Origin: Alistipes senegalensis
GTDB taxonomy: Bacteria > Pseudomonadota > Gammaproteobacteria > Burkholderiales > Burkholderiaceae_D
Direction: 5' to 3'
NCBI GenBank assembly: GCA_023664945.1
Contig: JAMPER010000001.1
Span: forward strand, 339,451 to 403,450
Length of the DNA: 64,000 nucleotides
The notes beneath the pieces are model-generated. The model did not search any database. It worked only from the letters and a program-made list of their open reading frames with translations, and was not told where the DNA came from. Of the stretch, positions 1 to 64,000 are shown one piece after another (positions within the stretch are counted from its first letter, which is position 1; each line of letters begins with the position of its first letter). The position numbers and the translations under genes were made by a program.

Positions 1-381
1 GCCGAGTTTATGTTTGGGCATTTAAACGGGGTCAGCTACAAGACCAGCAATGGTGTGAAGGTTAAACAGGACGGCATTGACAGCGCCGTGGGCCGGGCCG
101 GTATCGCGGCAGGCTGGGTCAGCCCGGACAAAACCGGCAGTGCCTATGTCAAGGCCAGTGTGCTGCATGACTGGGAAGGCGATGCCGATACCAGGACTTC
201 CAAGGACGGCATCAGCCAGCGCTATACCGAAGAGATGGGTGGCACCTGGGGAGAGTTTGCCCTGGGCGGCACTTTCAACATCACCAAAAACCTGGCAGCC
301 TATGGCGAGGTGGAAACGACGGTTGGCAATCCTGTGAGGACGACTTATCAGGTATCAGGCGGTATCCGTTACAGTTTCTGA
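1..381 (+). CDS. Autotransporter C-terminal beta-barrel, partial
   Basis: The reading frame is open from the first base of the window and ends at 381, so only the last 126 or so residues of a larger protein are present. The fragment has alternating short polar and aromatic stretches typical of an outer-membrane barrel (for example GSAYVKASVLHDW and GEFALGGTFNITKNLAAYGEVE) and ends in Arg-Tyr-Ser-Phe, a terminal phenylalanine that matches the usual C-terminal signal for outer-membrane assembly. It resembles the pertactin-like autotransporter barrel. The passenger domain lies outside the window, so its function cannot be judged. A strong terminator follows directly. Confidence 0.7.
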   Translation, partial: AEFMFGHLNGVSYKTSNGVKVKQDGIDSAVGRAGIAAGWVSPDKTGSAYVKASVLHDWEGDADTRTSKDGISQRYTEEMGGTWGEFALGGTFNITKNLAAYGEVETTVGNPVRTTYQVSGGIRYSF

Positions 382-396
382 TAGGCGCTTTGCTGT

Positions 397-428
397 AAAA
401 AAGGGGAGCAGTTCTGCTCCCCTTTTTG
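397..428 (+). terminator. Rho-independent terminator after the autotransporter
   Basis: A perfect 8-bp stem, GGGGAGCA (403-410) and TGCTCCCC (415-422), with a GTTC loop is preceded by an A-run and followed by TTTTT. It lies 16 nt past the stop codon of the autotransporter gene. The flanking A and T runs could extend the stem and let it work in both directions. Confidence 0.9.
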
Positions 429-485
429 TTTTCCCCATGCCGGGATACGGATGCGCAAGCGGGTTTCTTTGCCTACAATGTCAGC

Positions 486-1631
486 ATGAATTTGCCTTTG
501 CCTTCTCCTGATGCGCTGGCTGCCTCTTTGGCATTGCAGCGAAAGATTGCGGATGAGATTGCTGCCTCGGGCGGCTGGATGCCGTTTGCGCGTTATATGG
601 AGATGGCGTTGTATGAACCGGGCCTGGGGTATTACCAGCGGGCGGTTTCATTGGGCAAAGATGGTGATTTTGTGACGGCCCCGGAAATCTCTTCCCTGTT
701 TGGGCAGACGCTGGCGCAGGCGGTTTTGCCTTTTTTGGAACAGTCGGCTTTCTGTTTGCTTGAGCTTGGCGCGGGAAGCGGCAAGCTGGCGTACGATATG
801 TTGTCGGAATGGGCGCGGCTGGGCGTGGTGCCTGAAGACTATGCCATTTTGGAAGTTTCACCGGCAATGCGGATGAGGCAACAGGAGCGGCTTGCGGTTT
901 TTCCGCAGGTGCGCTGGCTGGATGCGCTGCCCAAGGCGTTTACGGGCGTGGTTGTGGCCAATGAGGTGCTGGATGCCCTGCCGGTTCACCGGGTGGTTAA
1001 GCGGGGCGGCCTCTGGCAGGAGCTGGGCGTAGGCATATCAGCGGGAGGGCTGGTTTTCCGTGAAAAGCCGGCCAGCGCCGCCGTGCGGGAGGCGGCAGCC
1101 CGGCAGATACCGGACGCGGAGGCGCTACCGGAGGGGTATGTGACGGAGGTGCATGTTTATGCCTGTGCGCTGGTGCGCTCGCTGGCGGCCATGCAGCTGG
1201 CGGGAAGGGGAAGCGCGGCAGTTCTGGTTGATTACGGTTATCCTGCGCGGGAGTATTATCTGCCAAAGCGGCGTGATGGCACGCTGTTATCCTGTTACCG
1301 GCACCGGACGCATCCTGATACCCTTTGGCAGGCCGGATTGCAGGATATAACGGCCCATGTGGATTTTACGGCGATTGCGGGGGCCGCCATGGAAGGCGGG
1401 CTGGATTTGCTGTGCTATGCAAGCCAGGCGGATTTTTTGCTGGCAGGCGGGATAACGGAGCGCCTGGCGCAGTTATCGCCGCCGGGGACGGCGCGCTATC
1501 TTGCGGGGGCCAACGAGGCCAACCGGCTGCTCTCACCGGCGGAAATGGGGGAGCTTTTCAAGGTGATGGTGATTGGCAACCTGGATTTGCCTCCCCGTTT
1601 GGTTGTGGCAGACCGCAGCGAAAGGCTGTAG
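486..1631 (+). CDS. MidA/NDUFAF7-family SAM-dependent methyltransferase
   Basis: This 381-residue protein belongs to the COG1565 (MidA, NDUFAF7) family of class I methyltransferases. In mitochondria the family member methylates an arginine of a complex I subunit; the bacterial substrate is not settled. The N-terminal family signature (YMEMALYEPGLGYY, about 37-50, and GDFVTAPEIS, 60-69) is present, followed by the SAM-binding loop ELGAGSGK at 93-100. The ATG at 486 is preferred: a longer frame opening with TTG at 426 would begin inside the upstream terminator. There is no obvious Shine-Dalgarno sequence, but a TACAAT hexamer ends exactly 6 nt before the ATG, which suggests a very short or absent leader. 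Confidence 0.85.
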   Translation: MNLPLPSPDALAASLALQRKIADEIAASGGWMPFARYMEMALYEPGLGYYQRAVSLGKDGDFVTAPEISSLFGQTLAQAVLPFLEQSAFCLLELGAGSGKLAYDMLSEWARLGVVPEDYAILEVSPAMRMRQQERLAVFPQVRWLDALPKAFTGVVVANEVLDALPVHRVVKRGGLWQELGVGISAGGLVFREKPASAAVREAAARQIPDAEALPEGYVTEVHVYACALVRSLAAMQLAGRGSAAVLVDYGYPAREYYLPKRRDGTLLSCYRHRTHPDTLWQAGLQDITAHVDFTAIAGAAMEGGLDLLCYASQADFLLAGGITERLAQLSPPGTARYLAGANEANRLLSPAEMGELFKVMVIGNLDLPPRLVVADRSERL

Positions 1632-1653
1632 TGGCGCAAGGAATGGGATTTTC

Positions 1654-2250
1654 CTAGTGTGCGGCAGCGGTCAGGGTTTTTCTGGGCATGGGGGCAGACA
1701 GGACATATTTGGGGTCAACCTTGTCGCGGCGCATATCCATTTTCCAGCCGCTTCGGCCGGTGGACATTTCGGCCCAGCCGGTCATGTGGATGGTGACAGG
1801 AATTTCGATATCGGCTGTTTTTTTGTCGTGCATCTGGAGATAGGTGTGGATGGCGACCTGTTCCATGATTTTCTGGGCAGGCAGGGAGCAGCCATCGCGG
1901 AGGTAGGCGCGGGCTTTGGGGTTTTCAAAGACTTTCTGCCAGTCGGTTTCTCCGGGGGCAGTGCGGTAGAGGCCCTGCATGAACTGTTTTGCGCTGTTTT
2001 CGCCTTCTGCCAGGTTCAGGTCAAAGTTGTAGCGGATGACATAGCTCCATATTCCCGGCAGGGATTCGATTTTTTCATAGCCGTCCAGTGTGAGCCATTT
2101 GCACTGGTAGGCGGTGGAAAGCAGTTGTTTGACGTTTTCCTCGTTGGGGCGGGCGCAGCCTGTCAGGAGAAGGGCTGCCAGCAACAAGCCGATAACGCCC
2201 AGCCTGAAGGGGAAGGGTTTTGCGGTGTTTTCTGCGGTAGTGGTTTTCAT
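1654..2250 (-). CDS. Putative lipoprotein of unknown function
   Basis: The 198-residue product has a cytoplasmic N-terminal tail, a hydrophobic segment and a lipobox LLLTGC at about 27-32, so it should be exported and lipidated on the Cys. I do not recognise the mature domain. It is rich in Trp and charged residues and contains four further Cys or Met-rich positions but no motif I can name. It is the last gene of a minus-strand run (ubiK, comM, DUF1840, this gene) and meets the methyltransferase gene tail to tail with 22 nt between the stops. The overlapping plus-strand frame has no coding features. Confidence 0.65.
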   Translation of the reverse strand: MKTTTAENTAKPFPFRLGVIGLLLAALLLTGCARPNEENVKQLLSTAYQCKWLTLDGYEKIESLPGIWSYVIRYNFDLNLAEGENSAKQFMQGLYRTAPGETDWQKVFENPKARAYLRDGCSLPAQKIMEQVAIHTYLQMHDKKTADIEIPVTIHMTGWAEMSTGRSGWKMDMRRDKVDPKYVLSAPMPRKTLTAAAH

Positions 2251-2280
2251 GGGACAAGATGATGAATGACCGGAAAAGAA

Positions 2281-2295
2281 CCCGGCTCAACCGGG
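2281..2295 (-). other. Hairpin between the DUF1840 and lipoprotein genes
   Basis: CCCGG-CTCAA-CCGGG is a perfect 5-bp inverted repeat. Read on the minus strand it is followed by TTCTTTT, so it could be a weak terminator for the DUF1840 transcript. A TATACT hexamer lies just upstream of it (minus strand, near 2312-2318), so it may instead be a leader hairpin in front of the lipoprotein gene. The rest of the gap 2251-2381 holds no gene. Confidence 0.4.
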
Positions 2296-2381
2296 CCTGC
2301 AAAAATGAGAGGTAGTATAAAGCACAATGCTGCCGCATAGCGTATGCCCGGTGTTTTTTTCATTTTTGCCTTGATGGGCAG

Positions 2382-2798
2382 CTAGACGCCCCAGACAATC
2401 TCGCGTTCTTTTTTCAGGGCGGTGCGGAGCATTTGCAGGAAGGGGAAGGCGCGGGCCGAGAAGGGGACGGGCCTTTCCGGGGGCGGGGGAGGCGGCGCTT
2501 TTTCTTCGTAGGGGTCTTCTTCCTCTTCTTCTTCATCGTTGAAAAAGGCTTCTTCGGCTTCTTTCCGGAGGCGCTCTTCTTCCTCGCGCTCGGCTTTTTC
2601 GCGTTCTTCCCTTTCTTTGGCCTCTTCTATTTTTTTGCGGGCGATTTCGGCTTCAAGAATCCGGATGGCTTCGGGCATTTCTTCTACGGTAATGATGCCC
2701 TGGATGGTGTCTTTTCCGAAAAGGTCGAGGATTTGCATGGCATTTTCCTCGAACATGAAGAGGTTGCCTGTGGCTTTGGATTTAAAGGTGACCAGCAT
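2382..2798 (-). CDS. DUF1840 domain protein with acidic low-complexity tail
   Basis: The first 50 or so residues (MLVTFKSKATGNLFMF..., then AMQILDLFGKDTIQGIITVEEMPEAI) match the DUF1840 family, a small proteobacterial domain of unknown function. After residue 55 the protein becomes a charged, Glu/Lys/Arg-rich predicted helix, then a run of Asp/Glu around 90-97, then a proline stretch, before a short conserved-looking C-terminus (PFLQMLRTALKKE). At 138 residues it is longer than I expect for the family because of this central insertion. It follows comM by 39 nt on the same strand. Its role is unknown. Confidence 0.75.
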   Translation of the reverse strand: MLVTFKSKATGNLFMFEENAMQILDLFGKDTIQGIITVEEMPEAIRILEAEIARKKIEEAKEREEREKAEREEEERLRKEAEEAFFNDEEEEEEDPYEEKAPPPPPPERPVPFSARAFPFLQMLRTALKKEREIVWGV

Positions 2799-2837
2799 GT
2801 GTTGTCTCCTGTTTCAGGGTACGGGGGGTGTTGTCTG

Positions 2838-4361
2838 TCAGGGGGTATGGAGGATTCTCCGATACTGGATGGCTTCGGCAATGTGCCGCTGCCCGATACG
2901 GGGTTCTTCGCCAATGTCTGCAATGGTGCGAGCGACGCGCAGAATCCGGTGGTAGGCGCGTGCCGACCAGTTGAGTTTTGTCATGGCCTGTTTGAGCCAG
3001 GCTTCTCCTTTTTCATCCGGCTTGCAAAGGGTGTCGATTTCCGACGGCAGGAGCCGGCAGTTGGGTTTGCCCTGCCGGTTGTGCTGCAAAAGGCGGGCGC
3101 GTGCAACGCGGGAGGCAATATGGGCGGAAGGTTCGCCCGGAGAGGGTGCCATCAGTTCGGCCTGGCTGAGTGCCGGGAGGGTTATCTGAATGTCAATTCT
3201 GTCCAGAAGGGGGCCTGAGAGCCTTGCCTGGTAACGCCTGACGGTATCCGGGGTGCAGCGGCACTGGCCGGTGTTATGCCCGAAGTAGCCGCAGGGGCAG
3301 GGGTTCATGGCGGCGATGAGCTGAAAGCGTGCCGGGAAGGTTGCCTGCCGTGCGGCGCGCGAGATGGTGATGGCGCCGGATTCCAGGGGCTCGCGCAGGA
3401 CTTCCAGCACCCGGCGGTCGAATTCCGGGAGTTCGTCAAGGAAGAGGATGCCGCCATGCGCAAGGGAGATTTCCCCGGGGCGGGGCGTGCTGCCGCCGCC
3501 GACCAGGGCAACGCCCGATGCGGTATGGTGAGGGGAACGGAAGGGACGGATTTTCCAGCGGGCGGCATCAAAGCTGCCGGTCAAGGACTGGATGGCTGCC
3601 GATTCCAGGGCTTCTTCATCCGTCATTGGCGGGAGAATGCCGGGAAGGCGGCCTGCCAGCATGGTTTTGCCGGCTCCCGGCGGGCCGCTCATCAATACGT
3701 TATGGCCGCCGGCGGCTGCAATTTCAAGTGCGCGTTTTGCCTGTGCCTGGCCTTTGACTTCGGCAAAGTCCGGATAGGAGGGCGCAAAAACCGGCATGGC
3801 ATCCTGATGCGGTTTCAGGCGGCAATCCGGTGCATCCGAACTGAAGTGGGCGCAGACTTCCAGCAAGGATTCGGCAGGAAGGATGGTGATGCCGCCTGCC
3901 AGGGCGGCTTCTTTTGCATTGCCGGCGGGCAGGATGAAGGCGGCCTGTTGGCGCCGGTTTTTGCCGGATTGCCGCATGGCGACGGCCATGGCCAGGGCAC
4001 CCCGTATGGGGCGAAGGCTGCCCGAGAGGGAAAGCTCTCCTGCAAATTCATAGCGTTGCAGGTTTTCTTCCGGTATCTGGCCTGATGCGGCCAGGATGCC
4101 CAGGGCAATGGGAAGGTCAAACCGGCCGGATTCCTTGGGCAGGTCTGCCGGGGCCAGGTTGACGGTGATTCTTTTTGCCGGGAAATCAAAGCGGGCGTTT
4201 TGTATGGCGGCCCTGACCCGTTCCCGGGCTTCCTTGACTTCGGTTTCTGCCAGGCCGACGATGGCAAAGGAAGGCAGGCCATTGGCCAGATGCACTTCAA
4301 CGGTGACTTCCGGCGCATTGATACCGGCGAGCGCCCGGCTTTTCAGGATGGCAAGGCTCAT
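2838..4361 (-). CDS. comM: ComM/YifB-type AAA+ ATPase
   Basis: This 507-residue protein has the N-terminal Lon-protease-like fold of the YifB/ComM family (start MSLAILKSRALAGINAPEVTVEVHLANGLPSF), then a Mg-chelatase-type AAA+ module. The module carries Walker A GPPGAGKT at about 224-231, Walker B ILFLDELPEF and the Cys-rich NPCPCGYFGH segment, and ends in the family C-terminal helical domain. ComM is a hexameric helicase that promotes branch migration during natural transformation. The gene starts 12 nt after ubiK, as in many betaproteobacteria. The presence of comM alone does not show competence, because it is widespread in non-competent species. Confidence 0.93.
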   Translation of the reverse strand: MSLAILKSRALAGINAPEVTVEVHLANGLPSFAIVGLAETEVKEARERVRAAIQNARFDFPAKRITVNLAPADLPKESGRFDLPIALGILAASGQIPEENLQRYEFAGELSLSGSLRPIRGALAMAVAMRQSGKNRRQQAAFILPAGNAKEAALAGGITILPAESLLEVCAHFSSDAPDCRLKPHQDAMPVFAPSYPDFAEVKGQAQAKRALEIAAAGGHNVLMSGPPGAGKTMLAGRLPGILPPMTDEEALESAAIQSLTGSFDAARWKIRPFRSPHHTASGVALVGGGSTPRPGEISLAHGGILFLDELPEFDRRVLEVLREPLESGAITISRAARQATFPARFQLIAAMNPCPCGYFGHNTGQCRCTPDTVRRYQARLSGPLLDRIDIQITLPALSQAELMAPSPGEPSAHIASRVARARLLQHNRQGKPNCRLLPSEIDTLCKPDEKGEAWLKQAMTKLNWSARAYHRILRVARTIADIGEEPRIGQRHIAEAIQYRRILHTP

Positions 4362-4373
4362 GCGTCGGGAAGC

Positions 4374-4622
4374 TCAATCAGCCGGTGTTTCCTGCTGTTT
4401 TTCCAGTTTGTCTATCCTGGCTTCCAGCCGGCTGACCTGTTCGCGCAGCCGGGAAAGGAGGAGGGCCTGCGCTTCGTATTCTTCACGGGGAACCATGTCC
4501 AGGCGGGAGAGTGCCTGGGTGATCAGGGCGCGCAGGTTTTTTTCAATATCCTTGACAGGCGTTTGCTCAACTATTTGGCTGATGCGGGATTGCCAGTCTT
4601 CAAAAAGGTTTTTTTTATCCAT
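4374..4622 (-). CDS. ubiK: Ubiquinone biosynthesis accessory factor UbiK
   Basis: The 82-residue protein matches the UbiK/YqiC (BMFP) family: an N-terminal amphipathic helix (NLFEDWQSRISQIVEQTPVKDIEKNLRA in outline) and a C-terminal coiled coil with regular Leu/Arg heptads (about 50-77). UbiK forms a trimer and works with UbiJ as a scaffold for the ubiquinone-modifying complex. It is the first gene of the minus-strand ubiK-comM-DUF1840 run and is divergent from gshA. Confidence 0.9.
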   Translation of the reverse strand: MDKKNLFEDWQSRISQIVEQTPVKDIEKNLRALITQALSRLDMVPREEYEAQALLLSRLREQVSRLEARIDKLEKQQETPAD

Positions 4623-4818
4623 GTCTGTCGATTTTTCCGGCGGCCGGGTATAACGTCAGGGCCTGGTATGTATGCCGGCGGATGCCGGCAAGGGTTATTT
4701 TATCGGCACTGTGCTGTTCGGGAAAGGAGAAAGGGCGGAATAACGGCAATCTGCACAGGTTTTCTTTTTTTGTGTCAAACTTGGTGTTACGGATGAGGCA
4801 ACCTGCCTGGCGGCACCC

Positions 4819-4848
4819 TTGATAAAATGAAAGGCTCCCTCATATAAG
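4819..4848 (+). promoter_or_regulatory. Candidate sigma70 promoter of gshA
   Basis: TTGATA (4819-4824), an 18-nt spacer and TATAAG (4843-4848) lie about 55 nt before the gshA start. The rest of the ubiK-gshA gap (4623-4903) holds one short GC hairpin (GCCGGC-GGAT-GCCGGC, near 4673) and no credible gene. In several relatives glnK and amtB sit in this position; neither is present here. Confidence 0.45.
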
Positions 4849-4903
4849 GAAGCTGTCTGTCTAATGAAAACGGAAGCGCTTTGGCGCATCACAAGAGGAT
4901 AAT

Positions 4904-6202
4904 ATGGATCCCCGTCTGGTCACGGCCTTAAATGGCCCGCTCCTTGAGCTGGAAAAGAAGATTATTGAGGCGACGCCGGCTATTGAAAGGTGGTTTCGCC
5001 TGGAGTGGCAGGATCATACCCCGCCGTTTTATTGTTCGGTGGATTTGCGCAATGCCGGTTTCAAGCTGGCCCCGGTGGATACCAACCTGTTTCCGGGAGG
5101 TTTTAACAATCTTTCGGCAGAAATGGCACCGCTGGCGGTGCAGGCGACGATGGCGGCCATTGAGAAATATTGCCCGGATGCCAAGAATCTGCTGCTGGTG
5201 CCTGAAAACCATACCCGCAACGGGTATTACCTGGAGAATCTGGCGCGTTTGATCAAATTGATGCGCATGGCAGGGCTGAATGTACGGCTGGGTTCGCTTT
5301 CAAAAGAGATGACCGGCCCGACGGAACTTACGCTGCCGGACGGTTCTGTTCATGTGATTGAGCCGCTCATGAGAATCAATAACGGCAGGCGGGTCGGGCT
5401 GACGGATTTCAATCCCTGTACGATTCTGCTTAACAATGACTTGAGTGCAGGCAGCCCGGAAATACTGGATCAGGTTTACGAGCAGAGCCTCTTCCCGCCG
5501 CTCCATGCCGGCTGGACGATTCGCCGAAAGAGCAACCATTTTGCCGCTTATGAGGATGTGGCCAGGCGGTTTGCCAGGCTGATCGGGGTGGATTCCTGGA
5601 TTGTCAATCCTTTTTTCAGCCATTGCAGCGGCATTGATTTTGCGGCCAGGGAGGGCGGGGAATGCCTGGCGGCCAATGTGAATACGGTGTTGACGAAGAT
5701 CAGGCGCAAATACAAGGAATACGGGATTGCCGAAAAGCCGTTTGTGATTGTCAAGGCGGATGCCGGGACGTATGGCATGGGGGTGATGACGGTAACGGAT
5801 GCCAGCGAGGTTGAGAGCCTGAACCGCAAGCAGCGCAACAAGATGTCGGTTGTCAAGGACGGGCTTGAGGTCAGCGATGTGATTATCCAGGAAGGGGTGC
5901 ATTCTTTTGAGCGTATTGACAATGCGGTTGCCGAACCGGTGGTGTATATGATTGACCGCTATGTGGTGGGCGGTTTTTACCGGGTTCACGACCAGCGGAG
6001 CGAAACGGAAAACCTGAATGCCCCCGGTGCCCATTTTGTGCCGCTGGCGTTTTCGCATCCGCATTCGCTGCCGGACAAGACGGCAGAACCGGGCACGGCG
6101 GTGCCGAACCGTTTTTATATGTATGGCGTGGTGGCGCGCCTGGCGTTGCTTGCCGCTTCCATTGAGCTGGAGCGGACGGATCCGGATATGGCAACTCTCT
6201 GA
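4904..6202 (+). CDS. gshA: Glutamate-cysteine ligase, proteobacterial GshA type
   Basis: The 432-residue protein belongs to the GshA family found in beta- and some alphaproteobacteria, which is distinct from the E. coli enzyme. It makes gamma-glutamylcysteine from glutamate, cysteine and ATP, the first step of glutathione synthesis. Family blocks are clear: the N-terminal VDLRNAGFKLAPVDTNLFPGGFNNL region (about 46-70), NHFAAYEDVARRF, IVKADAGTYGMGVMTV (about 283-298) and the C-terminal FYMYGVVARLALLAASIELE. The ATG at 4904 is preceded by AGAGGA. gshB follows after 14 nt, so both steps are co-transcribed. Confidence 0.95.
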   Translation: MDPRLVTALNGPLLELEKKIIEATPAIERWFRLEWQDHTPPFYCSVDLRNAGFKLAPVDTNLFPGGFNNLSAEMAPLAVQATMAAIEKYCPDAKNLLLVPENHTRNGYYLENLARLIKLMRMAGLNVRLGSLSKEMTGPTELTLPDGSVHVIEPLMRINNGRRVGLTDFNPCTILLNNDLSAGSPEILDQVYEQSLFPPLHAGWTIRRKSNHFAAYEDVARRFARLIGVDSWIVNPFFSHCSGIDFAAREGGECLAANVNTVLTKIRRKYKEYGIAEKPFVIVKADAGTYGMGVMTVTDASEVESLNRKQRNKMSVVKDGLEVSDVIIQEGVHSFERIDNAVAEPVVYMIDRYVVGGFYRVHDQRSETENLNAPGAHFVPLAFSHPHSLPDKTAEPGTAVPNRFYMYGVVARLALLAASIELERTDPDMATL

Positions 6203-6216
6203 GCGATGGCGGCAGC

Positions 6217-7164
6217 ATGAGGCGTATTGCGTTTTTGGCCGATCCCCTGGATTCTTTCAAGGTTGCCAAGGATTCCACGTTTGCCATGATGACGGAGGCG
6301 GCAAGGCGGGGCTGTGCGGTATATGCTTTTGAGCTGCCGGGCCTGGCTTTTTCTGCCGGGCAGGTGACGGCGCAGGCCAGGCAGGTTGCGCTGACGGGGG
6401 AGGAAAGCGGCCGCTGGTACGAAACGGTTCGGGAAGGGCGGTACAGCCTGGCGGATTTTGACGCCGTTATTGTCCGGAAAGACCCGCCGTTTGATATGGA
6501 TTATCTTTATGGCACCTGCCTGCTGGATCTGGCAGAGGCGCAAGGCGTACGGGTGGTGAACAGGCCTTGTGCCTTGCGGAATTATAACGAGAAGCTGGCA
6601 ATCGGCCGTTTCCCGGAATTTATCCCGCCGACTTTGGTTGGCAGCGACGAGGCGCTGCTGCGGGCGTTTCATGCGCAGCACCGGGAGGTGATTTTCAAGC
6701 CGCTTGACGGGATGGGCGGAACCGGGATTTTCAGGGTGCAGCCTGACGGCATGAATATTGGTCCGGTGATTGAAACGCTGACTGGCCGGGGGCAGCGTGC
6801 GATTATGGCCCAGCGGTTTATTCCGGATATCCGAAAAGGCGACAAGCGGGTGCTGGTGATTGGCGGCAGGGTAGTTCCCTATGCGCTGGCGCGTATTCCG
6901 CAGGAAGGCGAGACCCGGGGAAACCTGGCGGCGGGCGCTTCGGGGGTATCGCAGCCGCTGTCGGCGCGGGACAGGGAGATTGCCGGGGCGCTGGCTCCCC
7001 GGCTGGCGGCGGACGGGGTGTTTTTGGCCGGTCTGGATATTATCGGGGACTGGCTGACGGAGATTAATGTGACCAGCCCCACCTGTTTCAGGGAAATTAC
7101 CCGGCAGACCGGTTTTGATGTGGCAGGCCTTTTTTTTGATGCGCTGGGTGAAATGTTGACCTGA
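6217..7164 (+). CDS. gshB: Glutathione synthetase
   Basis: This 315-residue ATP-grasp ligase joins glycine to gamma-glutamylcysteine. The start RRIAFLADPLDSFKVAKDSTFAMM is diagnostic for bacterial GshB. The ATP-grasp signatures follow: IVRKDPPFDMDYLY, FKPLDGMGG (about 163-171) and the C-terminal GLDIIGDWLTEINVTSPT. It is directly downstream of gshA. The 130-nt gap after it contains the likely promoter of the PTS genes. Confidence 0.96.
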   Translation: MRRIAFLADPLDSFKVAKDSTFAMMTEAARRGCAVYAFELPGLAFSAGQVTAQARQVALTGEESGRWYETVREGRYSLADFDAVIVRKDPPFDMDYLYGTCLLDLAEAQGVRVVNRPCALRNYNEKLAIGRFPEFIPPTLVGSDEALLRAFHAQHREVIFKPLDGMGGTGIFRVQPDGMNIGPVIETLTGRGQRAIMAQRFIPDIRKGDKRVLVIGGRVVPYALARIPQEGETRGNLAAGASGVSQPLSARDREIAGALAPRLAADGVFLAGLDIIGDWLTEINVTSPTCFREITRQTGFDVAGLFFDALGEMLT

Positions 7165-7183
7165 CCGGTTTATTTATTACAAT
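7156..7183 (+). promoter_or_regulatory. Candidate promoter of the PTS operon
   Basis: TTGACC (7156-7161), 16 nt, then TACAAT (7178-7183) overlaps the end of gshB and would start transcription near 7190, about 105 nt before the EIIA gene. A second perfect -35, TTGACA (7234-7239), lies downstream but is followed only by a weak TATCCC after 15 nt. The EIIA-HPr-EI genes can therefore probably be expressed apart from gshAB. Confidence 0.5.
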
Positions 7184-7294
7184 AGGCAGCATGATATGAG
7201 CGGGCGGCGGCAGGCGGCCGGGCGGGTTCTGTTTTGACAGGGACGGGCCTGGCGTATCCCTTGCATCCGGTATCGGGACGCCGCAAACGGGAAG

Positions 7295-7690
7295 ATGATA
7301 GGCATTTTATTGATTATGCATGAGCCGCTGGCCAATGCGTTTATGGCAACGGCATCCCATATGTTTGAGGGAGGGCAGGAGCGGATTGAGGCGATTGACG
7401 TCCACGCGGATCAGGATCTGGAAGATATTGACCGTATTGCTTCCCAGGCGATTGCCCGGCTGGACGACGGCTCGGGGGTGCTGGTGCTGACGGATGTGCT
7501 GGGCGGCACGCCTTCGAACTGCTGCCACCGTCTTACTGCCCCGGGGCGAATTGAGGTGATTGCCGGTGTAAGTCTGCCGATGCTGTTGCGTGCGATTACT
7601 TACCGGAAAGACGATCTGGAGACGGTTGTTGAAAAGGCGCTTTCCGGTGGGAAAAGCGGCGCGGTAAGGGTGGACAGCTGTGACGAGTAG
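7295..7690 (+). CDS. PTS EIIA component, mannose family
   Basis: The 131-residue protein is a stand-alone EIIA domain of the mannose/fructose/sorbose family. The phospho-acceptor is expected to be His9 in IGILLIMHEPL, and VLVLTDVLGGTPSN (about 62-75) is the family's conserved turn. No EIIB, EIIC or EIID gene is nearby, so as in other Burkholderiales this short chain (EI to HPr to EIIA) is more likely regulatory than a sugar importer. HPr and EI follow in the same direction. Confidence 0.88.
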   Translation: MIGILLIMHEPLANAFMATASHMFEGGQERIEAIDVHADQDLEDIDRIASQAIARLDDGSGVLVLTDVLGGTPSNCCHRLTAPGRIEVIAGVSLPMLLRAITYRKDDLETVVEKALSGGKSGAVRVDSCDE

Positions 7691-7780
7691 CGCCTGTTTC
7701 CGGCCGGTTTTTCCGGGAAAGGTATCAGGGGAATTTTGTTTTTAACCGTTTTGGCTGACAGCCGGGCAGGCTTTATACAG

Positions 7781-8050
7781 ATGATTCAGAGAGAACTGGA
7801 AATTGTCAACAAGCTGGGGCTGCATGCCCGGGCTTCCGCCAAGCTGACGCAGCTTGCCTCCAAATATGCCTGCGATGTGTGGATGACGCGCCATAACCAG
7901 AGAATTAACGCCAAATCCATTATGGGCGTGATGATGCTGGCAGCAGGAAAGGGCGCACGGGTAATGCTTGAGACAGACGGGCCGGACGAGGCGGCGTGCA
8001 TGGAGGCGCTGGCGGCGCTGGTGACCGGCAAATTCGGCGAAGCGGAGTAG
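7781..8050 (+). CDS. ptsH: Phosphocarrier protein HPr
   Basis: With a start at 7781 the product has 89 residues and standard HPr numbering: His15 in NKLGLHARASAKL is the EI-dependent phosphorylation site, and Ser46 in NAKSIMGVMML is the site used by HPr kinase in species that have it. The family comparison supports this ATG, although the sequence before it has no good ribosome-binding site. A TTG at 7736, in frame and preceded by AGGGGAA, would add 15 residues. ptsI follows after 5 nt. Confidence 0.92.
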   Translation: MIQRELEIVNKLGLHARASAKLTQLASKYACDVWMTRHNQRINAKSIMGVMMLAAGKGARVMLETDGPDEAACMEALAALVTGKFGEAE

Positions 8051-8055
8051 GGCAG

Positions 8056-9873
8056 ATGCAGCCGGGGAAATTGACGGCTTCTTTTGCGCTCCATGGCGCG
8101 ACGGTTTCCCGCGGCATTGCGATTGGACGCGCGCATGTGATTGCGCGCGCCGCGCTGGATATCAAGCATTATCTGGTTCCGGAAGAAAAAATTGAGGCAG
8201 AGGTGCAGCGGCTTGAGGCGGCAATTGAGGCTGTGCGCTGCGAGCTGAAGAGTATCGGGGAAAATCTTCCTTCGGATGCGCCTGTCGAGCTTTCCGCTTT
8301 TCTTGACGTTCATGCGCTGATTCTTTCAGATTCCATGATTGCGAAGGAGCCGCTCCATATTATCCGGACCAGGCAATATAACGCGGAGTGGGCGCTTCTG
8401 ACGCAGATTGAGGATTTGTCTGCCCAGTTTGACGGTATTGAGGACCCTTATCTCCGGGAGCGCAAGGCGGATATCCGGCAGGTGGCCGAGCGCGTGATGA
8501 AGAATTTGCAGGGGCAGGCAGGGGAACCGCCTCCGGAGCCGCCGGTTCTTGCCGGGATGCCAGAAGACGAGCGTGTGGACATGATTGTGGTGGCTTATGA
8601 TATTTCGCCTGCCGATATGCTTCATTTCCGGGACCGGATTTTCAGCGGGTTTATTTCCGAGGTGGGCAGCCGCAATTCCCATGCCGCCATTGTGGCGAGA
8701 AGTATTGATGCGCCGGCGGTTTTCGGGCTGCCCAATGCGCTTTCGCTTATCCGGCAGGATGATTGGCTGATTATTGACGCCGATACCGGCGTGGTGGTGG
8801 TAAATCCGACGGCGCTGGTGCTGGAGCAATACCGTGTCAGGCAGGCGGCCCGGGAAAAGGCGCTGAAGAAGTTAAGCCGGTTAAGAAAAACACCGTCGGC
8901 GACCTGCGACGGGACGCCGGTAACGCTGATGGCCAATATCGAGTTTCCGGACGATTGCAATGCGGCGCTGGAAAACGGCGCCAGCGGTATCGGCCTTTTC
9001 CGTTCCGAATTTCTCTTTATGAGCAAAACCGGCGATATCAATAAATTGCCGGGTGAGGAAGAGCAGTTCGAGGCATATAAAAAGGCGGTTTCCATCATGC
9101 GGGGCCGTCCTGTGACGATTCGCACACTGGATATCGGCGCGGACAAGCCGGTGGGGATTTCGGATTTCAGCACGCTGAACCCGGCTTTGGGAAAGCGGGC
9201 TATCCGTTTTTGCCTGGCGGAGCCGGAATTTTTCCTGACCCAGCTTCGCGCCATTTTGCGGGCTTCTGCTTTCGGGCCGGTGAAGCTGCTGGTTCCGATG
9301 CTGGTTCATGCTTTTGAGATTGACCAGACGCTGGCGATGGTTGAGCAGGCCAAATCGCAGTTAAAGGCGGACAGAATCAAATATGACGAGAAAATGCCTA
9401 TCGGCGCCATGGTGGAGGTGCCCGCCGCTATTTTGGCTTTGCCGATGTTTACCAGGCGGCTGGATTTTCTTTCGATAGGCACCAATGACCTGATTCAGTA
9501 TGCGCTGGCGATTGACCGGGTGGATCCGGAGGTGGCCCATTTGTACAATCCGCTGCATCCGGCGATTTTGTCTTTGCTTTCCCTTGCTATCCGGACGGGC
9601 GCCAGGGCAGGGATACCGGTTTCCCTCTGCGGGGAACTGGCGGGGGATCCTGCCATGACCAGGCTGCTTCTCGGCATGGGGTTGCGGGAGTTTTCCATGC
9701 ATTCTACCCAGCTGTTGACGGTGAAACAGGAGATTTTGAATGCCAGCCTGCCGCAGCTGGAATCCAGGGTAAAGCGGATTCTGAAGCTGGTGGAGCCGGA
9801 TGCAATTGAACGGGCGGTGGAAAAGATCAGGCAGCTGCCGCCGGCAGAGCCGGCCGGAAAAGGGGCGGTTTGA
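8056..9873 (+). CDS. ptsI: PTS enzyme I (phosphoenolpyruvate-protein phosphotransferase)
   Basis: The 605-residue enzyme transfers phosphate from phosphoenolpyruvate to HPr. The active-site histidine is about residue 209 in GSRNSHAAIVARS. The PEP-binding barrel follows with GIGLFRSEFLFM, the arginine-containing RTLDIGADKP, LSIGTNDLIQYALAIDR and the C-terminal SLCGELAGDP. The ATG at 8056 follows GGAGTAGGGC and lies 5 nt after ptsH; a longer open frame overlapping ptsH is not needed. The stop codon overlaps the -35 element of the metX promoter. Confidence 0.95.
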   Translation: MQPGKLTASFALHGATVSRGIAIGRAHVIARAALDIKHYLVPEEKIEAEVQRLEAAIEAVRCELKSIGENLPSDAPVELSAFLDVHALILSDSMIAKEPLHIIRTRQYNAEWALLTQIEDLSAQFDGIEDPYLRERKADIRQVAERVMKNLQGQAGEPPPEPPVLAGMPEDERVDMIVVAYDISPADMLHFRDRIFSGFISEVGSRNSHAAIVARSIDAPAVFGLPNALSLIRQDDWLIIDADTGVVVVNPTALVLEQYRVRQAAREKALKKLSRLRKTPSATCDGTPVTLMANIEFPDDCNAALENGASGIGLFRSEFLFMSKTGDINKLPGEEEQFEAYKKAVSIMRGRPVTIRTLDIGADKPVGISDFSTLNPALGKRAIRFCLAEPEFFLTQLRAILRASAFGPVKLLVPMLVHAFEIDQTLAMVEQAKSQLKADRIKYDEKMPIGAMVEVPAAILALPMFTRRLDFLSIGTNDLIQYALAIDRVDPEVAHLYNPLHPAILSLLSLAIRTGARAGIPVSLCGELAGDPAMTRLLLGMGLREFSMHSTQLLTVKQEILNASLPQLESRVKRILKLVEPDAIERAVEKIRQLPPAEPAGKGAV

Positions 9874-9898
9874 CGTTGGCGGGGGACTTCGCTATGCT
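9870..9898 (+). promoter_or_regulatory. Promoter of metX leader
   Basis: TTGACG (9870-9875), exactly 17 nt, then TATGCT (9893-9898). The predicted start near 9905 falls at the first base of the riboswitch stem, which supports both calls. Confidence 0.65.
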
Positions 9899-9904
9899 TG
9901 TATT

Positions 9905-9976
9905 GTTGCGCCGATTTGAACTTGCCAGCTTGCGGGCGCAAAGGGATACCTGAAAATAAATGCGGCTAAAGCGAGC
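9905..9976 (+). promoter_or_regulatory. SAM-II-like riboswitch upstream of metX
   Basis: A 7-bp stem TTGCGCC (9906-9912) and GGCGCAA (9935-9941) encloses GATTTGAAC and CAGCTTGC. An A-rich strand and then ATAAATGCGGCTAAAG (9956-9971) follow. These match by eye the conserved parts of the SAM-II (metA) riboswitch: GAUUUG after the 5' arm, CUUGC before the 3' arm, and GCUAAA in the 3' strand that forms the H-type pseudoknot. The joining strand is about 9 nt longer than I remember for the consensus, and the pseudoknot pairing cannot be fixed uniquely by eye. The gene downstream, metX, makes the activated homoserine used for methionine, the classic SAM-II target. Confidence 0.6.
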
Positions 9977-10017
9977 TTGAAAACAAGCCCGACTGCCCGT
10001 TGCTTTCGGGCTTTTTT
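9975..10017 (+). terminator. metX leader terminator with competing hairpin
   Basis: AAGCCCGA (9985-9992) and TCGGGCTT (10006-10013) form an 8-bp stem followed by a T-run, a good intrinsic terminator placed between the riboswitch and metX. A second hairpin, GCTTG-AAAA-CAAGC (9975-9988), shares bases 9985-9988 with the terminator arm and cannot form at the same time. It also overlaps the 3' edge of the riboswitch. This arrangement suits SAM-dependent transcription termination. It could also end ptsI read-through. Confidence 0.75.
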
Positions 10018-10064
10018 CATCAGGAATGAAAGCATCATGCGGTTTGTAAAGGCAGGATAGGGAA

Positions 10065-11201
10065 ATGACTTCTGTTGGTGTTGTAACTGCCCGTTCCATG
10101 GATTTTGATGTGCCGTTGCCTTTGCAAAGCGGCGCGGTGATTGCCCGTTATACGCTGATGTACGAGACTTACGGGCAGCTGAATGCGGATAAATCCAATG
10201 CGGTGCTGATTTGCCATGCCCTGAATGCTTCCCACCATGTGGCGGGCTATTATGCCGGGCAGCCCAAAAATACCGGATGGTGGGACAATATGGTGGGGCC
10301 GGGCAAGCCGGTGGATACGAACCGCTTTTTTGTGATTGGCGTCAATAACCTGGGTTCCTGTTTTGGCTCAACGGGGCCGATGCATGTCAATCCGGAAACC
10401 GGCAAGCCGTATGGCCGGGATTTTCCGGTGGTGACGGTGGAAGACTGGGTGCGCTCGCAAGCCCGCCTGGCGGATGCGCTGGGAATCAAAAAGTTTGCGG
10501 CGGTGATGGGTGGTTCGCTTGGCGGGATGCAGGCGCTGGCCTGGAGCATGATGTTTCCTGACCGGCTGGAACACTGCATTGCCATTGCCTCGACTGCCAA
10601 GCTGACTGCGCAGAATATTGCGTTTAATGATGTGGCGCGCCAGGCAATTTTGTCTGACCCGGATTTTTATGGCGGGGATTTTTATTCGCACGGGGTGGTG
10701 CCGAAGAACGGTTTGCGCGTGGCCCGCATGATTGGCCATATTACGTACCTTTCCAATGCGGATATGTCCGAGAAGTTTGGCCGGATGCTGCGTTCGGGGC
10801 AGTATCTTTTCGGTTTTGGCGTGGAGTTCGAGATTGAATCCTACCTGCATTACCAGGGGGACAAGTTTTCTTCCTATTTTGACGCCAATACCTATCTCCT
10901 GATTACGCGGGCGCTGGATTATTTTGACCCGGCAGCGGCTTGCGGCGGCGATTTGACGCAGGCGCTGGCAGGAACGCAGGCCAGGTTTTTGCTGGTTTCC
11001 TTTACGACTGACTGGCGGTTTTCTTCGGAGGCCAGCCAGGCGATTGTCCGGGCGCTGCTGGATAACCGCCGCCATGTGACTTATGCCGATATTGACGCGC
11101 CGCACGGGCATGATGCCTTTTTGCTGGAGGATGCGCGTTATCATGGCCTGATCCGCTCTTATTTCGACAGGATGTGGCAGGAAATCGGGGGGCAGGAATG
11201 A
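10065..11201 (+). CDS. metX: Homoserine O-acyltransferase MetX
   Basis: This 378-residue alpha/beta-hydrolase enzyme acylates homoserine in methionine synthesis. It has the nucleophile elbow GGSLGGMQ (about 149-156), and the catalytic Asp and His come from the C-terminal region around [12 protein letters not shown]. Many MetX proteins of Burkholderiales use succinyl-CoA rather than acetyl-CoA; I cannot tell the substrate here. Expression probably depends on the upstream riboswitch. The stop overlaps the start of metW, as in most proteobacteria where the two proteins act together. Confidence 0.95.
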
Positions 11202-11815
11202 TGGGTTCGGTAAAATTGCGCGAGCTGCGGGCAGACCTGGCGTTTATTGCCCACTGGGTGCCGGAAAAGGCGCATGTGCTGGATTTGGGATGCGGCGACG
11301 GCGCCATGCTGGAGCATTTGCGGGCAACCAAGGGATGTACCGGCTACGGGGTGGACATTGACGATGAGAAGATTTTAGGCTGTGCCAGCCGGGGGGTGGC
11401 GGTGATTCAGCGGGATCTGGAGAAGGGCCTGGATCTTTTTGCCGATGATGCCTTTGATACGGTTTTGTGCCTGTCTGCCTTGCAGATGATGGAGAATGTG
11501 GAACAGCTGCTTCAGGATATTGCCCGTGTCGGCAAGGAGGCGGTGGTTTCTTTTCCCAATTTTGCCTATTGGCAAAACCGGCTGACTTTGCTGACCGGGC
11601 GGATGCCGGTGACCCGCGCCATGCCGTATGAATGGTACGATACGCCGAATTTGCGCTGTGCCACGATCCATGATTTTGAAAGGCTGGCCAATCAGGTGGG
11701 GCTGGCTGTGACGGATTGTGTGGCGCTGCATCACGGCAGGCCGGTCTCTTTTCTGCGGAATTTGCGGGGATCGCTGGCGGTTTTCCGGCTTGGTAAGGCT
11801 CTCCCGCGTTTATGA
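11198..11815 (+). CDS. metW: Methionine biosynthesis protein MetW
   Basis: The roughly 205-residue protein is a class I methyltransferase-like fold with the SAM loop [12 protein letters not shown] and the MetW-type C-terminal region ([15 protein letters not shown]). MetW partners MetX and is needed for its activity in several proteobacteria; no methyl transfer need be involved. Two adjacent ATG codons (11198 and 11201) overlap the metX stop and are served by a G-rich ribosome-binding site in the end of metX, so translation is coupled. Confidence 0.93.
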
Positions 11816-13068
11816 ACCTGCCGGATCGCTTCTTTTTTAACGCATTTCACCGGCGGATGCTGGTTTGTGTGTTTATCGGCTTTTCATCCGGGCTGCCGCT
11901 TTTTATCCTGTTGAATCTGTTGCAGGCCTGGCTGGCCAAATCCGGGCTGGATGTGAAATCGCTGGGGTTGTTTGCGCTGGTGATGTTTCCCTATACCTGG
12001 AAGTTTTTCTGGGCGCCGTTGATGGATCGTTTCAGTCTCGGGCGGATGGGCCGCCGCAGGGGGTGGATGGCAGCCACCCAGCTGGCGCTGTTTTTTTCGA
12101 TTGGTTTTATGGGGATGCTTGACCCTTTGCGGCATTTGCCGGCCGTTGGGGTGCTTTGCACGCTTGTCGCGTTTTTGTCTTCCAGCCAGGATATTGTGCT
12201 GGACGCTTTCCGGCGGGAGCTTTTGCCGGACAATGAGCAGGGCCTGGGCAGTGCGATTCATGTGAATGCCTACCGTATTGCCGGGATGGTTCCCGGCGCG
12301 CTTTCCCTGATTCTGGCTGACCGGATGAGCTGGCAGGGGGTTTTCTGGATTACGGCGGCCTTCATGATTCCGGGGTTTATCTGCACGCTCCTGGTGAAGG
12401 AGCCGGAGATTTATGGCACGCCGCCAGCCAGTCTGCGCGAGGCTATTGTGCTGCCGTTTCGGGAATTTATCACGCGGGCCGGATGGCGGCAGGCAGCATT
12501 GGTGCTTGGCTTTATTTTTCTGTACAAGCTGGGCGACAGCCTGGCAACAGCGCTTGCCACCAAGTTTTATCTGGATCTGGGTTTTTCCATGACGCAGATT
12601 GGCGTGATTGCCAAGACGACCGGGTTTTGGGCGAGCCTGCTGGGCGGGATGCTGGGCGGGGCCTGGATGGTGCGGCTGGGCATTAACCGGGCGTTGTGGC
12701 TGTATGGCGTGGTGCAGGCGCTTTCCATTCTCGGTTTTTCGTGGATATCCCTGGCAGGGGCTGATCCGTATATCCTGGCGTTTGTGATTGGTTTTGAGGC
12801 GCTGGGCGTGGGGCTGGGCACGGCCGCTTTTGTGGCCTATATTGCCAGCACGACCGACAAGCGCTACAGCGCGACGCAGTTTGCCCTGTTTACCAGCCTT
12901 TCCGCCATTCCGCGCACGTTTATCAATGCCTCGGCAGGCTTTATTGTCGAGCAGACGGGGTGGTTTATGTTTTTCAATTTGTGTTTTGTGCTGGCGCTGC
13001 CGGGGATGCTGCTGTTGCCAAAGATTGCGCCCTGGCGCGGCGGGCGGCCTGGCGGCAGCCTGAAATGA
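11812..13068 (+). CDS. ampG: AmpG-type muropeptide permease (MFS)
   Basis: The 418-residue protein is a 12-helix major facilitator of the AmpG family. It keeps the signature FIGFSSGLPLFILLNLLQAWL near the start, FPYTWKFFWAPLMDR (about 59-73) and SSSQDIVLDAFRRELL. AmpG imports anhydromuropeptides released during peptidoglycan turnover. The ATG overlaps the metW stop (ATGA), an arrangement seen in other Burkholderiales, although the functional link to methionine genes is unclear. Confidence 0.9.
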   Translation: MNLPDRFFFNAFHRRMLVCVFIGFSSGLPLFILLNLLQAWLAKSGLDVKSLGLFALVMFPYTWKFFWAPLMDRFSLGRMGRRRGWMAATQLALFFSIGFMGMLDPLRHLPAVGVLCTLVAFLSSSQDIVLDAFRRELLPDNEQGLGSAIHVNAYRIAGMVPGALSLILADRMSWQGVFWITAAFMIPGFICTLLVKEPEIYGTPPASLREAIVLPFREFITRAGWRQAALVLGFIFLYKLGDSLATALATKFYLDLGFSMTQIGVIAKTTGFWASLLGGMLGGAWMVRLGINRALWLYGVVQALSILGFSWISLAGADPYILAFVIGFEALGVGLGTAAFVAYIASTTDKRYSATQFALFTSLSAIPRTFINASAGFIVEQTGWFMFFNLCFVLALPGMLLLPKIAPWRGGRPGGSLK

Positions 13069-13079
13069 CGGCCGGGTAT

Positions 13080-13108
13080 TCGACACGGAAGGCTATCGGG
13101 GTTATGAT
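13080..13108 (+). promoter_or_regulatory. Promoter of trpB
   Basis: TCGACA (13080-13085), 17 nt, TATGAT (13103-13108): each hexamer matches consensus at five of six positions. The predicted start is near 13115, leaving a leader of about 35 nt with no room for a trp attenuator. Confidence 0.6.
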
Positions 13109-13149
13109 TTTCGCTTGTCTGGGTTATCCATATCATGGAAGGGAAGAGC

Positions 13150-14352
13150 ATGTCGCAACAGTTTGGGGAAATGCCTGATAAAGCAGGTTTTTTTGGCGAG
13201 TATGGCGGGCAGATGGTGCCGCCGGAACTGAAAGCCGCCATGGACAAGATCAGCAAGGCGTATGAGGAAGTCCGGCAGACGCGAGCTTTCCAGGATGAAT
13301 TGCAGGAGTTGTACACCCATTATGTCGGCCGCCCAAGCCCGCTTTATTTTGCCCGGAAACTCTCTGACCGGCAGGGAGGCGCGCGTATTTTTATCAAGCG
13401 CGAGGATTTGAATCATACCGGGGCGCACAAGATCAATCATTGCCTGGGGCAGGCGCTGTTGGCGAAGTTTATGGGAAAGACCAAGGTGCTGGCCGAGACC
13501 GGCGCCGGGCAGCACGGGGTTGCCATGGCGACGGCCTGTGCGCTGGTGGGGATTCCCTGTGAAGTTCATATGGGCGTGGTGGATATGGAAAAGGAACGCC
13601 CGAATGTGACGAAGATGAAAATTTTGGGGGCGAAGATGGTGCCGGTCAGCCGGGGCACCCAAACTTTAAAGGATGCGGTTGACAGTGCTTTTGAGGAATA
13701 TATCCGGGACCCGGACAATTTCCTGTATGCGATTGGTTCGGCTGTGGGCCCCCACCCGTTTCCCAAGATGGTGCGCGATTTCCAGATGATTATCGGCAGG
13801 GAGGCCCGGGCGCAGTTCCTCGAGCGGGAAAAGAAGCTGCCGGATATGGTGGTGGCCTGTGTGGGCGGCGGTTCCAATTCCATCGGGATGTTTACGGAGT
13901 TTTTGCCGGATGAATCGGTGACGCTGGTCGGGGTGGAGCCTGCCGGGAGGGGGCTGGATACGCCGGACCATGCCGCAACGATGGCGCTGGGCAAGAAAGG
14001 CGTGCTGCATGGTTACAAATGTTATGCCCTTCAGGATGACAAGGGCGAGCCGTTGCCGGTTTACTCGATTGCGTCCGGCCTGGATTATCCGGGGGTGGGG
14101 CCGCAGCACTGCTATCTGAAAGATATGGGCCGGGTGCAGTATGAGACGGCGACAGATGAGGAATGCCTGGATGCGTTTTTGACGCTCTCGCGGGTGGAGG
14201 GCATTATTCCGGCGCTGGAAAGCGCCCATGCGGTTGCCTATGCCATGAGGACGGCAAAAGGACTGGGCCCGGACAAGACGATTTTGGTGAATCTGTCGGG
14301 CCGGGGGGACAAGGACGCGGAGTTTGTGGCCTCTCATCTGGGCTTGTTGTAA
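13150..14352 (+). CDS. trpB: Tryptophan synthase beta chain
   Basis: The 400-residue PLP enzyme condenses indole with serine. The PLP lysine is about Lys94 in HTGAHKINH, the catalytic glutamate about Glu116 in [10 protein letters not shown], and GGGSNSIG binds the cofactor phosphate. The ATG at 13150 is chosen over 13135 because GGAAGGGAAG lies at the right distance. Unlike in most Burkholderiales, no trpF, trpA or accD flanks it: ampG is upstream and pyrE downstream. The block from about 145 to 190 ([18 protein letters not shown] and on) looks unlike the usual betaproteobacterial TrpB, so acquisition from elsewhere is possible. Confidence 0.93.
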
Positions 14353-14378
14353 GGCGGTTTTTTGTATAAGCGGAGGGG

Positions 14379-15047
14379 ATGGTGAAGAGTCTGCGGCAGG
14401 ATTTTATCCGTTTTTCAGTGGATGCCGGGGTGCTGCGTTTTGGCGAATTTGTGACCAAGGCCGGGCGTACGTCCCCCTATTTTTTCAATGCGGGTCTTTT
14501 TAATGACGGGCAGTCTCTTGGCAGGCTGGCCGGTTTTTATGCGCAGACGCTTCTGGATGCCGGGGTGGATTTTGATATGCTGTATGGCCCGGCCTACAAG
14601 GGGATTCCGCTGGTGGCAGCTGTTGCAGTTGCCCTGGCGGAGAGGGGGCGCAATGTGCCTTTTGCCTATAACCGGAAGGAGGCCAAGGATCACGGGGAAG
14701 GCGGTACGCTGGTTGGCGCGACGGTTAAGGGGCGGGTTGTGATTGTGGATGATGTGATTTCCGCAGGCACTTCTGTCAATGAATCGGTTGAGGTGATCCG
14801 GCAGGCTGGCGGGCAGCCGTCTGCCGTTTTGATTGCGCTTGACCGGATGGAGCGTTCCGGCAGGGAAGGGGCGCTGTCTGACCTTTCCGCTGTACAGGAA
14901 GTGATGAAAGCCTACCGGATGCCGGTGCTGTCTATTGCCAATTTGGATGACCTGATGGCTTATCTGGAGCAGGCCGGGGGGGATTCGGCCCTCTCGCAGT
15001 ACCGGGGTGCGGTAGAGGCGTACCGCGCCCGCTATGGCGCTCTCTGA
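14379..15047 (+). CDS. pyrE: Orotate phosphoribosyltransferase
   Basis: The 222-residue enzyme attaches orotate to PRPP in pyrimidine synthesis. The PRPP-binding motif VVIVDDVISAGTS (about 122-134) and the catalytic-loop region FAYNRKEAKDHGEGG (about 98-112) are intact. ATG at 14379 is followed at once by GTG at 14382; the GGAGG at 14372-14376 fits the GTG spacing slightly better, so the true start could be one codon later. It lies 26 nt after trpB and converges with the moeB-like gene with only 4 nt between the stops. Confidence 0.95.
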   Translation: MVKSLRQDFIRFSVDAGVLRFGEFVTKAGRTSPYFFNAGLFNDGQSLGRLAGFYAQTLLDAGVDFDMLYGPAYKGIPLVAAVAVALAERGRNVPFAYNRKEAKDHGEGGTLVGATVKGRVVIVDDVISAGTSVNESVEVIRQAGGQPSAVLIALDRMERSGREGALSDLSAVQEVMKAYRMPVLSIANLDDLMAYLEQAGGDSALSQYRGAVEAYRARYGAL

Positions 15048-15051
15048 CAGC

Positions 15052-15807
15052 TCAGGCGCCCTGGCTGCCGCAGACCGGGCAGGCGGCGTTGCGGCCAAGG
15101 TTCATTTGCGTCCAGGTCATTTTGAGGCCATCCAAAAGCAGGAGCCTGCCAGCCAGTGATTCGCCGATGCCGGCAACAAGCTTTAGGGCTTCTGCCGCCT
15201 GGGTAACGCCGATTAAGCCGACTATCGGGGCAAAGACGCCAAATTGTGCGGCTTTTCTGTCCTGGAAGGGCTGATCGGCCGGAAAGAGGCAGGAATAGCA
15301 GGGCGCTGCCGGGTTTCTCATGTCATAGACGGAGACTTGTCCGTCAAACCGGAGTACGGAGCCGGATACCAGCGGGAGGCGGCGCCTGACGCAAACCCGG
15401 TTGATGGTATGGCGGGTGGCAAAGTTGTCGCTGCAATCCAGGACGACGGAGGCGGTTTGTGCCAGCTCAAGCAGGCGGGATTCGTTTGGCCTTTCATTGA
15501 TGGCAATGACTTCCACATCCGGATTGAGGCGGGCTAGTGTCTGTTTTCCTGAAAGGACTTTGGGCATACCAATGCTGTCTGTCATGTGCAGGATTTGGCG
15601 GTGCAGGTTGGTCAGGTCAACGGTGTCATCGTCCACCAGGGTGATTTTGCCGATGCCGCTTGAAGCCAGGTAACAGCAGGCGGGCGACCCCAAGCCGCCC
15701 GCACCGATGACCAGCGCATGGGCGGCCAGGATGTTTTCCTGGCCTGTTTCCCCCATTTCCTTTAGCAGGATGTGGCGGGAATACCGTTCGGCTTGATGGC
15801 TGTTCAT
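15052..15807 (-). CDS. moeB: MoeB/ThiF-family adenylyltransferase
   Basis: The 251-residue E1-like enzyme has the nucleotide-binding GAGGLGSP motif (about 36-43), DDDTVDLTNLHRQILH, and two Cys pairs for a structural zinc (CYSC near 168-171 and CPVC near the C-terminus). It adenylates the C-terminal glycine of a sulfur carrier such as MoaD or ThiS; which one cannot be decided because no carrier gene is nearby. There is no rhodanese domain fused to it, but a separate rhodanese gene lies 3.6 kb away. It is the last gene after gpmA-envC-ctpA. Confidence 0.88.
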   Translation of the reverse strand: MNSHQAERYSRHILLKEMGETGQENILAAHALVIGAGGLGSPACCYLASSGIGKITLVDDDTVDLTNLHRQILHMTDSIGMPKVLSGKQTLARLNPDVEVIAINERPNESRLLELAQTASVVLDCSDNFATRHTINRVCVRRRLPLVSGSVLRFDGQVSVYDMRNPAAPCYSCLFPADQPFQDRKAAQFGVFAPIVGLIGVTQAAEALKLVAGIGESLAGRLLLLDGLKMTWTQMNLGRNAACPVCGSQGA

Positions 15808-15819
15808 TTGGCGTATTGC

Positions 15820-17244
15820 CTATTTCCCGGTTTTTTCATTCTTTTTGCCGCTTTTTTCTTCGGCCTGGTTTTTGGAAATTTTGACCGGCAGGCCTTTGAG
15901 GTGATTTAAGGCTTGTTTTAACTGGAAGTCGTCCTTGCTGCCGTATTCAAGCGGTTTGTATTTGCCATTTAAGATACGTTCTTCTTCCTCGCTGTTGACT
16001 TGCCGGGTTTCGGGAGCGGCCGGGGCGGCATCATTGGAGAGGTGTTTCAGAAGGTCGGCCTCCCTCAGGCGCAGGCTGTTGTAGCCATCGCCTTCCGGGG
16101 TTTCTTCCACAACCAGATCGGGGACGATGCCTTTGGCCTGGATGGAACGTCCGCTTGGCGTGTAATAGCGTGCGGTGGTGAGCTTGATGGCAGTATCGGG
16201 CGAGATTTGGCGGACGGTTTGCACAGAGCCTTTGCCAAAGGTTTGCGTGCCCATGATAACGGCCCGCTTGTGGTCTTGCAGCGCGCCGGCCACAATTTCG
16301 GAAGCGGAAGCGGAACCGGTGTTGACCAGCACGACCATGGGAACGGTCTTGATTTGTTTCGGAAGGGCGGAAAGGGGATCGTTCATCTGCCGCCCCGCAT
16401 AAAATTCGGGCCGGGCAAAGAAGGCGGCTTTGGATTCGGGCAGCTGGCCGTTGGTGGAAACGACAAGCACATCCTGCGGCAGGAAGATGGAAGCCACGCC
16501 GATGGCGCCCGGCAGGATGCCGCCCGGATCGTTCCGCAGATCCAGGACCAGCCCTTTAAGATGCGGATTTTTTGCATAGATGGCGCTGATTTTTGCCGCT
16601 AGGTCTTCTACAGTGGGTTCCTGGAACTGGGCGACCCGCAGCCAGGCATAGCCCGGTTCAATGATTCTGGATTTGACGCTCTGGACGCGGATTTCCTCGC
16701 GCACGATGGTGAGCACCAGCGGCTTGTTCCCGTTTTTCCGGACGATGGTCAGCACGATTTTGGTTTGCGGTTCTCCCCGCATTCTTTTGACAGCTTCATC
16801 CAGTGTCATATCTTTGACGGAAACGCCATCCAGCCGGGTAATCAGGTCTCCCGGCTTGATTCCTGCGCGGTAGGCAGGGGTATCTTCAATGGGGGAAATG
16901 ACCTTGATGAAGCCGTCTTCGGTTCCCACTTCAATGCCCAGGCCGCCAAAGCGCCCCTGGGTGCCTTCTTTCAGTTCTTTGAGCGCTTTGGCATCAAGGT
17001 AGGCGGAGTGCGGATCAAGCGAGGCGACCATGCCGGAGATGGCTTCGGTGAGCAGCTTTTTATCGTCAACCGGTTCGACGTAGTCGGTTTTGATAAGCCC
17101 GAAGACATCGGAGAGCTGCCTTAGTTCGTCCAGGGGAAGCGGGGCCGTCTGTTTCTGCGCCATGGCAGAAAATTGTGTAGAGACGGCAATGCCTGTCAGT
17201 ATGCCTAATCCGATCAGGATGAAATTGCGAATTTTTCCCTTCAT
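15820..17244 (-). CDS. ctpA: Carboxy-terminal processing protease (S41 family)
   Basis: The 474-residue periplasmic protease begins with a membrane anchor or signal (FILIGLGILTGIAV). Next come an S41 cap region, a PDZ domain (about 98-185) and the S41 catalytic core with GSASASEI (310-317, nucleophile Ser in this block) and the general-base Lys338 in TFGKGSVQ. CtpA enzymes cleave C-termini of envelope proteins and peptidoglycan hydrolases. It sits 3 nt after envC, consistent with a shared role in controlling wall hydrolysis. Confidence 0.92.
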   Translation of the reverse strand: MKGKIRNFILIGLGILTGIAVSTQFSAMAQKQTAPLPLDELRQLSDVFGLIKTDYVEPVDDKKLLTEAISGMVASLDPHSAYLDAKALKELKEGTQGRFGGLGIEVGTEDGFIKVISPIEDTPAYRAGIKPGDLITRLDGVSVKDMTLDEAVKRMRGEPQTKIVLTIVRKNGNKPLVLTIVREEIRVQSVKSRIIEPGYAWLRVAQFQEPTVEDLAAKISAIYAKNPHLKGLVLDLRNDPGGILPGAIGVASIFLPQDVLVVSTNGQLPESKAAFFARPEFYAGRQMNDPLSALPKQIKTVPMVVLVNTGSASASEIVAGALQDHKRAVIMGTQTFGKGSVQTVRQISPDTAIKLTTARYYTPSGRSIQAKGIVPDLVVEETPEGDGYNSLRLREADLLKHLSNDAAPAAPETRQVNSEEEERILNGKYKPLEYGSKDDFQLKQALNHLKGLPVKISKNQAEEKSGKKNEKTGK

Positions 17245-17247
17245 ATC

Positions 17248-18669
17248 TCACCTAGTGGTTACCCAGCCCATCGGGTCAAAAGCCTGCCCGTTTCTGCGCA
17301 TTTCGAAGTATAAACCGGTTTGTGTATTATCGCTGCTGTTGCCTACGCTGGCGATGACATCGCCGCCTTTGACATTGTCGCCGACCTTCCTTTTCAAGGT
17401 TTGCGCATTGGCATAGATGGTCATGTATTGTGCGCCGTGATCGACAATGATCAGGTTGCCGAAACCGCGCAGCCAGTCGGCAAAAACGACTTCGCCGTTG
17501 GCTACGCAGCGTATTTCCGCCCCATGCGGGCTTTGGATGAAGATGCCTTTCCAGCTTGGCCCGTCGGCCCGCCTGGAGCCGTAATGCGCTGTGATGGTTC
17601 CCTTGACCGGCAGTTTCATGCGGCCCCGCTGTTTGGCGAAGGTGCTTTTTGCCGATTCGGCATCGGCCACGGCTTCGACTTGTTGCGGTTTTTTGCCGGT
17701 TTTTTGCGCCCTTTTCCGGGCTTCAGCCGCTTTTCTTGCCGCTGCCGCTTTGCGCTGTTCCGCTATTTTTTTCGTCAGGTTATCAACTAGGGCGGAGAGG
17801 CGTTTTTCGTCCTGTTGCAGTTTTTCGGCCTGTTTGCGCTGCTGTTCAAGCCGGGATGAAAGCTGTGCCAGCAATACGGCGTGCCCGGCTTTTTCTTTTT
17901 CGAGTTTTTGTTTTTGCGTCAGTTTTTCGCGGGAGATTTTTTCCAGTTCCTGTTTGGCTGAAGCGGTTTGGACGCGCTTGTTGTCAACGGCGTTCAGGTT
18001 GGCGCGAAGCGACAGGGTCAGCTCGGCCTGTGCTTCGGAAAGGTAAGTCATGTATTGCAGTTCGCGGATGATCCGGTTGGGGTTGTCGCCGGACAAGAGG
18101 AGTTTCATGCGGTCTTCGTTTCCGGAAATATACTGGTTTTGCAGCAGGCGGGCGAGTTTTTCCTGTTGTTGGGCAATGGTGGTTTCAAGCCGTGACTGTT
18201 CGGCTGTCAGGCGGTCCAGCCGGGCTTCGGTGGAAGACTGTTTTTTTTCCAGTTCCTGGATGGTGCGATTGGTGTTTTTGATGGCTTCTTCTGACTGGGC
18301 CAGGGTATCGGCAGCTTTGCCTTTTTCTGTTTCGGTTTTGCCGATTTCCTTTTTCAGGTTGGAGAGCTGTTCGCGTACTTTCCCCCGCTCTGTTTCGGCA
18401 GCCTGTTTCTGGCGGGTGCTGTCGGCGGGTTTTGCCGGTTTTTTTGCCGCCGGTTTGGCTGCTTTGGATGGGGTGCTTTTCGCCGGTTTGGCGGCGGCAG
18501 CCTGCGTTTTTGCGGTTCCTTTTTTTGCCTGCTGGGCAGCGGCAGGCAAAGACGCAAATATGACTGGCAAAAAGAGGGCAAGCAGGCAGGCAAAGAAGCC
18601 GTGCCCGGTTTTGTTTGCGGTGGCCGGCAGGCGGGAAAGGGGGCGGCAGGCCTCGCTAGACGGTTTCAT
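17248..18669 (-). CDS. envC: Murein hydrolase activator EnvC, degenerate LytM domain
   Basis: The 473-residue protein has an unusually long N-terminal leader (about 45 residues before the AAA signal cleavage region), an Ala/Lys/Pro-rich linker, a long coiled coil (about 95-330) and a C-terminal M23/LytM domain (about 360-470). The zinc-binding histidines of active M23 enzymes are missing: the usual HxGxD is WKGIFIQ and the usual HLHFE is GLYFEMR. This is expected for EnvC, which activates amidases at the septum instead of cutting peptidoglycan itself. It overlaps the end of gpmA by 14 nt. Confidence 0.9.
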
Positions 18670-19354
18670 CCAGATAATAGTGCCGGACAGGTTTTAAGCT
18701 GCTGTCCAGTTCATAGACGATCGGGCGTCCGGTGGGAATATTCAGTCCGGCGATGTTTTCATCACTGATTTGATCCAGTTCTTTTATCAGGGCGCGCAGG
18801 CTGTTGCCGTGGGCGGCAATCAAGATGCGCCTGCCTTCCCGGATTTGGGGGGCGATGGTCTCGTTCCATAGCGGCATGACGCGGGCAACGGTGTCTTTTA
18901 AGCTTTCTGTGAGGGGAATCTGTTCGCGGTCAAGCGCGCGGTAGGCCGGGTTGGAAAAAGAGGCGCGCGGATCATCAGGCGAAAGGGAATTGGGCGGGGT
19001 GGCATAGCTTCTCCGCCAGATGTGAACCTGCTCATCGCCATATTGCCGGGCGGTTTCTGCCTTGTTCAGCCCCTGGAGCGCGCCATAGTGCCTTTCATTG
19101 AGGCGCCACTCGCACGAGACCGGCAGCCACATCCTGTCCATTTCTTCCAGGACTGTCCAGAGGGTGCGGATGGCGCGTTTCAGAACAGAGGTGTAGGCGA
19201 GGTCAAATTCAAATCCGGCCTGGCGCAGGATGCGGCCTGCCTGCCGGGCTTCGTTTTTTCCCTGTTCGGTCAGGTCAACATCTGTCCATCCTGTAAAGCG
19301 GTTTTCCAGGTTCCAGGCGGATTGTCCGTGCCGCATGAATACGATTTTGTGCAT
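18656..19354 (-). CDS. gpmA: Phosphoglycerate mutase, 2,3-bisphosphoglycerate-dependent
   Basis: The 232-residue glycolytic enzyme interconverts 3- and 2-phosphoglycerate. The phosphohistidine motif RHG is at residues 8-10 (His9), [12 protein letters not shown] is the dPGM signature (about 86-97), and the second catalytic His lies in [12 protein letters not shown] (about 180). It is the first gene of the minus-strand gpmA-envC-ctpA-moeB operon, a standard order in Burkholderiales. Confidence 0.96.
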
Positions 19355-19394
19355 AGTTGAAAATGAAATGGAAGTATCACGAATGTCTGCTGGT

Positions 19395-19430
19395 TTCTAT
19401 TTTATAATGTACCGGTTTTGTAATCGATAA
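19395..19430. promoter_or_regulatory. Divergent promoter region gpmA / rhodanese
   Basis: The 90-nt gap between the gpmA start and the rhodanese start is AT-rich. It contains TATAAT (19403-19408, plus strand) embedded in TTTATAATG, which also reads as TATAAA on the minus strand. No convincing -35 is visible for either direction. Confidence 0.4.
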
Positions 19431-19444
19431 TCCAGACGGGAAAT

Positions 19445-19846
19445 ATGCTGAATTTTATTTGGGATAATATTTTTTTGATTGGCGTGGTGGCCTATTGCAT
19501 TCTGGCTTTGCTGTGGCCGAAAATCCGCCGGGGAGCCCGCATCAGCCATACGGCGGCAACCAACCTGATCAACAAAGGAAAGGCGGCCATTATTGATATC
19601 CGGAGCCAGCAGGACTACAAGGCGGGGCATTTGTTAAACGCCATCCATCTCCCGTACGATTCGCTGGAAAAGCAGCTTTCCCGTATTGACAAGCTCAAGT
19701 CGCAGCCGGTGATTGTGGTATGCGGCGACGGCAAGCTTTCGCGGACGGCTTCGGATTTCCTGCGAAAATCCGGGTTTACGCAGGTTTACAGCCTAGATGG
19801 CGGCATGGACGGCTGGCGCAAGAACGGCCTGCCGGTTACCCAGTAA
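19445..19846 (+). CDS. Membrane-anchored rhodanese-like protein
   Basis: This 133-residue protein has one N-terminal membrane helix (about 9-25) followed by a single rhodanese domain. The active-site loop is CGDGKLSR at 93-100 with Cys93 as the persulfide-carrying residue; the CH2-side DIRSQQDYKAGHLLNAIHLP block (51-70) is typical. Sulfur transferase or thiol-redox function is likely; the acceptor is not known. It heads the rhodanese-grxC-secB-gpsA cluster that is conserved in betaproteobacteria. Confidence 0.85.
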   Translation: MLNFIWDNIFLIGVVAYCILALLWPKIRRGARISHTAATNLINKGKAAIIDIRSQQDYKAGHLLNAIHLPYDSLEKQLSRIDKLKSQPVIVVCGDGKLSRTASDFLRKSGFTQVYSLDGGMDGWRKNGLPVTQ

Positions 19847-19861
19847 CGGCGCGGGGAAGGT

Positions 19862-20125
19862 ATGGCGGCGCACGTTGTGATGTACACCAAGAAGGTGTGT
19901 CCTTACTGTGTGATGGCGGAAAAGCTGCTGCAATCGAGAGGGGTGCAGCAGATTGAAAAAATTTTTATTGACGGGGATGAGCGCCTTCGCGACCAGATGA
20001 TGGCGAAAACCGGACGGCGCACGGTCCCGCAAATCTATATTGGCGAAAGGCATGTCGGCGGGTATGACGATCTGGCTGCCCTGGACAAGCAGGGCAGCCT
20101 GGTATCCCTGCTGGAAGAAAACTGA
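19862..20125 (+). CDS. grxC: Glutaredoxin 3
   Basis: The 87-residue dithiol glutaredoxin carries CPYC (Cys13-Cys16), TVPQIYIG (about 53-60) with the cis-proline, and the GGYDDL glutathione-binding turn. It reduces disulfides using glutathione, which is supplied by the gshA-gshB pair elsewhere in this window. The gene lies 15 nt after the rhodanese gene and 36 nt before secB. Confidence 0.95.
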   Translation: MAAHVVMYTKKVCPYCVMAEKLLQSRGVQQIEKIFIDGDERLRDQMMAKTGRRTVPQIYIGERHVGGYDDLAALDKQGSLVSLLEEN

Positions 20126-20161
20126 CGCCTTTTGTTTATCAATCAACCGGAGCCTATTGAT

Positions 20162-20656
20162 ATGTCTTCTGAAGCAACACCTGAAAATTCCCAGCCGATA
20201 TTCCAGCTTCAAACGGTTTATCTGAAAGATCTTTCGCTGGAGCAGCCGAATTCGCCGGCCATTTTCCTGGAACAGAAAATGCCGGATTTGCAGATTGCCG
20301 TCAATGTCGGTGTGGAAGCGCTGGGGGAAACGACGTATGAGACTTCGGTGCGGGTGACGCTGACGGCGAAGGTCGGCGACAAGACGGCTTATCTGATTGA
20401 GGGCAAGCAGGCAGGGATATTCGAGGTGCGCAATTTGCCCAAGGAAACGCTGGACAAGGTGCTTTATATTTCCTGCGCCAGCATTGTGTATCCTTACCTC
20501 AGGGCCAATATTGCGGATATTGTGCTGCGTTCCGGTTTTCCGCCTGTTCATCTGGTGGAAATCAATTTCGAGGCTTATTACCACGAGCGCGTGAAGCAGG
20601 AACAGGCACGGCAGCAGCAAGCTGCGCCTGCCGCTTCTGATGCGCCGCAATCATGA
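20162..20656 (+). CDS. secB: Protein-export chaperone SecB
   Basis: The 164-residue tetrameric chaperone keeps precursors unfolded and delivers them to SecA. Characteristic blocks are FQLQTVYLKDLSLEQPNSP (near 14-32) and LFPYLR-like VYPYLRANIADIVLRSGFPPVHL in the C-terminal half, ending in a Gln/Ala-rich tail. The ATG at 20162 gives the normal N-terminus; an upstream in-frame ATG would add ten unconserved residues. Confidence 0.95.
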   Translation: MSSEATPENSQPIFQLQTVYLKDLSLEQPNSPAIFLEQKMPDLQIAVNVGVEALGETTYETSVRVTLTAKVGDKTAYLIEGKQAGIFEVRNLPKETLDKVLYISCASIVYPYLRANIADIVLRSGFPPVHLVEINFEAYYHERVKQEQARQQQAAPAASDAPQS

Positions 20657-20721
20657 TTTGCCCGGTCTGCCCGGCGGCAGTTTTGTCTGTCTGCCGTGGC
20701 CTTTGAGTGCAGGTACAGGCC

Positions 20722-21729
20722 ATGAATATTACGGTTTTGGGCGCGGGTTCCTGGGGAACAGCTATGGCCATGGCGCTGGCCAGGCGTCATGCGGTGATGC
20801 TGTGGGGCAGGAATGCCGCCGCCATGTCCGAGGTGGCGGCACTCAGGGAAAACCGGCCGGCGCTGCCGGGATTCGCCTTGCCTAAAGGGCTTGTGCCAAC
20901 GGCAGATTTTGACGCGGCGGTTGCCCATGCGCAGGGCGGGGACGCGCTTCTCTTTATTGCGACGTCTGTTGCCGGATTGCGGGAGGTGGCGCAAAGGCTG
21001 AAGGCGGCGGGGGGCGCCAATCTGGTTTGGCTGTGCAAGGGGTTTGAGGAAAAGACAGGGCTGCTTCCCCACCAGGTGATTGCCCAGGTTTTTCCTGAGA
21101 CGGTGAGGTGCGGGGTTTTATCCGGCCCTTCGTTTGCCCAGGAGGTGGCGGCCGGGCTGCCGTGCGCACTGACGATTGCATCGGCTTCGCCCGGCCTGCG
21201 GCAGCAGGTGGTGGAGGCGGCGAATTCCGGCAATATGCGGATTTATTCCAGCCATGACGTGACAGGCGTTGAGGTGGGCGGCGCGGTCAAGAATATCCTG
21301 GCGATTGCCGCCGGTTTATCTGACGGTATGGGACTGGGGGCCAATGCGCGGGCGGCCTTGATGACGCGCGGGCTGGCCGAGATGACCCGGCTCGGCGTGG
21401 CGCTGGGCGGCCGTCAGGAAACTTTTATGGGGTTGACCGGCATGGGCGACCTGATTTTAACCTGTACCGGCGATTTGTCGCGCAATCGCCGTGTGGGCCT
21501 GGCTTTGGCAAAGGGCAAGCCGCTGGCGGCCATTGTTGAAGAGCTGGGCCATGTTGCCGAAGGGGTGCGCTGTGCGCAGGCGGTGAGTGCCCTTGCCACT
21601 CGGTATCGGGTGGAAATGCCGGTTACCCACGCTGTGGCAGGGGTGTTGTTTGACGGCGTGCCGCCGGATGAAACGGTGGCACGGCTGCTTGCCCGGCATG
21701 CGCGGGACGAGGCGGATACGGTTTATTAA
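20722..21729 (+). CDS. gpsA: Glycerol-3-phosphate dehydrogenase [NAD(P)+]
   Basis: The 335-residue enzyme reduces dihydroxyacetone phosphate to glycerol-3-phosphate for phospholipid synthesis. The dinucleotide fold starts [12 protein letters not shown] (3-14), [11 protein letters not shown] precedes the catalytic region, and the catalytic lysine lies in [13 protein letters not shown]. The start at 20722 gives the conserved N-terminus directly at the beta-strand. It converges with glnE with 15 nt between the stops. Confidence 0.95.
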
Positions 21730-21744
21730 GCCGGTTTTCTCCTG

Positions 21745-24465
21745 TTATGCCGCAGTAAAGACTTTGTCCCACAGTTTTTTGACGCAGGCAATTTCTTCTT
21801 CGACTTCGCCGGTTTCAACGCGCGAAACTTCTGCTCCCTGCATCCGGATCTGGTGCTGCCGCCGCCTGAAATGCCGGTAGATGCCCGCGACTGCCTCTCC
21901 CTTTTCCGGGGGGATGAGCCCGATTTTCCCGCACAGGACGAGCAGGGCAATGTTGCCGATGTTGCCGGTGAGTTCCGGATGGGTAGAGGCGTGCGCCAGG
22001 ATGAGGTACTGGACGATGAATTCGATATCAATCATGCCGCCGGTATCATGTTTCAGGTCAAAAAGCTGCGAATGGTTCGGGTGGGCATCGTGCATTTTTT
22101 CCCGGATGGAAAAAACGTCCTGTTTCAGCCGGTTGATATCGCGGGGCTGTTGCAGGATGGTGCTGCGGACGGCTTCGAACTGTTCGCCGATGCGTTTGTC
22201 GCCGGCGCAAAAACGGGCGCGGGTGAGCGCCTGGTGTTCCCAGGTCCAGGCGGCTTCTTTCTGGTATTTTTTGAATGAGGCCAGGCTGGAAACCATCAGT
22301 CCGCTGGCGCCGTCCGGCCGCAGGGCAATATCAATATCAAACAGCCGTCCGGCCGAGGTCGGGCTGGTCATCCAGGTGATGAAGCGCTGCGCCAGGCGGG
22401 CGTACAGCACGGGCGCATCGGCGTGATCATCGTCGTAAAGGAAGATGAGGTCAAGGTCGGAGGCATATCCCAGTTCTTTTCCGCCCAGTTTCCCGTAGGC
22501 AATGACGGCAAAGCGGGGGGTATCGGTGTGGCGGCCGGGCATGGCCAGCCAGGCTTCGCGAATGACGGCCTCGATCATGATATCGGCCAGCCGGGAGAGG
22601 TGGTCTGCCAGGCGTTCGACTGTCAGCGCGCCTTCCAGGTCTTGCGCCAGGAGCCGGAAGAGCTGGGCATGGTGCATATCTCGCAAAATATCCATCTGGC
22701 GTTCTGTATCGCCCCTGCCGGCGGCAAGCTGGCTGTCAAGCTCGGCGGTGAAGGCTTGCCAGTCCGGGGGGGAAAGCAGGGTCCGTGCATCCAGCAGTTC
22801 GTCCAACAGGATGGGATGGCGGGCCAGGTAGCGGGCGGCCCAGTCGCTGGCATCCATCATGCGGATGACCCGGCTTAGGGTGCCCGGGTATTCTGTCAGA
22901 AGCGAGAGGTAGGCGGCGCGCCGGGCAATGGATTCCAGGAAGTCTATCAGTCTTGACAGGCACAAGGGCGAGTGGGCGCAATGGGCGGTTATCTGGGGAA
23001 GCGCCAGGTTGATGAGGGAAATAAGGCGAGACCGGCTGGTGTCGGACAGTGACTGGATGCGGGCGGTTTTCCACAGCGAGAGGATACGGCGGGCTGCTTC
23101 GCCGGCTTCATGGAATCCGATGGCGGACAGCCTGGCTTCCATGGCGGCGAGTTGTTCGTCTTCATCCTGGTTGACAAGGACGGGCTGGTGCAGCACTTTT
23201 TCCTGGGGAGCGGTTTTGTCGCTGAAGATGGCGTCAAACTGGGCGGCGACAAAGGCGCGGTGTTCCTGGAGTGCCTGGAAAAGGGCGTTTTCATCAGGAA
23301 GCCCCATCATGGCGGCAATGCGCGCCATGTCTTCTGCCTGGGAAGGCAGGACATGTGTCTGGGCGTCGTCCAGGTATTGCAGGCGGTGCTCAAGATTGCG
23401 CAGGAAGGTGTAGGACTCGAGGAGTTTTGCGGCAACTTCCGGTTCGATCTGCCGTTTTTCGGCAAGCACTTGCAGCATTTCGCGGGTAGAGCGGTTCCTG
23501 AAGGCGATATCCCGCCCGCCCCGGATGAGCTGGAACATCTGGGTTAAAAATTCGATTTCACGGATGCCGCCCCGCCCCAGTTTGACGTTGTTGTTGCGTT
23601 CGGGATGCATTTTTTCCTGCCGCAGGACTTCGGCGCGGATTTGCCGGTGCATGTCGCGAATGGCGTCGATGACGCCGTAATCCAGGTAACGCCGGTATAT
23701 GAAGGGCAGCACGACTTTCTTTAGCGCTTCCCAGTCTTTTATCTTGCCTGTCAGCGCACGGGCCTTGATCCAGGCGTAGCGTTCCCATTCGCGTCCCTGG
23801 ACGATGAAGTATTGTTCAACGGCATTGATGCTGCTGACCAGCGGGCCGGATGCACCGTTGGGGCGCAAGGCCATATCAACGCGGAAGACCAGGCCGTCTT
23901 CGCTGATTTCGGAGAGAGCGTTGATGAGGCGCTTGCCCAGCCGGGTAAAGAATTCCTGGTTGGACAGTCCCCTTTGTCCCGGTTCTGTGCGGGTTTCGCC
24001 GTTTTCGGGGTAAACAAAGATGAGGTCAATATCGGAGGAGACGTTCAGTTCGCCGCCGCCCAGTTTGCCCATGCCCAAAACGATGAGTTCCTGTGTTTCG
24101 CCGGAAACGGCCCCGATGGGGACGCCGTGGGCTGCGGTCATTTCTTTTGTCAAAGCATCAAGCAGGGTGGAGACGGCAAATTCGGCAAAGGCTGTCATGG
24201 CGCTGACGACTTCGTTTAAGTCTGCCTTGCTTGCCAGGTCACGGCAGATTAACCCGGCGACGACCAGGTTTCTCACCCGGCGCATGGCGCGGGGAAGTGA
24301 AAAGCCCGCATCGGTTTCCTGTTTTAAGAGGGCGGCAAAATCCAGCCCGGAAAAGTCCCGTGGGGAGAGGGATTCAATCTGTTTTTCTCTGGCGGGCTGG
24401 TCGGCATTGAGCCAGTGCATGTAAAATCGGGAAGCGGCTGTTGCCGGTAAAAGAGAAGGCGCCAT
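21745..24465 (-). CDS. glnE: Bifunctional glutamine synthetase adenylyltransferase/deadenylase
   Basis: This 906-residue protein has the two nucleotidyltransferase domains of GlnE: the N-terminal deadenylase with GKLGGGELNVSSDIDLIF and the C-terminal adenylylase with GKLGGKELGYASDLDLIFLYDDD, each followed by an alpha-helical regulatory part. It switches glutamine synthetase off and on under PII control. No glnA, glnB or glnK is in the window. The gene is divergent from yhdP; the 112-nt region between them holds no strong promoter that I can recognise. Confidence 0.95.
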   Translation of the reverse strand: MAPSLLPATAASRFYMHWLNADQPAREKQIESLSPRDFSGLDFAALLKQETDAGFSLPRAMRRVRNLVVAGLICRDLASKADLNEVVSAMTAFAEFAVSTLLDALTKEMTAAHGVPIGAVSGETQELIVLGMGKLGGGELNVSSDIDLIFVYPENGETRTEPGQRGLSNQEFFTRLGKRLINALSEISEDGLVFRVDMALRPNGASGPLVSSINAVEQYFIVQGREWERYAWIKARALTGKIKDWEALKKVVLPFIYRRYLDYGVIDAIRDMHRQIRAEVLRQEKMHPERNNNVKLGRGGIREIEFLTQMFQLIRGGRDIAFRNRSTREMLQVLAEKRQIEPEVAAKLLESYTFLRNLEHRLQYLDDAQTHVLPSQAEDMARIAAMMGLPDENALFQALQEHRAFVAAQFDAIFSDKTAPQEKVLHQPVLVNQDEDEQLAAMEARLSAIGFHEAGEAARRILSLWKTARIQSLSDTSRSRLISLINLALPQITAHCAHSPLCLSRLIDFLESIARRAAYLSLLTEYPGTLSRVIRMMDASDWAARYLARHPILLDELLDARTLLSPPDWQAFTAELDSQLAAGRGDTERQMDILRDMHHAQLFRLLAQDLEGALTVERLADHLSRLADIMIEAVIREAWLAMPGRHTDTPRFAVIAYGKLGGKELGYASDLDLIFLYDDDHADAPVLYARLAQRFITWMTSPTSAGRLFDIDIALRPDGASGLMVSSLASFKKYQKEAAWTWEHQALTRARFCAGDKRIGEQFEAVRSTILQQPRDINRLKQDVFSIREKMHDAHPNHSQLFDLKHDTGGMIDIEFIVQYLILAHASTHPELTGNIGNIALLVLCGKIGLIPPEKGEAVAGIYRHFRRRQHQIRMQGAEVSRVETGEVEEEIACVKKLWDKVFTAA

Positions 24466-24577
24466 ATTGCTGAACCGGGAAATGACTTTATCAGGGAAAA
24501 CAGGCGGCGGTGCCGGCCAGAAGCTGGCTGGCAGTTAGCCTTTGTCCCATTTTACGCTTAACTACCCGTTTTTATCC

Positions 24578-27500
24578 ATGCAGACTGTATCTTCGCGGTT
24601 ATTCAGGCTTTGGCGCAGGTGGCAGCCTGTCTGGCAATGGTGCCGCCAGACGGCGGCCAACCCGGAATCCGGCGTGATGCGGGTGTGCCGGGTGCTGCTT
24701 AGGGTGCTGTTTGCCGCCTATCTGGTTTTTTGCCTTTTGTTTCTGGGATTGCGTTATGTGGTGCTGCCGCAGATTGCCCGGTACAAGCCGGATGTGGAAA
24801 GTATGCTCAGCGGGGGAATCGGCCGGCAGGTGACGATTGCCCGGATTGACGCTTCGTGGTACGGCTTTTATCCGCAGCTTGAGTTGAACGGCCTGGTGAT
24901 ACATGATGCCGAAGGCCGCCCTGCCTTGCGGCTGCCGGAAGTCAAGGCGCTGGTTTCATGGCGTTCGTTTGTGGTTTTTGACCTTTGCCTTGCCATGCTG
25001 GAAATTGACCGGCCGGAGCTGGATATTCGCCGCGGCCGTGACGGGCAGCTGTTTGTTGCCGGATTGCCGGTGGATACCCATACCCGGAAAGAGGGGGGCG
25101 GTATCGACTGGGTTTTGAGGCAGGGAAAGATTGCTATCCGGGACGGCATTATCCGATGGCAGGATGAAAGGCGGAATGCGCCTAGCCTGGCGCTTGAGCA
25201 TTTGGATTTTATGCTGGAAAACAGTGCGCGGCAGCATCGTTTGCGCATGGTGGCGCATTCTTCTCTTGTCCGCTCGGGGGAAATTGATATCCGTGCCCGT
25301 TTTTCCCATCCGTTTTTTGCAGGGAGCCTTTCGGATATTTCGGGGTGGAAGGGGGAATTGTATGTTGCCCTGCCGGAGGCGGAACTGGAACCGTTAAAAC
25401 CCTATGTTGATTTTCCGCAGGGCTTGCAGGGCGGCGCAGGGGCCGTCAATGTCTGGATGGCGTTTGACCAGGGACGGATTGCGGATGTGGCGGCGGATGT
25501 TGACCTGAAGCGGGTAGCGTTTCGTTTTTCCCGGGATTTGCCGCTTCTGGCGTTAAAGCAGGTTGCCGGGCGTATTACGGCAAGGGCGTTGCCGGATGAA
25601 GAAGTGCCGGAGGATGCGCCGTTGTTTACCGGGCGCGCCCACACGATTGCGCTTGAGCGGTTTTCTCTGGAAACAGCAGACGGTATCAGGATAAAGGACC
25701 TGGATTTTGCGGAAACTTATTTTCCGGCCGCTAAGGGGCGGCAGGCGAGAACGGAATTGAAAACAGCCAGCCTGGATTTGGCGACGCTGGTCAGGCTGGC
25801 GGGGTATCTGCTGCCGCCGGAGCAGCGGAAAATGCTGGATGAGTTTTCGCCTTCCGGCCGGCTTGAAGCGTTTTCGCTGCACTGGGAAGGGCAATTTCCT
25901 GATCTGGTTTCCTACCAGCTAAGCGGCGGTTTTTCCCAGGTTGGCATGCGTGCGGTTCCGGCCAGGCCTGTTGCCGGAGAAGCAGGGGATTTGCAGCGCG
26001 AAGGGGCAAGGCCGGCGATTCCCGGTTTTTCCAATCTTTCAGGGCGGGTTTTTCTCAATGAAAAGGGCGGTTCCCTGGAGCTGGATGCCGCCGGCGCGGC
26101 GTTGCACCTGGCTGCCTATTTTCCCCAGGCAGATTGGGTGTTTGATGAGATGAAGATGCGGGCGGACTGGTCCAGGCAGGCGGAGGGGCAGTTTGTTTTT
26201 GTCCTGGAGAAGATGGATTTTTTGCTTGACGGTATGGCGGTTTCCCTTTCCGGCAGGCATACCCGTTTGCCGGATGCAGAAAAGCCGGCGGGTCCGGGAA
26301 TGATTGATCTGACGGCGTCTGTGAAGCAGGTTGATATGACCAAAGTGGGACGGTATGTGCCGCTTGGGACAAAAGAGGCGCTGCGCGTTTGGCTGACCAA
26401 AGCGTTTGAGGCCGGGACGGCAAGTAATGTGGCTGTCCGCCTCAAGGGGGATTTGGCGCAGTTTCCTTTTTCCGGTTCCCAAAAAACATCGGACAGCGAA
26501 TTTCGTGTCAGTATGGATGTGCATGATGCCCGCCTGAATTATGCGCCCACGTTGTTTGGCAGGGATGGCAAGCCGGTATGGCAGCCGATTGAAAAAATCA
26601 ATGGCCGTTTTGCCATTGAGGGAGGGAAGATTCTGATCCATGCCGATACGGCCATGCTGGAGGGGGCGGTATTGTCTGATGTGGATGTGACGGTGCCGGA
26701 TATGCTGGCGGAGGAGGTTTTGCTAGATATTGCCGGTGCGGCGGGCGGGGAGTTGCAGGATTTTGTCCGTTTTGCCAATGCCTCGCCTATCAATGAGGTA
26801 ATTGGCGGGCTGACAGAGGAGGCGGAAACAAAGGGCAGGGCGGCTCTCCTTTTGAAGATGCAGATGCCGCTTTCCCGGATGGAGGAAACGCAGGTAAAGG
26901 GAACGCTCCAGTTTGATGGCAACGCGATTCATTTGTTTCCGGATTTGCCGGTGCTGACGATGGCGCAGGGCAAGGTGCATTTTTCTGACAAGGGCTTTGA
27001 GCTGGAGGGCGTTCGCGCCCAGTTTTTGGGCGGGGAGGTGTCATTTTCCGGCGGGACGCGGGAGGGGACCTCGAAGGTGCTTGCCAGCGGGGAGTTGACG
27101 GCGGAAGGGTTGCGCAGGAATTATGCGGGTGAGACCTTGGGCAGGCTGATGGAGCGCACGTCTGGCAAGCTGCCCTATACGCTTTCCATTATCCGGAAGC
27201 AGGATGCGCCCGGCGGCGGTTATCCGGATATTGCCCTGGAATCCGGTTTGAACGGGTTCGGGATTGATCTGCCTGCCCCGCTGGGGAAGAAGCGCGGGGA
27301 ATCCCGGCCGCTGAAGGTGACGGCGCGTATGCTCCCGCCGGTTGGGAAGAACCGGCTGGACGAGATTCGGATAGCTTATGGCGATTCGGTATTTGCCCAG
27401 TATGAGCGGCAAAAGACGGGCAAGGGGTGGCAGCTGGCGCGCGGCGGGCTTGGGGTGAATGTAAAGCCGGTTCTCCAGCCGGGGTTGTCGTTTCATTTCA

Positions 27501-28762
27501 AGGCACCGCTTCTGGATGTGAATGCCTGGCAGGAGGTGCTGGAGCCGCTGGCGGCAGATACCGGCAAGGCAAAGGGCAGCGCCAAAGCCGGCGGGGGCGC
27601 TCTCCAGTATCTGGTGCCGGGGCAGTTTTTCATTGAGGCGGACGAATTGAATGCCATGGAGTTCAGGCTGACCCATGCGGTGGTGACTGGTGCGCATCAG
27701 GAGGGGCGATGGCTGGCCAATGTGGGTTCCCGCGAAATGAAGGGGCAACTGGTGTGGACGGAGCCAGACGGTTCGCGGGTTGCGGGCAAACTGGCCGGGC
27801 GCTTTGCTTTTTTGACGATACCGCGTTCGGAGCCGCAAAAGATAGAGGATATTATCCGGCAGGATAATGTGCGCCATATCCCGGCCATTGATTTGATTGT
27901 GGATGATTTGAGGCTGTTTGATATCAGGCTGGGCCGCGTGGAGCTGGTGGCGAGCAACCAGGCCGGGAAGGGGGAAAGGGAGTGGCGTATCAGCCGCCTG
28001 GCGGTTTCCAACCCGGACGGCCGCCTGCAATCCGAAGGAAGGTGGACGGCGGCGCAGTCGGGCGCTTCGAAAACCCGTCTGGCTTATGATTTGGAGATTC
28101 ACGATGCCGGCAGGCTGCTGAGCCGTTTTGGCTACAAGGATATTATCCGGGGAGGGAAGGGGAAAATGCACGGGGATATCAGCTGGGCAGGGCTGCCTTA
28201 TTCCCTTGATATTCCCAGCCTTTCCGGGAAAATTGACCTGCATGTCAACAAGGGCCAGTTTCTCAAGGTGGAGCCGGGTATTGGCAGGCTCTTGGGGGTG
28301 TTGAGTATGCAGTCGCTGCCACAGCGCCTGACGCTGGACTTCAGGGATATTTTTTCGGAAGGGTTCGCGTTTGACGAGGTGACGGTGCTCGCGGAGATTG
28401 CCAAAGGCGTTGCCAAAACGGAGAATTTGACCATGAAGGGCGTGCAGGCGACGGTGCTGATGGATGGCAGTGTGGATATTGCCGGGGAAACCCAGAATCT
28501 GCATGTGGCGGTGCTGCCGGAAATTAATGCGGGGATGGTTTCGCTGGCCTACAGTGTGATTAACCCGGCTATCGGGGTGGGGACTTTCCTGGCGCAGTTG
28601 TTTCTGAAAGACCCGCTCTCCAAGACTTTTACCTATGAGTATCAGATAACCGGATCGTGGGCCGAGCCGAATATCAGTAAAATCAAGAATCGGGAAAGTT
28701 CGAAAGACAAAGAAATGGATACGGTAACGCCAACCGGCAAGGAGGAAACATGGCAAAGGTAG
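24578..28762 (+). CDS. yhdP: YhdP/AsmA-like envelope protein
   Basis: The 1394-residue protein has one N-terminal membrane helix (about 45-65) and a very long periplasmic part, with a DUF3971 region and an AsmA-like C-terminal domain. AsmA-like proteins such as YhdP form bridge-like structures implicated in moving phospholipids to the outer membrane. The ATG at 24578 is preferred over an in-frame TTG at 24542. The glnE-yhdP-nitrilase-tldD order is typical of betaproteobacteria. The last 13 nt overlap the nitrilase-family gene. Confidence 0.88.
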   Translation: MQTVSSRLFRLWRRWQPVWQWCRQTAANPESGVMRVCRVLLRVLFAAYLVFCLLFLGLRYVVLPQIARYKPDVESMLSGGIGRQVTIARIDASWYGFYPQLELNGLVIHDAEGRPALRLPEVKALVSWRSFVVFDLCLAMLEIDRPELDIRRGRDGQLFVAGLPVDTHTRKEGGGIDWVLRQGKIAIRDGIIRWQDERRNAPSLALEHLDFMLENSARQHRLRMVAHSSLVRSGEIDIRARFSHPFFAGSLSDISGWKGELYVALPEAELEPLKPYVDFPQGLQGGAGAVNVWMAFDQGRIADVAADVDLKRVAFRFSRDLPLLALKQVAGRITARALPDEEVPEDAPLFTGRAHTIALERFSLETADGIRIKDLDFAETYFPAAKGRQARTELKTASLDLATLVRLAGYLLPPEQRKMLDEFSPSGRLEAFSLHWEGQFPDLVSYQLSGGFSQVGMRAVPARPVAGEAGDLQREGARPAIPGFSNLSGRVFLNEKGGSLELDAAGAALHLAAYFPQADWVFDEMKMRADWSRQAEGQFVFVLEKMDFLLDGMAVSLSGRHTRLPDAEKPAGPGMIDLTASVKQVDMTKVGRYVPLGTKEALRVWLTKAFEAGTASNVAVRLKGDLAQFPFSGSQKTSDSEFRVSMDVHDARLNYAPTLFGRDGKPVWQPIEKINGRFAIEGGKILIHADTAMLEGAVLSDVDVTVPDMLAEEVLLDIAGAAGGELQDFVRFANASPINEVIGGLTEEAETKGRAALLLKMQMPLSRMEETQVKGTLQFDGNAIHLFPDLPVLTMAQGKVHFSDKGFELEGVRAQFLGGEVSFSGGTREGTSKVLASGELTAEGLRRNYAGETLGRLMERTSGKLPYTLSIIRKQDAPGGGYPDIALESGLNGFGIDLPAPLGKKRGESRPLKVTARMLPPVGKNRLDEIRIAYGDSVFAQYERQKTGKGWQLARGGLGVNVKPVLQPGLSFHFKAPLLDVNAWQEVLEPLAADTGKAKGSAKAGGGALQYLVPGQFFIEADELNAMEFRLTHAVVTGAHQEGRWLANVGSREMKGQLVWTEPDGSRVAGKLAGRFAFLTIPRSEPQKIEDIIRQDNVRHIPAIDLIVDDLRLFDIRLGRVELVASNQAGKGEREWRISRLAVSNPDGRLQSEGRWTAAQSGASKTRLAYDLEIHDAGRLLSRFGYKDIIRGGKGKMHGDISWAGLPYSLDIPSLSGKIDLHVNKGQFLKVEPGIGRLLGVLSMQSLPQRLTLDFRDIFSEGFAFDEVTVLAEIAKGVAKTENLTMKGVQATVLMDGSVDIAGETQNLHVAVLPEINAGMVSLAYSVINPAIGVGTFLAQLFLKDPLSKTFTYEYQITGSWAEPNISKIKNRESSKDKEMDTVTPTGKEETWQR

Positions 28763-29547
28763 CGGCAATACAGATGGTTTCAACGCCGGAGGTGGCGGAA
28801 AATATCGCGACAGCGCGCAGGCTGGTGACAGAGGCGGCACAGCAGGGGGCCGAACTGGTGTTGCTGCCGGAATACTGGCCGAGTATCGGCCGGCGCGATG
28901 CGGAAAAACTGGAGCATGCCGAGCAGCCCGGGGCGGGGCCGATACAGGATTTTATGTCGGCTATTGCCGGGGAACTGGGCATTTGGCTGATTGGCGGCAC
29001 CCTGCCGCTGGCAGCGCCGGTGGAGAACAAGGTGTTGAATACCACGATGGTTTATGACCCGGCGGGCAAACAGGTTTCCCGTTATGACAAGATTCATCTT
29101 TTCAGTTTTGCTTCCGGCAAGGAAGCGTATGATGAATCTGCCTATATTTGCAGCGGGGACAAGGCGGTATCGTTTGAGGCGCCGTTTGGCCGTGTTGGCC
29201 TGACGGTTTGCTACGATTTGCGTTTCCCGGAGCTTTTCCGGGCTTTCGGGGAGTGCGCCCTGATTGTGGTGCCTGCCGCCTTTACCTATACGACAGGCAA
29301 GGTGCATTGGGAAATCCTGCTGCGCGCCCGTGCAATTGAGAACCAGTGTTATGTTCTGGCGGCTGCCCAGGGGGGGCGTCACCGGACGGGGCGGCGCACC
29401 TGGGGGCAGTCTATGCTGATTGACCCGTGGGGAGAAATCAAGGCGGTGCAAATGGAAGGGGAAGGGGTTGTGGCAGGCGAGATTGAACAGGGCGTGCTGG
29501 ATACGGTGCGGGAAAAACTGCCTGCATTAAAGCACCGGCGGCTGTAA
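28750..29547 (+). CDS. Carbon-nitrogen hydrolase (Nit1-like, possible deaminated glutathione amidase)
   Basis: The 265-residue nitrilase-superfamily enzyme keeps the catalytic triad Glu41 (LLPEYW), Lys114 (YDKIHLF) and Cys154 (LTVCYDLRFPELF). Its closest described relatives by pattern are Nit1/YbeM-type amidases that repair deaminated glutathione, which would fit a glutathione-making cell, but the substrate is inferred. It starts inside the end of yhdP with a ribosome-binding site (AAGGAGGAAA) in the yhdP coding sequence. Confidence 0.88.
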   Translation: MAKVAAIQMVSTPEVAENIATARRLVTEAAQQGAELVLLPEYWPSIGRRDAEKLEHAEQPGAGPIQDFMSAIAGELGIWLIGGTLPLAAPVENKVLNTTMVYDPAGKQVSRYDKIHLFSFASGKEAYDESAYICSGDKAVSFEAPFGRVGLTVCYDLRFPELFRAFGECALIVVPAAFTYTTGKVHWEILLRARAIENQCYVLAAAQGGRHRTGRRTWGQSMLIDPWGEIKAVQMEGEGVVAGEIEQGVLDTVREKLPALKHRRL

Positions 29548-29689
29548 GGCTGGCCTGGCGTTTCCTGTACCGGAAAGGTTGCCGGTTTGAGGCGGCGCAG
29601 GGCAGGTGTGCGCCTGCCAGCGCAACGGGAGGCAATCCGTTACAATCCCGTCTGATGACTGATGGTTTCTAAAATAGGACGATAGACAC

Positions 29690-31150
29690 ATGCCTGATAC
29701 GGAAAACCGGCGGCTGGCTACGGCACGCCGCATTCTTCTGACGCCAAACGGCCTGGATGACGCCCGGTTGATCCAGACGCTGGGGACGGTGTTTGCCCGC
29801 CAGGTGGATTATGCGGATCTGTATTTCCAGTTTACCAAGAACGAGAGCTGGAGCTTGGATGAGGGGATTGTCAAGACAGGCAGTTTTTCCATTGACCAGG
29901 GCGTTGGCGTCAGGGCAGTTTCCGGCGACAGGACGGCTTTTTCCTATTCGGACGAGATTTCCCTGCCTGCGCTTCTTTCGGCTGCCGAAACGACGCGTTC
30001 TATTGCCCGGCAGGGAGGGGGCAGCGTAAAGGCGGCGTCATCCCTTCACCGGGTGAGCGGCCATGATTTGTATCGGGATATTGACCCGATGCCATCAATC
30101 AGCGCTGCGCAGAAGGTGGCAATCCTTGAGCGGGTGGATAAGAAAGCGAGGGCGGCTGATCCCCGGATTGTGCAGGTGATGGCCGGGCTGGCCAGTGAAT
30201 ATGATGTGGTGCTGGTGGTGCGGAGCGATGGCGCGCTTGCGGCGGATATCCGGCCGCTGGTCCGCCTCTCTGTGACGGTGATTGCCGAACAGGATGGCCG
30301 CCGCGAGATGGGCTCAAGCGGCGGCGGCGGACGTTATGATTACGGCTATTTCACTGAAGCCCAGGTTGACCAGTATATTGACGAGGCGGTGCATGCAGCG
30401 CTGGTGAACCTGGATGCCCGCCCGGCCCCGGCGGGAACCATGACGGTGGTTGTCGGGCCGGGCTGGCCGGGGGTGCTGCTGCATGAGGCGGTGGGGCATG
30501 GCCTGGAGGGCGATTTCAACCGGAAAGGTTCCAGTGCATTTTCCGGTATGCTGGGAGAGCAGGTGGCTGCCCGGGGGATTACGGTGGTAGATGACGGCAC
30601 GATTGCCAACCGGCGGGGATCGCTCAATATGGATGATGAGGGCACACCGACGGAAAATACGGTGCTGATTGAAGACGGGATTTTAAAGGGCTATCTCCAG
30701 GACAGCCTGAATGCGCGCCTGATGAATATGCCGCTTACCGGAAACGCACGCAGGGAATCTTATGCGCATTTGCCGATGCCGCGCATGACCAATACGCTTA
30801 TGCTGGGCGGCAGGCATGAGCCCGGCGAAATTATTGAATCGGTCAAGCGTGGTATTTATGCGGTCAATTTCGGCGGCGGCCAGGTGGATATTACGAACGG
30901 CAAGTTTGTTTTTTCGGCCAGCGAGGCTTATCTGGTGGAAAACGGACGGATTGTCCATCCGGTGGTCGGGGCGACGCTGATCGGGAATGGCCCGGATATT
31001 TTGCGCCGTGTTTCCATGGTGGGCAACGATATGTGCCTGGATGCCGGGGTGGGGGTGTGCGGAAAGGATGGGCAAAGTGTGCCGGTTGGCGTGGGGCAGC
31101 CGACGCTTCGGATTGAGGAGGTGACGGTTGGGGGAACCGGCCGGGCGTAA
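29690..31150 (+). CDS. tldD: Metalloprotease TldD
   Basis: The 486-residue TldD subunit carries the metal site HEAVGH at about 265-270, unusual for its HExxxH form, in [15 protein letters not shown]. TldD pairs with TldE (PmbA) to degrade unfolded peptides and to mature small peptides such as microcin B17. tldE is not in this window. The 142-nt gap before it holds no gene; a TACAAT (29641-29646) there is followed 8 nt later by a five-codon ATG ORF that stops before tldD. Confidence 0.94.
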
Positions 31151-31179
31151 TGGCAAAGGCATATCCCCTGAAAATGCGT

Positions 31180-31185
31180 TATACT
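31180..31185 (+). promoter_or_regulatory. Candidate -10 element of the aroG leader
   Basis: TATACT matches the -10 consensus at five of six positions and would start transcription near 31192, about 16 nt before the leader-peptide ATG. No good -35 is visible at the normal distance. Confidence 0.4.
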
Positions 31186-31207
31186 ATGGCTAAATGATTA
31201 TTGAGCC

Positions 31208-31303
31208 ATGATGTTAACGATGCTGCGTTCTGCCTGCTTTTTCTTTTTTTACTTTAGCTATTCCAGCCCGTTGGCGGTGGAAGAGCGGTTGTTGTCCCGA
31301 TAA
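31208..31303 (+). CDS. Phe/Tyr-rich leader peptide of aroG
   Basis: A 31-codon frame opens with two ATGs (31208, 31211) and ends at TAA 31301-31303. Codons 11-18 (31238-31261) read Phe-Phe-Phe-Phe-Tyr-Phe-Ser-Tyr, so five Phe and two Tyr occur in eight codons. AroG catalyses the first step to exactly these amino acids. The frame is followed by an intrinsic terminator and can form competing hairpins, as expected of a ribosome-mediated attenuator. The ribosome-binding site is weak (TTGAG). The stop lies further downstream than in textbook leaders. Confidence 0.72.
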   Translation: MMLTMLRSACFFFFYFSYSSPLAVEERLLSR

Positions 31304-31356
31304 GAAAAACAGACCGATTTTCAGCAAACCGCCAGCGATGGCGGTTTTTTTGTTTT
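31263..31356 (+). terminator. Attenuator: terminator and antiterminator of aroG
   Basis: The terminator is AAACCGCC (31326-31333) and GGCGGTTT (31340-31347) with a six-base loop and a long T-run to 31356. An antiterminator is possible because GTTGGCGGT (31270-31278) can pair over 9 bp, one of them G-U, with ACCGCCAGC (31328-31336). A protector hairpin, CCAGCC (31263-31268) with GGC-gg-TGG (31273-31280), would hide that upstream strand. A ribosome stalled at the Phe/Tyr codons (31238-31261) would cover the protector arm and free the antiterminator. Confidence 0.75.
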
Positions 31357-31374
31357 TGAAAAAGGATACGGAAA

Positions 31375-32451
31375 ATGTTGCACAACACGGATGACTTACG
31401 AATTCTTGCCATGAAGGAATTGACGCCGGCTTCCCACCTGATCCGCGAATTTCCCTGTACGGAAAGGGTTGCCAGGACGGTGGCAGATTGCCGGACGGCG
31501 CTGCATCGCATTTTGCACCGGAAGGACGACCGCCTGATTGTCATTATCGGCCCCTGTTCCATCCATGACCCGCAGGCGGCGCTGGAATATGCCTACCGTT
31601 TGAAGGAGGTGCGCGAGCGGCTGAACAAGCAGCTGGAGATTGTGATGCGGGTTTATTTTGAAAAGCCCCGTACGACGGTTGGCTGGAAGGGATTGATCAA
31701 TGATCCCCACATGGATCACAGTTTCGAGATTAACGAGGGGCTGCACATGGCCAGGGAACTGCTTTTGAATATCAATGACCTGGGTGTGCCGGCGGCAACC
31801 GAGTTTCTGGATACGATCAGCCCGCAGTATGTGGCCGATATGATCAGCTGGGGGGCGATCGGCGCACGGACGACAGAATCGCAGGTACACCGGGAATTGT
31901 CTTCCGGGCTGTCTTGCCCGGTGGGGTTCAAGAACGGGACGGACGGCAATATCAAGATTGCGATTGATGCGATCAAGGCGGCTTCCCATCCCCACCATTT
32001 CCTCTCGGTGACCAAGGGGGGGCATACCGCTATTTTCTCGACCTCGGGCAATGACGATTGCCATATTATTTTGCGGGGCGGCACCCGCCCGAATTATGAC
32101 CGGAGCAGTGTTGAGGCAGCCTGCCGAGAGGTGGCCGAGGCCGGTTTGCCGCCGCGTGTCATGATTGATGCTTCCCATGGCAACAGTTCGAAAAAGGCGG
32201 AAAACCAGGTGCCGGTTTGCGCGACGATTGGCCGGAGTGTGGCGGCAGGCGATGTGCGGATTATCGGGGTGATGGTGGAATCGCATCTTGTTGCCGGGCG
32301 GCAGGATATTGTGCCGGGGCAGCCGCTGACTTACGGCCAGTCTGTCACGGATGCCTGCATTGGCTGGGATGACAGTGTGATGGTTCTGGAGCGGCTTGCG
32401 GACGCTTCGGCAAAACGCCAGGAAAAGATACGGTACAGTAACGTGGACTGA
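31375..32451 (+). CDS. aroG: 3-deoxy-7-phosphoheptulonate (DAHP) synthase, type I
   Basis: The 358-residue AroG/F/H-type enzyme joins phosphoenolpyruvate and erythrose-4-phosphate, the entry to aromatic amino acid synthesis. Family blocks include IIGPCSIHDPQAALEYA (about 58-74), YFEKPRTTVGWKGLINDP, GARTTESQVHRELSSGLS and MIDASHGNSSK. The paralogue type (Phe-, Tyr- or Trp-inhibited) cannot be read by eye, but the Phe/Tyr-rich leader argues for control by those two. The gene follows the attenuator by about 20 nt, with AAAGGATACGG as ribosome-binding site. Confidence 0.95.
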   Translation: MLHNTDDLRILAMKELTPASHLIREFPCTERVARTVADCRTALHRILHRKDDRLIVIIGPCSIHDPQAALEYAYRLKEVRERLNKQLEIVMRVYFEKPRTTVGWKGLINDPHMDHSFEINEGLHMARELLLNINDLGVPAATEFLDTISPQYVADMISWGAIGARTTESQVHRELSSGLSCPVGFKNGTDGNIKIAIDAIKAASHPHHFLSVTKGGHTAIFSTSGNDDCHIILRGGTRPNYDRSSVEAACREVAEAGLPPRVMIDASHGNSSKKAENQVPVCATIGRSVAAGDVRIIGVMVESHLVAGRQDIVPGQPLTYGQSVTDACIGWDDSVMVLERLADASAKRQEKIRYSNVD

Positions 32452-32468
32452 CGGGCAGGGCTTTGGCC

Positions 32469-33293
32469 CTACCGTATCCTGGCAGTAGCTTCAATCCGGT
32501 CCAGGATGGCGGTAACGGCGCGGTCTATGCCCTGGCCGGGGCGGTAATCGGCGGCGGTAAAAAGGGTGGCGCGCCCTTCGCTGACAAGTTGCCGGGCGTG
32601 GTCTTTTGCGCCGGTTTTTTCCGGATGATAGACGGCAATGGCGTGCCCGCCCTGTTCCTTGACCAGCCTCATGCAGGGGATATCGGTTTCCCCGTCCCCG
32701 ATGAAGATCATGTTTTCAAAGGGGACCGGCCGCTCGTTCATTGGCACGAATTTGTTGATGACCGAGTTGTCATGCACATCCAGGGTGCCTTTGTTGATGC
32801 GGAAAAGGTATTGGGTTTTGGTGGTGTAGTTGACGGCCAGCGCCGGCCAGCAGGCAATGTTGTTGTGGTCAAACATGAAGGCGGAAGCATACACTTTCCG
32901 GAATTCATGGTAGATCGGGGTGGCTTCCAGCATTTCCCGGATGCCGGACGAGATGATGAAGTGCTCAAGCCGGATGCCTTTTTCCTGTGCGTACCGGTTG
33001 ATGTGCCCGAACCATTTTTCGACGCCGGGGAAAAACCGGATTTGTTTGCCGAAATCGTGGAAGTCTGATTTCCTGACAGGAATATCCTTTTTGTCGGCGG
33101 CCCGTATCATGAGCCACATGTAGGCCAGGATGGTATCCATCTGGTGGGTTCTGGCCAGTTCGCCGGCTTCGGCCCAGAAGTCTTTCGGGGAGATATCCAG
33201 CTTGGGGATGAAGTCGTATTCCTGCATGTTGCCGGGCGACAATGTGCCGTCGAAGTCATAGGCGATGGCGACAGGAATGGGGGCGCTTTTCAT
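32469..33293 (-). CDS. HAD-family phosphatase of unknown substrate
   Basis: The 274-residue protein has the HAD motifs: nucleophile and acid/base Asp13 and Asp15 in YDFDGTLSP, motif II serine in FIISSGI (about 112-118), and motif IV IGDGETDIPC in the C-terminal third. An alpha-helical cap lies between motifs I and II, as in the phosphoserine-phosphatase-like group. No neighbour suggests a substrate: aroG converges on it 17 nt away and yajQ lies upstream on the same strand. Confidence 0.8.
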   Translation of the reverse strand: MKSAPIPVAIAYDFDGTLSPGNMQEYDFIPKLDISPKDFWAEAGELARTHQMDTILAYMWLMIRAADKKDIPVRKSDFHDFGKQIRFFPGVEKWFGHINRYAQEKGIRLEHFIISSGIREMLEATPIYHEFRKVYASAFMFDHNNIACWPALAVNYTTKTQYLFRINKGTLDVHDNSVINKFVPMNERPVPFENMIFIGDGETDIPCMRLVKEQGGHAIAVYHPEKTGAKDHARQLVSEGRATLFTAADYRPGQGIDRAVTAILDRIEATARIR

Positions 33294-33326
33294 CCTTTTT
33301 CCTTGTTTGCTGTGCCGGGACGGCGG

Positions 33327-33812
33327 TCAGTCACGGAAGTTGTTGTATTCCAGCGGCAGGTCTTTTACTTCCTTTTTCAGCAGGGCAATGGCGGACTGGA
33401 GGTCGTCTCTTTTTGCGCCGCTGACCCGTACAGTATCGCCCTGGATGCTGGCCTGGACTTTGAGTTTGCTGTCTTTGACCATGCGGACGATTTTCTTGGC
33501 GGCATCTGTTTCCAGGCCGTTTCGGATGCGGATGACCTGTTTGACTTTGTCTCCGCCGATTTTTTCCACTTTGCCCTCGTCCATGAAGCGGACGTCAACT
33601 TTTCTGCGGGTCATTTTTCCGGTCAGGACGTCTTTGAGCTGGTTGAGCTGGAATTCGGAATCGGCAAAGGCGGTCAGTTCCCGTTCTTTCTGCTCTACCC
33701 GGGCATCGCTTCCCCTGAAGTCAAAGCGGGTGCTGATTTCCTTGTTGGTTTGCTCAATGGCGTTTCTGACTTCAACCATGTTGGCTTCCAGTACAACATC
33801 AAATGACGGCAT
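33327..33812 (-). CDS. yajQ: YajQ-family nucleotide-binding protein
   Basis: The 161-residue protein matches the YajQ/DUF520 family of two ferredoxin-like repeats (start [41 protein letters not shown]-like [18 protein letters not shown]). Members bind nucleotides, and some bind cyclic di-GMP. The ATG at 33812 is used because AAGGA precedes it at the right spacing and the length fits the family; a longer upstream frame adds 19 unconserved residues. Confidence 0.93.
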
Positions 33813-33905
33813 GTTTTTCCTTTCGCTTGTCGTGGCGGGATAAAAGCAATCCATTATTTTATAAAACAAAATCCGCTTCTGCTACCCGGCCCGGGTGATT
33901 GCCCC

Positions 33906-33911
33906 TATAAT
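33906..33911 (+). promoter_or_regulatory. Consensus -10 element 6 nt before murB
   Basis: A perfect TATAAT ends 6 nt before the murB ATG, so transcription should begin at or within a base or two of the start codon. No consensus -35 is seen 16-18 nt upstream. The AT-rich gap 33813-33917 contains nothing else recognisable. Confidence 0.5.
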
Positions 33912-33917
33912 CCCCGT

Positions 33918-34958
33918 ATGACTGATGCGAGGTTTCCCGTGAAGACGGCTTTTCCCTTAAAGGCGCTCAATACGTTTGGTATTGCCGCGAAGGCTGCCTG
34001 TTATCTTGCCGTTGACGGGGTGGAGGCGCTTTTTTCCGTTTATGCCGATCCGGTGCTGGGCAGGCTGCCCCGGCTGGTTTTGGGCGGCGGCAGCAACCTG
34101 CTTTTTGTCGGGGATTTTCCCGGGCTGGTGCTGCATATGTGCCTGAAGGGGAAGAGGGCGGAAAGAGAGGATGATTCCCGGGTTTATGTGACAGCTGCGG
34201 CGGGGGAAAACTGGCATGAGTTTGTTTTATGGACGCTTTCAAACGGATGGGGCGGCCTGGAAAATCTTTCCCTGATTCCCGGTACAGTCGGTGCGGCGCC
34301 GGTGCAGAATATCGGCGCGTACGGGGTTGAGCTGGAATCGGTGTTTTATTCCCTGCGTGCGTTTGATTTTGAAACGGGAAAAGTTTGCGTTTTCAACAGG
34401 CAGGATTGCCGGTTTGCCTATCGCAACAGTGTGTTCAAGCAGGAAAAGGCAGGGCGCTACGCGATTATTGAGGTGACGTTTGCCTTGCCCAAACAGTGGC
34501 AGCCGAATTTATCTTATGCCGAGCTGGCTGCCCGCTTTTCTGATAGCAGTAAAACGGTGTCTCCCGGTGAGGTGAGCCGGGCTGTGATGGCGATCCGGCA
34601 GGGGAAATTGCCTGACCCGGCTGTATTGGGCAATGCAGGCAGTTTTTTCAAGAATCCGACGGTGACAGCGGCAGTGCATGATGCGTTGAAGAAGCAGTAT
34701 CCCTCCATGCCGGCATATCTTCAGCCTGACGGCGCTTACCGTGTTGCGGCAGGCTGGCTGATTGACCAGTGCGGCTGGAAAGGCCGGGCGCATGGCTGCG
34801 CCGGGGTGTGCGAAACGCAGGCGCTGGTGCTGGTGAATCTTGGCGGCGCCACGGGGAAGGATATTGCCGGGCTGGCAGGCCGGATCCAGCAGGATGTGCA
34901 GGCGCGTTTTGGTTTGTGGCTGGAGCCGGAACCGGTGTTTGCAGGAAAGGGTGTTTAG
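33918..34958 (+). CDS. murB: UDP-N-acetylenolpyruvoylglucosamine reductase
   Basis: This 346-residue type I MurB is an FAD enzyme that reduces enolpyruvyl-UDP-GlcNAc to UDP-MurNAc. Visible features are the FAD-binding VLGGGSNLLF (about 54-63), the substrate region LIPGTVGAAPVQNIGAYG, the catalytic serine in NAGSFFKNP (about 237-245) and the C-terminal type I extension with LEPEPVF. It lies apart from the dcw cluster. The start codon has no ribosome-binding site and may be leaderless. Its stop overlaps the end of mtnA by 4 nt. Confidence 0.94.
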   Translation: MTDARFPVKTAFPLKALNTFGIAAKAACYLAVDGVEALFSVYADPVLGRLPRLVLGGGSNLLFVGDFPGLVLHMCLKGKRAEREDDSRVYVTAAAGENWHEFVLWTLSNGWGGLENLSLIPGTVGAAPVQNIGAYGVELESVFYSLRAFDFETGKVCVFNRQDCRFAYRNSVFKQEKAGRYAIIEVTFALPKQWQPNLSYAELAARFSDSSKTVSPGEVSRAVMAIRQGKLPDPAVLGNAGSFFKNPTVTAAVHDALKKQYPSMPAYLQPDGAYRVAAGWLIDQCGWKGRAHGCAGVCETQALVLVNLGGATGKDIAGLAGRIQQDVQARFGLWLEPEPVFAGKGV

Positions 34959-36034
34959 CTGCCGGCTGTTTCCCGGATGAAGGCGGCAAGCCCGCCGGTG
35001 ACCAGGGTGCGGTTGGGGACGATGCCTTTTTCGGTGATGAGCGCGGTAACCAGTTCGGCCGGCGTGACATCAAAGGCCGGGTTGCGGATAGCGACACCGT
35101 CAGGCGCCCAGATGCAATCCCGAAAGCCTTTGACTTCACCGGCGTTGCGTTCTTCAATGGGGATGTCTTTGCCGGTTTTGCAGGCAAGGTCAATGGTGGA
35201 AAGCGGGCAGGCGACGTAAAAGGGGATCTGGTGCCGGCGGGCTAGAACGGCGACCATGTAGGTGCCGATTTTGTTGGCGACATCGCCATTGGCGGTAACC
35301 CGGTCTGTGCCGACGACAACGGCATCAATTTCCCCGGTTTGCATCATGTGGCCGGCCATGTTGTCGGTAATGAGGGTGACCGGGATGTTTTCCTGGACCA
35401 TTTCCCAGGCGGTCAATCTTGCGCCCTGGAGGAAGGGGCGGGTTTCATCGGCAATGACGCTGATTTTTTTGCCTTGCGCAACGGCGGAGCGGAAAACGCC
35501 CAGTGCGGTTCCGTGCCCGGCGGTGGCGAGCGCGCCGGCATTGCAATGGGTAAGCACCCGTGCGCCGTCTGGCAGCAGCGCCGCGCCGTAATTGCCTATG
35601 GCCTGGTTGATGCGGATGTCTTCTTCCCTGATGCGGTGGGCTTCGGAAAGCAGCTGTGAAGCGATTTCCGGCGGTGGGAGGTGGGCGAGTGTCTGCAAAA
35701 GTGATTGCATCCGGTGAAGCGCCCAGAAGAGGTTGACGGCTGTTGGGCGGCTTTTTTCCAGGTGCAGGATGCCTTTGGCGATGCCGGACAGGAACTGGGT
35801 GGATGGGGTGTTTTGCAGCCGGAGGGCTTCCAGCGCGACGCCATACGCGGCGGCCACGCCAATGGCCGGCGCGCCGCGGATGACCATGCTGCTAATGGCA
35901 TCGGCAACTGATGCGGCCGAATCGGCGCGGACATATTCCAGCGTGGCAGGCAACAGGCGCTGGTCTATCATTTCCAGCGTATTTTGGTTCCATCGCAGTG
36001 TTTCGACGGCACAGGCAGGCGCAGCGGATGGCAT
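34955..36034 (-). CDS. mtnA: Methylthioribose-1-phosphate isomerase
   Basis: The 359-residue enzyme belongs to the MtnA/eIF2B-alpha family and converts 5-methylthioribose-1-phosphate to methylthioribulose-1-phosphate. Family signatures are SMVIRGAPAIGVAAAYG (about 48-64), LTHCNAGALATAGHGTALG with the catalytic Cys, DNMAGHMM and VVGTDRVTANGDVANKIGTY with the catalytic Asp. The ATG at 36034 follows AAGGAG; it lies 1 nt beyond the apt stop. mtnP, an aldolase gene and apt precede it in the same operon. Confidence 0.95.
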   Translation of the reverse strand: MPSAAPACAVETLRWNQNTLEMIDQRLLPATLEYVRADSAASVADAISSMVIRGAPAIGVAAAYGVALEALRLQNTPSTQFLSGIAKGILHLEKSRPTAVNLFWALHRMQSLLQTLAHLPPPEIASQLLSEAHRIREEDIRINQAIGNYGAALLPDGARVLTHCNAGALATAGHGTALGVFRSAVAQGKKISVIADETRPFLQGARLTAWEMVQENIPVTLITDNMAGHMMQTGEIDAVVVGTDRVTANGDVANKIGTYMVAVLARRHQIPFYVACPLSTIDLACKTGKDIPIEERNAGEVKGFRDCIWAPDGVAIRNPAFDVTPAELVTALITEKGIVPNRTLVTGGLAAFIRETAGS

Positions 36035-36035
36035 G

Positions 36036-36563
36036 TTATTCTCCTTCGAACCGGGCAAGGGTGAAAACGGCGTAGCCGTTGTCTTTCAACCGGTTTCTCC
36101 CGCCAAGGTAGGGAAGGTCAACCAAAAAGGCGGTTTCATGGATGATGCCGCCGCTTTGTTCGATTAGGCGAATGGCTGCCATGGCAGTGCCTGCGGTTGC
36201 CAGCAGGTCGTCCACGAGGAGGACGCGCTCGCCAGGCTGGATTGCATCATCGTGCATTTCAATCCGGGCGGTGCCGTATTCCAGGGCGTAATCCTGGCCG
36301 ATGGTGCGGCACGGCAGTTTGCCGGGTTTGCGGATCAGCACCAGGCCGCAGTTCAAGGCGTAGGCCAGCGGCGCGCCGACCAGGAAGCCGCGGGCTTCGA
36401 TGGCGGCGATTTTGGTAAAGGGCGCGCCGGCATACCGGCTGGCAAGGGTATCTATGGCTTCGCGCAGGCCGCGGGGATTGGAAAACAGGGTGGTAATGTC
36501 GCGAAACAGGACACCTTTTTTGGGGTAGTCGGGGATGGTGCGGATATAGGATGTGATGGACAT
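36036..36563 (-). CDS. apt: Adenine phosphoribosyltransferase
   Basis: The 175-residue enzyme converts adenine and PRPP to AMP. The N-terminal IPDYPKKGVLFRDITTLF and the PRPP loop VLLVDDLLATAGTA (about 113-126) are standard. In this operon it would reclaim the adenine released from methylthioadenosine by MtnP. It starts 21 nt after the aldolase gene. Confidence 0.95.
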   Translation of the reverse strand: MSITSYIRTIPDYPKKGVLFRDITTLFSNPRGLREAIDTLASRYAGAPFTKIAAIEARGFLVGAPLAYALNCGLVLIRKPGKLPCRTIGQDYALEYGTARIEMHDDAIQPGERVLLVDDLLATAGTAMAAIRLIEQSGGIIHETAFLVDLPYLGGRNRLKDNGYAVFTLARFEGE

Positions 36564-36584
36564 GGCAATGCTTTCAAAGGAGAA

Positions 36585-37259
36585 TCAGGGTGCGCGCCCG
36601 CGCCATTGGCCGTAGTGCCTGAATTGTTCCTGCACTTCCTGCATTTGGGTATCAGACAGGAGAATGGGCTCGCCCAGCTGGAGGATGCGCCAGTATTGTT
36701 CGCACAGGGATTCGACTTCAACCGCTACAGACAGGGCATGTTTGAGGTCGCGACCGATGGCAACCATGCCGTGGTGTGCCAGGAGGCAGGCGTTTCTTTC
36801 CCTGATGGCTTCAAGTGCCAGGTTGGAGAGGGCCTGGGTGCCGAAAAGCGCGTAGGGAGCGCAGCGGACGGAGTTGCCGCCGGCAGCAGCAATCATGTAG
36901 TGAAAGGGCGGGATGGCCTTGTGAAGGCAGGCCAGGGTTACGGCAAAAGGGGAATGGACATGGATGACAGCGTTGGCATCCGGCCGCCGGGCAAGCAGGT
37001 CGCGGTGCAGCCGCCATTCTGTGCTGGGGCGGCAGGGGCTTGTGCTGTTTCCGGAAAAGGAGAGGGCAACCAGGGTTTCGGTTGTCATGTCTTCCGGCGG
37101 CAGGCCGCTTGGTGTGATTAAAAAGGTATCGGTATCCAGCCTGACGCTGGCATTGCCGGCGCTTCCCTTGTTCAGGCCGAGGCTGACCAGTTTGCGTGCG
37201 GTTTGCAGGAGGGTTTCCCGCAGGGTGCTTTCACGGGCAGGGGGAATGGGGTCAGCCAT
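36585..37259 (-). CDS. Class II aldolase, likely methylthioribulose-1-phosphate aldolase
   Basis: The 224-residue protein is a zinc-dependent class II aldolase/adducin-family enzyme like L-fuculose-1-phosphate aldolase. All active-site groups seen in that family are present: phosphate-binding GNAS (35-38) and TPSG (49-52), Glu81 in STEWRLH, zinc ligands His100 and His102 in IHVHSPF, and a third His in LAHHG (162/163). Flanked by mtnP, apt and mtnA, it probably splits methylthioribulose-1-phosphate into dihydroxyacetone phosphate and methylthioacetaldehyde, the last step of the DHAP shunt. The alternative is MtnB dehydratase, but no mtnC or mtnD is present nearby. It overlaps mtnP by 8 nt. Confidence 0.85.
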   Translation of the reverse strand: MADPIPPARESTLRETLLQTARKLVSLGLNKGSAGNASVRLDTDTFLITPSGLPPEDMTTETLVALSFSGNSTSPCRPSTEWRLHRDLLARRPDANAVIHVHSPFAVTLACLHKAIPPFHYMIAAAGGNSVRCAPYALFGTQALSNLALEAIRERNACLLAHHGMVAIGRDLKHALSVAVEVESLCEQYWRILQLGEPILLSDTQMQEVQEQFRHYGQWRGRAP

Positions 37260-38136
37260 TTTGCAGTATCCTGCCTGCGACGGCGTCAAGCCGTTTGAGG
37301 GCAGCCTTGTCCCGTGAGGCGGGTGCGGTAATGACGGCATGTTCCAGCGAGAAACGGCAGGCGCAGGAAGGGGCGGCGGTATCGCCGCCAAGGAGGGGGA
37401 TGGCGTGCCGCACGAGGGATGTTGCTTTTTCGGCGTTGTCGTTCAGGATACGGACTATCTGGCTGACGGAGACGTTGTCGTGGTCGGGGTGCCAGCAGTC
37501 GTAATCGGTGACCATGGCAATGCTGGCGTAGCACATTTCGGCTTCCCGGGCGAGCCTGGCTTCGGGCATGTTGGTCATGCCGATAACGTCGCAGCCCCAG
37601 CTTCGATAGAGTTCGGATTCTGCCCGGGTGGAAAACTGGGGGCCTTCCATGGCCAGATAGGTGCCGCCAAGGATTGTTGGTATGCCGGTTTGCCCGGCCA
37701 GATGGTGGATGAGCCGGTTCATGCGGGAGCAGGTGGGATGCGCCAGCGAGACGTGCGCGACGCAGCCGGATTCGAAAAAGGTATTGTCCCGCCGGGATGT
37801 GCGGTCGATGTACTGGTCAACCAGGACAAAGGTACCGGGTTTGAGGTTTTCTTTCAGGGAACCGACAGCGCTGACAGAAATGATCTGGCTGGCCCCGGCA
37901 CGTTTGAGTGCATCAATATTGGCGCGATAGTTGATTTGGGAGGGAGGCAGGCGGTGCCCCCGGCCATGCCGGGGGAGGAAGACGACTTTGTGCCCGCCGA
38001 TTTCCCCGAACAACAGGGCATCGGAAGGTTCGCCAAAGGGAGAGGCGATTTTTTCCCAGCGGGTATGCGTCAGTTCCGGTATGTTATAAAGCCCGCTGCC
38101 GCCGATGATTCCGGTGATGCCTGCGTTTGCCCCCAT
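37252..38136 (-). CDS. mtnP: 5'-methylthioadenosine phosphorylase
   Basis: The 294-residue phosphorylase cleaves methylthioadenosine with phosphate to adenine and methylthioribose-1-phosphate. It has the phosphate-binding GIIGGSGLYNIP, FLPRHGRGHRLPPSQINYRANI, AMEGPQFSTRAESE and the specificity region GMTNMPEARLAREAE...TDYDCWH, where Asp favours a 6-amino purine. Its start is 14 nt after argG and its end overlaps the aldolase gene, so it appears to be in one transcription unit with both. Confidence 0.95.
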   Translation of the reverse strand: MGANAGITGIIGGSGLYNIPELTHTRWEKIASPFGEPSDALLFGEIGGHKVVFLPRHGRGHRLPPSQINYRANIDALKRAGASQIISVSAVGSLKENLKPGTFVLVDQYIDRTSRRDNTFFESGCVAHVSLAHPTCSRMNRLIHHLAGQTGIPTILGGTYLAMEGPQFSTRAESELYRSWGCDVIGMTNMPEARLAREAEMCYASIAMVTDYDCWHPDHDNVSVSQIVRILNDNAEKATSLVRHAIPLLGGDTAAPSCACRFSLEHAVITAPASRDKAALKRLDAVAGRILQNG

Positions 38137-38150
38137 CCTTGTTTATTTCC

Positions 38151-39380
38151 CTATTTTTTCTGTTTTTCACGCAGGTTGGCGGCAACCCGCATACGGAGCG
38201 CATTGAGTTTGATGAAGCCGCCGGCATCTTTCTGGTCGTATGCGCCTGCATCGTCCTCAAAGGTGGCAATGGTCGGGTCAAACAGGGAATCGGCTGATTC
38301 GCGGCCGGTAACGGTGACGTTGCCCTTGTAGAGTTTCAGGTTGACGGTGCCGTTGACATGTTCCTGGGTATGGTCGATCAGGGTTTGCAGGGCAACCCGT
38401 TCGGGTGACCACCAGTAGCCGTTATAGATGATGGCGGCGTAGCGGGGCATCAGGTCGTCTTTGAGGTGCGCCACTTCGCGGTCCAGCGTCAGGGATTCCA
38501 TTGCGCGGTGGGCCGGCAGGAGGATGGTGCCCCCCGGCGTTTCGTAGCATCCGCGTGATTTCATGCCGACGTAGCGGTTTTCCACCAGGTCGAGGCGGCC
38601 GATGCCGTGTTTGCCACCCAGGCGGTTCAGTTCTGCCAACAGGACAGCCGGGGACATTTTTTTGCCGTTTAACGAGACCGGGTCGCCTTTTTCAAAGCCG
38701 ATCTGGATATGCTCTGCCTGGTCGGGCGCGTCTTCCGGGCTGACTGTCCAGCGCCACATGGATGCTTCGGGTTCTGCGCCCGGATTTTCAAGGTGGCGTC
38801 CTTCGTAGCTGATGTGCAGCAGGTTGGCATCCATTGAGTATGGGGCGCCGCCCTGGCGGTGTTTCATTTCGATTTCAATGCCGGCTTTTTCAGCATACTG
38901 GAGCAGTTTTTCCCGGGAGAGCAGATCCCACTCGCGCCAGGGGGCGATGACTCTCACGTTGGGCATGAGCGCATAGGCACCCAGTTCGAAACGGATTTGG
39001 TCGTTTCCCTTGCCTGTTGCGCCGTGGGCAATGGCATCTGCACCGGTCTGGCGGGCAATTTCAACCAGCCGTTTGGCAATCAGGGGGCGGGCGATGCTGG
39101 TGCCGAGGAGGTATTCCCCTTCGTACAGGGTATTGGCGCGAAACATCGGGAAAACGAAGTCACGGACGAATTCTTCACGCAGGTCGTCAATGAAGATATT
39201 TTCCGGGCGGATGCCGAATTTCAGGGCTTTTTGCCGGGCCGGTTCCAGTTCTTCGCCTTGCCCCAGATCGGCTGTGAAGGTAATAACTTCGCAGCGGTAG
39301 GTGTCCTGGAGCCATTTCAGGATGACGGAGGTATCCAGTCCGCCCGAGTATGCCAGGACGACTTTTTTTACATCGCTCAT
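38151..39380 (-). CDS. argG: Argininosuccinate synthase
   Basis: This 409-residue ATP-dependent ligase joins citrulline and aspartate. The PP-loop-type ATP motif AYSGGLDTS is at 9-17, followed by [10 protein letters not shown] and the family's [14 protein letters not shown]. The start ATG follows GAAAG. It is 127 nt from argF on the same strand; that gap holds a GC-rich repeat of GCCGGCC but no gene. mtnP follows by 14 nt, an unusual pairing of arginine synthesis with methylthioadenosine salvage. Confidence 0.96.
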
Positions 39381-39507
39381 GTTTTTCTTTCGTTTTTTTG
39401 TTCAGGTTGAAAAGGAATGCCGCAACCGCAACCGGCCGGCCAGGCCGGCTGCCAGGGCAGGATATGCCCCATTTTATGCCTATTTGGCGCAAACCGGAAT
39501 ACGGGCC

Positions 39508-40428
39508 TTATACCCGTCCGAGGACGAGGTATTCCAGGAGAGCTTTCTGGACATGCAGCCGGTTTTCGGCTTCTTCCCAGACAACGGATTGCGGCCCGTC
39601 TATGACTTCGGGGGTGACTTCTTCTCCCCGGTGGGCGGGCAGGCAGTGCATGAAGAGGGCATTTGGCGCGGCGCGCTGCATTTTTTCGGTATCTACGCAC
39701 CAGCCTTCAAACGCTTTCATGCGGTCGGCATTTTCGGCTTCGAATCCCATGCTGGTCCAGACGTCGGTGGTGACCAGGTGGGCACCGTCGCAGGCTTGGG
39801 CCGGGTCGTCAAAAAGGGTGAAATGGCTGTGGTCGGGGGCGACCAGGTCGTAATTGATGTCGTAGCCTTTCGGGGTGGAGACGTTGACGTGAAAGCCGAA
39901 TATGCCGGCGGCCTGGAGCCAGGAATACAGCATGTTGTTGGCGTCGCCGATCCAGGTGACGGTTTTTCCCCGGATAGTCTGGCGGTGTTCGATGAAGGTG
40001 AAGACGTCTGCCAGCACCTGGCAGGGGTGATGCTCGTTTGTCAGGCCGTTAATGACAGGGACGCGGGAGCAGGCGGCGAAGCGCTCGATGATATCGTGCC
40101 CGAAGGTGCGGACCATGATGACATCGCACATTCTGGACATGACTTGCGCTGCGTCTTCAACGGGTTCTCCCCGGCCGAGCTGGCTGTCTCTGGTGTTGAG
40201 GTAAATGGCGGTGCCGCCCAGCTGGGCCATGCCGGCCTCAAAGGAGAGGCGGGTGCGGGTGGAGCTTTTCTCGAATACCATGACCAGCGTGCGGTCCAGA
40301 AGCGGGTGGTAGGTTTCGTAGTTCTTGAATTTACGCTTGATGATGCGGGCACGCTCCATCAGGTATTCGTATTCGGATAGCGTGAGGTCGGAAAATTGCA
40401 GGTAGTGTTTGATCGTCATAAATGACAT
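39508..40428 (-). CDS. argF: Ornithine carbamoyltransferase
   Basis: The 306-residue enzyme makes citrulline from ornithine and carbamoyl phosphate. It has the carbamoyl-phosphate motif SSTRTR (about 55-60), the HPCQ motif, and the ornithine-binding FMHCLPAHRGEEV. The ATG at 40428 gives an N-terminus that aligns with related enzymes. A consensus-like promoter lies just upstream. Confidence 0.96.
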   Translation of the reverse strand: MSFMTIKHYLQFSDLTLSEYEYLMERARIIKRKFKNYETYHPLLDRTLVMVFEKSSTRTRLSFEAGMAQLGGTAIYLNTRDSQLGRGEPVEDAAQVMSRMCDVIMVRTFGHDIIERFAACSRVPVINGLTNEHHPCQVLADVFTFIEHRQTIRGKTVTWIGDANNMLYSWLQAAGIFGFHVNVSTPKGYDINYDLVAPDHSHFTLFDDPAQACDGAHLVTTDVWTSMGFEAENADRMKAFEGWCVDTEKMQRAAPNALFMHCLPAHRGEEVTPEVIDGPQSVVWEEAENRLHVQKALLEYLVLGRV

Positions 40429-40452
40429 GCCAGGCTGTCAGCCCGGACACGT

Positions 40453-40498
40453 AGGAGTTAAATTCCTGATTATATGGGATTTGTCGGGGTTATACCAA
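40453..40498 (-). promoter_or_regulatory. argF promoter with palindrome at the start site
   Basis: On the minus strand, TTGGTA (40498-40493), 18 nt and TATAAT (40474-40469) form a good sigma70 promoter with a start near 40462. An imperfect palindrome AGGAGTTAAATTCCT (40453-40467) is centred on that start and could be an operator. It is only loosely similar to an ArgR half-site arrangement. The rest of the argF-rsgA gap (40429-40545) shows no gene. Confidence 0.5.
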
Positions 40499-40545
40499 GG
40501 GCGCGGGCAAAAAGGGCCGGTTGCCGTGCGTTTGTTTGTGCGGCG

Positions 40546-41442
40546 TCAGTATGTTTTCTGTGAGGATTCGTGGAGCAGCTGGGCATAGAGCCGGTGGCGC
40601 ATGGCTGCAATTTGCCCGCCGGCGACGGCTTCAAGGATGGCGCAGCCGGGTTCGGCGAGGTGCCGGCAGTTGTGGAAGCGGCAATGTCCGAGGCAGGGGT
40701 GAAATTCCCGGAAAGCCTGTTCCAGCGCCGCCTTGTCGAGGTGGTACAGGCCGAATTCCTGGAATCCCGGGGAGTCGATGAGGGCCGTGCCGGGCGAAAC
40801 CGGGTAAAGGCGCGTAAAGGTGGTGGTGTGTTTGCCTGAATTGAGGGCGGCGGATATTTCCCGGGTGGCGATGTCTGCGCCGGGAACAAGGGTGTTGACG
40901 AGGGAGGATTTGCCCATGCCGGACTGGCCGATGAGGATGGTTGTATGGTTTTCGATGAGCGGCATCAGTATCCGGCGGCAGGCGGCGGGGTCGGCGGCTG
41001 CGGTGATTTCGCAAAGCGGGTAGCCCAGCGAGAGATAGGGCAAAAGCCGCTCGCGGGCACGGGGAAGGCGCGCTGCGAGGTCTGTTTTGTTCAGGAGAAT
41101 ATGTACCGGGATGTGTGCCGCTTCTGCGGCCACAAGCGAACGGGAGATCAGGTCGTCGGAAAAGAAAGGTTCGGTGGCGACAACGATGAAAATCCGGGTG
41201 ACGTTGGCAGCGAGCAGTTTGGATTTGTATTGGTCGGAACGGAAGAGCAGGGTCTGGCGCGGCCTGACGGATTCGATGACAGCCTGCCCTTTGGCGGCAG
41301 GTGTAATGACAACGTTGTCGCCAACGGCAATCTGGCCTTTTTTCCCCCGCGTGACGCTGTGGATCAGCACGCCGTCTTTTTCCGCCACATAATGGCGGCC
41401 GTGGGCGGCGATAATCCGGGCTGTCATGGCAGGGGTGGTCAT
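40546..41442 (-). CDS. rsgA: Ribosome small-subunit GTPase RsgA
   Basis: The 298-residue circularly permuted GTPase acts in late 30S maturation. Domains run in the order OB-fold, permuted G domain (NKTDL about 115-119, then P-loop GQSGMGKSS about 173-181, then DSPGFQEF), and a C-terminal zinc knuckle ([12 protein letters not shown]). The gene overlaps the start or end of its neighbour by 4 nt on the same strand, as in the conserved M48 peptidase-rsgA pair of betaproteobacteria. Confidence 0.94.
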
Positions 41443-42698
41443 GGCCGGGCAAGCAGCCTGTCTATGCGTGCGCTGGCTGGCGGGTGGGAATCGTAAAAAG
41501 CCGAATAAAGCGGGTCCGGCGTTAGGGTGGAGGCGTTGTCTTCGTACATGCTGACAAGGGCAAGGGCCAGATCCTGCGCGGAGGTGTGTTTTGAGGAAAA
41601 GGCATCGGCCTCAAATTCATGTTTGCGGGAGCCTGAAGCGAGAAGGGGCGAGAAAAAGAAGGTGAAAAGGGGCAATACCAGTACGAACAGCAGGAGGGCC
41701 AGGGCGTTGGGGCTGCCATCGGCCAAAGGGGTGACATGCAGGCCGAGATAGAACCAGCCTTGTGTTTTCAGGTACCCCAAAAGCGCGAGGAAACCGAGCG
41801 AAACCACGGCCATCAGCGCCATGCGTTTGGCGATATGCCGGAGTTTGAAGTGGCCCAGCTCGTGCGCCAGGACGGCTTCAATCTGGGGGGGAGAAAGGCG
41901 GGAGATGAGCGTATCGTAAAAGACAATGCGGCGGGATGCGCCAAAGCCGGTGAAGTAGGCGTTGCCGTGGGCGCTGCGCCTGGAACCATCCATGACAAAC
42001 AGGCCGCCTGCCTTGAAGCCGGTTCTTTCAAGCAGGCGTTCGATGCGTTCTTTCAGCGCCTGATCCTGTAACGGGGTGAAGGTGTTAAACAGCGGTGCTA
42101 TCAGGGTGGGATAAAGGATCATCATGAGGAGCTGGAAGGCGTTCCAGACGAGCCAGGCGTAGAACCACCATGCGTTTGATGCTTTTTCCATGAGAACCAA
42201 TACCAGCCAGGCCAGCGGCAGGCCGATTAAGGCGCTCATGAGCATGCTTTTTGCCAGGTCGGCGAAAAAAAGTTTCGGCGTCATGTTGTTAAAGCCGAAT
42301 TTTTCTTCAACAACGAACTGGCTGTAGTAGTCAAAGGGCAGGTCAATGAGCCCGGAAATGAGGGCGAAGGCGGCCAGAAGGCCGATCTGGCACAACATGC
42401 CCGGCCCGGCGATGCGGTATATCCATGTGTGCAGGAGGTCCAGGCCGCCAAACAGGGTAAAGCACAGTAAGACCAGGGTATCTGCCAATATGGTGAAGAT
42501 GGCAAAACGGCGTTTGGCTATCGTATAATCGGCCGCTTTCCTGTGTGCCGCCAGCGGGATATCCCGGGCAAATTGCGCCGGGACGCTGTCGCGGTGAAGG
42601 CGCACATGGCGGATTTGCCGCAGGGAGAGCCAAAGGCGCACTGAAAGGGTTAACGCAAGGAAAAAAATAAAAATCAGTGTAAAAGCACAGGGTGTCAT
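41439..42698 (-). CDS. M48-family CAAX-protease-like metallopeptidase
   Basis: The roughly 419-residue membrane protease resembles Ste24/CAAX prenyl protease 1: several hydrophobic helices, the zinc motif HELGH with [12 protein letters not shown], and a C-terminal Glu ligand in HEFEADAFS. Bacterial members probably act in membrane-protein quality control, since bacteria lack prenylated CAAX proteins. The ATG at 42698 is preferred over an in-frame TTG 30 nt upstream. It is divergent from orn. Confidence 0.88.
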
Positions 42699-42746
42699 GA
42701 GAGGTCTTGTGAGAGAATGCGTAATCAAGCCTACAAGGATCGAATT

Positions 42747-43346
42747 ATGTCACAAGCAGAAAATTTGCAATCGGAATCAGCTCAGGTTTTGGGCAAAATG
42801 GCTTTTTTGAGCGAATTTAACCTGGTTTGGGTGGATATGGAAATGACCGGCCTGGACCCGGACAGGGATGCGATTATCGAGATTGCCGTGATTGTGACGG
42901 ATCCCGAGTTGCAGGTGCTGGCCGAGGGGCCGGTTCTGGCTATCCATCAGCCGGACGCTGTGCTTGACGGCATGGATGCCTGGAACAAGGGAACGCATGG
43001 CCGCTCCGGCCTGATTGAGCGGGTGAGGGCTTCGACGGTGACGGAAGCCGCGGCAGAGGAGGCGGTTATGGATTTTTTAAGGCCGTATGTGCCGAAAGGG
43101 AAGTCTCCCATGTGCGGCAATACGATTTGCCAGGACCGCCGTTTTATGGCAAGGGGGATGCCGCGCCTGGAGGCGTATTTCCACTACCGCAACCTGGATG
43201 TTTCCACTATCAAGGAATTGTGCCGCCGCTGGAAGCCCGAGATTGCCGCCGGGTTCAAGAAGCAGCAAAAGCATACGGCGCTGGAGGATATCCGGGAATC
43301 GATTGAGGAACTGCGCTATTACCGGCAGCATTTTATCCGTTTTTGA
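42747..43346 (+). CDS. orn: Oligoribonuclease
   Basis: The DEDDh exonuclease degrades di- to pentanucleotides left by RNA decay and pGpG from cyclic di-GMP turnover. The ExoI motif is at Asp30 and Glu32 in [12 protein letters not shown], ExoII is in [13 protein letters not shown], and ExoIII ends with [15 protein letters not shown]. The ATG at 42747 is chosen because AAGGAT precedes it at 7 nt; 42717 is a weaker alternative. The product has 199 residues. Confidence 0.94.
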
Positions 43347-43360
43347 TTGCCGGACAGACG

Positions 43361-44065
43361 ATGGAAGCAGACTCGGCGAACCAGGAAGAGCTGCGCGAAC
43401 TGATTGATTATCAGGCGCGTATTCGCGAGGATGAGCGCAAGCGTATTGCGCGTGAGATTCATGATGAGCTGGGCCAGTACCTTCTCGCTTTGCGTATTGA
43501 TGTCTCGTTCCTCAAGGAGGAGAGCAATAATGAGCCATCCCTCCGGGCAAAGCGGGTGGACCGGATTTTGGCGCATGTGGATTCAACGGTCAAAAGTGTG
43601 AGGACGATTATCAATAACCTGAGGCCGGCAGTGCTGGATTTGGGGCTGGTGCCTTCGCTGGAGTGGCAGGCACGGGATTTTGAGCGCCGTAACGGGATAC
43701 GCTGCCAGTTTCATACAACCGATGAAAACCTGGCGCTGGATGATGAGCCTTCGACGGTGCTTTTCCGCGTTTTGCAGGAGGCGTTAACCAATGTGGTGCG
43801 CCATGCCAAGGCAACCTGCGTGGATATTGCGCTGTCAACCGGAAATGACAGGCTGGTGATGCGGGTTGCCGACAATGGGGTGGGGATGCCCAGGGTGCGC
43901 AATCGCCGGGTCAAGTCTTTCGGGCTGGCCGGTATCCGCGAGCGGGTGGGGATGCTGGGCGGTGAATTTTCCATTGAGAGCGGCCAGACCGGCACGGCGC
44001 TGACTTTTGTTATTCCTTACGGGGTGTCGCTGGGATTGTTTGACGATCAGCCAGAAGAGGAGTGA
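43361..44065 (+). CDS. Sensor histidine kinase core (HisKA_3/HATPase), no input domain
   Basis: The 234-residue protein has a HisKA_3 dimerisation domain with the phospho-acceptor His34 in REIHDELGQYL, an intact N-box (EALTNVVRHA, about 143-152), a G-box with DNGVGMP, and FGLAGIRERVGMLGG. It belongs to the NarL/UhpB-type kinases. There is no membrane, PAS or GAF domain before it and no response-regulator gene in the window, so it is an orphan and possibly truncated. Its 3' end overlaps the 3' end of waaA by 56 nt, with the genes converging. Confidence 0.8.
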   Translation: MEADSANQEELRELIDYQARIREDERKRIAREIHDELGQYLLALRIDVSFLKEESNNEPSLRAKRVDRILAHVDSTVKSVRTIINNLRPAVLDLGLVPSLEWQARDFERRNGIRCQFHTTDENLALDDEPSTVLFRVLQEALTNVVRHAKATCVDIALSTGNDRLVMRVADNGVGMPRVRNRRVKSFGLAGIRERVGMLGGEFSIESGQTGTALTFVIPYGVSLGLFDDQPEEE

Positions 44066-45323
44066 GAACGGCTATTGTCCGTTCGGTTGCGCCCCGCTGG
44101 CGAAAGGCAAATTGCTGTGCTTTTTGCCCCATTTCGCGGCGTTTTTCCGGCATGTTGAAGAGGCTGGCGGCTTGTTGCATCAGTTCGGGGGCGCTGGCAA
44201 TGCGAAGTGCGGCGCCCTGTTTTATGGCGTCTTCTGTAATGGCTTCAAAGTTGAAGGTGTGTTTGCCGGTGAGTACCGGCAAACCGAGCGCGCAGGCTTC
44301 AATCAGGTTCTGGCCGCCAAAGGGGTTCAGGCTGCCGCCGATAAAGGCCAGGTCGGACGCGGCATAGTAGGCGAACATTTCCCCCATGGAATCGCCAAGA
44401 AGAACCTGGGTGCCTGGCGGGACAGGCCCGGCAAGGGCAAAATCCCCGGGCAGCTCCGAGCGGCGCATCATGCGCAGTTTTCGTCCGGCAATCAGGGCTG
44501 CCACTTCATCGAAGCGCCGGGGATGGCGGGGAACCAGGATGAGCAGGGTATTGTCCGGTTTGAGTTGCCCCAAGGCATCCAGGATTTGCGTTTCTTCTCC
44601 ATCGCGGGTGCTGGCGCATATCAGGACGGGCCGGGAGCCGATCAGGCGGCGGAGTTGTTTTCCCTGACGGATGGCGGTTTCAGGCGGGGTGACATCGAAT
44701 TTGACGCTGCCGGTTACGGTGATGCTGCCGGAGCCGAATTGCGCAAGGCGTACCGCATCGGTTTCTGTCTGGGCGGCAACGCGCCGGATGCCGGCGGCAG
44801 CCGGGCGGATGAGAGCGGCCAGGCGCTGCCCTTTTTTCAGGGAGCGTTCGGAAAGCCGGGCGTTGACGAGCGCAACCGGGATGCGGTGTTTGTTGCACTG
44901 GTCTATCAGGTTTGGCCAGATTTCGGTTTCCATGAGGATGCACAGGCCGGGTGTAAAGTGGCGGAGGAAGCGGCGCATCATGAGCGGGGTATCGTAGGGC
45001 AGATAGGCCTGCGTTATGCGGGGCATGCCGCCAAACAGTTCGTGCCCGGCCGTGCGGCCGGCGGGGGTCATGCAGGTGAGCAGGATATCTTTGTGGGGAC
45101 AGGCAGACAGCAGTGCGCGTACCAGCGGTTCGGCAGCGCGGGTTTCGCCTACGGAAACGGCATGGATCCAGATGCTGTTTCCTGCTGTGGCGGCAGGAGG
45201 ATAGTATCCCAGCCGCTCTGCAATGTGCCGGCGGTAACCGGGTTCTTTCCGGCCGCGCCACCACAGGCGGAAAAGGGCAAGCGGCAGGATGAGCCACCAG
45301 AGGAGGGAATACAGGGTTCGCAT
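44010..45323 (-). CDS. waaA: 3-deoxy-D-manno-octulosonic acid transferase
   Basis: This 437-residue GT30 glycosyltransferase adds Kdo to lipid A precursors at the inner membrane. It starts with a membrane-associated helix (LYSLLWWLILPLALF), then VSVGETRAAEPLV, LMETEIWPNL (about 117-126), the nucleotide-sugar region GSVKFD and GGSLNPFGGQNLIEA near the C-terminus. The ATG at 45323 matches the family start; the open frame extends 89 residues further without conservation. Confidence 0.94.
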   Translation of the reverse strand: MRTLYSLLWWLILPLALFRLWWRGRKEPGYRRHIAERLGYYPPAATAGNSIWIHAVSVGETRAAEPLVRALLSACPHKDILLTCMTPAGRTAGHELFGGMPRITQAYLPYDTPLMMRRFLRHFTPGLCILMETEIWPNLIDQCNKHRIPVALVNARLSERSLKKGQRLAALIRPAAAGIRRVAAQTETDAVRLAQFGSGSITVTGSVKFDVTPPETAIRQGKQLRRLIGSRPVLICASTRDGEETQILDALGQLKPDNTLLILVPRHPRRFDEVAALIAGRKLRMMRRSELPGDFALAGPVPPGTQVLLGDSMGEMFAYYAASDLAFIGGSLNPFGGQNLIEACALGLPVLTGKHTFNFEAITEDAIKQGAALRIASAPELMQQAASLFNMPEKRREMGQKAQQFAFRQRGATERTIAVLTPLLADRQTIPATPRKE

Positions 45324-45425
45324 AGGCTTTTCAGTTGCAGAATCAGTGCGTATTATCCCTGAAAGCGGGCTTGACGCGTATCCATTTGCCGTTTTTGTGA
45401 AGGCAGGCAGGAGGACAGGATCACG

Positions 45426-45497
45426 TATAATGGCCTGATGAGGGATAAAAACGGGGAAACCGGGGCAGGCTGCCCGGATGGCGATGCCGGCGTATGA
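45426..45497 (+). other. TATAAT followed by a 19-codon ORF overlapping the EEP gene start
   Basis: A perfect TATAAT (45426-45431) ends 6 nt before an ATG at 45438, the same spacing seen at murB and the MidA-type gene. The ORF is 19 codons long (MRDKNGETGAGC...) and its TGA (45495-45497) overlaps the ATG of the next gene, so translation could be coupled. Whether the peptide is made or only the promoter matters is open. The rest of 45324-45493 holds no other gene. Confidence 0.35.
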
Positions 45498-46294
45498 TGA
45501 AATTACGGATTGCAACCTACAATATTCACAAGGGGGTTTCCTCTGTAGGAGGCTTGCCGCGTGTACACGACCTGAAAAAGACGATGGCAACGCTTGCGGC
45601 GGATGTGATTTTTCTTCAGGAGGTGCAGGGACGGCATGACTGGCTGGCGTTAAGCCAGTCAGGACAGTGGCCGAAGGAAGCGCAGTATGATTATCTGGCC
45701 GGAGACTACCGTTATGCCGCGTACGGGAAAAATGCGGTATATCACTATGGCCACCACGGCAACGCGCTGCTTAGCGCTTACCCGATTGTTGCACAGGATA
45801 ACCATGATATTTCGGATCATGCGCTGGAATCGCGCGGGGTGCTGCATTGCGTGCTCCAGACGCCTGTTTCGAAGGTACATTGTTATGTTGTGCATCTGGG
45901 GCTTTTTGAGGGCAGCCGCCGCCGCCAGACACAAATGCTGATTGAGCGGGTCAATGCTTCCGCGCTGCCGCATGAGCCGGTGATTATTGCCGGCGATTTT
46001 AACGACTGGGGAAACCATCTTTCTGACGCCATCCGGGATGCGCTTGATGTGAAGGAGGTTTTTGATGACAGCCCCCGGCAGAAAAATCTGATGTCTTATC
46101 TGAGGAAGCTGGCAGGCAAAGCGCCCCGCCCCCAGCCGGCGAAAACTTTCCCGGCTGCTTTTCCGTGCCTGCCGTTGGACCGGATTTATATCCGGGGGTT
46201 TGCGGTGGAGGCAGCTGCCGTGATGCATGGCCGCCGCTGGGCGAAGGTATCGGATCATGCGCCGATTGTGGCGTCGCTGATTATGCGGCCATGA
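45494..46294 (+). CDS. Endonuclease/exonuclease/phosphatase (EEP) family protein
   Basis: The 266-residue protein has the EEP fold signatures: RIATYNIHKG near the N-terminus, IFLQEVQG (metal-binding Glu, about 38-45), IAGDFNDWG and the C-terminal SDHAPIVASL with the catalytic His. Members cleave nucleic acids or phosphodiester lipids; the specific substrate is unknown. It precedes clsB by 37 nt, a pairing known from other proteobacteria, which suggests a membrane-lipid role. Confidence 0.87.
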   Translation: MMKLRIATYNIHKGVSSVGGLPRVHDLKKTMATLAADVIFLQEVQGRHDWLALSQSGQWPKEAQYDYLAGDYRYAAYGKNAVYHYGHHGNALLSAYPIVAQDNHDISDHALESRGVLHCVLQTPVSKVHCYVVHLGLFEGSRRRQTQMLIERVNASALPHEPVIIAGDFNDWGNHLSDAIRDALDVKEVFDDSPRQKNLMSYLRKLAGKAPRPQPAKTFPAAFPCLPLDRIYIRGFAVEAAAVMHGRRWAKVSDHAPIVASLIMRP

Positions 46295-46331
46295 AAGGGG
46301 CTGCGATGGTTTTTGGCGGGCGCTAGCCAGG

Positions 46332-47507
46332 ATGGGTATGCTGGTACGCCCCGGTTCCCTTGTTTCGGACAATCACCTGACGCTTCTGGAGGGCGGGCGG
46401 GAATATTTTCCCGAGCTGATCAGGCAGATTCGCCGGGCCCGGACGGATATTTATCTGGAAACGTATATTTTTTATCCGGACGAGGCGGGGCGCGCTGTCA
46501 TGCGCTCGCTTCAGCAGGCAGCCCGGCGGGGTGTCAGGGTGCATGTGATTGCCGACTGGGTGGGAACCGGCATGCGCCTGTGCCGGTTGCTGGCAGAGGA
46601 ATTCGGAAAGGCCGGCGTTGCTTTCCGGGTGTTCAATCCGTGGTTTTCCCGAGGCCTGGCGCGCCAGCACCGGAAGGTGTGCGTGATTGACCATGAGTGC
46701 GCCTTTGTCGGCGGCATCAATATCCTGGATGATTTCCGGTATGACTATGGCAAAAAGCGGGGGTTTCTGAAGGCGCCCCGCTGGGATTTTGCGGTGATGG
46801 CGGAAGGCCCCATTCTTAATCTGATCCAGCAGGAGGCCGAGGCATTTTGGGAGCAGGCAGGCGTTATGCCGATTCGCCGGCGTTTCCGCCAGTACCGGAT
46901 TTCATTTCGCCGCAAGTTTGCCCTGGCCAGGGTGGTGCTGGCCGGGTTTGTGGTGCGGGATAATTTCCGTAACCGCCGGACAATCAAACGGGCTTATTTG
47001 CGGGCTATCGGGCAGGCGCGCAGCGAGGTGGTGATGGCTACGCCTTATTTTTCCCCGGGCCGGAAGTTCCGTTCGGCGCTGGTGGCGGCCGCCCGGCGCG
47101 GGGTGAAGGTGGCGCTTCTGGTTGGAACGGGCGAATTCTGGTGGCAGGATGCGGTGGCGCGCTCTTTTTTCCCGGCGCTGCTGGAAAGCGGGGTGCGGGT
47201 TTATGAGTACCGCAAGACGCAGCTGCACGGGAAGGTGGCGGTTGTGGACGGGAACTGGGCGACGGTGGGTTCCAGTAATTGCGACGGCCTGAGCCTTTTT
47301 ATCAATCATGAGGCGAACCTGATTGTGGAGGATGCCGGATTTGCCTGTGCCTTGCGGGAACGTATTTGTTCGGGGATGGCAGATGCGGTGGAAGTTCGCA
47401 AGGAGGAGATGGGAAGGCAATCCTGGCTGCGCCGGCTGGGATATGGCGCAGCCGGTTTTGTTTACCGCCAGATTATGCGGATTATGACCTGGGGTGATTA
47501 CAGTTGA
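46332..47507 (+). CDS. clsB: Cardiolipin synthase B (phospholipase D family)
   Basis: The 391-residue enzyme has two HKD motifs: HRKVCVIDHECAFVGG (about 116-131, with Arg between His and Lys) and LHGKVAVVDGNWATVGSSN (about 302-320). It condenses phospholipids to make cardiolipin. Two in-frame starts, 46332 and 46338, are six bases apart. It is the last protein gene before rnpB. Confidence 0.9.
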   Translation: MGMLVRPGSLVSDNHLTLLEGGREYFPELIRQIRRARTDIYLETYIFYPDEAGRAVMRSLQQAARRGVRVHVIADWVGTGMRLCRLLAEEFGKAGVAFRVFNPWFSRGLARQHRKVCVIDHECAFVGGINILDDFRYDYGKKRGFLKAPRWDFAVMAEGPILNLIQQEAEAFWEQAGVMPIRRRFRQYRISFRRKFALARVVLAGFVVRDNFRNRRTIKRAYLRAIGQARSEVVMATPYFSPGRKFRSALVAAARRGVKVALLVGTGEFWWQDAVARSFFPALLESGVRVYEYRKTQLHGKVAVVDGNWATVGSSNCDGLSLFINHEANLIVEDAGFACALRERICSGMADAVEVRKEEMGRQSWLRRLGYGAAGFVYRQIMRIMTWGDYS

Positions 47508-47529
47508 GCTGATATCCGGGCAGCTGGGG

Positions 47530-47535
47530 TACAAT
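47530..47535 (+). promoter_or_regulatory. -10 element of rnpB
   Basis: TACAAT ends 7 nt before the first base expected for RNase P RNA. A possible -35, TTGAGC (47504-47509), is 20 nt upstream, longer than optimal and inside the clsB stop. Confidence 0.55.
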
Positions 47536-47541
47536 AGGGGA

Positions 47542-47866
47542 AAAGCAGGCCAGACAGCCGCCGGTCATGAAGATGACGGGAGGAAGGTCCGGACACCGCA
47601 GGGCAGGGTGGCGGCTAACAGCCGTCCGCTGAAAACCGCAAGGTATAAGGCGAGGAACAGGGCCACAGAGACGAGCGTATTCGGTTACGGTGAAACGCGG
47701 TAACCTCCACCTGGTGCAATTCCAAATAGGCACGCAATGAGGCGGCCCGCGGAGCGTGCGGGTAGGAAGCTTGAGCGCCGGAGCAATCCGGCGCCTAGAT
47801 GAATGGCTGTCATAGCAGAGGTTTTGCCTCTGCCGTAACAGAATCCGGCCTATCGGCCTGCTTTTT
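47542..47866 (+). ncRNA. rnpB: RNase P RNA, bacterial type A
   Basis: The P1 stem closes the molecule: AAGCAGGCC (47543-47551) pairs with GGCCTGCTT (47855-47863). Between them lie the conserved RNase P elements in order: GGAGGAAGGTCCGGAC, ACAGAGACG, GGTGAAACGCGGTAAC, GCAATTCCAAATAGGC, GGGTAGGAAGCTTGAG and, near the 3' end, AGATGAATGGCTGTCA and ACAGAATCCGGCC. RNase P RNA is the catalytic part of the enzyme that matures tRNA 5' ends. Short open frames over this region on either strand are not genes. Confidence 0.97.
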
Positions 47867-47873
47867 TCAACCG

Positions 47874-47906
47874 GGCGCAACGGCATTAGCCGCTGCGCCT
47901 TTTTTT
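47874..47906 (+). terminator. Rho-independent terminator after rnpB
   Basis: GGCGCAACGGC (47874-47884) and GCCGCTGCGCC (47889-47899) form an 11-bp stem with one mismatch and an ATTA loop, followed by seven Ts. Confidence 0.9.
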
Positions 47907-47915
47907 GTCCCGCCA

Positions 47916-47949
47916 GTGGGAAAGATGCTGTTGTGGGAAAGATGCTGTT
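47916..47949 (+). repeat. Two perfect 17-bp tandem repeats
   Basis: GTGGGAAAGATGCTGTT occurs at 47916-47932 and again, unchanged, at 47933-47949. Each copy starts with GTGGGAA, the same word that begins the MraZ-box series 220 nt downstream. Confidence 0.85.
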
Positions 47950-48140
47950 GTTTGTTGTCTCTTTTTGCCGACAGGAAATCAGCCGGCCCCGCATTTTTTG
48001 CCTTATTTCACACGCTACTTTCAGAGTGCTTTGTAAGTAGCTAATTTTTATAAGAATTTTTATCCTGTTTTTATAACAAAAGTGCGCTAAGTTATTGAGT
48101 TTATTGCGCTTTTTTTTCGATTCTTTTTGATTAAAAACGC
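47950..48140. other. AT-rich non-coding stretch before the mra promoter
   Basis: No gene is visible. The base composition falls sharply compared with the rest of the window, with runs of T and A from about 48040. One structure, AAAAGTGCGC (48078-48087) with GCGCTTTT (48106-48113) and a following T-run, resembles a terminator with a one-base bulge and a long loop. Confidence 0.5.
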
Positions 48141-48169
48141 TTGACCCGGCATAGGCCTTCCTCTAAAGT
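48141..48169 (+). promoter_or_regulatory. Promoter of the dcw operon (Pmra)
   Basis: TTGACC (48141-48146), 17 nt, TAAAGT (48164-48169). Transcription would start near 48176, inside the repeated MraZ boxes, giving a leader of about 80 nt before mraZ. Confidence 0.6.
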
Positions 48170-48210
48170 GGGAAAAAGTGTAAAAAAGTGGAATTTTGTG
48201 GGATTGGGTG
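48168..48210 (+). promoter_or_regulatory. MraZ operator: GTG boxes with 10-bp period
   Basis: GTGGGAA (48168), GTGTAAA (48178), GTGGAAT (48188), GTGGGAT (48198) and GTG (48208) repeat every 10 bp, one DNA turn. MraZ in other bacteria is known to bind TGGGN repeats spaced by five bases in its own promoter region and to repress the operon. The position here, from the -10 to about +35, fits such autorepression. Confidence 0.75.
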
Positions 48211-48255
48211 TCGTTTCCTTTCCTGGCGGTGTGATCTTTTTTCAACGGGGTTTGC

Positions 48256-48684
48256 GTGTTTCAGGGTACGTCCTCCATCAGTCTTGATGCAAAGGGCCGG
48301 ATGGCTGTTCCGGCGCGGCACCGGGATGCCTTGTTGCTGCAATGCGATGGGCGCATGACGTTGACCCGCCATCCGGACGGGTGCCTGCTGTTTTTCCCGC
48401 GTCCGGTTTGGGAAGCCAAACGGGAGCAGATTGCCGCTTTGCCGATTTCTGCCAGGGCATGGCAGCGTATTTTTCTGGGCAGTGCGCTGGATGTGGAGAT
48501 GGATGCTTCGGGACGGATTCTGATTTCGCCGGAATTGCGTGCGGCAGCGGGCCTGAAACGGGGGGTGATGCTGATCGGGATGGGTTCGCATTTTGAGATA
48601 TGGGATGCGGAAAAGCTGGCAGAAAACGAGGCAGCCGCCATTGCTTCCGGAACGCCGGATGTTTTGCAGAATTTCTCTTTTTAG
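48256..48684 (+). CDS. mraZ: Transcriptional regulator MraZ
   Basis: The 142-residue protein has two SpoVT/AbrB-like (MraZ) domains, each with the DXXGR signature: [15 protein letters not shown] (about 9-23) and [15 protein letters not shown] (about 82-96). It is the first gene of the dcw operon and its autorepressor. The start is GTG at 48256, with GGGG 5 nt before it; MFQGTSSIS fits the family N-terminus. Confidence 0.95.
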
Positions 48685-48704
48685 GCGTCGTCGGGAGCAG
48701 GGCC

Positions 48705-49658
48705 TTGCCAGAGTTGACGCATCAGCCGGTATTGCTTGAAGAAGCGGTGAATGCGCTTTCTATTGAGGGTGCGCGTGCCGGAGGGGTTTATCTTGACGGG
48801 ACGTTTGGACGGGGCGGCCACAGCCGGTTGATTCTTGACCGGCTGGGAAAGGGCGGACGGCTGATTGCTTTTGACAAGGATCCTGAGGCGATTGCGGCTG
48901 CCGGCAGGCTGGATGATCCGCGTTTTGAGGCGGTGCATGGCAGTTTTGCCGATCTTGACAGGGTGATGGAGGCGCGCGGCATTAAAAAGGTGGATGGCAT
49001 ATTGCTGGATCTGGGGGTGTCTTCTCCCCAGGTTGAAAAAGCACAGCGCGGGTTCAGTTTTCGCCTGGACGGCCCGCTTGATATGCGCATGGATCCGACA
49101 AGGGGGATATCTGCCGCTGAGTGGCTGGCGTCCGAAAATGAACAGAAGATTGCGGAGGTGATACATGAATACGGGGAAGAACGGTTTGCTGTTCAGATTG
49201 CAAAGGCGATTGTTGCTGGCCGGATGGCAACGCCCATTACCGGCACCCGGCAACTTGCCGACATTGTGGCAAAAGCAGTCCGCACGCGCGAGGCAGGCAA
49301 AAATCCTGCAACGCGGACCTTTCAGGCTATACGGATTTTTATCAACAGGGAGCTCGAGGACCTGGAGGTAGGACTGGAAAAAGGGTGGAAGCGGCTGGCT
49401 TTGCACGGGAGAATGGCGGTGATCAGTTTCCATTCGCTTGAAGACCGCCTGGTCAAACAGTTTTTTGCCGGCAGGGCGCATGTCAGGCAGCCTGACAGGC
49501 GTTTGCCGATCAGGGCAAAGGATTTGCCCTGCGGGGAGATGCGCTTGCTTGGCAAGGTAAAGCCCTCTCCTTTTGAGGTGGATGGCAATCCGCGGTCCCG
49601 TTCGGCGGTGCTTCGTGCAGCCGAGCGGGTTGCGCTTTCCGGGGAGGAGGCGGTATGA
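48705..49658 (+). CDS. rsmH: 16S rRNA (cytosine-1402 N4) methyltransferase
   Basis: The roughly 317-residue enzyme methylates C1402 of 16S rRNA. Signatures are [22 protein letters not shown] (SAM loop), [12 protein letters not shown] and [11 protein letters not shown]. The start is probably TTG at 48705, seven bases after GGGAG; the frame is open further upstream into mraZ but without conservation. The end overlaps ftsL by 4 nt. Confidence 0.94.
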
Positions 49659-49930
49659 GAAGCGGACGGTTGCAGATTGTGCTGGTGGTGGCGCTGCTTT
49701 TGTGTGCCCTGATGCTGGTTCATGCACGTTATCAGTCACGCCGCCTGTTTGTTGATCTGGAATTTGAGCTGAACCAGGCCAGGCAGCTGGATGTGGAATG
49801 GTCGCAGCTGCAGCTGGACCAGTCCAGCCTTGGGCAGCATGCCCGTATTGAGGGCCGTGCCCGGCGGGATTTGAATATGGTGCATGTCACGCCGGCCAAT
49901 ACGCGCTTTGTGACGGTGGCAACCCAATGA
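49655..49930 (+). CDS. ftsL: Cell division protein FtsL
   Basis: The 91-residue bitopic membrane protein has one transmembrane helix (about 7-23) and a short periplasmic coiled coil. It forms the FtsQLB complex that activates septal peptidoglycan synthesis. Identification rests on size, topology and position: start overlapping rsmH, end overlapping ftsI, both by ATGA. Confidence 0.9.
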
Positions 49931-51702
49931 GGCGCATCATGAAATTTCCGGGAAATGCGCGCGTGGCGGCGTCAAAAGGCGTTTCGTTTTCCGATACGCC
50001 CGAATTGAAGGTCAGCCTTTCTAAATGGCGCTCGCATATTGTCCTGTTTTTTCTCTTTTTTATTTTTATGTGCCTGATTGCCCGCGCGCTTTGGCTTCAG
50101 GTGCTGTCCACGGATTTCCTGCAGAAACAGGGGGAATCGCGGTATGCACGTACGCTGAAATTGCCGGCAACACGCGGGAAGATTACGGACAGGAACGGGA
50201 TTGTGCTGGCTTCCAGTGTGCCGGCCAGGGCAATATGGGCTATTCCTGATGATGTGCTGTCGCAGCCCAAGGAGAAAATAAGCCAGCTGGCCCGGCTTTT
50301 GGGGATGAGCGAGAAAAAGCTGTATGCCCGCCTTGATTCTGACCGTGCCTTTGTCTATCTGAAGCGGCAGGTGGAAATGGAAACGGCCGATGCGATTCTC
50401 AAGCTGGGGATCAAGGGGATACAGACCCGAAAGGAATACAAACGGTATTACCCGGAAGGGGAGGTGATGTCCCATATTATCGGGTTTACGAATATTGAGG
50501 ATATCGGGCAGGAGGGAATGGAGCTGGCTTCCCAGAAAGCGCTGTCCGGGGTTAATGGCAGCAGGCGGGTTATCAAGGATCGCCTGGGCAATATTGTGGA
50601 GGATTTGCGGGCGGTCAAGGAACCCAGGGACGGGAGCGACCTGGCGCTTTCTATTGACAGCGGCGTCCAGTATATTGCCTACAAGCAGCTTAAGGAGGCT
50701 GTGGCGCTGCACAAGGCGAAAGCCGGTGCGGTGGTGGTGCTGGATGTCCGCACGGGCGAGGTGCTGGCGCTGGCCAATCTGCCCAGCTACAACCCCAATG
50801 ACCGGAGCCAGTTAAAGGGAGGGCGGCTGCGCAACCGGGCGCTGACGGATACCTATGAGCCGGGTTCCACGTTAAAGCCTTTTACTGTGGCGCTGGCGCT
50901 GGAGAAGGGGTATGCCACACCCCAGACAAAAATCCAGACGGCCCCGGGGAAAATGGTGATTGGCGATGCGGTGATTGGCGATTCCCATCCGCACGGTTTG
51001 CTTTCTGTTGCCCAGGTTATTGAGAAATCATCCAATGTCGGCACGGCCAAGCTGGCTTTGGGGATGAAGGCCAGGGAAATGTGGGAAATGTTTATGGCGC
51101 TGGGTTTTGGGCAGCAGCCTGAATTTGGTTTTCCCGGGACGACGGCCGGGCGGGTTCGTCCCTATAAGTCATGGCAGCCTGTGGAGCAGGCAACCATGAG
51201 CTATGGCCACGGGATATCGGCTTCGCTGATGCAGGTGGCGCGTTCCTATATGATTTTTGCCCGGAACGGAGATATGGTGCCGCTTTCGCTGTCGCGGGTG
51301 GATGAAGTGCCTGCCGGGCAGCGGATTATTTCGGAGAAGACGGCAAAACAGATGCGCAGTATGCTGGAGATGGCGGCCGGGCCGGGCGGCACGGCTCCCC
51401 GCGCCCAGGTGCCGGGATACCGTGTGGCAGGCAAGACAGGGACAACGCTCAAGCTTGAGGACGGCAGGTATGTCAACAAGTATGTCGCCTCTTTTGTGGG
51501 TTTCGCGCCGGTTTCCGATCCCCGGATTATTGTGGCGGTGATGCTCGATGAACCGGCGCTGGGGCAGCATTATGGCGGGATGGTTGCCGCGCCGGTTTTT
51601 TCCCGGATTGTGGCCAATGCCTTGCGTTCGATGAATGTGACGCCGGATTCTTCTGTTACGAATATTGTTATCCCGCAGGATAGCCCGATGGAGAGTGTGT
51701 GA
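49927..51702 (+). CDS. ftsI: Septal peptidoglycan transpeptidase FtsI (PBP3)
   Basis: The 591-residue class B penicillin-binding protein has one N-terminal membrane helix (about 38-58), a dimerisation domain with RGKITDRNG, and the transpeptidase domain with SxxK at Ser314 (GSTLKPF), SSN in KSSNVGT, and KTG in AGKTGTTLK. It cross-links septal wall with FtsW. Confidence 0.95.
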   Translation: MRRIMKFPGNARVAASKGVSFSDTPELKVSLSKWRSHIVLFFLFFIFMCLIARALWLQVLSTDFLQKQGESRYARTLKLPATRGKITDRNGIVLASSVPARAIWAIPDDVLSQPKEKISQLARLLGMSEKKLYARLDSDRAFVYLKRQVEMETADAILKLGIKGIQTRKEYKRYYPEGEVMSHIIGFTNIEDIGQEGMELASQKALSGVNGSRRVIKDRLGNIVEDLRAVKEPRDGSDLALSIDSGVQYIAYKQLKEAVALHKAKAGAVVVLDVRTGEVLALANLPSYNPNDRSQLKGGRLRNRALTDTYEPGSTLKPFTVALALEKGYATPQTKIQTAPGKMVIGDAVIGDSHPHGLLSVAQVIEKSSNVGTAKLALGMKAREMWEMFMALGFGQQPEFGFPGTTAGRVRPYKSWQPVEQATMSYGHGISASLMQVARSYMIFARNGDMVPLSLSRVDEVPAGQRIISEKTAKQMRSMLEMAAGPGGTAPRAQVPGYRVAGKTGTTLKLEDGRYVNKYVASFVGFAPVSDPRIIVAVMLDEPALGQHYGGMVAAPVFSRIVANALRSMNVTPDSSVTNIVIPQDSPMESV

Positions 51703-53219
51703 TGGATGCTTTTCCGCAGGTTGCCTCCGTTGTGAAGTGGCTTGGCCGGGTTTGTCCGGCAGGGGATCTTTTCTCGGATTCGCGCGAGATTGCCGGTGCG
51801 GCAAAAGCGCCGGTTTTTCTGGCTTATCCTGCCGGGACGGCAGACGGCAGGCAATATATTGCGCAGGCGATTGAACAGGGGGCAAGGGCGGTTGTTTATG
51901 AAGCGGACGGCTTTGCGTGGAACCCGGAGTGGGAGGTGCCGCATCAGGCGGTGGCGGGGTTAAGGGATTTGGCCGGTTTTATTGCCGACGCCTATTACGG
52001 GCATCCTTCCGCTTCCCTGTTTGTGGCTGCTGTGACGGGGACTAACGGAAAGACTTCCTGTGCGCAATGGGTGGGAAGCGCGCTTTCCCGGATGGGGAAA
52101 AAGACGGCGGTTATCGGCACGCTGGGCGTAACGCTTTTTGAAAAGGGCGAGTCCAAAGCGGCAGGGATAACGGGTTATACCACGCCGGAACAAATCCAGT
52201 TGCAGAGGCGGCTGGCCGCGTTGGTGAAAGAGGGGGTTTCCTGCCTGGCGATTGAGGCATCGTCTATCGGTATTGAGGAAGGCCGGTTAAACGGGCTGGC
52301 GGTGGATGTGGCGCTTTATACCAATCTGAGCCGGGATCATCTGGATTATCACAAGGATATGGCTGCCTATAAGGCGGCAAAGCGGAAGCTGTTTGACTGG
52401 CCGGGATTGAAACATGCCGTGATGAATCTGGATGATGCCTGCGGGCAGGAGTGGGCTAAAGCCTTGCAGGGGAAACTGCCGGTTTTGGGTTATGCCGTGG
52501 GGCAGGGAGAAGCTGCCGGTATTCCGGTATTGCGGGCGCTGGAGGTCCAGTCCCGTCTGGGAGGAACCGGCTTTGTTGCCGTGGGGCCTGAAGGGCGTTC
52601 GCGGATACAGACCCGGCTGGTGGGGTGTTTTAATGTCAGCAATATGCTTGGCGTGCTTGGTGTGCTGCTTTTGTATGGCGCAGGATGGAAGGCGGCTGTT
52701 GCCGCAGTTGCCGGGTTGCAGCCGCCTCCGGGCCGGATGCAGGCGCTGGGCGGGCAGGATGCGCCGCTGGTGGTGATTGATTATGCGCATACGCCGGATG
52801 CGCTGGAAAAAGGGCTGGATGCGCTGCGGCCGGTTGCCGCAGACAGGAAAGGCGCGTTGTGGTGTGTGTTTGGCTGCGGCGGCGACCGTGACAGGGGAAA
52901 ACGCAAAGAGATGGGGCGGATAGCTGAAAAGGCGGATTATGTGATTGTGACCAGCGACAATCCCAGAAACGAGAGGCCGCTGAATATTATCGGGGAAATT
53001 GAGGCCGGTATGACACGGCCGCACCAGGTGATAGAAGACCGGGCTTCCGCTATTTTGCAGGCGGTCAAGCAGGCATCGTCCCATGATGTGATTTTTCTGG
53101 CCGGGAAGGGGCATGAGGTTTATCAGGAGATTGGCGGCATGAAGTATCCGTTTGTTGATGCGGAACATGCGGCTTTGGCGCTTGGTGCGTTTGATGCCAT
53201 GAAGAGGGGAAGCCGATGA
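51702..53219 (+). CDS. murE: UDP-MurNAc-tripeptide ligase MurE
   Basis: The 505-residue ATP-dependent ligase adds the third residue of the stem peptide. The ATP loop is TGTNGKTSC (about residue 111-119), and the DNPRNERP motif (DNPR) predicts meso-diaminopimelate as substrate. ATG 51702 overlaps the ftsI stop by one base; GTG 51699 is an alternative. Confidence 0.95.
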   Translation: MDAFPQVASVVKWLGRVCPAGDLFSDSREIAGAAKAPVFLAYPAGTADGRQYIAQAIEQGARAVVYEADGFAWNPEWEVPHQAVAGLRDLAGFIADAYYGHPSASLFVAAVTGTNGKTSCAQWVGSALSRMGKKTAVIGTLGVTLFEKGESKAAGITGYTTPEQIQLQRRLAALVKEGVSCLAIEASSIGIEEGRLNGLAVDVALYTNLSRDHLDYHKDMAAYKAAKRKLFDWPGLKHAVMNLDDACGQEWAKALQGKLPVLGYAVGQGEAAGIPVLRALEVQSRLGGTGFVAVGPEGRSRIQTRLVGCFNVSNMLGVLGVLLLYGAGWKAAVAAVAGLQPPPGRMQALGGQDAPLVVIDYAHTPDALEKGLDALRPVAADRKGALWCVFGCGGDRDRGKRKEMGRIAEKADYVIVTSDNPRNERPLNIIGEIEAGMTRPHQVIEDRASAILQAVKQASSHDVIFLAGKGHEVYQEIGGMKYPFVDAEHAALALGAFDAMKRGSR

Positions 53220-54571
53220 AAGCGGCCTTAAAGGATGTGGCGGCATGGGTTCAGGGCAGCCGGATGCAGCAAGACGCGGTGTTTGACGGGGTTTCGACAG
53301 ACAGCCGCACGGCACCGGCGGGCAGCCTGTTTGTGGCGCTGAAAGGCGAGCATTTTGACGCACATGATTTTTTGCCAGGCCTACCGGAAAAGGAGGTGGC
53401 TGCTGTTGTTGCCGAGAGGGTGCCTGAGGGGTTTCCCCTGCCGGTGCTGGTGGTTGAAGATACCCGCCGTGCATTGGGGGAAATGGCGGTGCAATGGCGC
53501 AGGCGTTTTGCCTTGCCGGTTATCGGGGTGACTGGCAGCAATGGCAAGACAACGGTCAAGGAAATGATTGCCTCGGTTTTCAGGGCGGCTTATGGGGAAG
53601 GCGGTTTTTTGGCGACGGCCGGCAATTTGAATAATGATATCGGTGTGCCGCAGACGCTTTTCAGGCTGGAGGCAGGGCAGAAAGCGGCGGTGATTGAGCT
53701 GGGCATGAACCATCCGGGGGAAATGGCCGGGCTGGCGGCGATGGCGCAGCCGACGGTGGGCCTGGTGAATAATGCGCAGCGCGAGCATCAGGAATTTATG
53801 GCCAGTGTCCGGGCGGTGGCCGAGGAAAATGGCGGTGTGATTCGGGCTTTGCCGGAAGATGGTACGGCGGTTTTCCCGGCGGAGGCGGATTTTTCCGGAT
53901 TGTGGGAACAGTATGCCAAAGAGAGCGGGAAGCGGAAAATTGTCACGTTCGGATTTGGCGGGACGGCATCGGTAAGGGGCCGGTATGACCCGGCAGACGG
54001 CCGGCTGGAAATACAGGTCGGCGGGCGGGCTGCGGTTGCCCGGCTGGCGGTGATGGGTGTGCATAATGCGCATAATGCGCTGGCTGCCGCCGCCTGCTGC
54101 CATGCCGTTGGCATTGGCATGGAGGATATGGTGCGCGGGCTGGAGGCTTTCCGCCCTGTACGGGGACGTTTGCAGCGCAGGCAGGCGGCAAACGGCGCTT
54201 TGCTGATTGACGATACCTATAATGCGAATCCGGATTCGGTGCGGGCTGCGATTGATGTGCTGGCCCAGGCGTCTTTTCCCCGTGTGCTGGTATTGGGCGA
54301 CATGGGCGAGGTGGGCAGCCAGGGGATACCTTTTCATGAGGAGGTTGGCGCTTATGCCCGGGAGAAGGGGATTGACTGTTTTTTCACGCTTGGCGACCTG
54401 GCGCGGTATGCGGCGCGGGCGTATGGTGAAAAAGCGGTGCATTTTGGCGGGGCAGAGGAGCTGCTGCGGTATTTGCGGGAATGGATGCCGCCTTCTGCAA
54501 CGGCGCTTGTGAAGGGCTCCCGCTTCATGAAGATGGAACGTATTGTCAATGGCCTGATTGAGAGAGGATAA
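53216..54571 (+). CDS. murF: UDP-MurNAc-tripeptide--D-alanyl-D-alanine ligase
   Basis: The 451-residue ligase completes the pentapeptide by adding D-Ala-D-Ala. The P-loop is VTGSNGKTTVKE (about 103-114); ELGMNHPGEM and LIDDTYNANPDS are family blocks. It overlaps murE by 4 nt. Confidence 0.95.
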   Translation: MKAALKDVAAWVQGSRMQQDAVFDGVSTDSRTAPAGSLFVALKGEHFDAHDFLPGLPEKEVAAVVAERVPEGFPLPVLVVEDTRRALGEMAVQWRRRFALPVIGVTGSNGKTTVKEMIASVFRAAYGEGGFLATAGNLNNDIGVPQTLFRLEAGQKAAVIELGMNHPGEMAGLAAMAQPTVGLVNNAQREHQEFMASVRAVAEENGGVIRALPEDGTAVFPAEADFSGLWEQYAKESGKRKIVTFGFGGTASVRGRYDPADGRLEIQVGGRAAVARLAVMGVHNAHNALAAAACCHAVGIGMEDMVRGLEAFRPVRGRLQRRQAANGALLIDDTYNANPDSVRAAIDVLAQASFPRVLVLGDMGEVGSQGIPFHEEVGAYAREKGIDCFFTLGDLARYAARAYGEKAVHFGGAEELLRYLREWMPPSATALVKGSRFMKMERIVNGLIERG

Positions 54572-54580
54572 GGGACGCAA

Positions 54581-55750
54581 ATGCTGCATTGGCTTGCGCA
54601 ACAATTCCAGCAGGATATGAGCTGGTTGAGGATTTTCGGGTATATCACGTTCAGGGCGGTTTTTGCCGCGCTGACGGCGCTGGTGATTGGCCTGATGGCA
54701 GGGCCTGCCGTTATCCGCCTGTTGACCCGCCTGAAGGTGGGGCAGGCTGTGCGGCAGGACGGGCCGCAGACGCACCTGGCCAAATCCGGTACGCCGACGA
54801 TGGGCGGCCTGCTTATCCTGATCGGGATCAGCGTTGCGACGCTTTTGTGGTGTGATTTGTCCAACCGCTTTATATGGGTGGTGCTGATTGTGATGCTGGG
54901 ATATGGCGTGATCGGCTGGGTGGATGATTACCGCAAGGTTGTTTACAAGGACCCCAACGGCATGTCTTCAAGGGAAAAGTATTTCTGGCAGTCGCTTATC
55001 GGTATTTTTGCGGCAATTTACCTGGCTTTTTGTGTTTCCGGGGAAAGTAATCAGGAAGTGTGGGCGCTGTTTGTGGAATGGATACGTTCGGGCTTAAGCG
55101 CCGGGCTGCCAGCCAAGGCTGACCTGATTGTGCCGTTTTTCAAGACGATAAGTTATCCGCTGGGAATCTGGGGGTTTATTACGCTGACGTATTTTGTGAT
55201 TGTCGGCAGCAGTAATGCGGTCAATCTGACGGACGGGCTGGACGGACTGGTGATTATGCCGACTATTCTGGTTGGGACGGCGCTGGGTATTTTTGCCTAT
55301 CTGACAGGCAATTTTACTTATGCCCATTATTTGTTTATTCCCTTTATTCCGGGTTCGGGGGAATTGCTGGTTTTTTGCGGCGCGATGGCGGGAGCCGGGC
55401 TGGCTTTTCTCTGGTTTAACGCTCATCCGGCCCAGATGTTCATGGGCGATGTCGGCGCGCTGGCATTGGGCGGTGCGCTGGGAACGATTGCGGTGATTGT
55501 CCGCCAGGAAATTGTGCTGTTTATTATGGGCGGTATTTTTGTGGTTGAGACGCTTTCGGTGATGTTGCAGGTGGTTTTTTTCAAGTACACGAAAAGGAAA
55601 TATGGCGTGGGCCGCCGGATTTTCCTGATGGCGCCGCTGCATCACCATTTTGAGCAGAAAGGCTGGAAAGAGACACAGGTTGTCGTGCGTTTCTGGATTA
55701 TTACGATTATTCTGGTTTTACTGGGACTTTCTACATTGAAGTTGCGCTGA
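54581..55750 (+). CDS. mraY: Phospho-MurNAc-pentapeptide translocase
   Basis: The 389-residue, ten-helix membrane enzyme makes lipid I. It has the catalytic aspartates in WVDDYRKV (about 111-118) and in NLTDGLDGL (about 216-224), and HHHFE in the last cytoplasmic loop. It follows murF by 9 nt. Confidence 0.96.
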
Positions 55751-55751
55751 T

Positions 55752-57194
55752 ATGGATTACGCGGGCAAAAAAGCACTGGTGTTGGGGCTTGGTGAATCGG
55801 GCTTGGCGATGGCGCGATGGCTGGCGCATTGCGGCGCAAGCGTGCGGGTTGCCGATACCCGCGAGCGGCCGGAAAGGCTGGCGGTGTGGCAAAAGGAAGC
55901 GCCGGATGCCGAATTTTTCCACGGGGCTTTTTCCGCCGCGCTGGCAGACGGCATGGATATGATTGCCCTCAGCCCGGGCCTGGCGCCGGAGACGGATCTA
56001 GCGGAAATTTGCCGTGCGGCGAGCGCTGCCCATATTCCGCTATGGAGTGAAATCGAGATTTTTGCCCAGGCGCTGGAGAGCCTTCGTAAGACGCGGGGGT
56101 ATTGCCCGAAGGTGATTGCCATTACCGGTACCAATGGCAAGACAACGGTGACCAGCCTGACCGGCCGGATGTGCGAGCAGGCAGGCAGGACGGTGAAGGT
56201 GGCAGGCAATATCAGCCCGGCGGTGCTGGATGTGCTGCGGGAGTCGCTTATGGCAGGTGAGCTGCCGGAGGTATGGGTGCTGGAATTGTCCAGTTTCCAG
56301 TTGTGGAGTACCTGGAGCCTGGATGCCGATGCGGCTGCGGTGTTGAATGTGACGCAGGATCATCTGGATTGGCACGGGGATATGGATGCCTATGCAGCGG
56401 CCAAGGCGCGGATATTTGGCAGGAAGACAATCAGGCTGTTAAACCGCAATGACAGCCGGGTGATGGCGATGGCCGGAGCAGACGGCGGGAAGGTGGTGAC
56501 GTTTGGCCTGGATTTGCCGCGCCGGCCCGGGGACGGGGGCGTGCGCCGCAGCCGGGGGATGGACTGGCTTTGCGTGGCTGATGCGGCGGGCGGGTATCAG
56601 GATTTGATGCCGGTTTCGGCGCTGCATATCCGGGGGCGGCACAATGCCGGCAATGCGCTGGCTGCGCTCGGGCTATGCCGGGCTGCCGGCTTGCCCATGC
56701 CGCCGCTTCTGGCGGCTTTGCAGGCGTATCGCGGCGAGCCGCACCGGGTTGAGATGGTAAGAAGTGTTGCCGGTGTGTGTTATGTGGATGACAGCAAGGG
56801 AACAAATGTTGGCGCGACGGTGGCGGCGGTGGAAGGCCTGGGGGCGGAGAAGGCGGGCAGGCCATTGCTTTTGATTGCCGGCGGGGATGGCAAGAACCAG
56901 GATTTTTCTCCTTTGCTGCCGGCGGTTTCCCGGTATGTCCATACGGTTTTTCTGATTGGCAAGGATGCCGAAGCGATTCGGCTGGCACTGAAGGAAAGCG
57001 GTGCCGAGCTGGTTTTGTGCACTTCGCTTGAAGAGGCGGTTCATCGGGCAGCCGACAGGGCCAAAGCAGGCGAGACGGTTTTGTTGTCTCCTGCCTGTGC
57101 CAGCTGGGATATGTTCAGGCATTATGCGCATCGTGCCGAGGTGTTTGCTGCAGCGGTGCGGGAGGTTGCCTTGTCCCGGGGAGAGGCGGCATGA
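55752..57194 (+). CDS. murD: UDP-MurNAc-L-alanine--D-glutamate ligase
   Basis: The 480-residue ligase adds D-Glu. The N-terminal [14 protein letters not shown] binds the UDP part, the P-loop is [10 protein letters not shown] (about 122-131), and YVDDSKGTN and [11 protein letters not shown] are conserved. It begins 1 nt after mraY and overlaps ftsW by 4 nt. Confidence 0.95.
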
Positions 57195-58414
57195 ACGGGA
57201 TCAGGAAATGGGCGGCGAATTTGTCCGGGTTTGCTTTCCGGCCGCTTTCTTTTGAGCAGCGTTCCAAGATGATGCTTTTTGACCAGCATTTGCTTGGCGC
57301 GGCGCTGGCGCTGGCGCTGCTGGGGCTGGTGATGGTTTATTCGGCATCTATTTCCCTGCCGGATTCGCCCAAGTATGCCAGTTACCGGCAGACGCATTTT
57401 CTGCTCCGGCAGAGTATTTTTATTGTGATGGGCATTCTGGCAGGGCTGGCGGTTTTCCGTATTCCGCTGAGGGTGTGGCAAAAGTATGCGCCATACCTGT
57501 TTGTTTTTGCGCTGGTTTTGCTCGTTCTGGTGCTGGTCCCCGGCATTGGCAAGGGCGTTAACGGCGCACGGCGCTGGCTGCCTTTCAGGATATTCAATTT
57601 GCAGCCGTCCGAGCTGATGAAGCTGTTTATTGTGCTTTATGCGGCGGATTATACGGTCCGCAAGCAGAATGTGATGAAGAAGCTGACCAAGGGGTTTTTG
57701 CCGATGGCCAGTGCGCTGGGGTTAATTGGGCTTTTGCTTTTGCTGGAGCCGGATCTGGGGGCGCTGGTGGTGATTGTGGCGATTGCCATGGCGATTCTTT
57801 TTCTGGGCGGTTTCAACGGTGTGTGGTTTTTCGGGATTATTGCCACGCTGGTGGGTATTTTCAGTGCGGTTATCATGCTTTCTCCTTGGCGGCGGGAACG
57901 GATTTTTGCCTATTTGAATCCGTGGGATGGCGCGCATGCGCTGGGCAAGGCTTACCAGTTGTCGCATTCGCTGATTGCGTTTGGCCGGGGGGAATGGTTT
58001 GGCGTGGGGCTGGGAGGCAGTGTGGAGAAGCTGCATTATCTGCCGGAAGCGCATACGGACTTTCTGATGGCGATTATTGGCGAGGAGTTCGGTTTTGTCG
58101 GCGTGGTGGCGGTGCTGCTGTTGTTTTACTGGCTGATCAAGCGGGCGTTTGATATCGGGCGCCAGGCCATTGCGATGGATCGGATTTTTGCGGGGCTGGT
58201 CGCCCAGGGGATTGCGGTCTGGATCGGGGTTCAGGCGTTTATCAATATCGGCGTGAATGTGGGTTTGCTGCCGACAAAGGGCTTGACGCTGCCTTTGATG
58301 AGTTATGGCGGTTCAGGCATTGTGATTAATTGTGTGGCGCTGGCTGTGCTGCTGCGGGTGGATTATGAGAACCGCCTGATTATGCGGGGAGGGCGCGGCC
58401 ATGAGGAAGGATAG
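57191..58414 (+). CDS. ftsW: Septal peptidoglycan glycosyltransferase FtsW
   Basis: The 407-residue SEDS-family protein has about ten membrane helices. Diagnostic stretches are [51 protein letters not shown] (in two parts) and [13 protein letters not shown] near the C-terminus. It polymerises lipid II at the septum in partnership with FtsI. Confidence 0.95.
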
Positions 58415-59501
58415 CCCGGTGAGACCCAAACGGCTGATGATTATGGCGGCTGGCACCGGCGGGCATATTTTCCCGGGGCTGGCGATTGCGCGCACGATGC
58501 GGGAAAAAGGCTGGGAGGTGACCTGGCTGGGGACGCGCCGCGGGATGGAAAACGGCCTGGTGCCGGCACAGGGGATTGCGCTGGATTGCATTGGCTTTGC
58601 CGGGATGCGCGGCAAGGGGCTGGCGCATATGGTAACGGGCGCTTTCAGGCTGTTTGGCAGTATGGCTGCCTGTTTGGGGATTTTAAGACGCCGCAAGCCG
58701 GATCTGGTGGTGGGGATGGGCGGCTATGTGACGGTGCCGGGCGGCTTTGCCTGCAAGGTGACGGGAACGCCGCTGGTGCTGGTGAATGCGGATGCGGGCC
58801 TCTTGCTTTCCAACAAGGCGTTATTGCCGGCAGCCAGGAAGATTTTGTTCGGGTTTCCGGCTGATCCGGCTGTGATGACGCCAAAGGGGGTGGTGACCGG
58901 CAATCCTGTCCGCCAGGAGATTGTGGATTTGCCTCCGCCGGATGTGCGGTATGCGCAAAGGAGCGGGCGCCTGAAGGTGCTGGTGGTTGGCGGCAGTCTG
59001 GGCGCACGGCCCCTGAATGAATGTGTGCCCCGGGCGCTGGCGGCGCTTTCGCCTGATGTCCGGCCGGTGGTGACGCACCAGACAGGAAAAGAGCATGCCG
59101 CCGGGGTTCGCCAGGCTTATATGGCTGCCGGGGTGGAGGCGCAGGTGGTGGAATTTATTGACGATATGGCGCATCAGTATGCCGGTGCGGATCTGGTGGT
59201 TTGCCGGGCGGGCGCAATTACGGTTTCCGAACTGGCGGCTGCCGGTCTCGCCAGCATTCTGGTGCCGTTTATTGCTTCCAGCACGGCGCACCAGCGTGAC
59301 AATGCTGTGTATATGGCGTCGCACAGCGCGGCGCTTCATTTGCCGCAGGCCGAGATGACGCCTGAGAGCCTGGCGGCGCTGCTGCAAAGGATGACGCGGG
59401 AAGAATGCGCCCGGATGGCGGGCGCTGCCTATTCGCTTGGCAGGCGGGAGGCGAATGCCTGTATTGCGGCAGAGCTGGAAGCGGCGGCAGGAACAGTTTG
59501 A
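58401..59501 (+). CDS. murG: Lipid II synthase MurG
   Basis: The 366-residue GT28 glycosyltransferase adds GlcNAc to lipid I. Family signatures are [16 protein letters not shown] (about 15-30), [24 protein letters not shown] and [17 protein letters not shown]. The chosen ATG overlaps ftsW by 14 nt; a later start near MIMAAG would be too short. Confidence 0.95.
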
Positions 59502-59511
59502 TAGGAACGAG

Positions 59512-60906
59512 ATGAAACACAAGGTTAAGAAAATCCATTTTGTGGGCATTGGCGGAAGCGGGATGAGCGGTATTGCGGAAGTGCTGCTGAATCTGGGCTA
59601 TGCTATTTCGGGTTCGGATTTGGCCAGCAATGCGGCGACGCGGCGTCTGGTCTCTTTGGGGGCCAAGGTGGCGCAGGGGCATGATCCTGCCCATATAGGC
59701 GATGCGGACGCTGTGGTGATTTCCTCTGCTGTGGCGCAGGATAATCCCGAGGTGCTGGCAGCGCGCAAGAGATGTGTTCCTGTTGTGCCCCGCGCGATTA
59801 TGCTGGCCGAGCTGATGCGGCTAAAGCGCGGGATTGCCATTGCGGGCACGCATGGCAAGACGACAACGACGAGCCTGGTTGCCAGTGTGCTGGCTGCCGG
59901 GGGATTTGATCCGACTTTTGTGATAGGCGGACGGTTAAACAGTGTGAATGCCAATGCGGCTTTGGGGACGGGGGATTTTATTGTGGCAGAGGCGGATGAA
60001 TCGGATGCCTCTTTCCTGAATCTCCATCCGGTGATTGAGGTGGTTACCAATATCGATGCCGACCACATGGATACTTACGGCCATGATTTTGCCCGTTTGA
60101 AGCAGGCGTTTATCGAGTTTACCCAGCGTTTGCCTTTTTATGGCCGGGCGGTTTTATGTATTGACAACAGTAATGTCAGGGAGATCAAGCCGTTTGTTTC
60201 CAAGCCGGTGACGACTTATGGTTTTCATGAGGAGGCGGATGTCAGGGCTGTCGGGGCGCAGGCGGACGGGGCCAGGATGCATTTTACGGTTGTCCAGCGG
60301 CAGTTCCCGGATATGGCGGTCAGCTTGAATTTGCCAGGTATGCACAATGTCCAGAATGCCTGTGCGGCGGTGGCGATTGCGCGGGAGCTGGGGATTGCCG
60401 ACAGCGCGACGCAACGGGCGCTGGAAGGGTTTACGGGGGTAAACCGCCGTTTTACCCGGGTTGGTGAAATCAGCCTGCCGGGCGGCGGCAGGGCCGAGCT
60501 GATTGACGATTACGGGCACCATCCGGCTGAAGTGGCGGCGACGATTGCCGCTGCGCGGGGCGCTTATCCGGGCAGGCGGCTGGTGGTGGCGTTTCAGCCG
60601 CACCGTTATACCCGCACCCGGGATTTGTTTGAGGATTTTGTCCGGGTGCTGTCGGCGGTGGATGTGCTGCTTTTGGCGGAAGTCTATCCGGCTGGCGAGC
60701 AGCCGATTGTTGCGGCGGACGGGCGTTCTCTTTCCAGGGCCATTCGTGTGGCGGGCAAGGTGGATCCGGTGTTTGTCGAGAAGATGGAGGATATGCCGGG
60801 TTTCATTTTGAATGTGGCAAAGGATGGCGATGTGGTGATTGTTATAGGGGCGGGGACGATCAGCCGTGTTCCTGCCTGGTTGATGGATTTGACGGTGGAT
60901 AAGTGA
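59512..60906 (+). CDS. murC: UDP-MurNAc--L-alanine ligase
   Basis: The 464-residue ligase adds the first amino acid of the stem peptide. It has [15 protein letters not shown] at the N-terminus, the P-loop [11 protein letters not shown] (about 111-121), EADESDASF and [10 protein letters not shown]. The ATG at 59512 is supported by AGGAACGAG; an upstream frame overlapping murG is rejected. Confidence 0.95.
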
Positions 60907-61868
60907 TGAGCGATAAGGAAAGAGCTGACAGGCTGGGCCGGGTTGGCGTGCTGTTTGGCGGCCGTTCCGGCGAGCGGGAAATTTCCCTTTTGTCGGGAAA
61001 CGGGGTGCTTGAGGCCTTGCGGAGCAAGGGGGTTGACGCGCATCCGTTTGATACGGGCAAGCATACGGTGGCAGAGTTGGCGGCCGGGCAGTTTGACCGT
61101 GTTTTCATTGCGTTGCACGGGCCTTATGGGGAAGACGGCACGATGCAGGGGGTGCTGGAGCAGCTGGGGGTGCCTTATACCGGCCCTGGTGTGATGGCTT
61201 CTGCCATGGCGATGGACAAGGTGATGACGAAACGGATATGGCTTGCCGGCGGGCTGCCGACGCCGCGCTATGTGGTGCTGCATGCGGATTCGGATTGGCA
61301 GGCGGTTGTCTCGGAGCTGGGTTTGCCGCTGATTGTGAAGCCGGCGCATGAGGGGTCAACGCTGGGGGTGACGCGGGTAAAGGCGGCCGGCGAGCTGCCG
61401 CAGGCGTACAGGACGGCTGCCCGGTATGACAGGCTGGTGCTGGCGGAGGAATTTATTGCGGGGATGGAGCTGACCTGCCCGGTGCTGGAAAGGGACGGCA
61501 GGCCGCAGGCGCTGCCGCTGGTGAGGATTGTTGCGCCTGATGCCAATTATGATTACCAGAACAAGTATTTCAGCGAGGAGACGAAGTATCTTTGTCCCTG
61601 CGGGCTGGATGCACGTCTGGAAAAGGAGATTCAGGAGTATACGCTTGAGGCTTACCGGGCGCTGGGCTGCCGGGGATGGAGCCGGGCGGATATTATGCTG
61701 CGCGCTTCTGACGAAAAACCGTATCTGCTGGAAATGAATACGTCGCCGGGCATGACCGGGCATTCGCTGGTGCCCCTTTCTGCACGGGCTGCCGGTATTG
61801 ATTATGCGGAGTTGTGCCTGATGATTCTGGAGACAGCGTCGCTGGATCGCGGCAAGGACAGAAAGTAA
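60906..61868 (+). CDS. ddlB: D-alanine--D-alanine ligase
   Basis: The 320-residue ATP-grasp enzyme makes the D-Ala-D-Ala dipeptide used by MurF. Conserved parts are [32 protein letters not shown] and the C-terminal [20 protein letters not shown] 60906 overlaps the murC stop by one base. Confidence 0.95.
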
Positions 61869-61881
61869 GGGACGGGACGGT

Positions 61882-62646
61882 ATGTGGTGGCATGATGTCA
61901 GACTGTTAAACACCGTGACCAAGGTATTGCTTGCTTTGTTCGTTGCCATGGTGTTGGCAGGCTGTTTTTCATGGCTGGCACAGCAGCCGTTTTTTACGCT
62001 TAAGGTGATACAGGTGCAGGAGGCGGATGGCAATGAATTGCGGCATGTGAATGCCATGACGATCAGGGGGATTGCGCTTCCGCGGATAAAGGGACATTTT
62101 TTTTCGGTGGATCTGGAGGCGGTTCGCGAGGCTTTCAAGGCGGTGCCGTGGGTACGCGAGGTGACGGTACGGCGCAAGTGGCCTGATGGGCTGCTTGTTT
62201 TCCTGGAGGAACACAGGCCGCTGGGAACCTGGGGAAGGGACGGACAGCTGCTGTCGGTGAAGGGGGATGTTTTTACAGCCAATCTTGCCGAGGCGGAGGA
62301 GGAGGTTAATTTGCTGAAGTTTTATGGCCCGGAGGGAAGCGAAAAAGAGGTGGCTGTGCGTTATGGCGAATTGAAACAGGGTCTGGCTGCGATCCGGCTG
62401 GAGCCGGTTGTGCTGGAATTGTCGGATCGTTATGCCTGGCGTGCTGTCCTGAATAACGGTGTGATGCTGCGTTTTGGCAGGCAGGAGGAGCCGGTTTCCA
62501 TGCGCGAGCAGACGGCCCGCCTGCTCGCGGCGTATCCCCGCCTGGCGGCGCAGTTGAAAAACGGAATTCGGGTGATTGATTTGCGTTATCCGAACGGGCT
62601 GGCGCTGACGGCGGACAATCTGACGCCGGGAACTGGCATACAGTGA
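61882..62646 (+). CDS. ftsQ: Cell division protein FtsQ
   Basis: The 254-residue bitopic protein has one membrane helix (about 15-32), a POTRA domain beginning at FTLKVIQV (about 37-106, with PWVREVTVRRKWPDGLLVFLEEHRP-like beta strands) and the FtsQ beta domain. It recruits FtsL and FtsB to the divisome. Confidence 0.93.
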   Translation: MWWHDVRLLNTVTKVLLALFVAMVLAGCFSWLAQQPFFTLKVIQVQEADGNELRHVNAMTIRGIALPRIKGHFFSVDLEAVREAFKAVPWVREVTVRRKWPDGLLVFLEEHRPLGTWGRDGQLLSVKGDVFTANLAEAEEEVNLLKFYGPEGSEKEVAVRYGELKQGLAAIRLEPVVLELSDRYAWRAVLNNGVMLRFGRQEEPVSMREQTARLLAAYPRLAAQLKNGIRVIDLRYPNGLALTADNLTPGTGIQ

Positions 62647-62665
62647 AGGGAAAAAGGATGCGGCG

Positions 62666-63901
62666 ATGACGAAAGAACTGAAAAACGGGATTGTGGCCCT
62701 GGATATCGGCACATCCAAGGTGGTGGCACTGGTGGCCGAGGTATTGCCTGACGGCCGGCATGAGATTATTGGCCTGGGACAGTATGACTCCAAGGGCCTG
62801 AAAAAGGGCATGGTTGTCAATATTGATGCGACGGTTGAATCTATCCAGCGGGCGCTGGAGGAAGCCGAGCTGATGGCAGACTGCAAGATAACGAATGTTT
62901 ATACCGGGATTGCCGGGAGCCATATCCGCAGTTTCAATTCCGAGGGGATGGTGGTCGTCAAGAAGGATAACGAGGTGACGGCTGACGATGTCAAGCGGGT
63001 GATTGAGGCGGCAAAGACGGTCAATATCCCGAATGATCAACAGCTTTTGCATGTGGTGTCGCAGGAATTTACTGTGGATAACCAGGATGGGGTGCGGGAG
63101 CCGATTGGCATGAGCGGGATGCGCCTGGATGTGAATGTGCATATTGTGACCGGGGCAGTGGCAGCTGTGCAGAATATTGTGAAGTGTGTGCGGCGGTGCG
63201 GCCTGGAGGTGGCGGATCTGATGTTGCAGCCGATGGCGTCGGCTGAAGCGGTGTTGACAGCTGACGAGAAGGAGCTGGGCGTTGTGCTGGTTGATATTGG
63301 CGGCGGGACGACGGATATTGCAGTCTTTACCGAGGGCGCTATCCGCCATACGGCGGTGATTCCGATTGCCGGTGACCAGATTACGAATGATATTGCCATG
63401 GCGCTGCGGACGCCGACCCACGAGGCCGAGGAGATCAAGCGCCGCTATGGCATTGCCAGGCAGTCGATGGTTGATCCTTCGGAAACAATAGAGGTGCCGG
63501 GACTGGGGGACAGGGGGCCCCGTACCATGTCGCGCCAGATGCTGGCGGCGGTGATTGAGCCGCGCGTGGAAGAATTGTTTGCGCTGGCTTTGCAGGTGGT
63601 GCGGGAATCGAAATATGAGGAAGTGTTGTCTTCCGGGATTGTGTTGACGGGCGGGTCTGCCCTGATGCCGGGTATGGCGGAGCTGGCCGAGGAGGTTTTT
63701 CTCAAGCCGGTCAGGATCGGGGTTCCGGAGTATCAGGGACAGCTTGCCGATATTGTGAGAAGTCCGCGTTATTCAACAGCGCATGGTTTGCTGCTCGAGG
63801 CGAAAAAGCAGCTGCTGCGGGGGCCGGTGGTTACCCAGCAGCAGGGGACTGCCAAGACGCTTTGGCAGAGTATAAAGGAATGGCTTGCAGGGAATTTCTA
63901 G
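62666..63901 (+). CDS. ftsA: Cell division protein FtsA
   Basis: The 411-residue actin-like ATPase tethers FtsZ to the membrane. It has IVALDIGTSKVVALVAE (phosphate 1), the 1C domain, VLVDIGGGTTDIAVF (phosphate 2), VLTGGSALMPGMAELAEEVF (adenosine motif) and a C-terminal amphipathic helix (LWQSIKEWLAGNF) for membrane binding. ftsZ should begin just past the window. Confidence 0.96.
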   Translation: MTKELKNGIVALDIGTSKVVALVAEVLPDGRHEIIGLGQYDSKGLKKGMVVNIDATVESIQRALEEAELMADCKITNVYTGIAGSHIRSFNSEGMVVVKKDNEVTADDVKRVIEAAKTVNIPNDQQLLHVVSQEFTVDNQDGVREPIGMSGMRLDVNVHIVTGAVAAVQNIVKCVRRCGLEVADLMLQPMASAEAVLTADEKELGVVLVDIGGGTTDIAVFTEGAIRHTAVIPIAGDQITNDIAMALRTPTHEAEEIKRRYGIARQSMVDPSETIEVPGLGDRGPRTMSRQMLAAVIEPRVEELFALALQVVRESKYEEVLSSGIVLTGGSALMPGMAELAEEVFLKPVRIGVPEYQGQLADIVRSPRYSTAHGLLLEAKKQLLRGPVVTQQQGTAKTLWQSIKEWLAGNF

Positions 63902-64000
63902 TATCAGGGTATTTTGTGATAACGGGCGGTTTTAGGCGGGATGCGGTATTGCCGCAAGGCAGTTTCCGGCTTAAAACCCTATTCAGACAGGAGTTAAACA
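63902..64000 (+). other. ftsA-ftsZ intergenic region with stem-loop
   Basis: No coding sequence is present. GGTTTTA (63928-63934) can pair with TAAAACC (63972-63978), enclosing a smaller hairpin GCGG-TATTG-CCGC (63943-63955). The window ends with AGGAGTTAAACA, a strong ribosome-binding site that should serve ftsZ. Confidence 0.6.

Follow-up and report, generated by a model that had tools for sequence, protein, structure and literature searches.

Among the closest described counterparts of the locus studied here is one from Corynebacterium glutamicum, in which, as summarised in PMC11802643 and PMC11525245, the aroR-aroF leader with the residues Phe-Tyr-Phe stands before the DAHP synthase operon, and stalling raises transcription under Phe limitation (Neshat et al. 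2014). By the same descriptions, our locus resembles aroR-aroF in placing an aromatic leader peptide before a DAHP synthase gene, but aroR-aroF is actinobacterial, has a shorter aromatic run and is reported to be indifferent to Tyr availability (PMC11802643, PMC11525245). In E. coli, according to the account in PMC11802643, pheA (with pheL) and pheST likewise have a Phe-rich leader and attenuation by charged tRNA-Phe, although the target genes differ. Attenuation has also been hypothesised for E. coli aroF, as mentioned in PMC8632094, the source that presents the uORFC-13-1 motif of Acholeplasma, i.e., a predicted uORF, carrying one or more Phe codons, which together with a terminator precedes the aromatic-synthesis gene aroF (24 representatives); likened to the aroG leader by its description there, this motif differs in belonging to another phylum and in being predicted only. 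Table 7 of PMC1173090 (the Merino database) lists a predicted attenuator at the Vibrio DAHP synthase gene (aroA-I-alpha-Y) with tyrA, and another in the betaproteobacterium Bordetella parapertussis, in the pheA/tyrA operon; as given in that table, the latter precedes gyrA > serC > aroQ-pheA > tyrA and others, not a DAHP synthase gene. The accessible portions of PMC2965389, PMC5343134, PMC3766115 and PMC1262725 contain no betaproteobacterial aroG leader. No attenuator of betaproteobacterial aroG was found in the open-licence papers searched, in agreement with the preliminary description of this DNA, which knew of none for a betaproteobacterial DAHP synthase; such an attenuator thus appears to be undescribed, while the type of mechanism is already known, with DAHP synthase genes of other phyla among the known or predicted cases. 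The name aroG in PMC1173090 seems to denote another gene.

The window (the whole stretch of 64,000 nucleotides that was analysed) holds the features collected in Table 1. The gene upstream of the leader encodes TldD, and the product encoded downstream belongs to the NCBIfam AroG equivalog, which places the target gene in the pathway of the amino acids that would be sensed. The window's own genome has one AroG-type match, and AroG is 99% identical in the relative G007. We consider it highly probable that the Phe/Tyr leader before aroG is a ribosome-mediated transcription attenuator, as had been proposed from the window alone and as conservation and a model-based fold scan both support. This reading is based on the parts themselves, on predicted folds that exclude one another, on where the control codons sit and on conservation; translation, stalling, termination and the response to amino acids are inferred.

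Table 1. Features of the aroG leader region, in window coordinates.
Feature	Position	Strand	Remark
Probable promoter, -10-like TATACT at 31180-31185, weak -35	31150..31192	+	weak; score 8 of 12
Leader peptide ORF MLRSACFFFFYFSYSSPLAVEERLLSR	31220..31303	+	predicted; longer in-frame start 31208 also possible
Control codons FFFFYFSY, putative stall site when charged tRNA-Phe or tRNA-Tyr is short	31238..31261	+	
Arm 1, protector 5' side, weak alone	31258..31269	+	
Arm 2, antiterminator 5' side, inside the ORF; its 5' part is the protector 3' side	31270..31293	+	
Antiterminator 3' side, ends in arm 3	31308..31336	+	
Arm 3, intrinsic terminator 5' side	31326..31334	+	
Arm 4 (31339-31347) and terminator T-run	31339..31356	+	
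aroG, DAHP synthase (3-deoxy-7-phosphoheptulonate), controlled gene	31375..32451	+	NF006723 579.8 bits, cut-off 568; TIGR00034

Upstream regions of 340 nt each were collected for 85 aroG-type matches from 100 relatives; CCGCC...GGCGG was present in 63 and absent from 22, the misses including distant members, paralogues and one locus cut at a contig end (L055). We kept 61 leaders, dropping L060 and L069, which have no aromatic run, and built from them the model R1. Of the 195 genomes sampled from the family (completeness at least 90), all with an AroG-type match, 192 contain a match to R1 at E <= 1e-5; the misses are G024, G046 and G481, with G046 being the contig-end case (L055). The genera of the named matches suggest that the family sampled is Oxalobacteraceae, since those among the matches listed include Oxalobacter, Massilia, Janthinobacterium, Duganella, Herminiimonas, Undibacterium, Noviherbaspirillum, Oxalicibacterium and others. 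In the order sample, R1 matches 73 of 300 genomes (E <= 1e-4), under 14 family labels, and in 72 the match spans the whole model. In the class sample the figure is 40 of 369 (E <= 0.01), only seven of which, own genome included, combine E <= 1e-7 with the full model; these seven include two family labels (f54 and f59) outside the order. Against the refutation that the preliminary description set for itself, loss of the Phe/Tyr run or of the terminator in close relatives, the element is kept in the 192 family genomes; aroG of G008, from the nearest genus, the window's own, has neither leader nor terminator (L008). Together with L022 and L052 this makes three family members examined whose aroG is without the attenuator; in L022 and L052, neither a leader nor a terminator separates tldD from aroG, and these two are likely secondary losses.

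A pattern search returned at least 120 stretches, from which 80 were taken as named loci among the matches listed. In 79 of these 80 named matches listed, aroG follows downstream on the same strand within about 240 nt, the exception being L114, whose contig breaks off 64 nt past the start of the match; a terminator pattern is present in 78 (not in L114 or L142), and an ATG-started leader peptide is readable in 79 (not in L165). By comparison, only 36 of the 80 have tldD within 900 nt on the upstream side, and the element therefore travels with aroG. These counts bear on the reading that the hairpin is a mere tldD terminator and the short ORF a product of chance, a reading to which the window lends some colour in that the terminator follows tldD, whose end is at 31150, on the same strand. 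The imbalance between the neighbours, the joint conservation of the Phe/Tyr run and arm 2 with the terminator and, weakly, the promoter-like sequences before the leader in relatives all argue against it, and we accord it hardly any probability. In one genome, G542, two copies of the element with aroG lie far apart on a single contig (G542:C1:1358-1495 and G542:C1:5544804-5544942), possibly through assembly overlap at the ends of that contig.

The 31-codon ORF with FFFFYFSY of the preliminary description is present, with the run and the stop where it had put them (31208 to 31303, reading MMLTMLRSACFFFFYFSYSSPLAVEERLLSR, with the stop at 31301-31303), but the ATG at 31220, which gives 27 codons, is the more likely start as judged from the spacing in relatives. 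Among the named matches listed, 79 relatives have a readable ATG, and in 77 of these the nearest one in frame precedes the anchor Phe codon by 11 or 12 codons; in the window the distance is 11 codons for 31220 and 15 for 31208. Over the eight-codon run of 105 distinct leaders, Phe makes up 51% and Tyr 20% of 840 residues, encoded by TTT (348), TTC (84), TAC (108) and TAT (63). The pattern through which many of these 105 leaders were chosen prescribes the last TTT and parts of arms 1 and 2, so that conservation there is conditioned on the selection; with the anchor (last) codon set aside, Phe accounts for about 44% and Tyr for 23% of 735 residues. Two leaders that were not selected by pattern (L039 and L046) have a spacing off by one base and are in a different frame after the Phe run, yet retain GGCGGTGGAG, which argues that the distal part of the leader is conserved as RNA rather than as peptide.

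Could the ORF instead encode a functional small (membrane) protein, with the structure downstream being a separate terminator? That the distal frame differs in some lineages with the RNA kept, that stop positions vary, and that distant leaders have the aromatic run in common and little else make this very unlikely, even though this hydrophobic peptide is conserved across the family, and even though the leader peptide peTrpL of S. meliloti is reported to be active in trans (PMC7298713). A second role in trans is possible for the leader peptide of an attenuator.

The terminator lies where the preliminary description had put an 8-bp stem with a T-run, but its stem has nine pairs (31326-31334 with 31339-31347), followed by TTTTTTTGTTTT. 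At -14.2 kcal/mol (z -3.91) it was equalled by 0 of 200 shuffles, and a simple scan gave three terminator-like sites in the kilobase vs 1.3 expected. The 9-bp antiterminator suggested before (31270-31278 with 31328-31336) is likewise present, but the full antiterminator is more than twice as long, continuing with 31280-31284/31318-31322 and 31286-31293/31308-31316; the stretch that contains it (31268-31336) has a predicted folding energy of -24.0 kcal/mol (z -3.40), which 1 of 200 shuffles equalled, and a longer stretch (31258-31336) has a z of -2.32 (7 of 200). Antiterminator and terminator are mutually exclusive in the predicted folds, the terminator 5' arm being common to both. The spacer within the antiterminator folds only mildly better than shuffled sequence, with a mean z of -1.2 and values below -1 in 36 of 61 leaders (single-base shuffles).

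The protector hairpin had been proposed as well; taken alone in the window (31258-31285) it does not stand out from shuffles (z -0.09; equalled by 83 of 200), but its pairs are kept in relatives. In alignment A1, 84.4% of the protector cells pair, with a covariation of 0.200 vs 0.159 shuffled (0/500 shuffles as high), and for the terminator 98.3% of cells pair and 0/500 shuffles reach the covariation score. Covarying stems, for which the preliminary description had proposed to look, are thus seen for protector and terminator but not for the antiterminator as a whole: 61.4% of its cells pair in A1 and its covariation is not above that of shuffles (98/500 as high), because hardly any variation occurs in the core helix, which is 86% paired, and the middle of the structure is poorly aligned. 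At the core flank, arm 2 carries C in 13 of 20 leaders with G in arm 3, vs 19 of 109 with A in arm 3, and of 147 distinct leaders only 61 have flank bases that pair between the two arms; this count, from which shared descent was not removed, took 168 leaders, dropped 3 and merged 18 duplicates. RNAalifold on A1 found the terminator alone; a single consensus cannot display both folds.

The end of the terminator stem (31347) lies 27 bases from the aroG start codon (31375), a distance at which control might act mainly on translation, or through an RNA that binds a ligand, instead of by transcription attenuation with a leader peptide. We hold this to be extremely improbable in view of the T-run after the stem, the aromatic codons at the switch point, and a search over 29000-33000 that gave no Rfam riboswitch or T-box family at E <= 5. 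Rfam Phe_leader (RF01859) reaches 29.9 bits in the window, where the gathering score is 55, and a relaxed search brought 0 of 21 genomes over the threshold; since that search gives many similar-scoring matches elsewhere, the sub-threshold Phe_leader match is only suggestive. RNAI (RF00106) also overlaps the element, at 27.2 bits and below its threshold of 47, and was taken as a chance match.

In the fold scan, a model ribosome with a 12-nt footprint was moved along each of 60 leaders and the free RNA was folded; besides L060 and L069, dropped earlier, L034 was left out for its misread frame. In the window, with the A-site at codons 11-17 of the 31-codon ORF, the antiterminator had a probability of 1.0 when arm 3 emerges and of 0.77-0.99 in the full transcript, at codons 18-19 it was permitted in the truncated transcript only, and from codon 20 on it stood at 0 and the terminator at 0.99. 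Equilibrium folding did not separate the two states cleanly throughout: ribosomes at codons 2-5 gave the terminator in the full transcript. Without a ribosome, arm 2 paired with arm 3 in the truncated transcript (probability 0.91), while the terminator was favoured (0.99) in the full transcript when the RNA from 31220 onward was left free. Over all 60 leaders, 397 of 431 Phe/Tyr codons were permissive for the antiterminator, compared with 304 among the 1028 remaining codons. Footprints of 9 and 15 nt left 382 and 367 of the 431 permissive. The last permissive codon was exactly the last Phe/Tyr codon in 39 of 60 leaders with the 12-nt footprint, and a footprint of 9 or 15 nt shifts it by one codon.

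A ribosome at the stop codon was permissive in none of the 60 leaders, which points to masking of arm 2 by the translating ribosome. The stop codon beyond the antiterminator arm, singled out in the preliminary description as a departure from the textbook, is real, and as it falls 0-38 nt past the end of the arm-2 core in 60 leaders, it is a trait of the group; the leu and ilv leaders also have ORFs that run past the control codons. Refolding of the protector behind the ribosome, invoked earlier on account of this stop, may help, but it is the weakest part of the scheme, the ribosome itself being predicted to mask arm 2.

The attenuator would work in the following way. The leader transcript would start between tldD and the leader ORF, and a ribosome would translate the Phe/Tyr-rich peptide as RNA polymerase makes the leader. 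Under a shortage of charged tRNA-Phe or tRNA-Tyr, the ribosome would stall at codons 31238-31261 and cover arm 1, upon which arm 2 would pair with the stretch ending in arm 3, no terminator would form and aroG would be transcribed. When the tRNAs are charged, the ribosome would pass through arm 2 to the stop inside the antiterminator and so mask arm 2, which behind the ribosome may also pair with arm 1; arm 3 would be left to pair with arm 4, and transcription would end near 31350.

Distant leaders were inspected at 27 loci (L231-L251 and L094-L099), made up of 21 of the 30 listed in the order sample, the other nine being family loci with the window's included, and six from the class. An aromatic-rich leader ORF and a terminator precede aroG in all 27, and the arm-2 pattern was not found in one of them (L247). 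A Trp codon stands within the aromatic run in 16 of the 27, which suggests that such leaders may sense all three aromatic amino acids. Among the weak R1 matches, two full-length ones of the eight in the own genome (L089 and L090) and, from the 33 weaker class genomes, L100, L101 and L102 were inspected on both strands, and aroG follows none of them. Near L089, L101 and L102 there are chance sORFs in which 4-6 of 8 residues are aromatic, so that an aromatic run alone is weak evidence.

A simple scan of the window kilobase gave no promoter. In relatives, the best promoter-like pair before the leader ATG scores on average 8.5 of 12 vs 7.4 in shuffled sequence (60 of 61 leaders scored), with scores of at least 9 in 25 of 60 leaders vs 11% of shuffles, and often consists of TTGCCA or TTGTCA with CACTAT, TATAGT or TACAAT. 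A recurrent CTTGCCAA ... CACTATT or TATAGT was seen before the leader ORF, e.g., in L010-L047, and is less clear in the window. With regard to other regulators, TIGR04381 (listed as HTH_TypR), which we take to be the TyrR helix-turn-helix domain, was matched in 1 of 60 genomes, 36 of the 60 being in the family, and among 14 controls in E. coli alone. The sole match among these 60 relatives is G032:C40:7744-7881, and G032 belongs to the family and is 86% complete. In the own genome, no sORF with at least four Phe or Tyr in eight codons was found at pheA or pheS over about 190 nt upstream and the first part of the frame (positions 1001-1600 of L260 and L261).

Taken jointly, and with somewhat less than even confidence, we would read these observations as an old attenuator that replaces regulation of aroG by a TyrR-type protein across much of the order and in some other families of the class, with several lineages sensing all three aromatic amino acids, and with a leader ORF that spans the antiterminator arm, so that the translating ribosome itself promotes termination. 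The element is in any case a candidate regulator of aroG with a mechanism at the level of codons, present in 192 of 195 sampled family genomes, and it makes up a well-populated RNA group that Rfam Phe_leader, the one related family, does not reach at its threshold; the natural losses in L022 and L052 make a comparison possible. AroG catalyses the step with which the aromatic amino acid pathway begins, and with such an attenuator before its gene, Oxalobacter and its relatives very probably make aromatic amino acids mainly under shortage.
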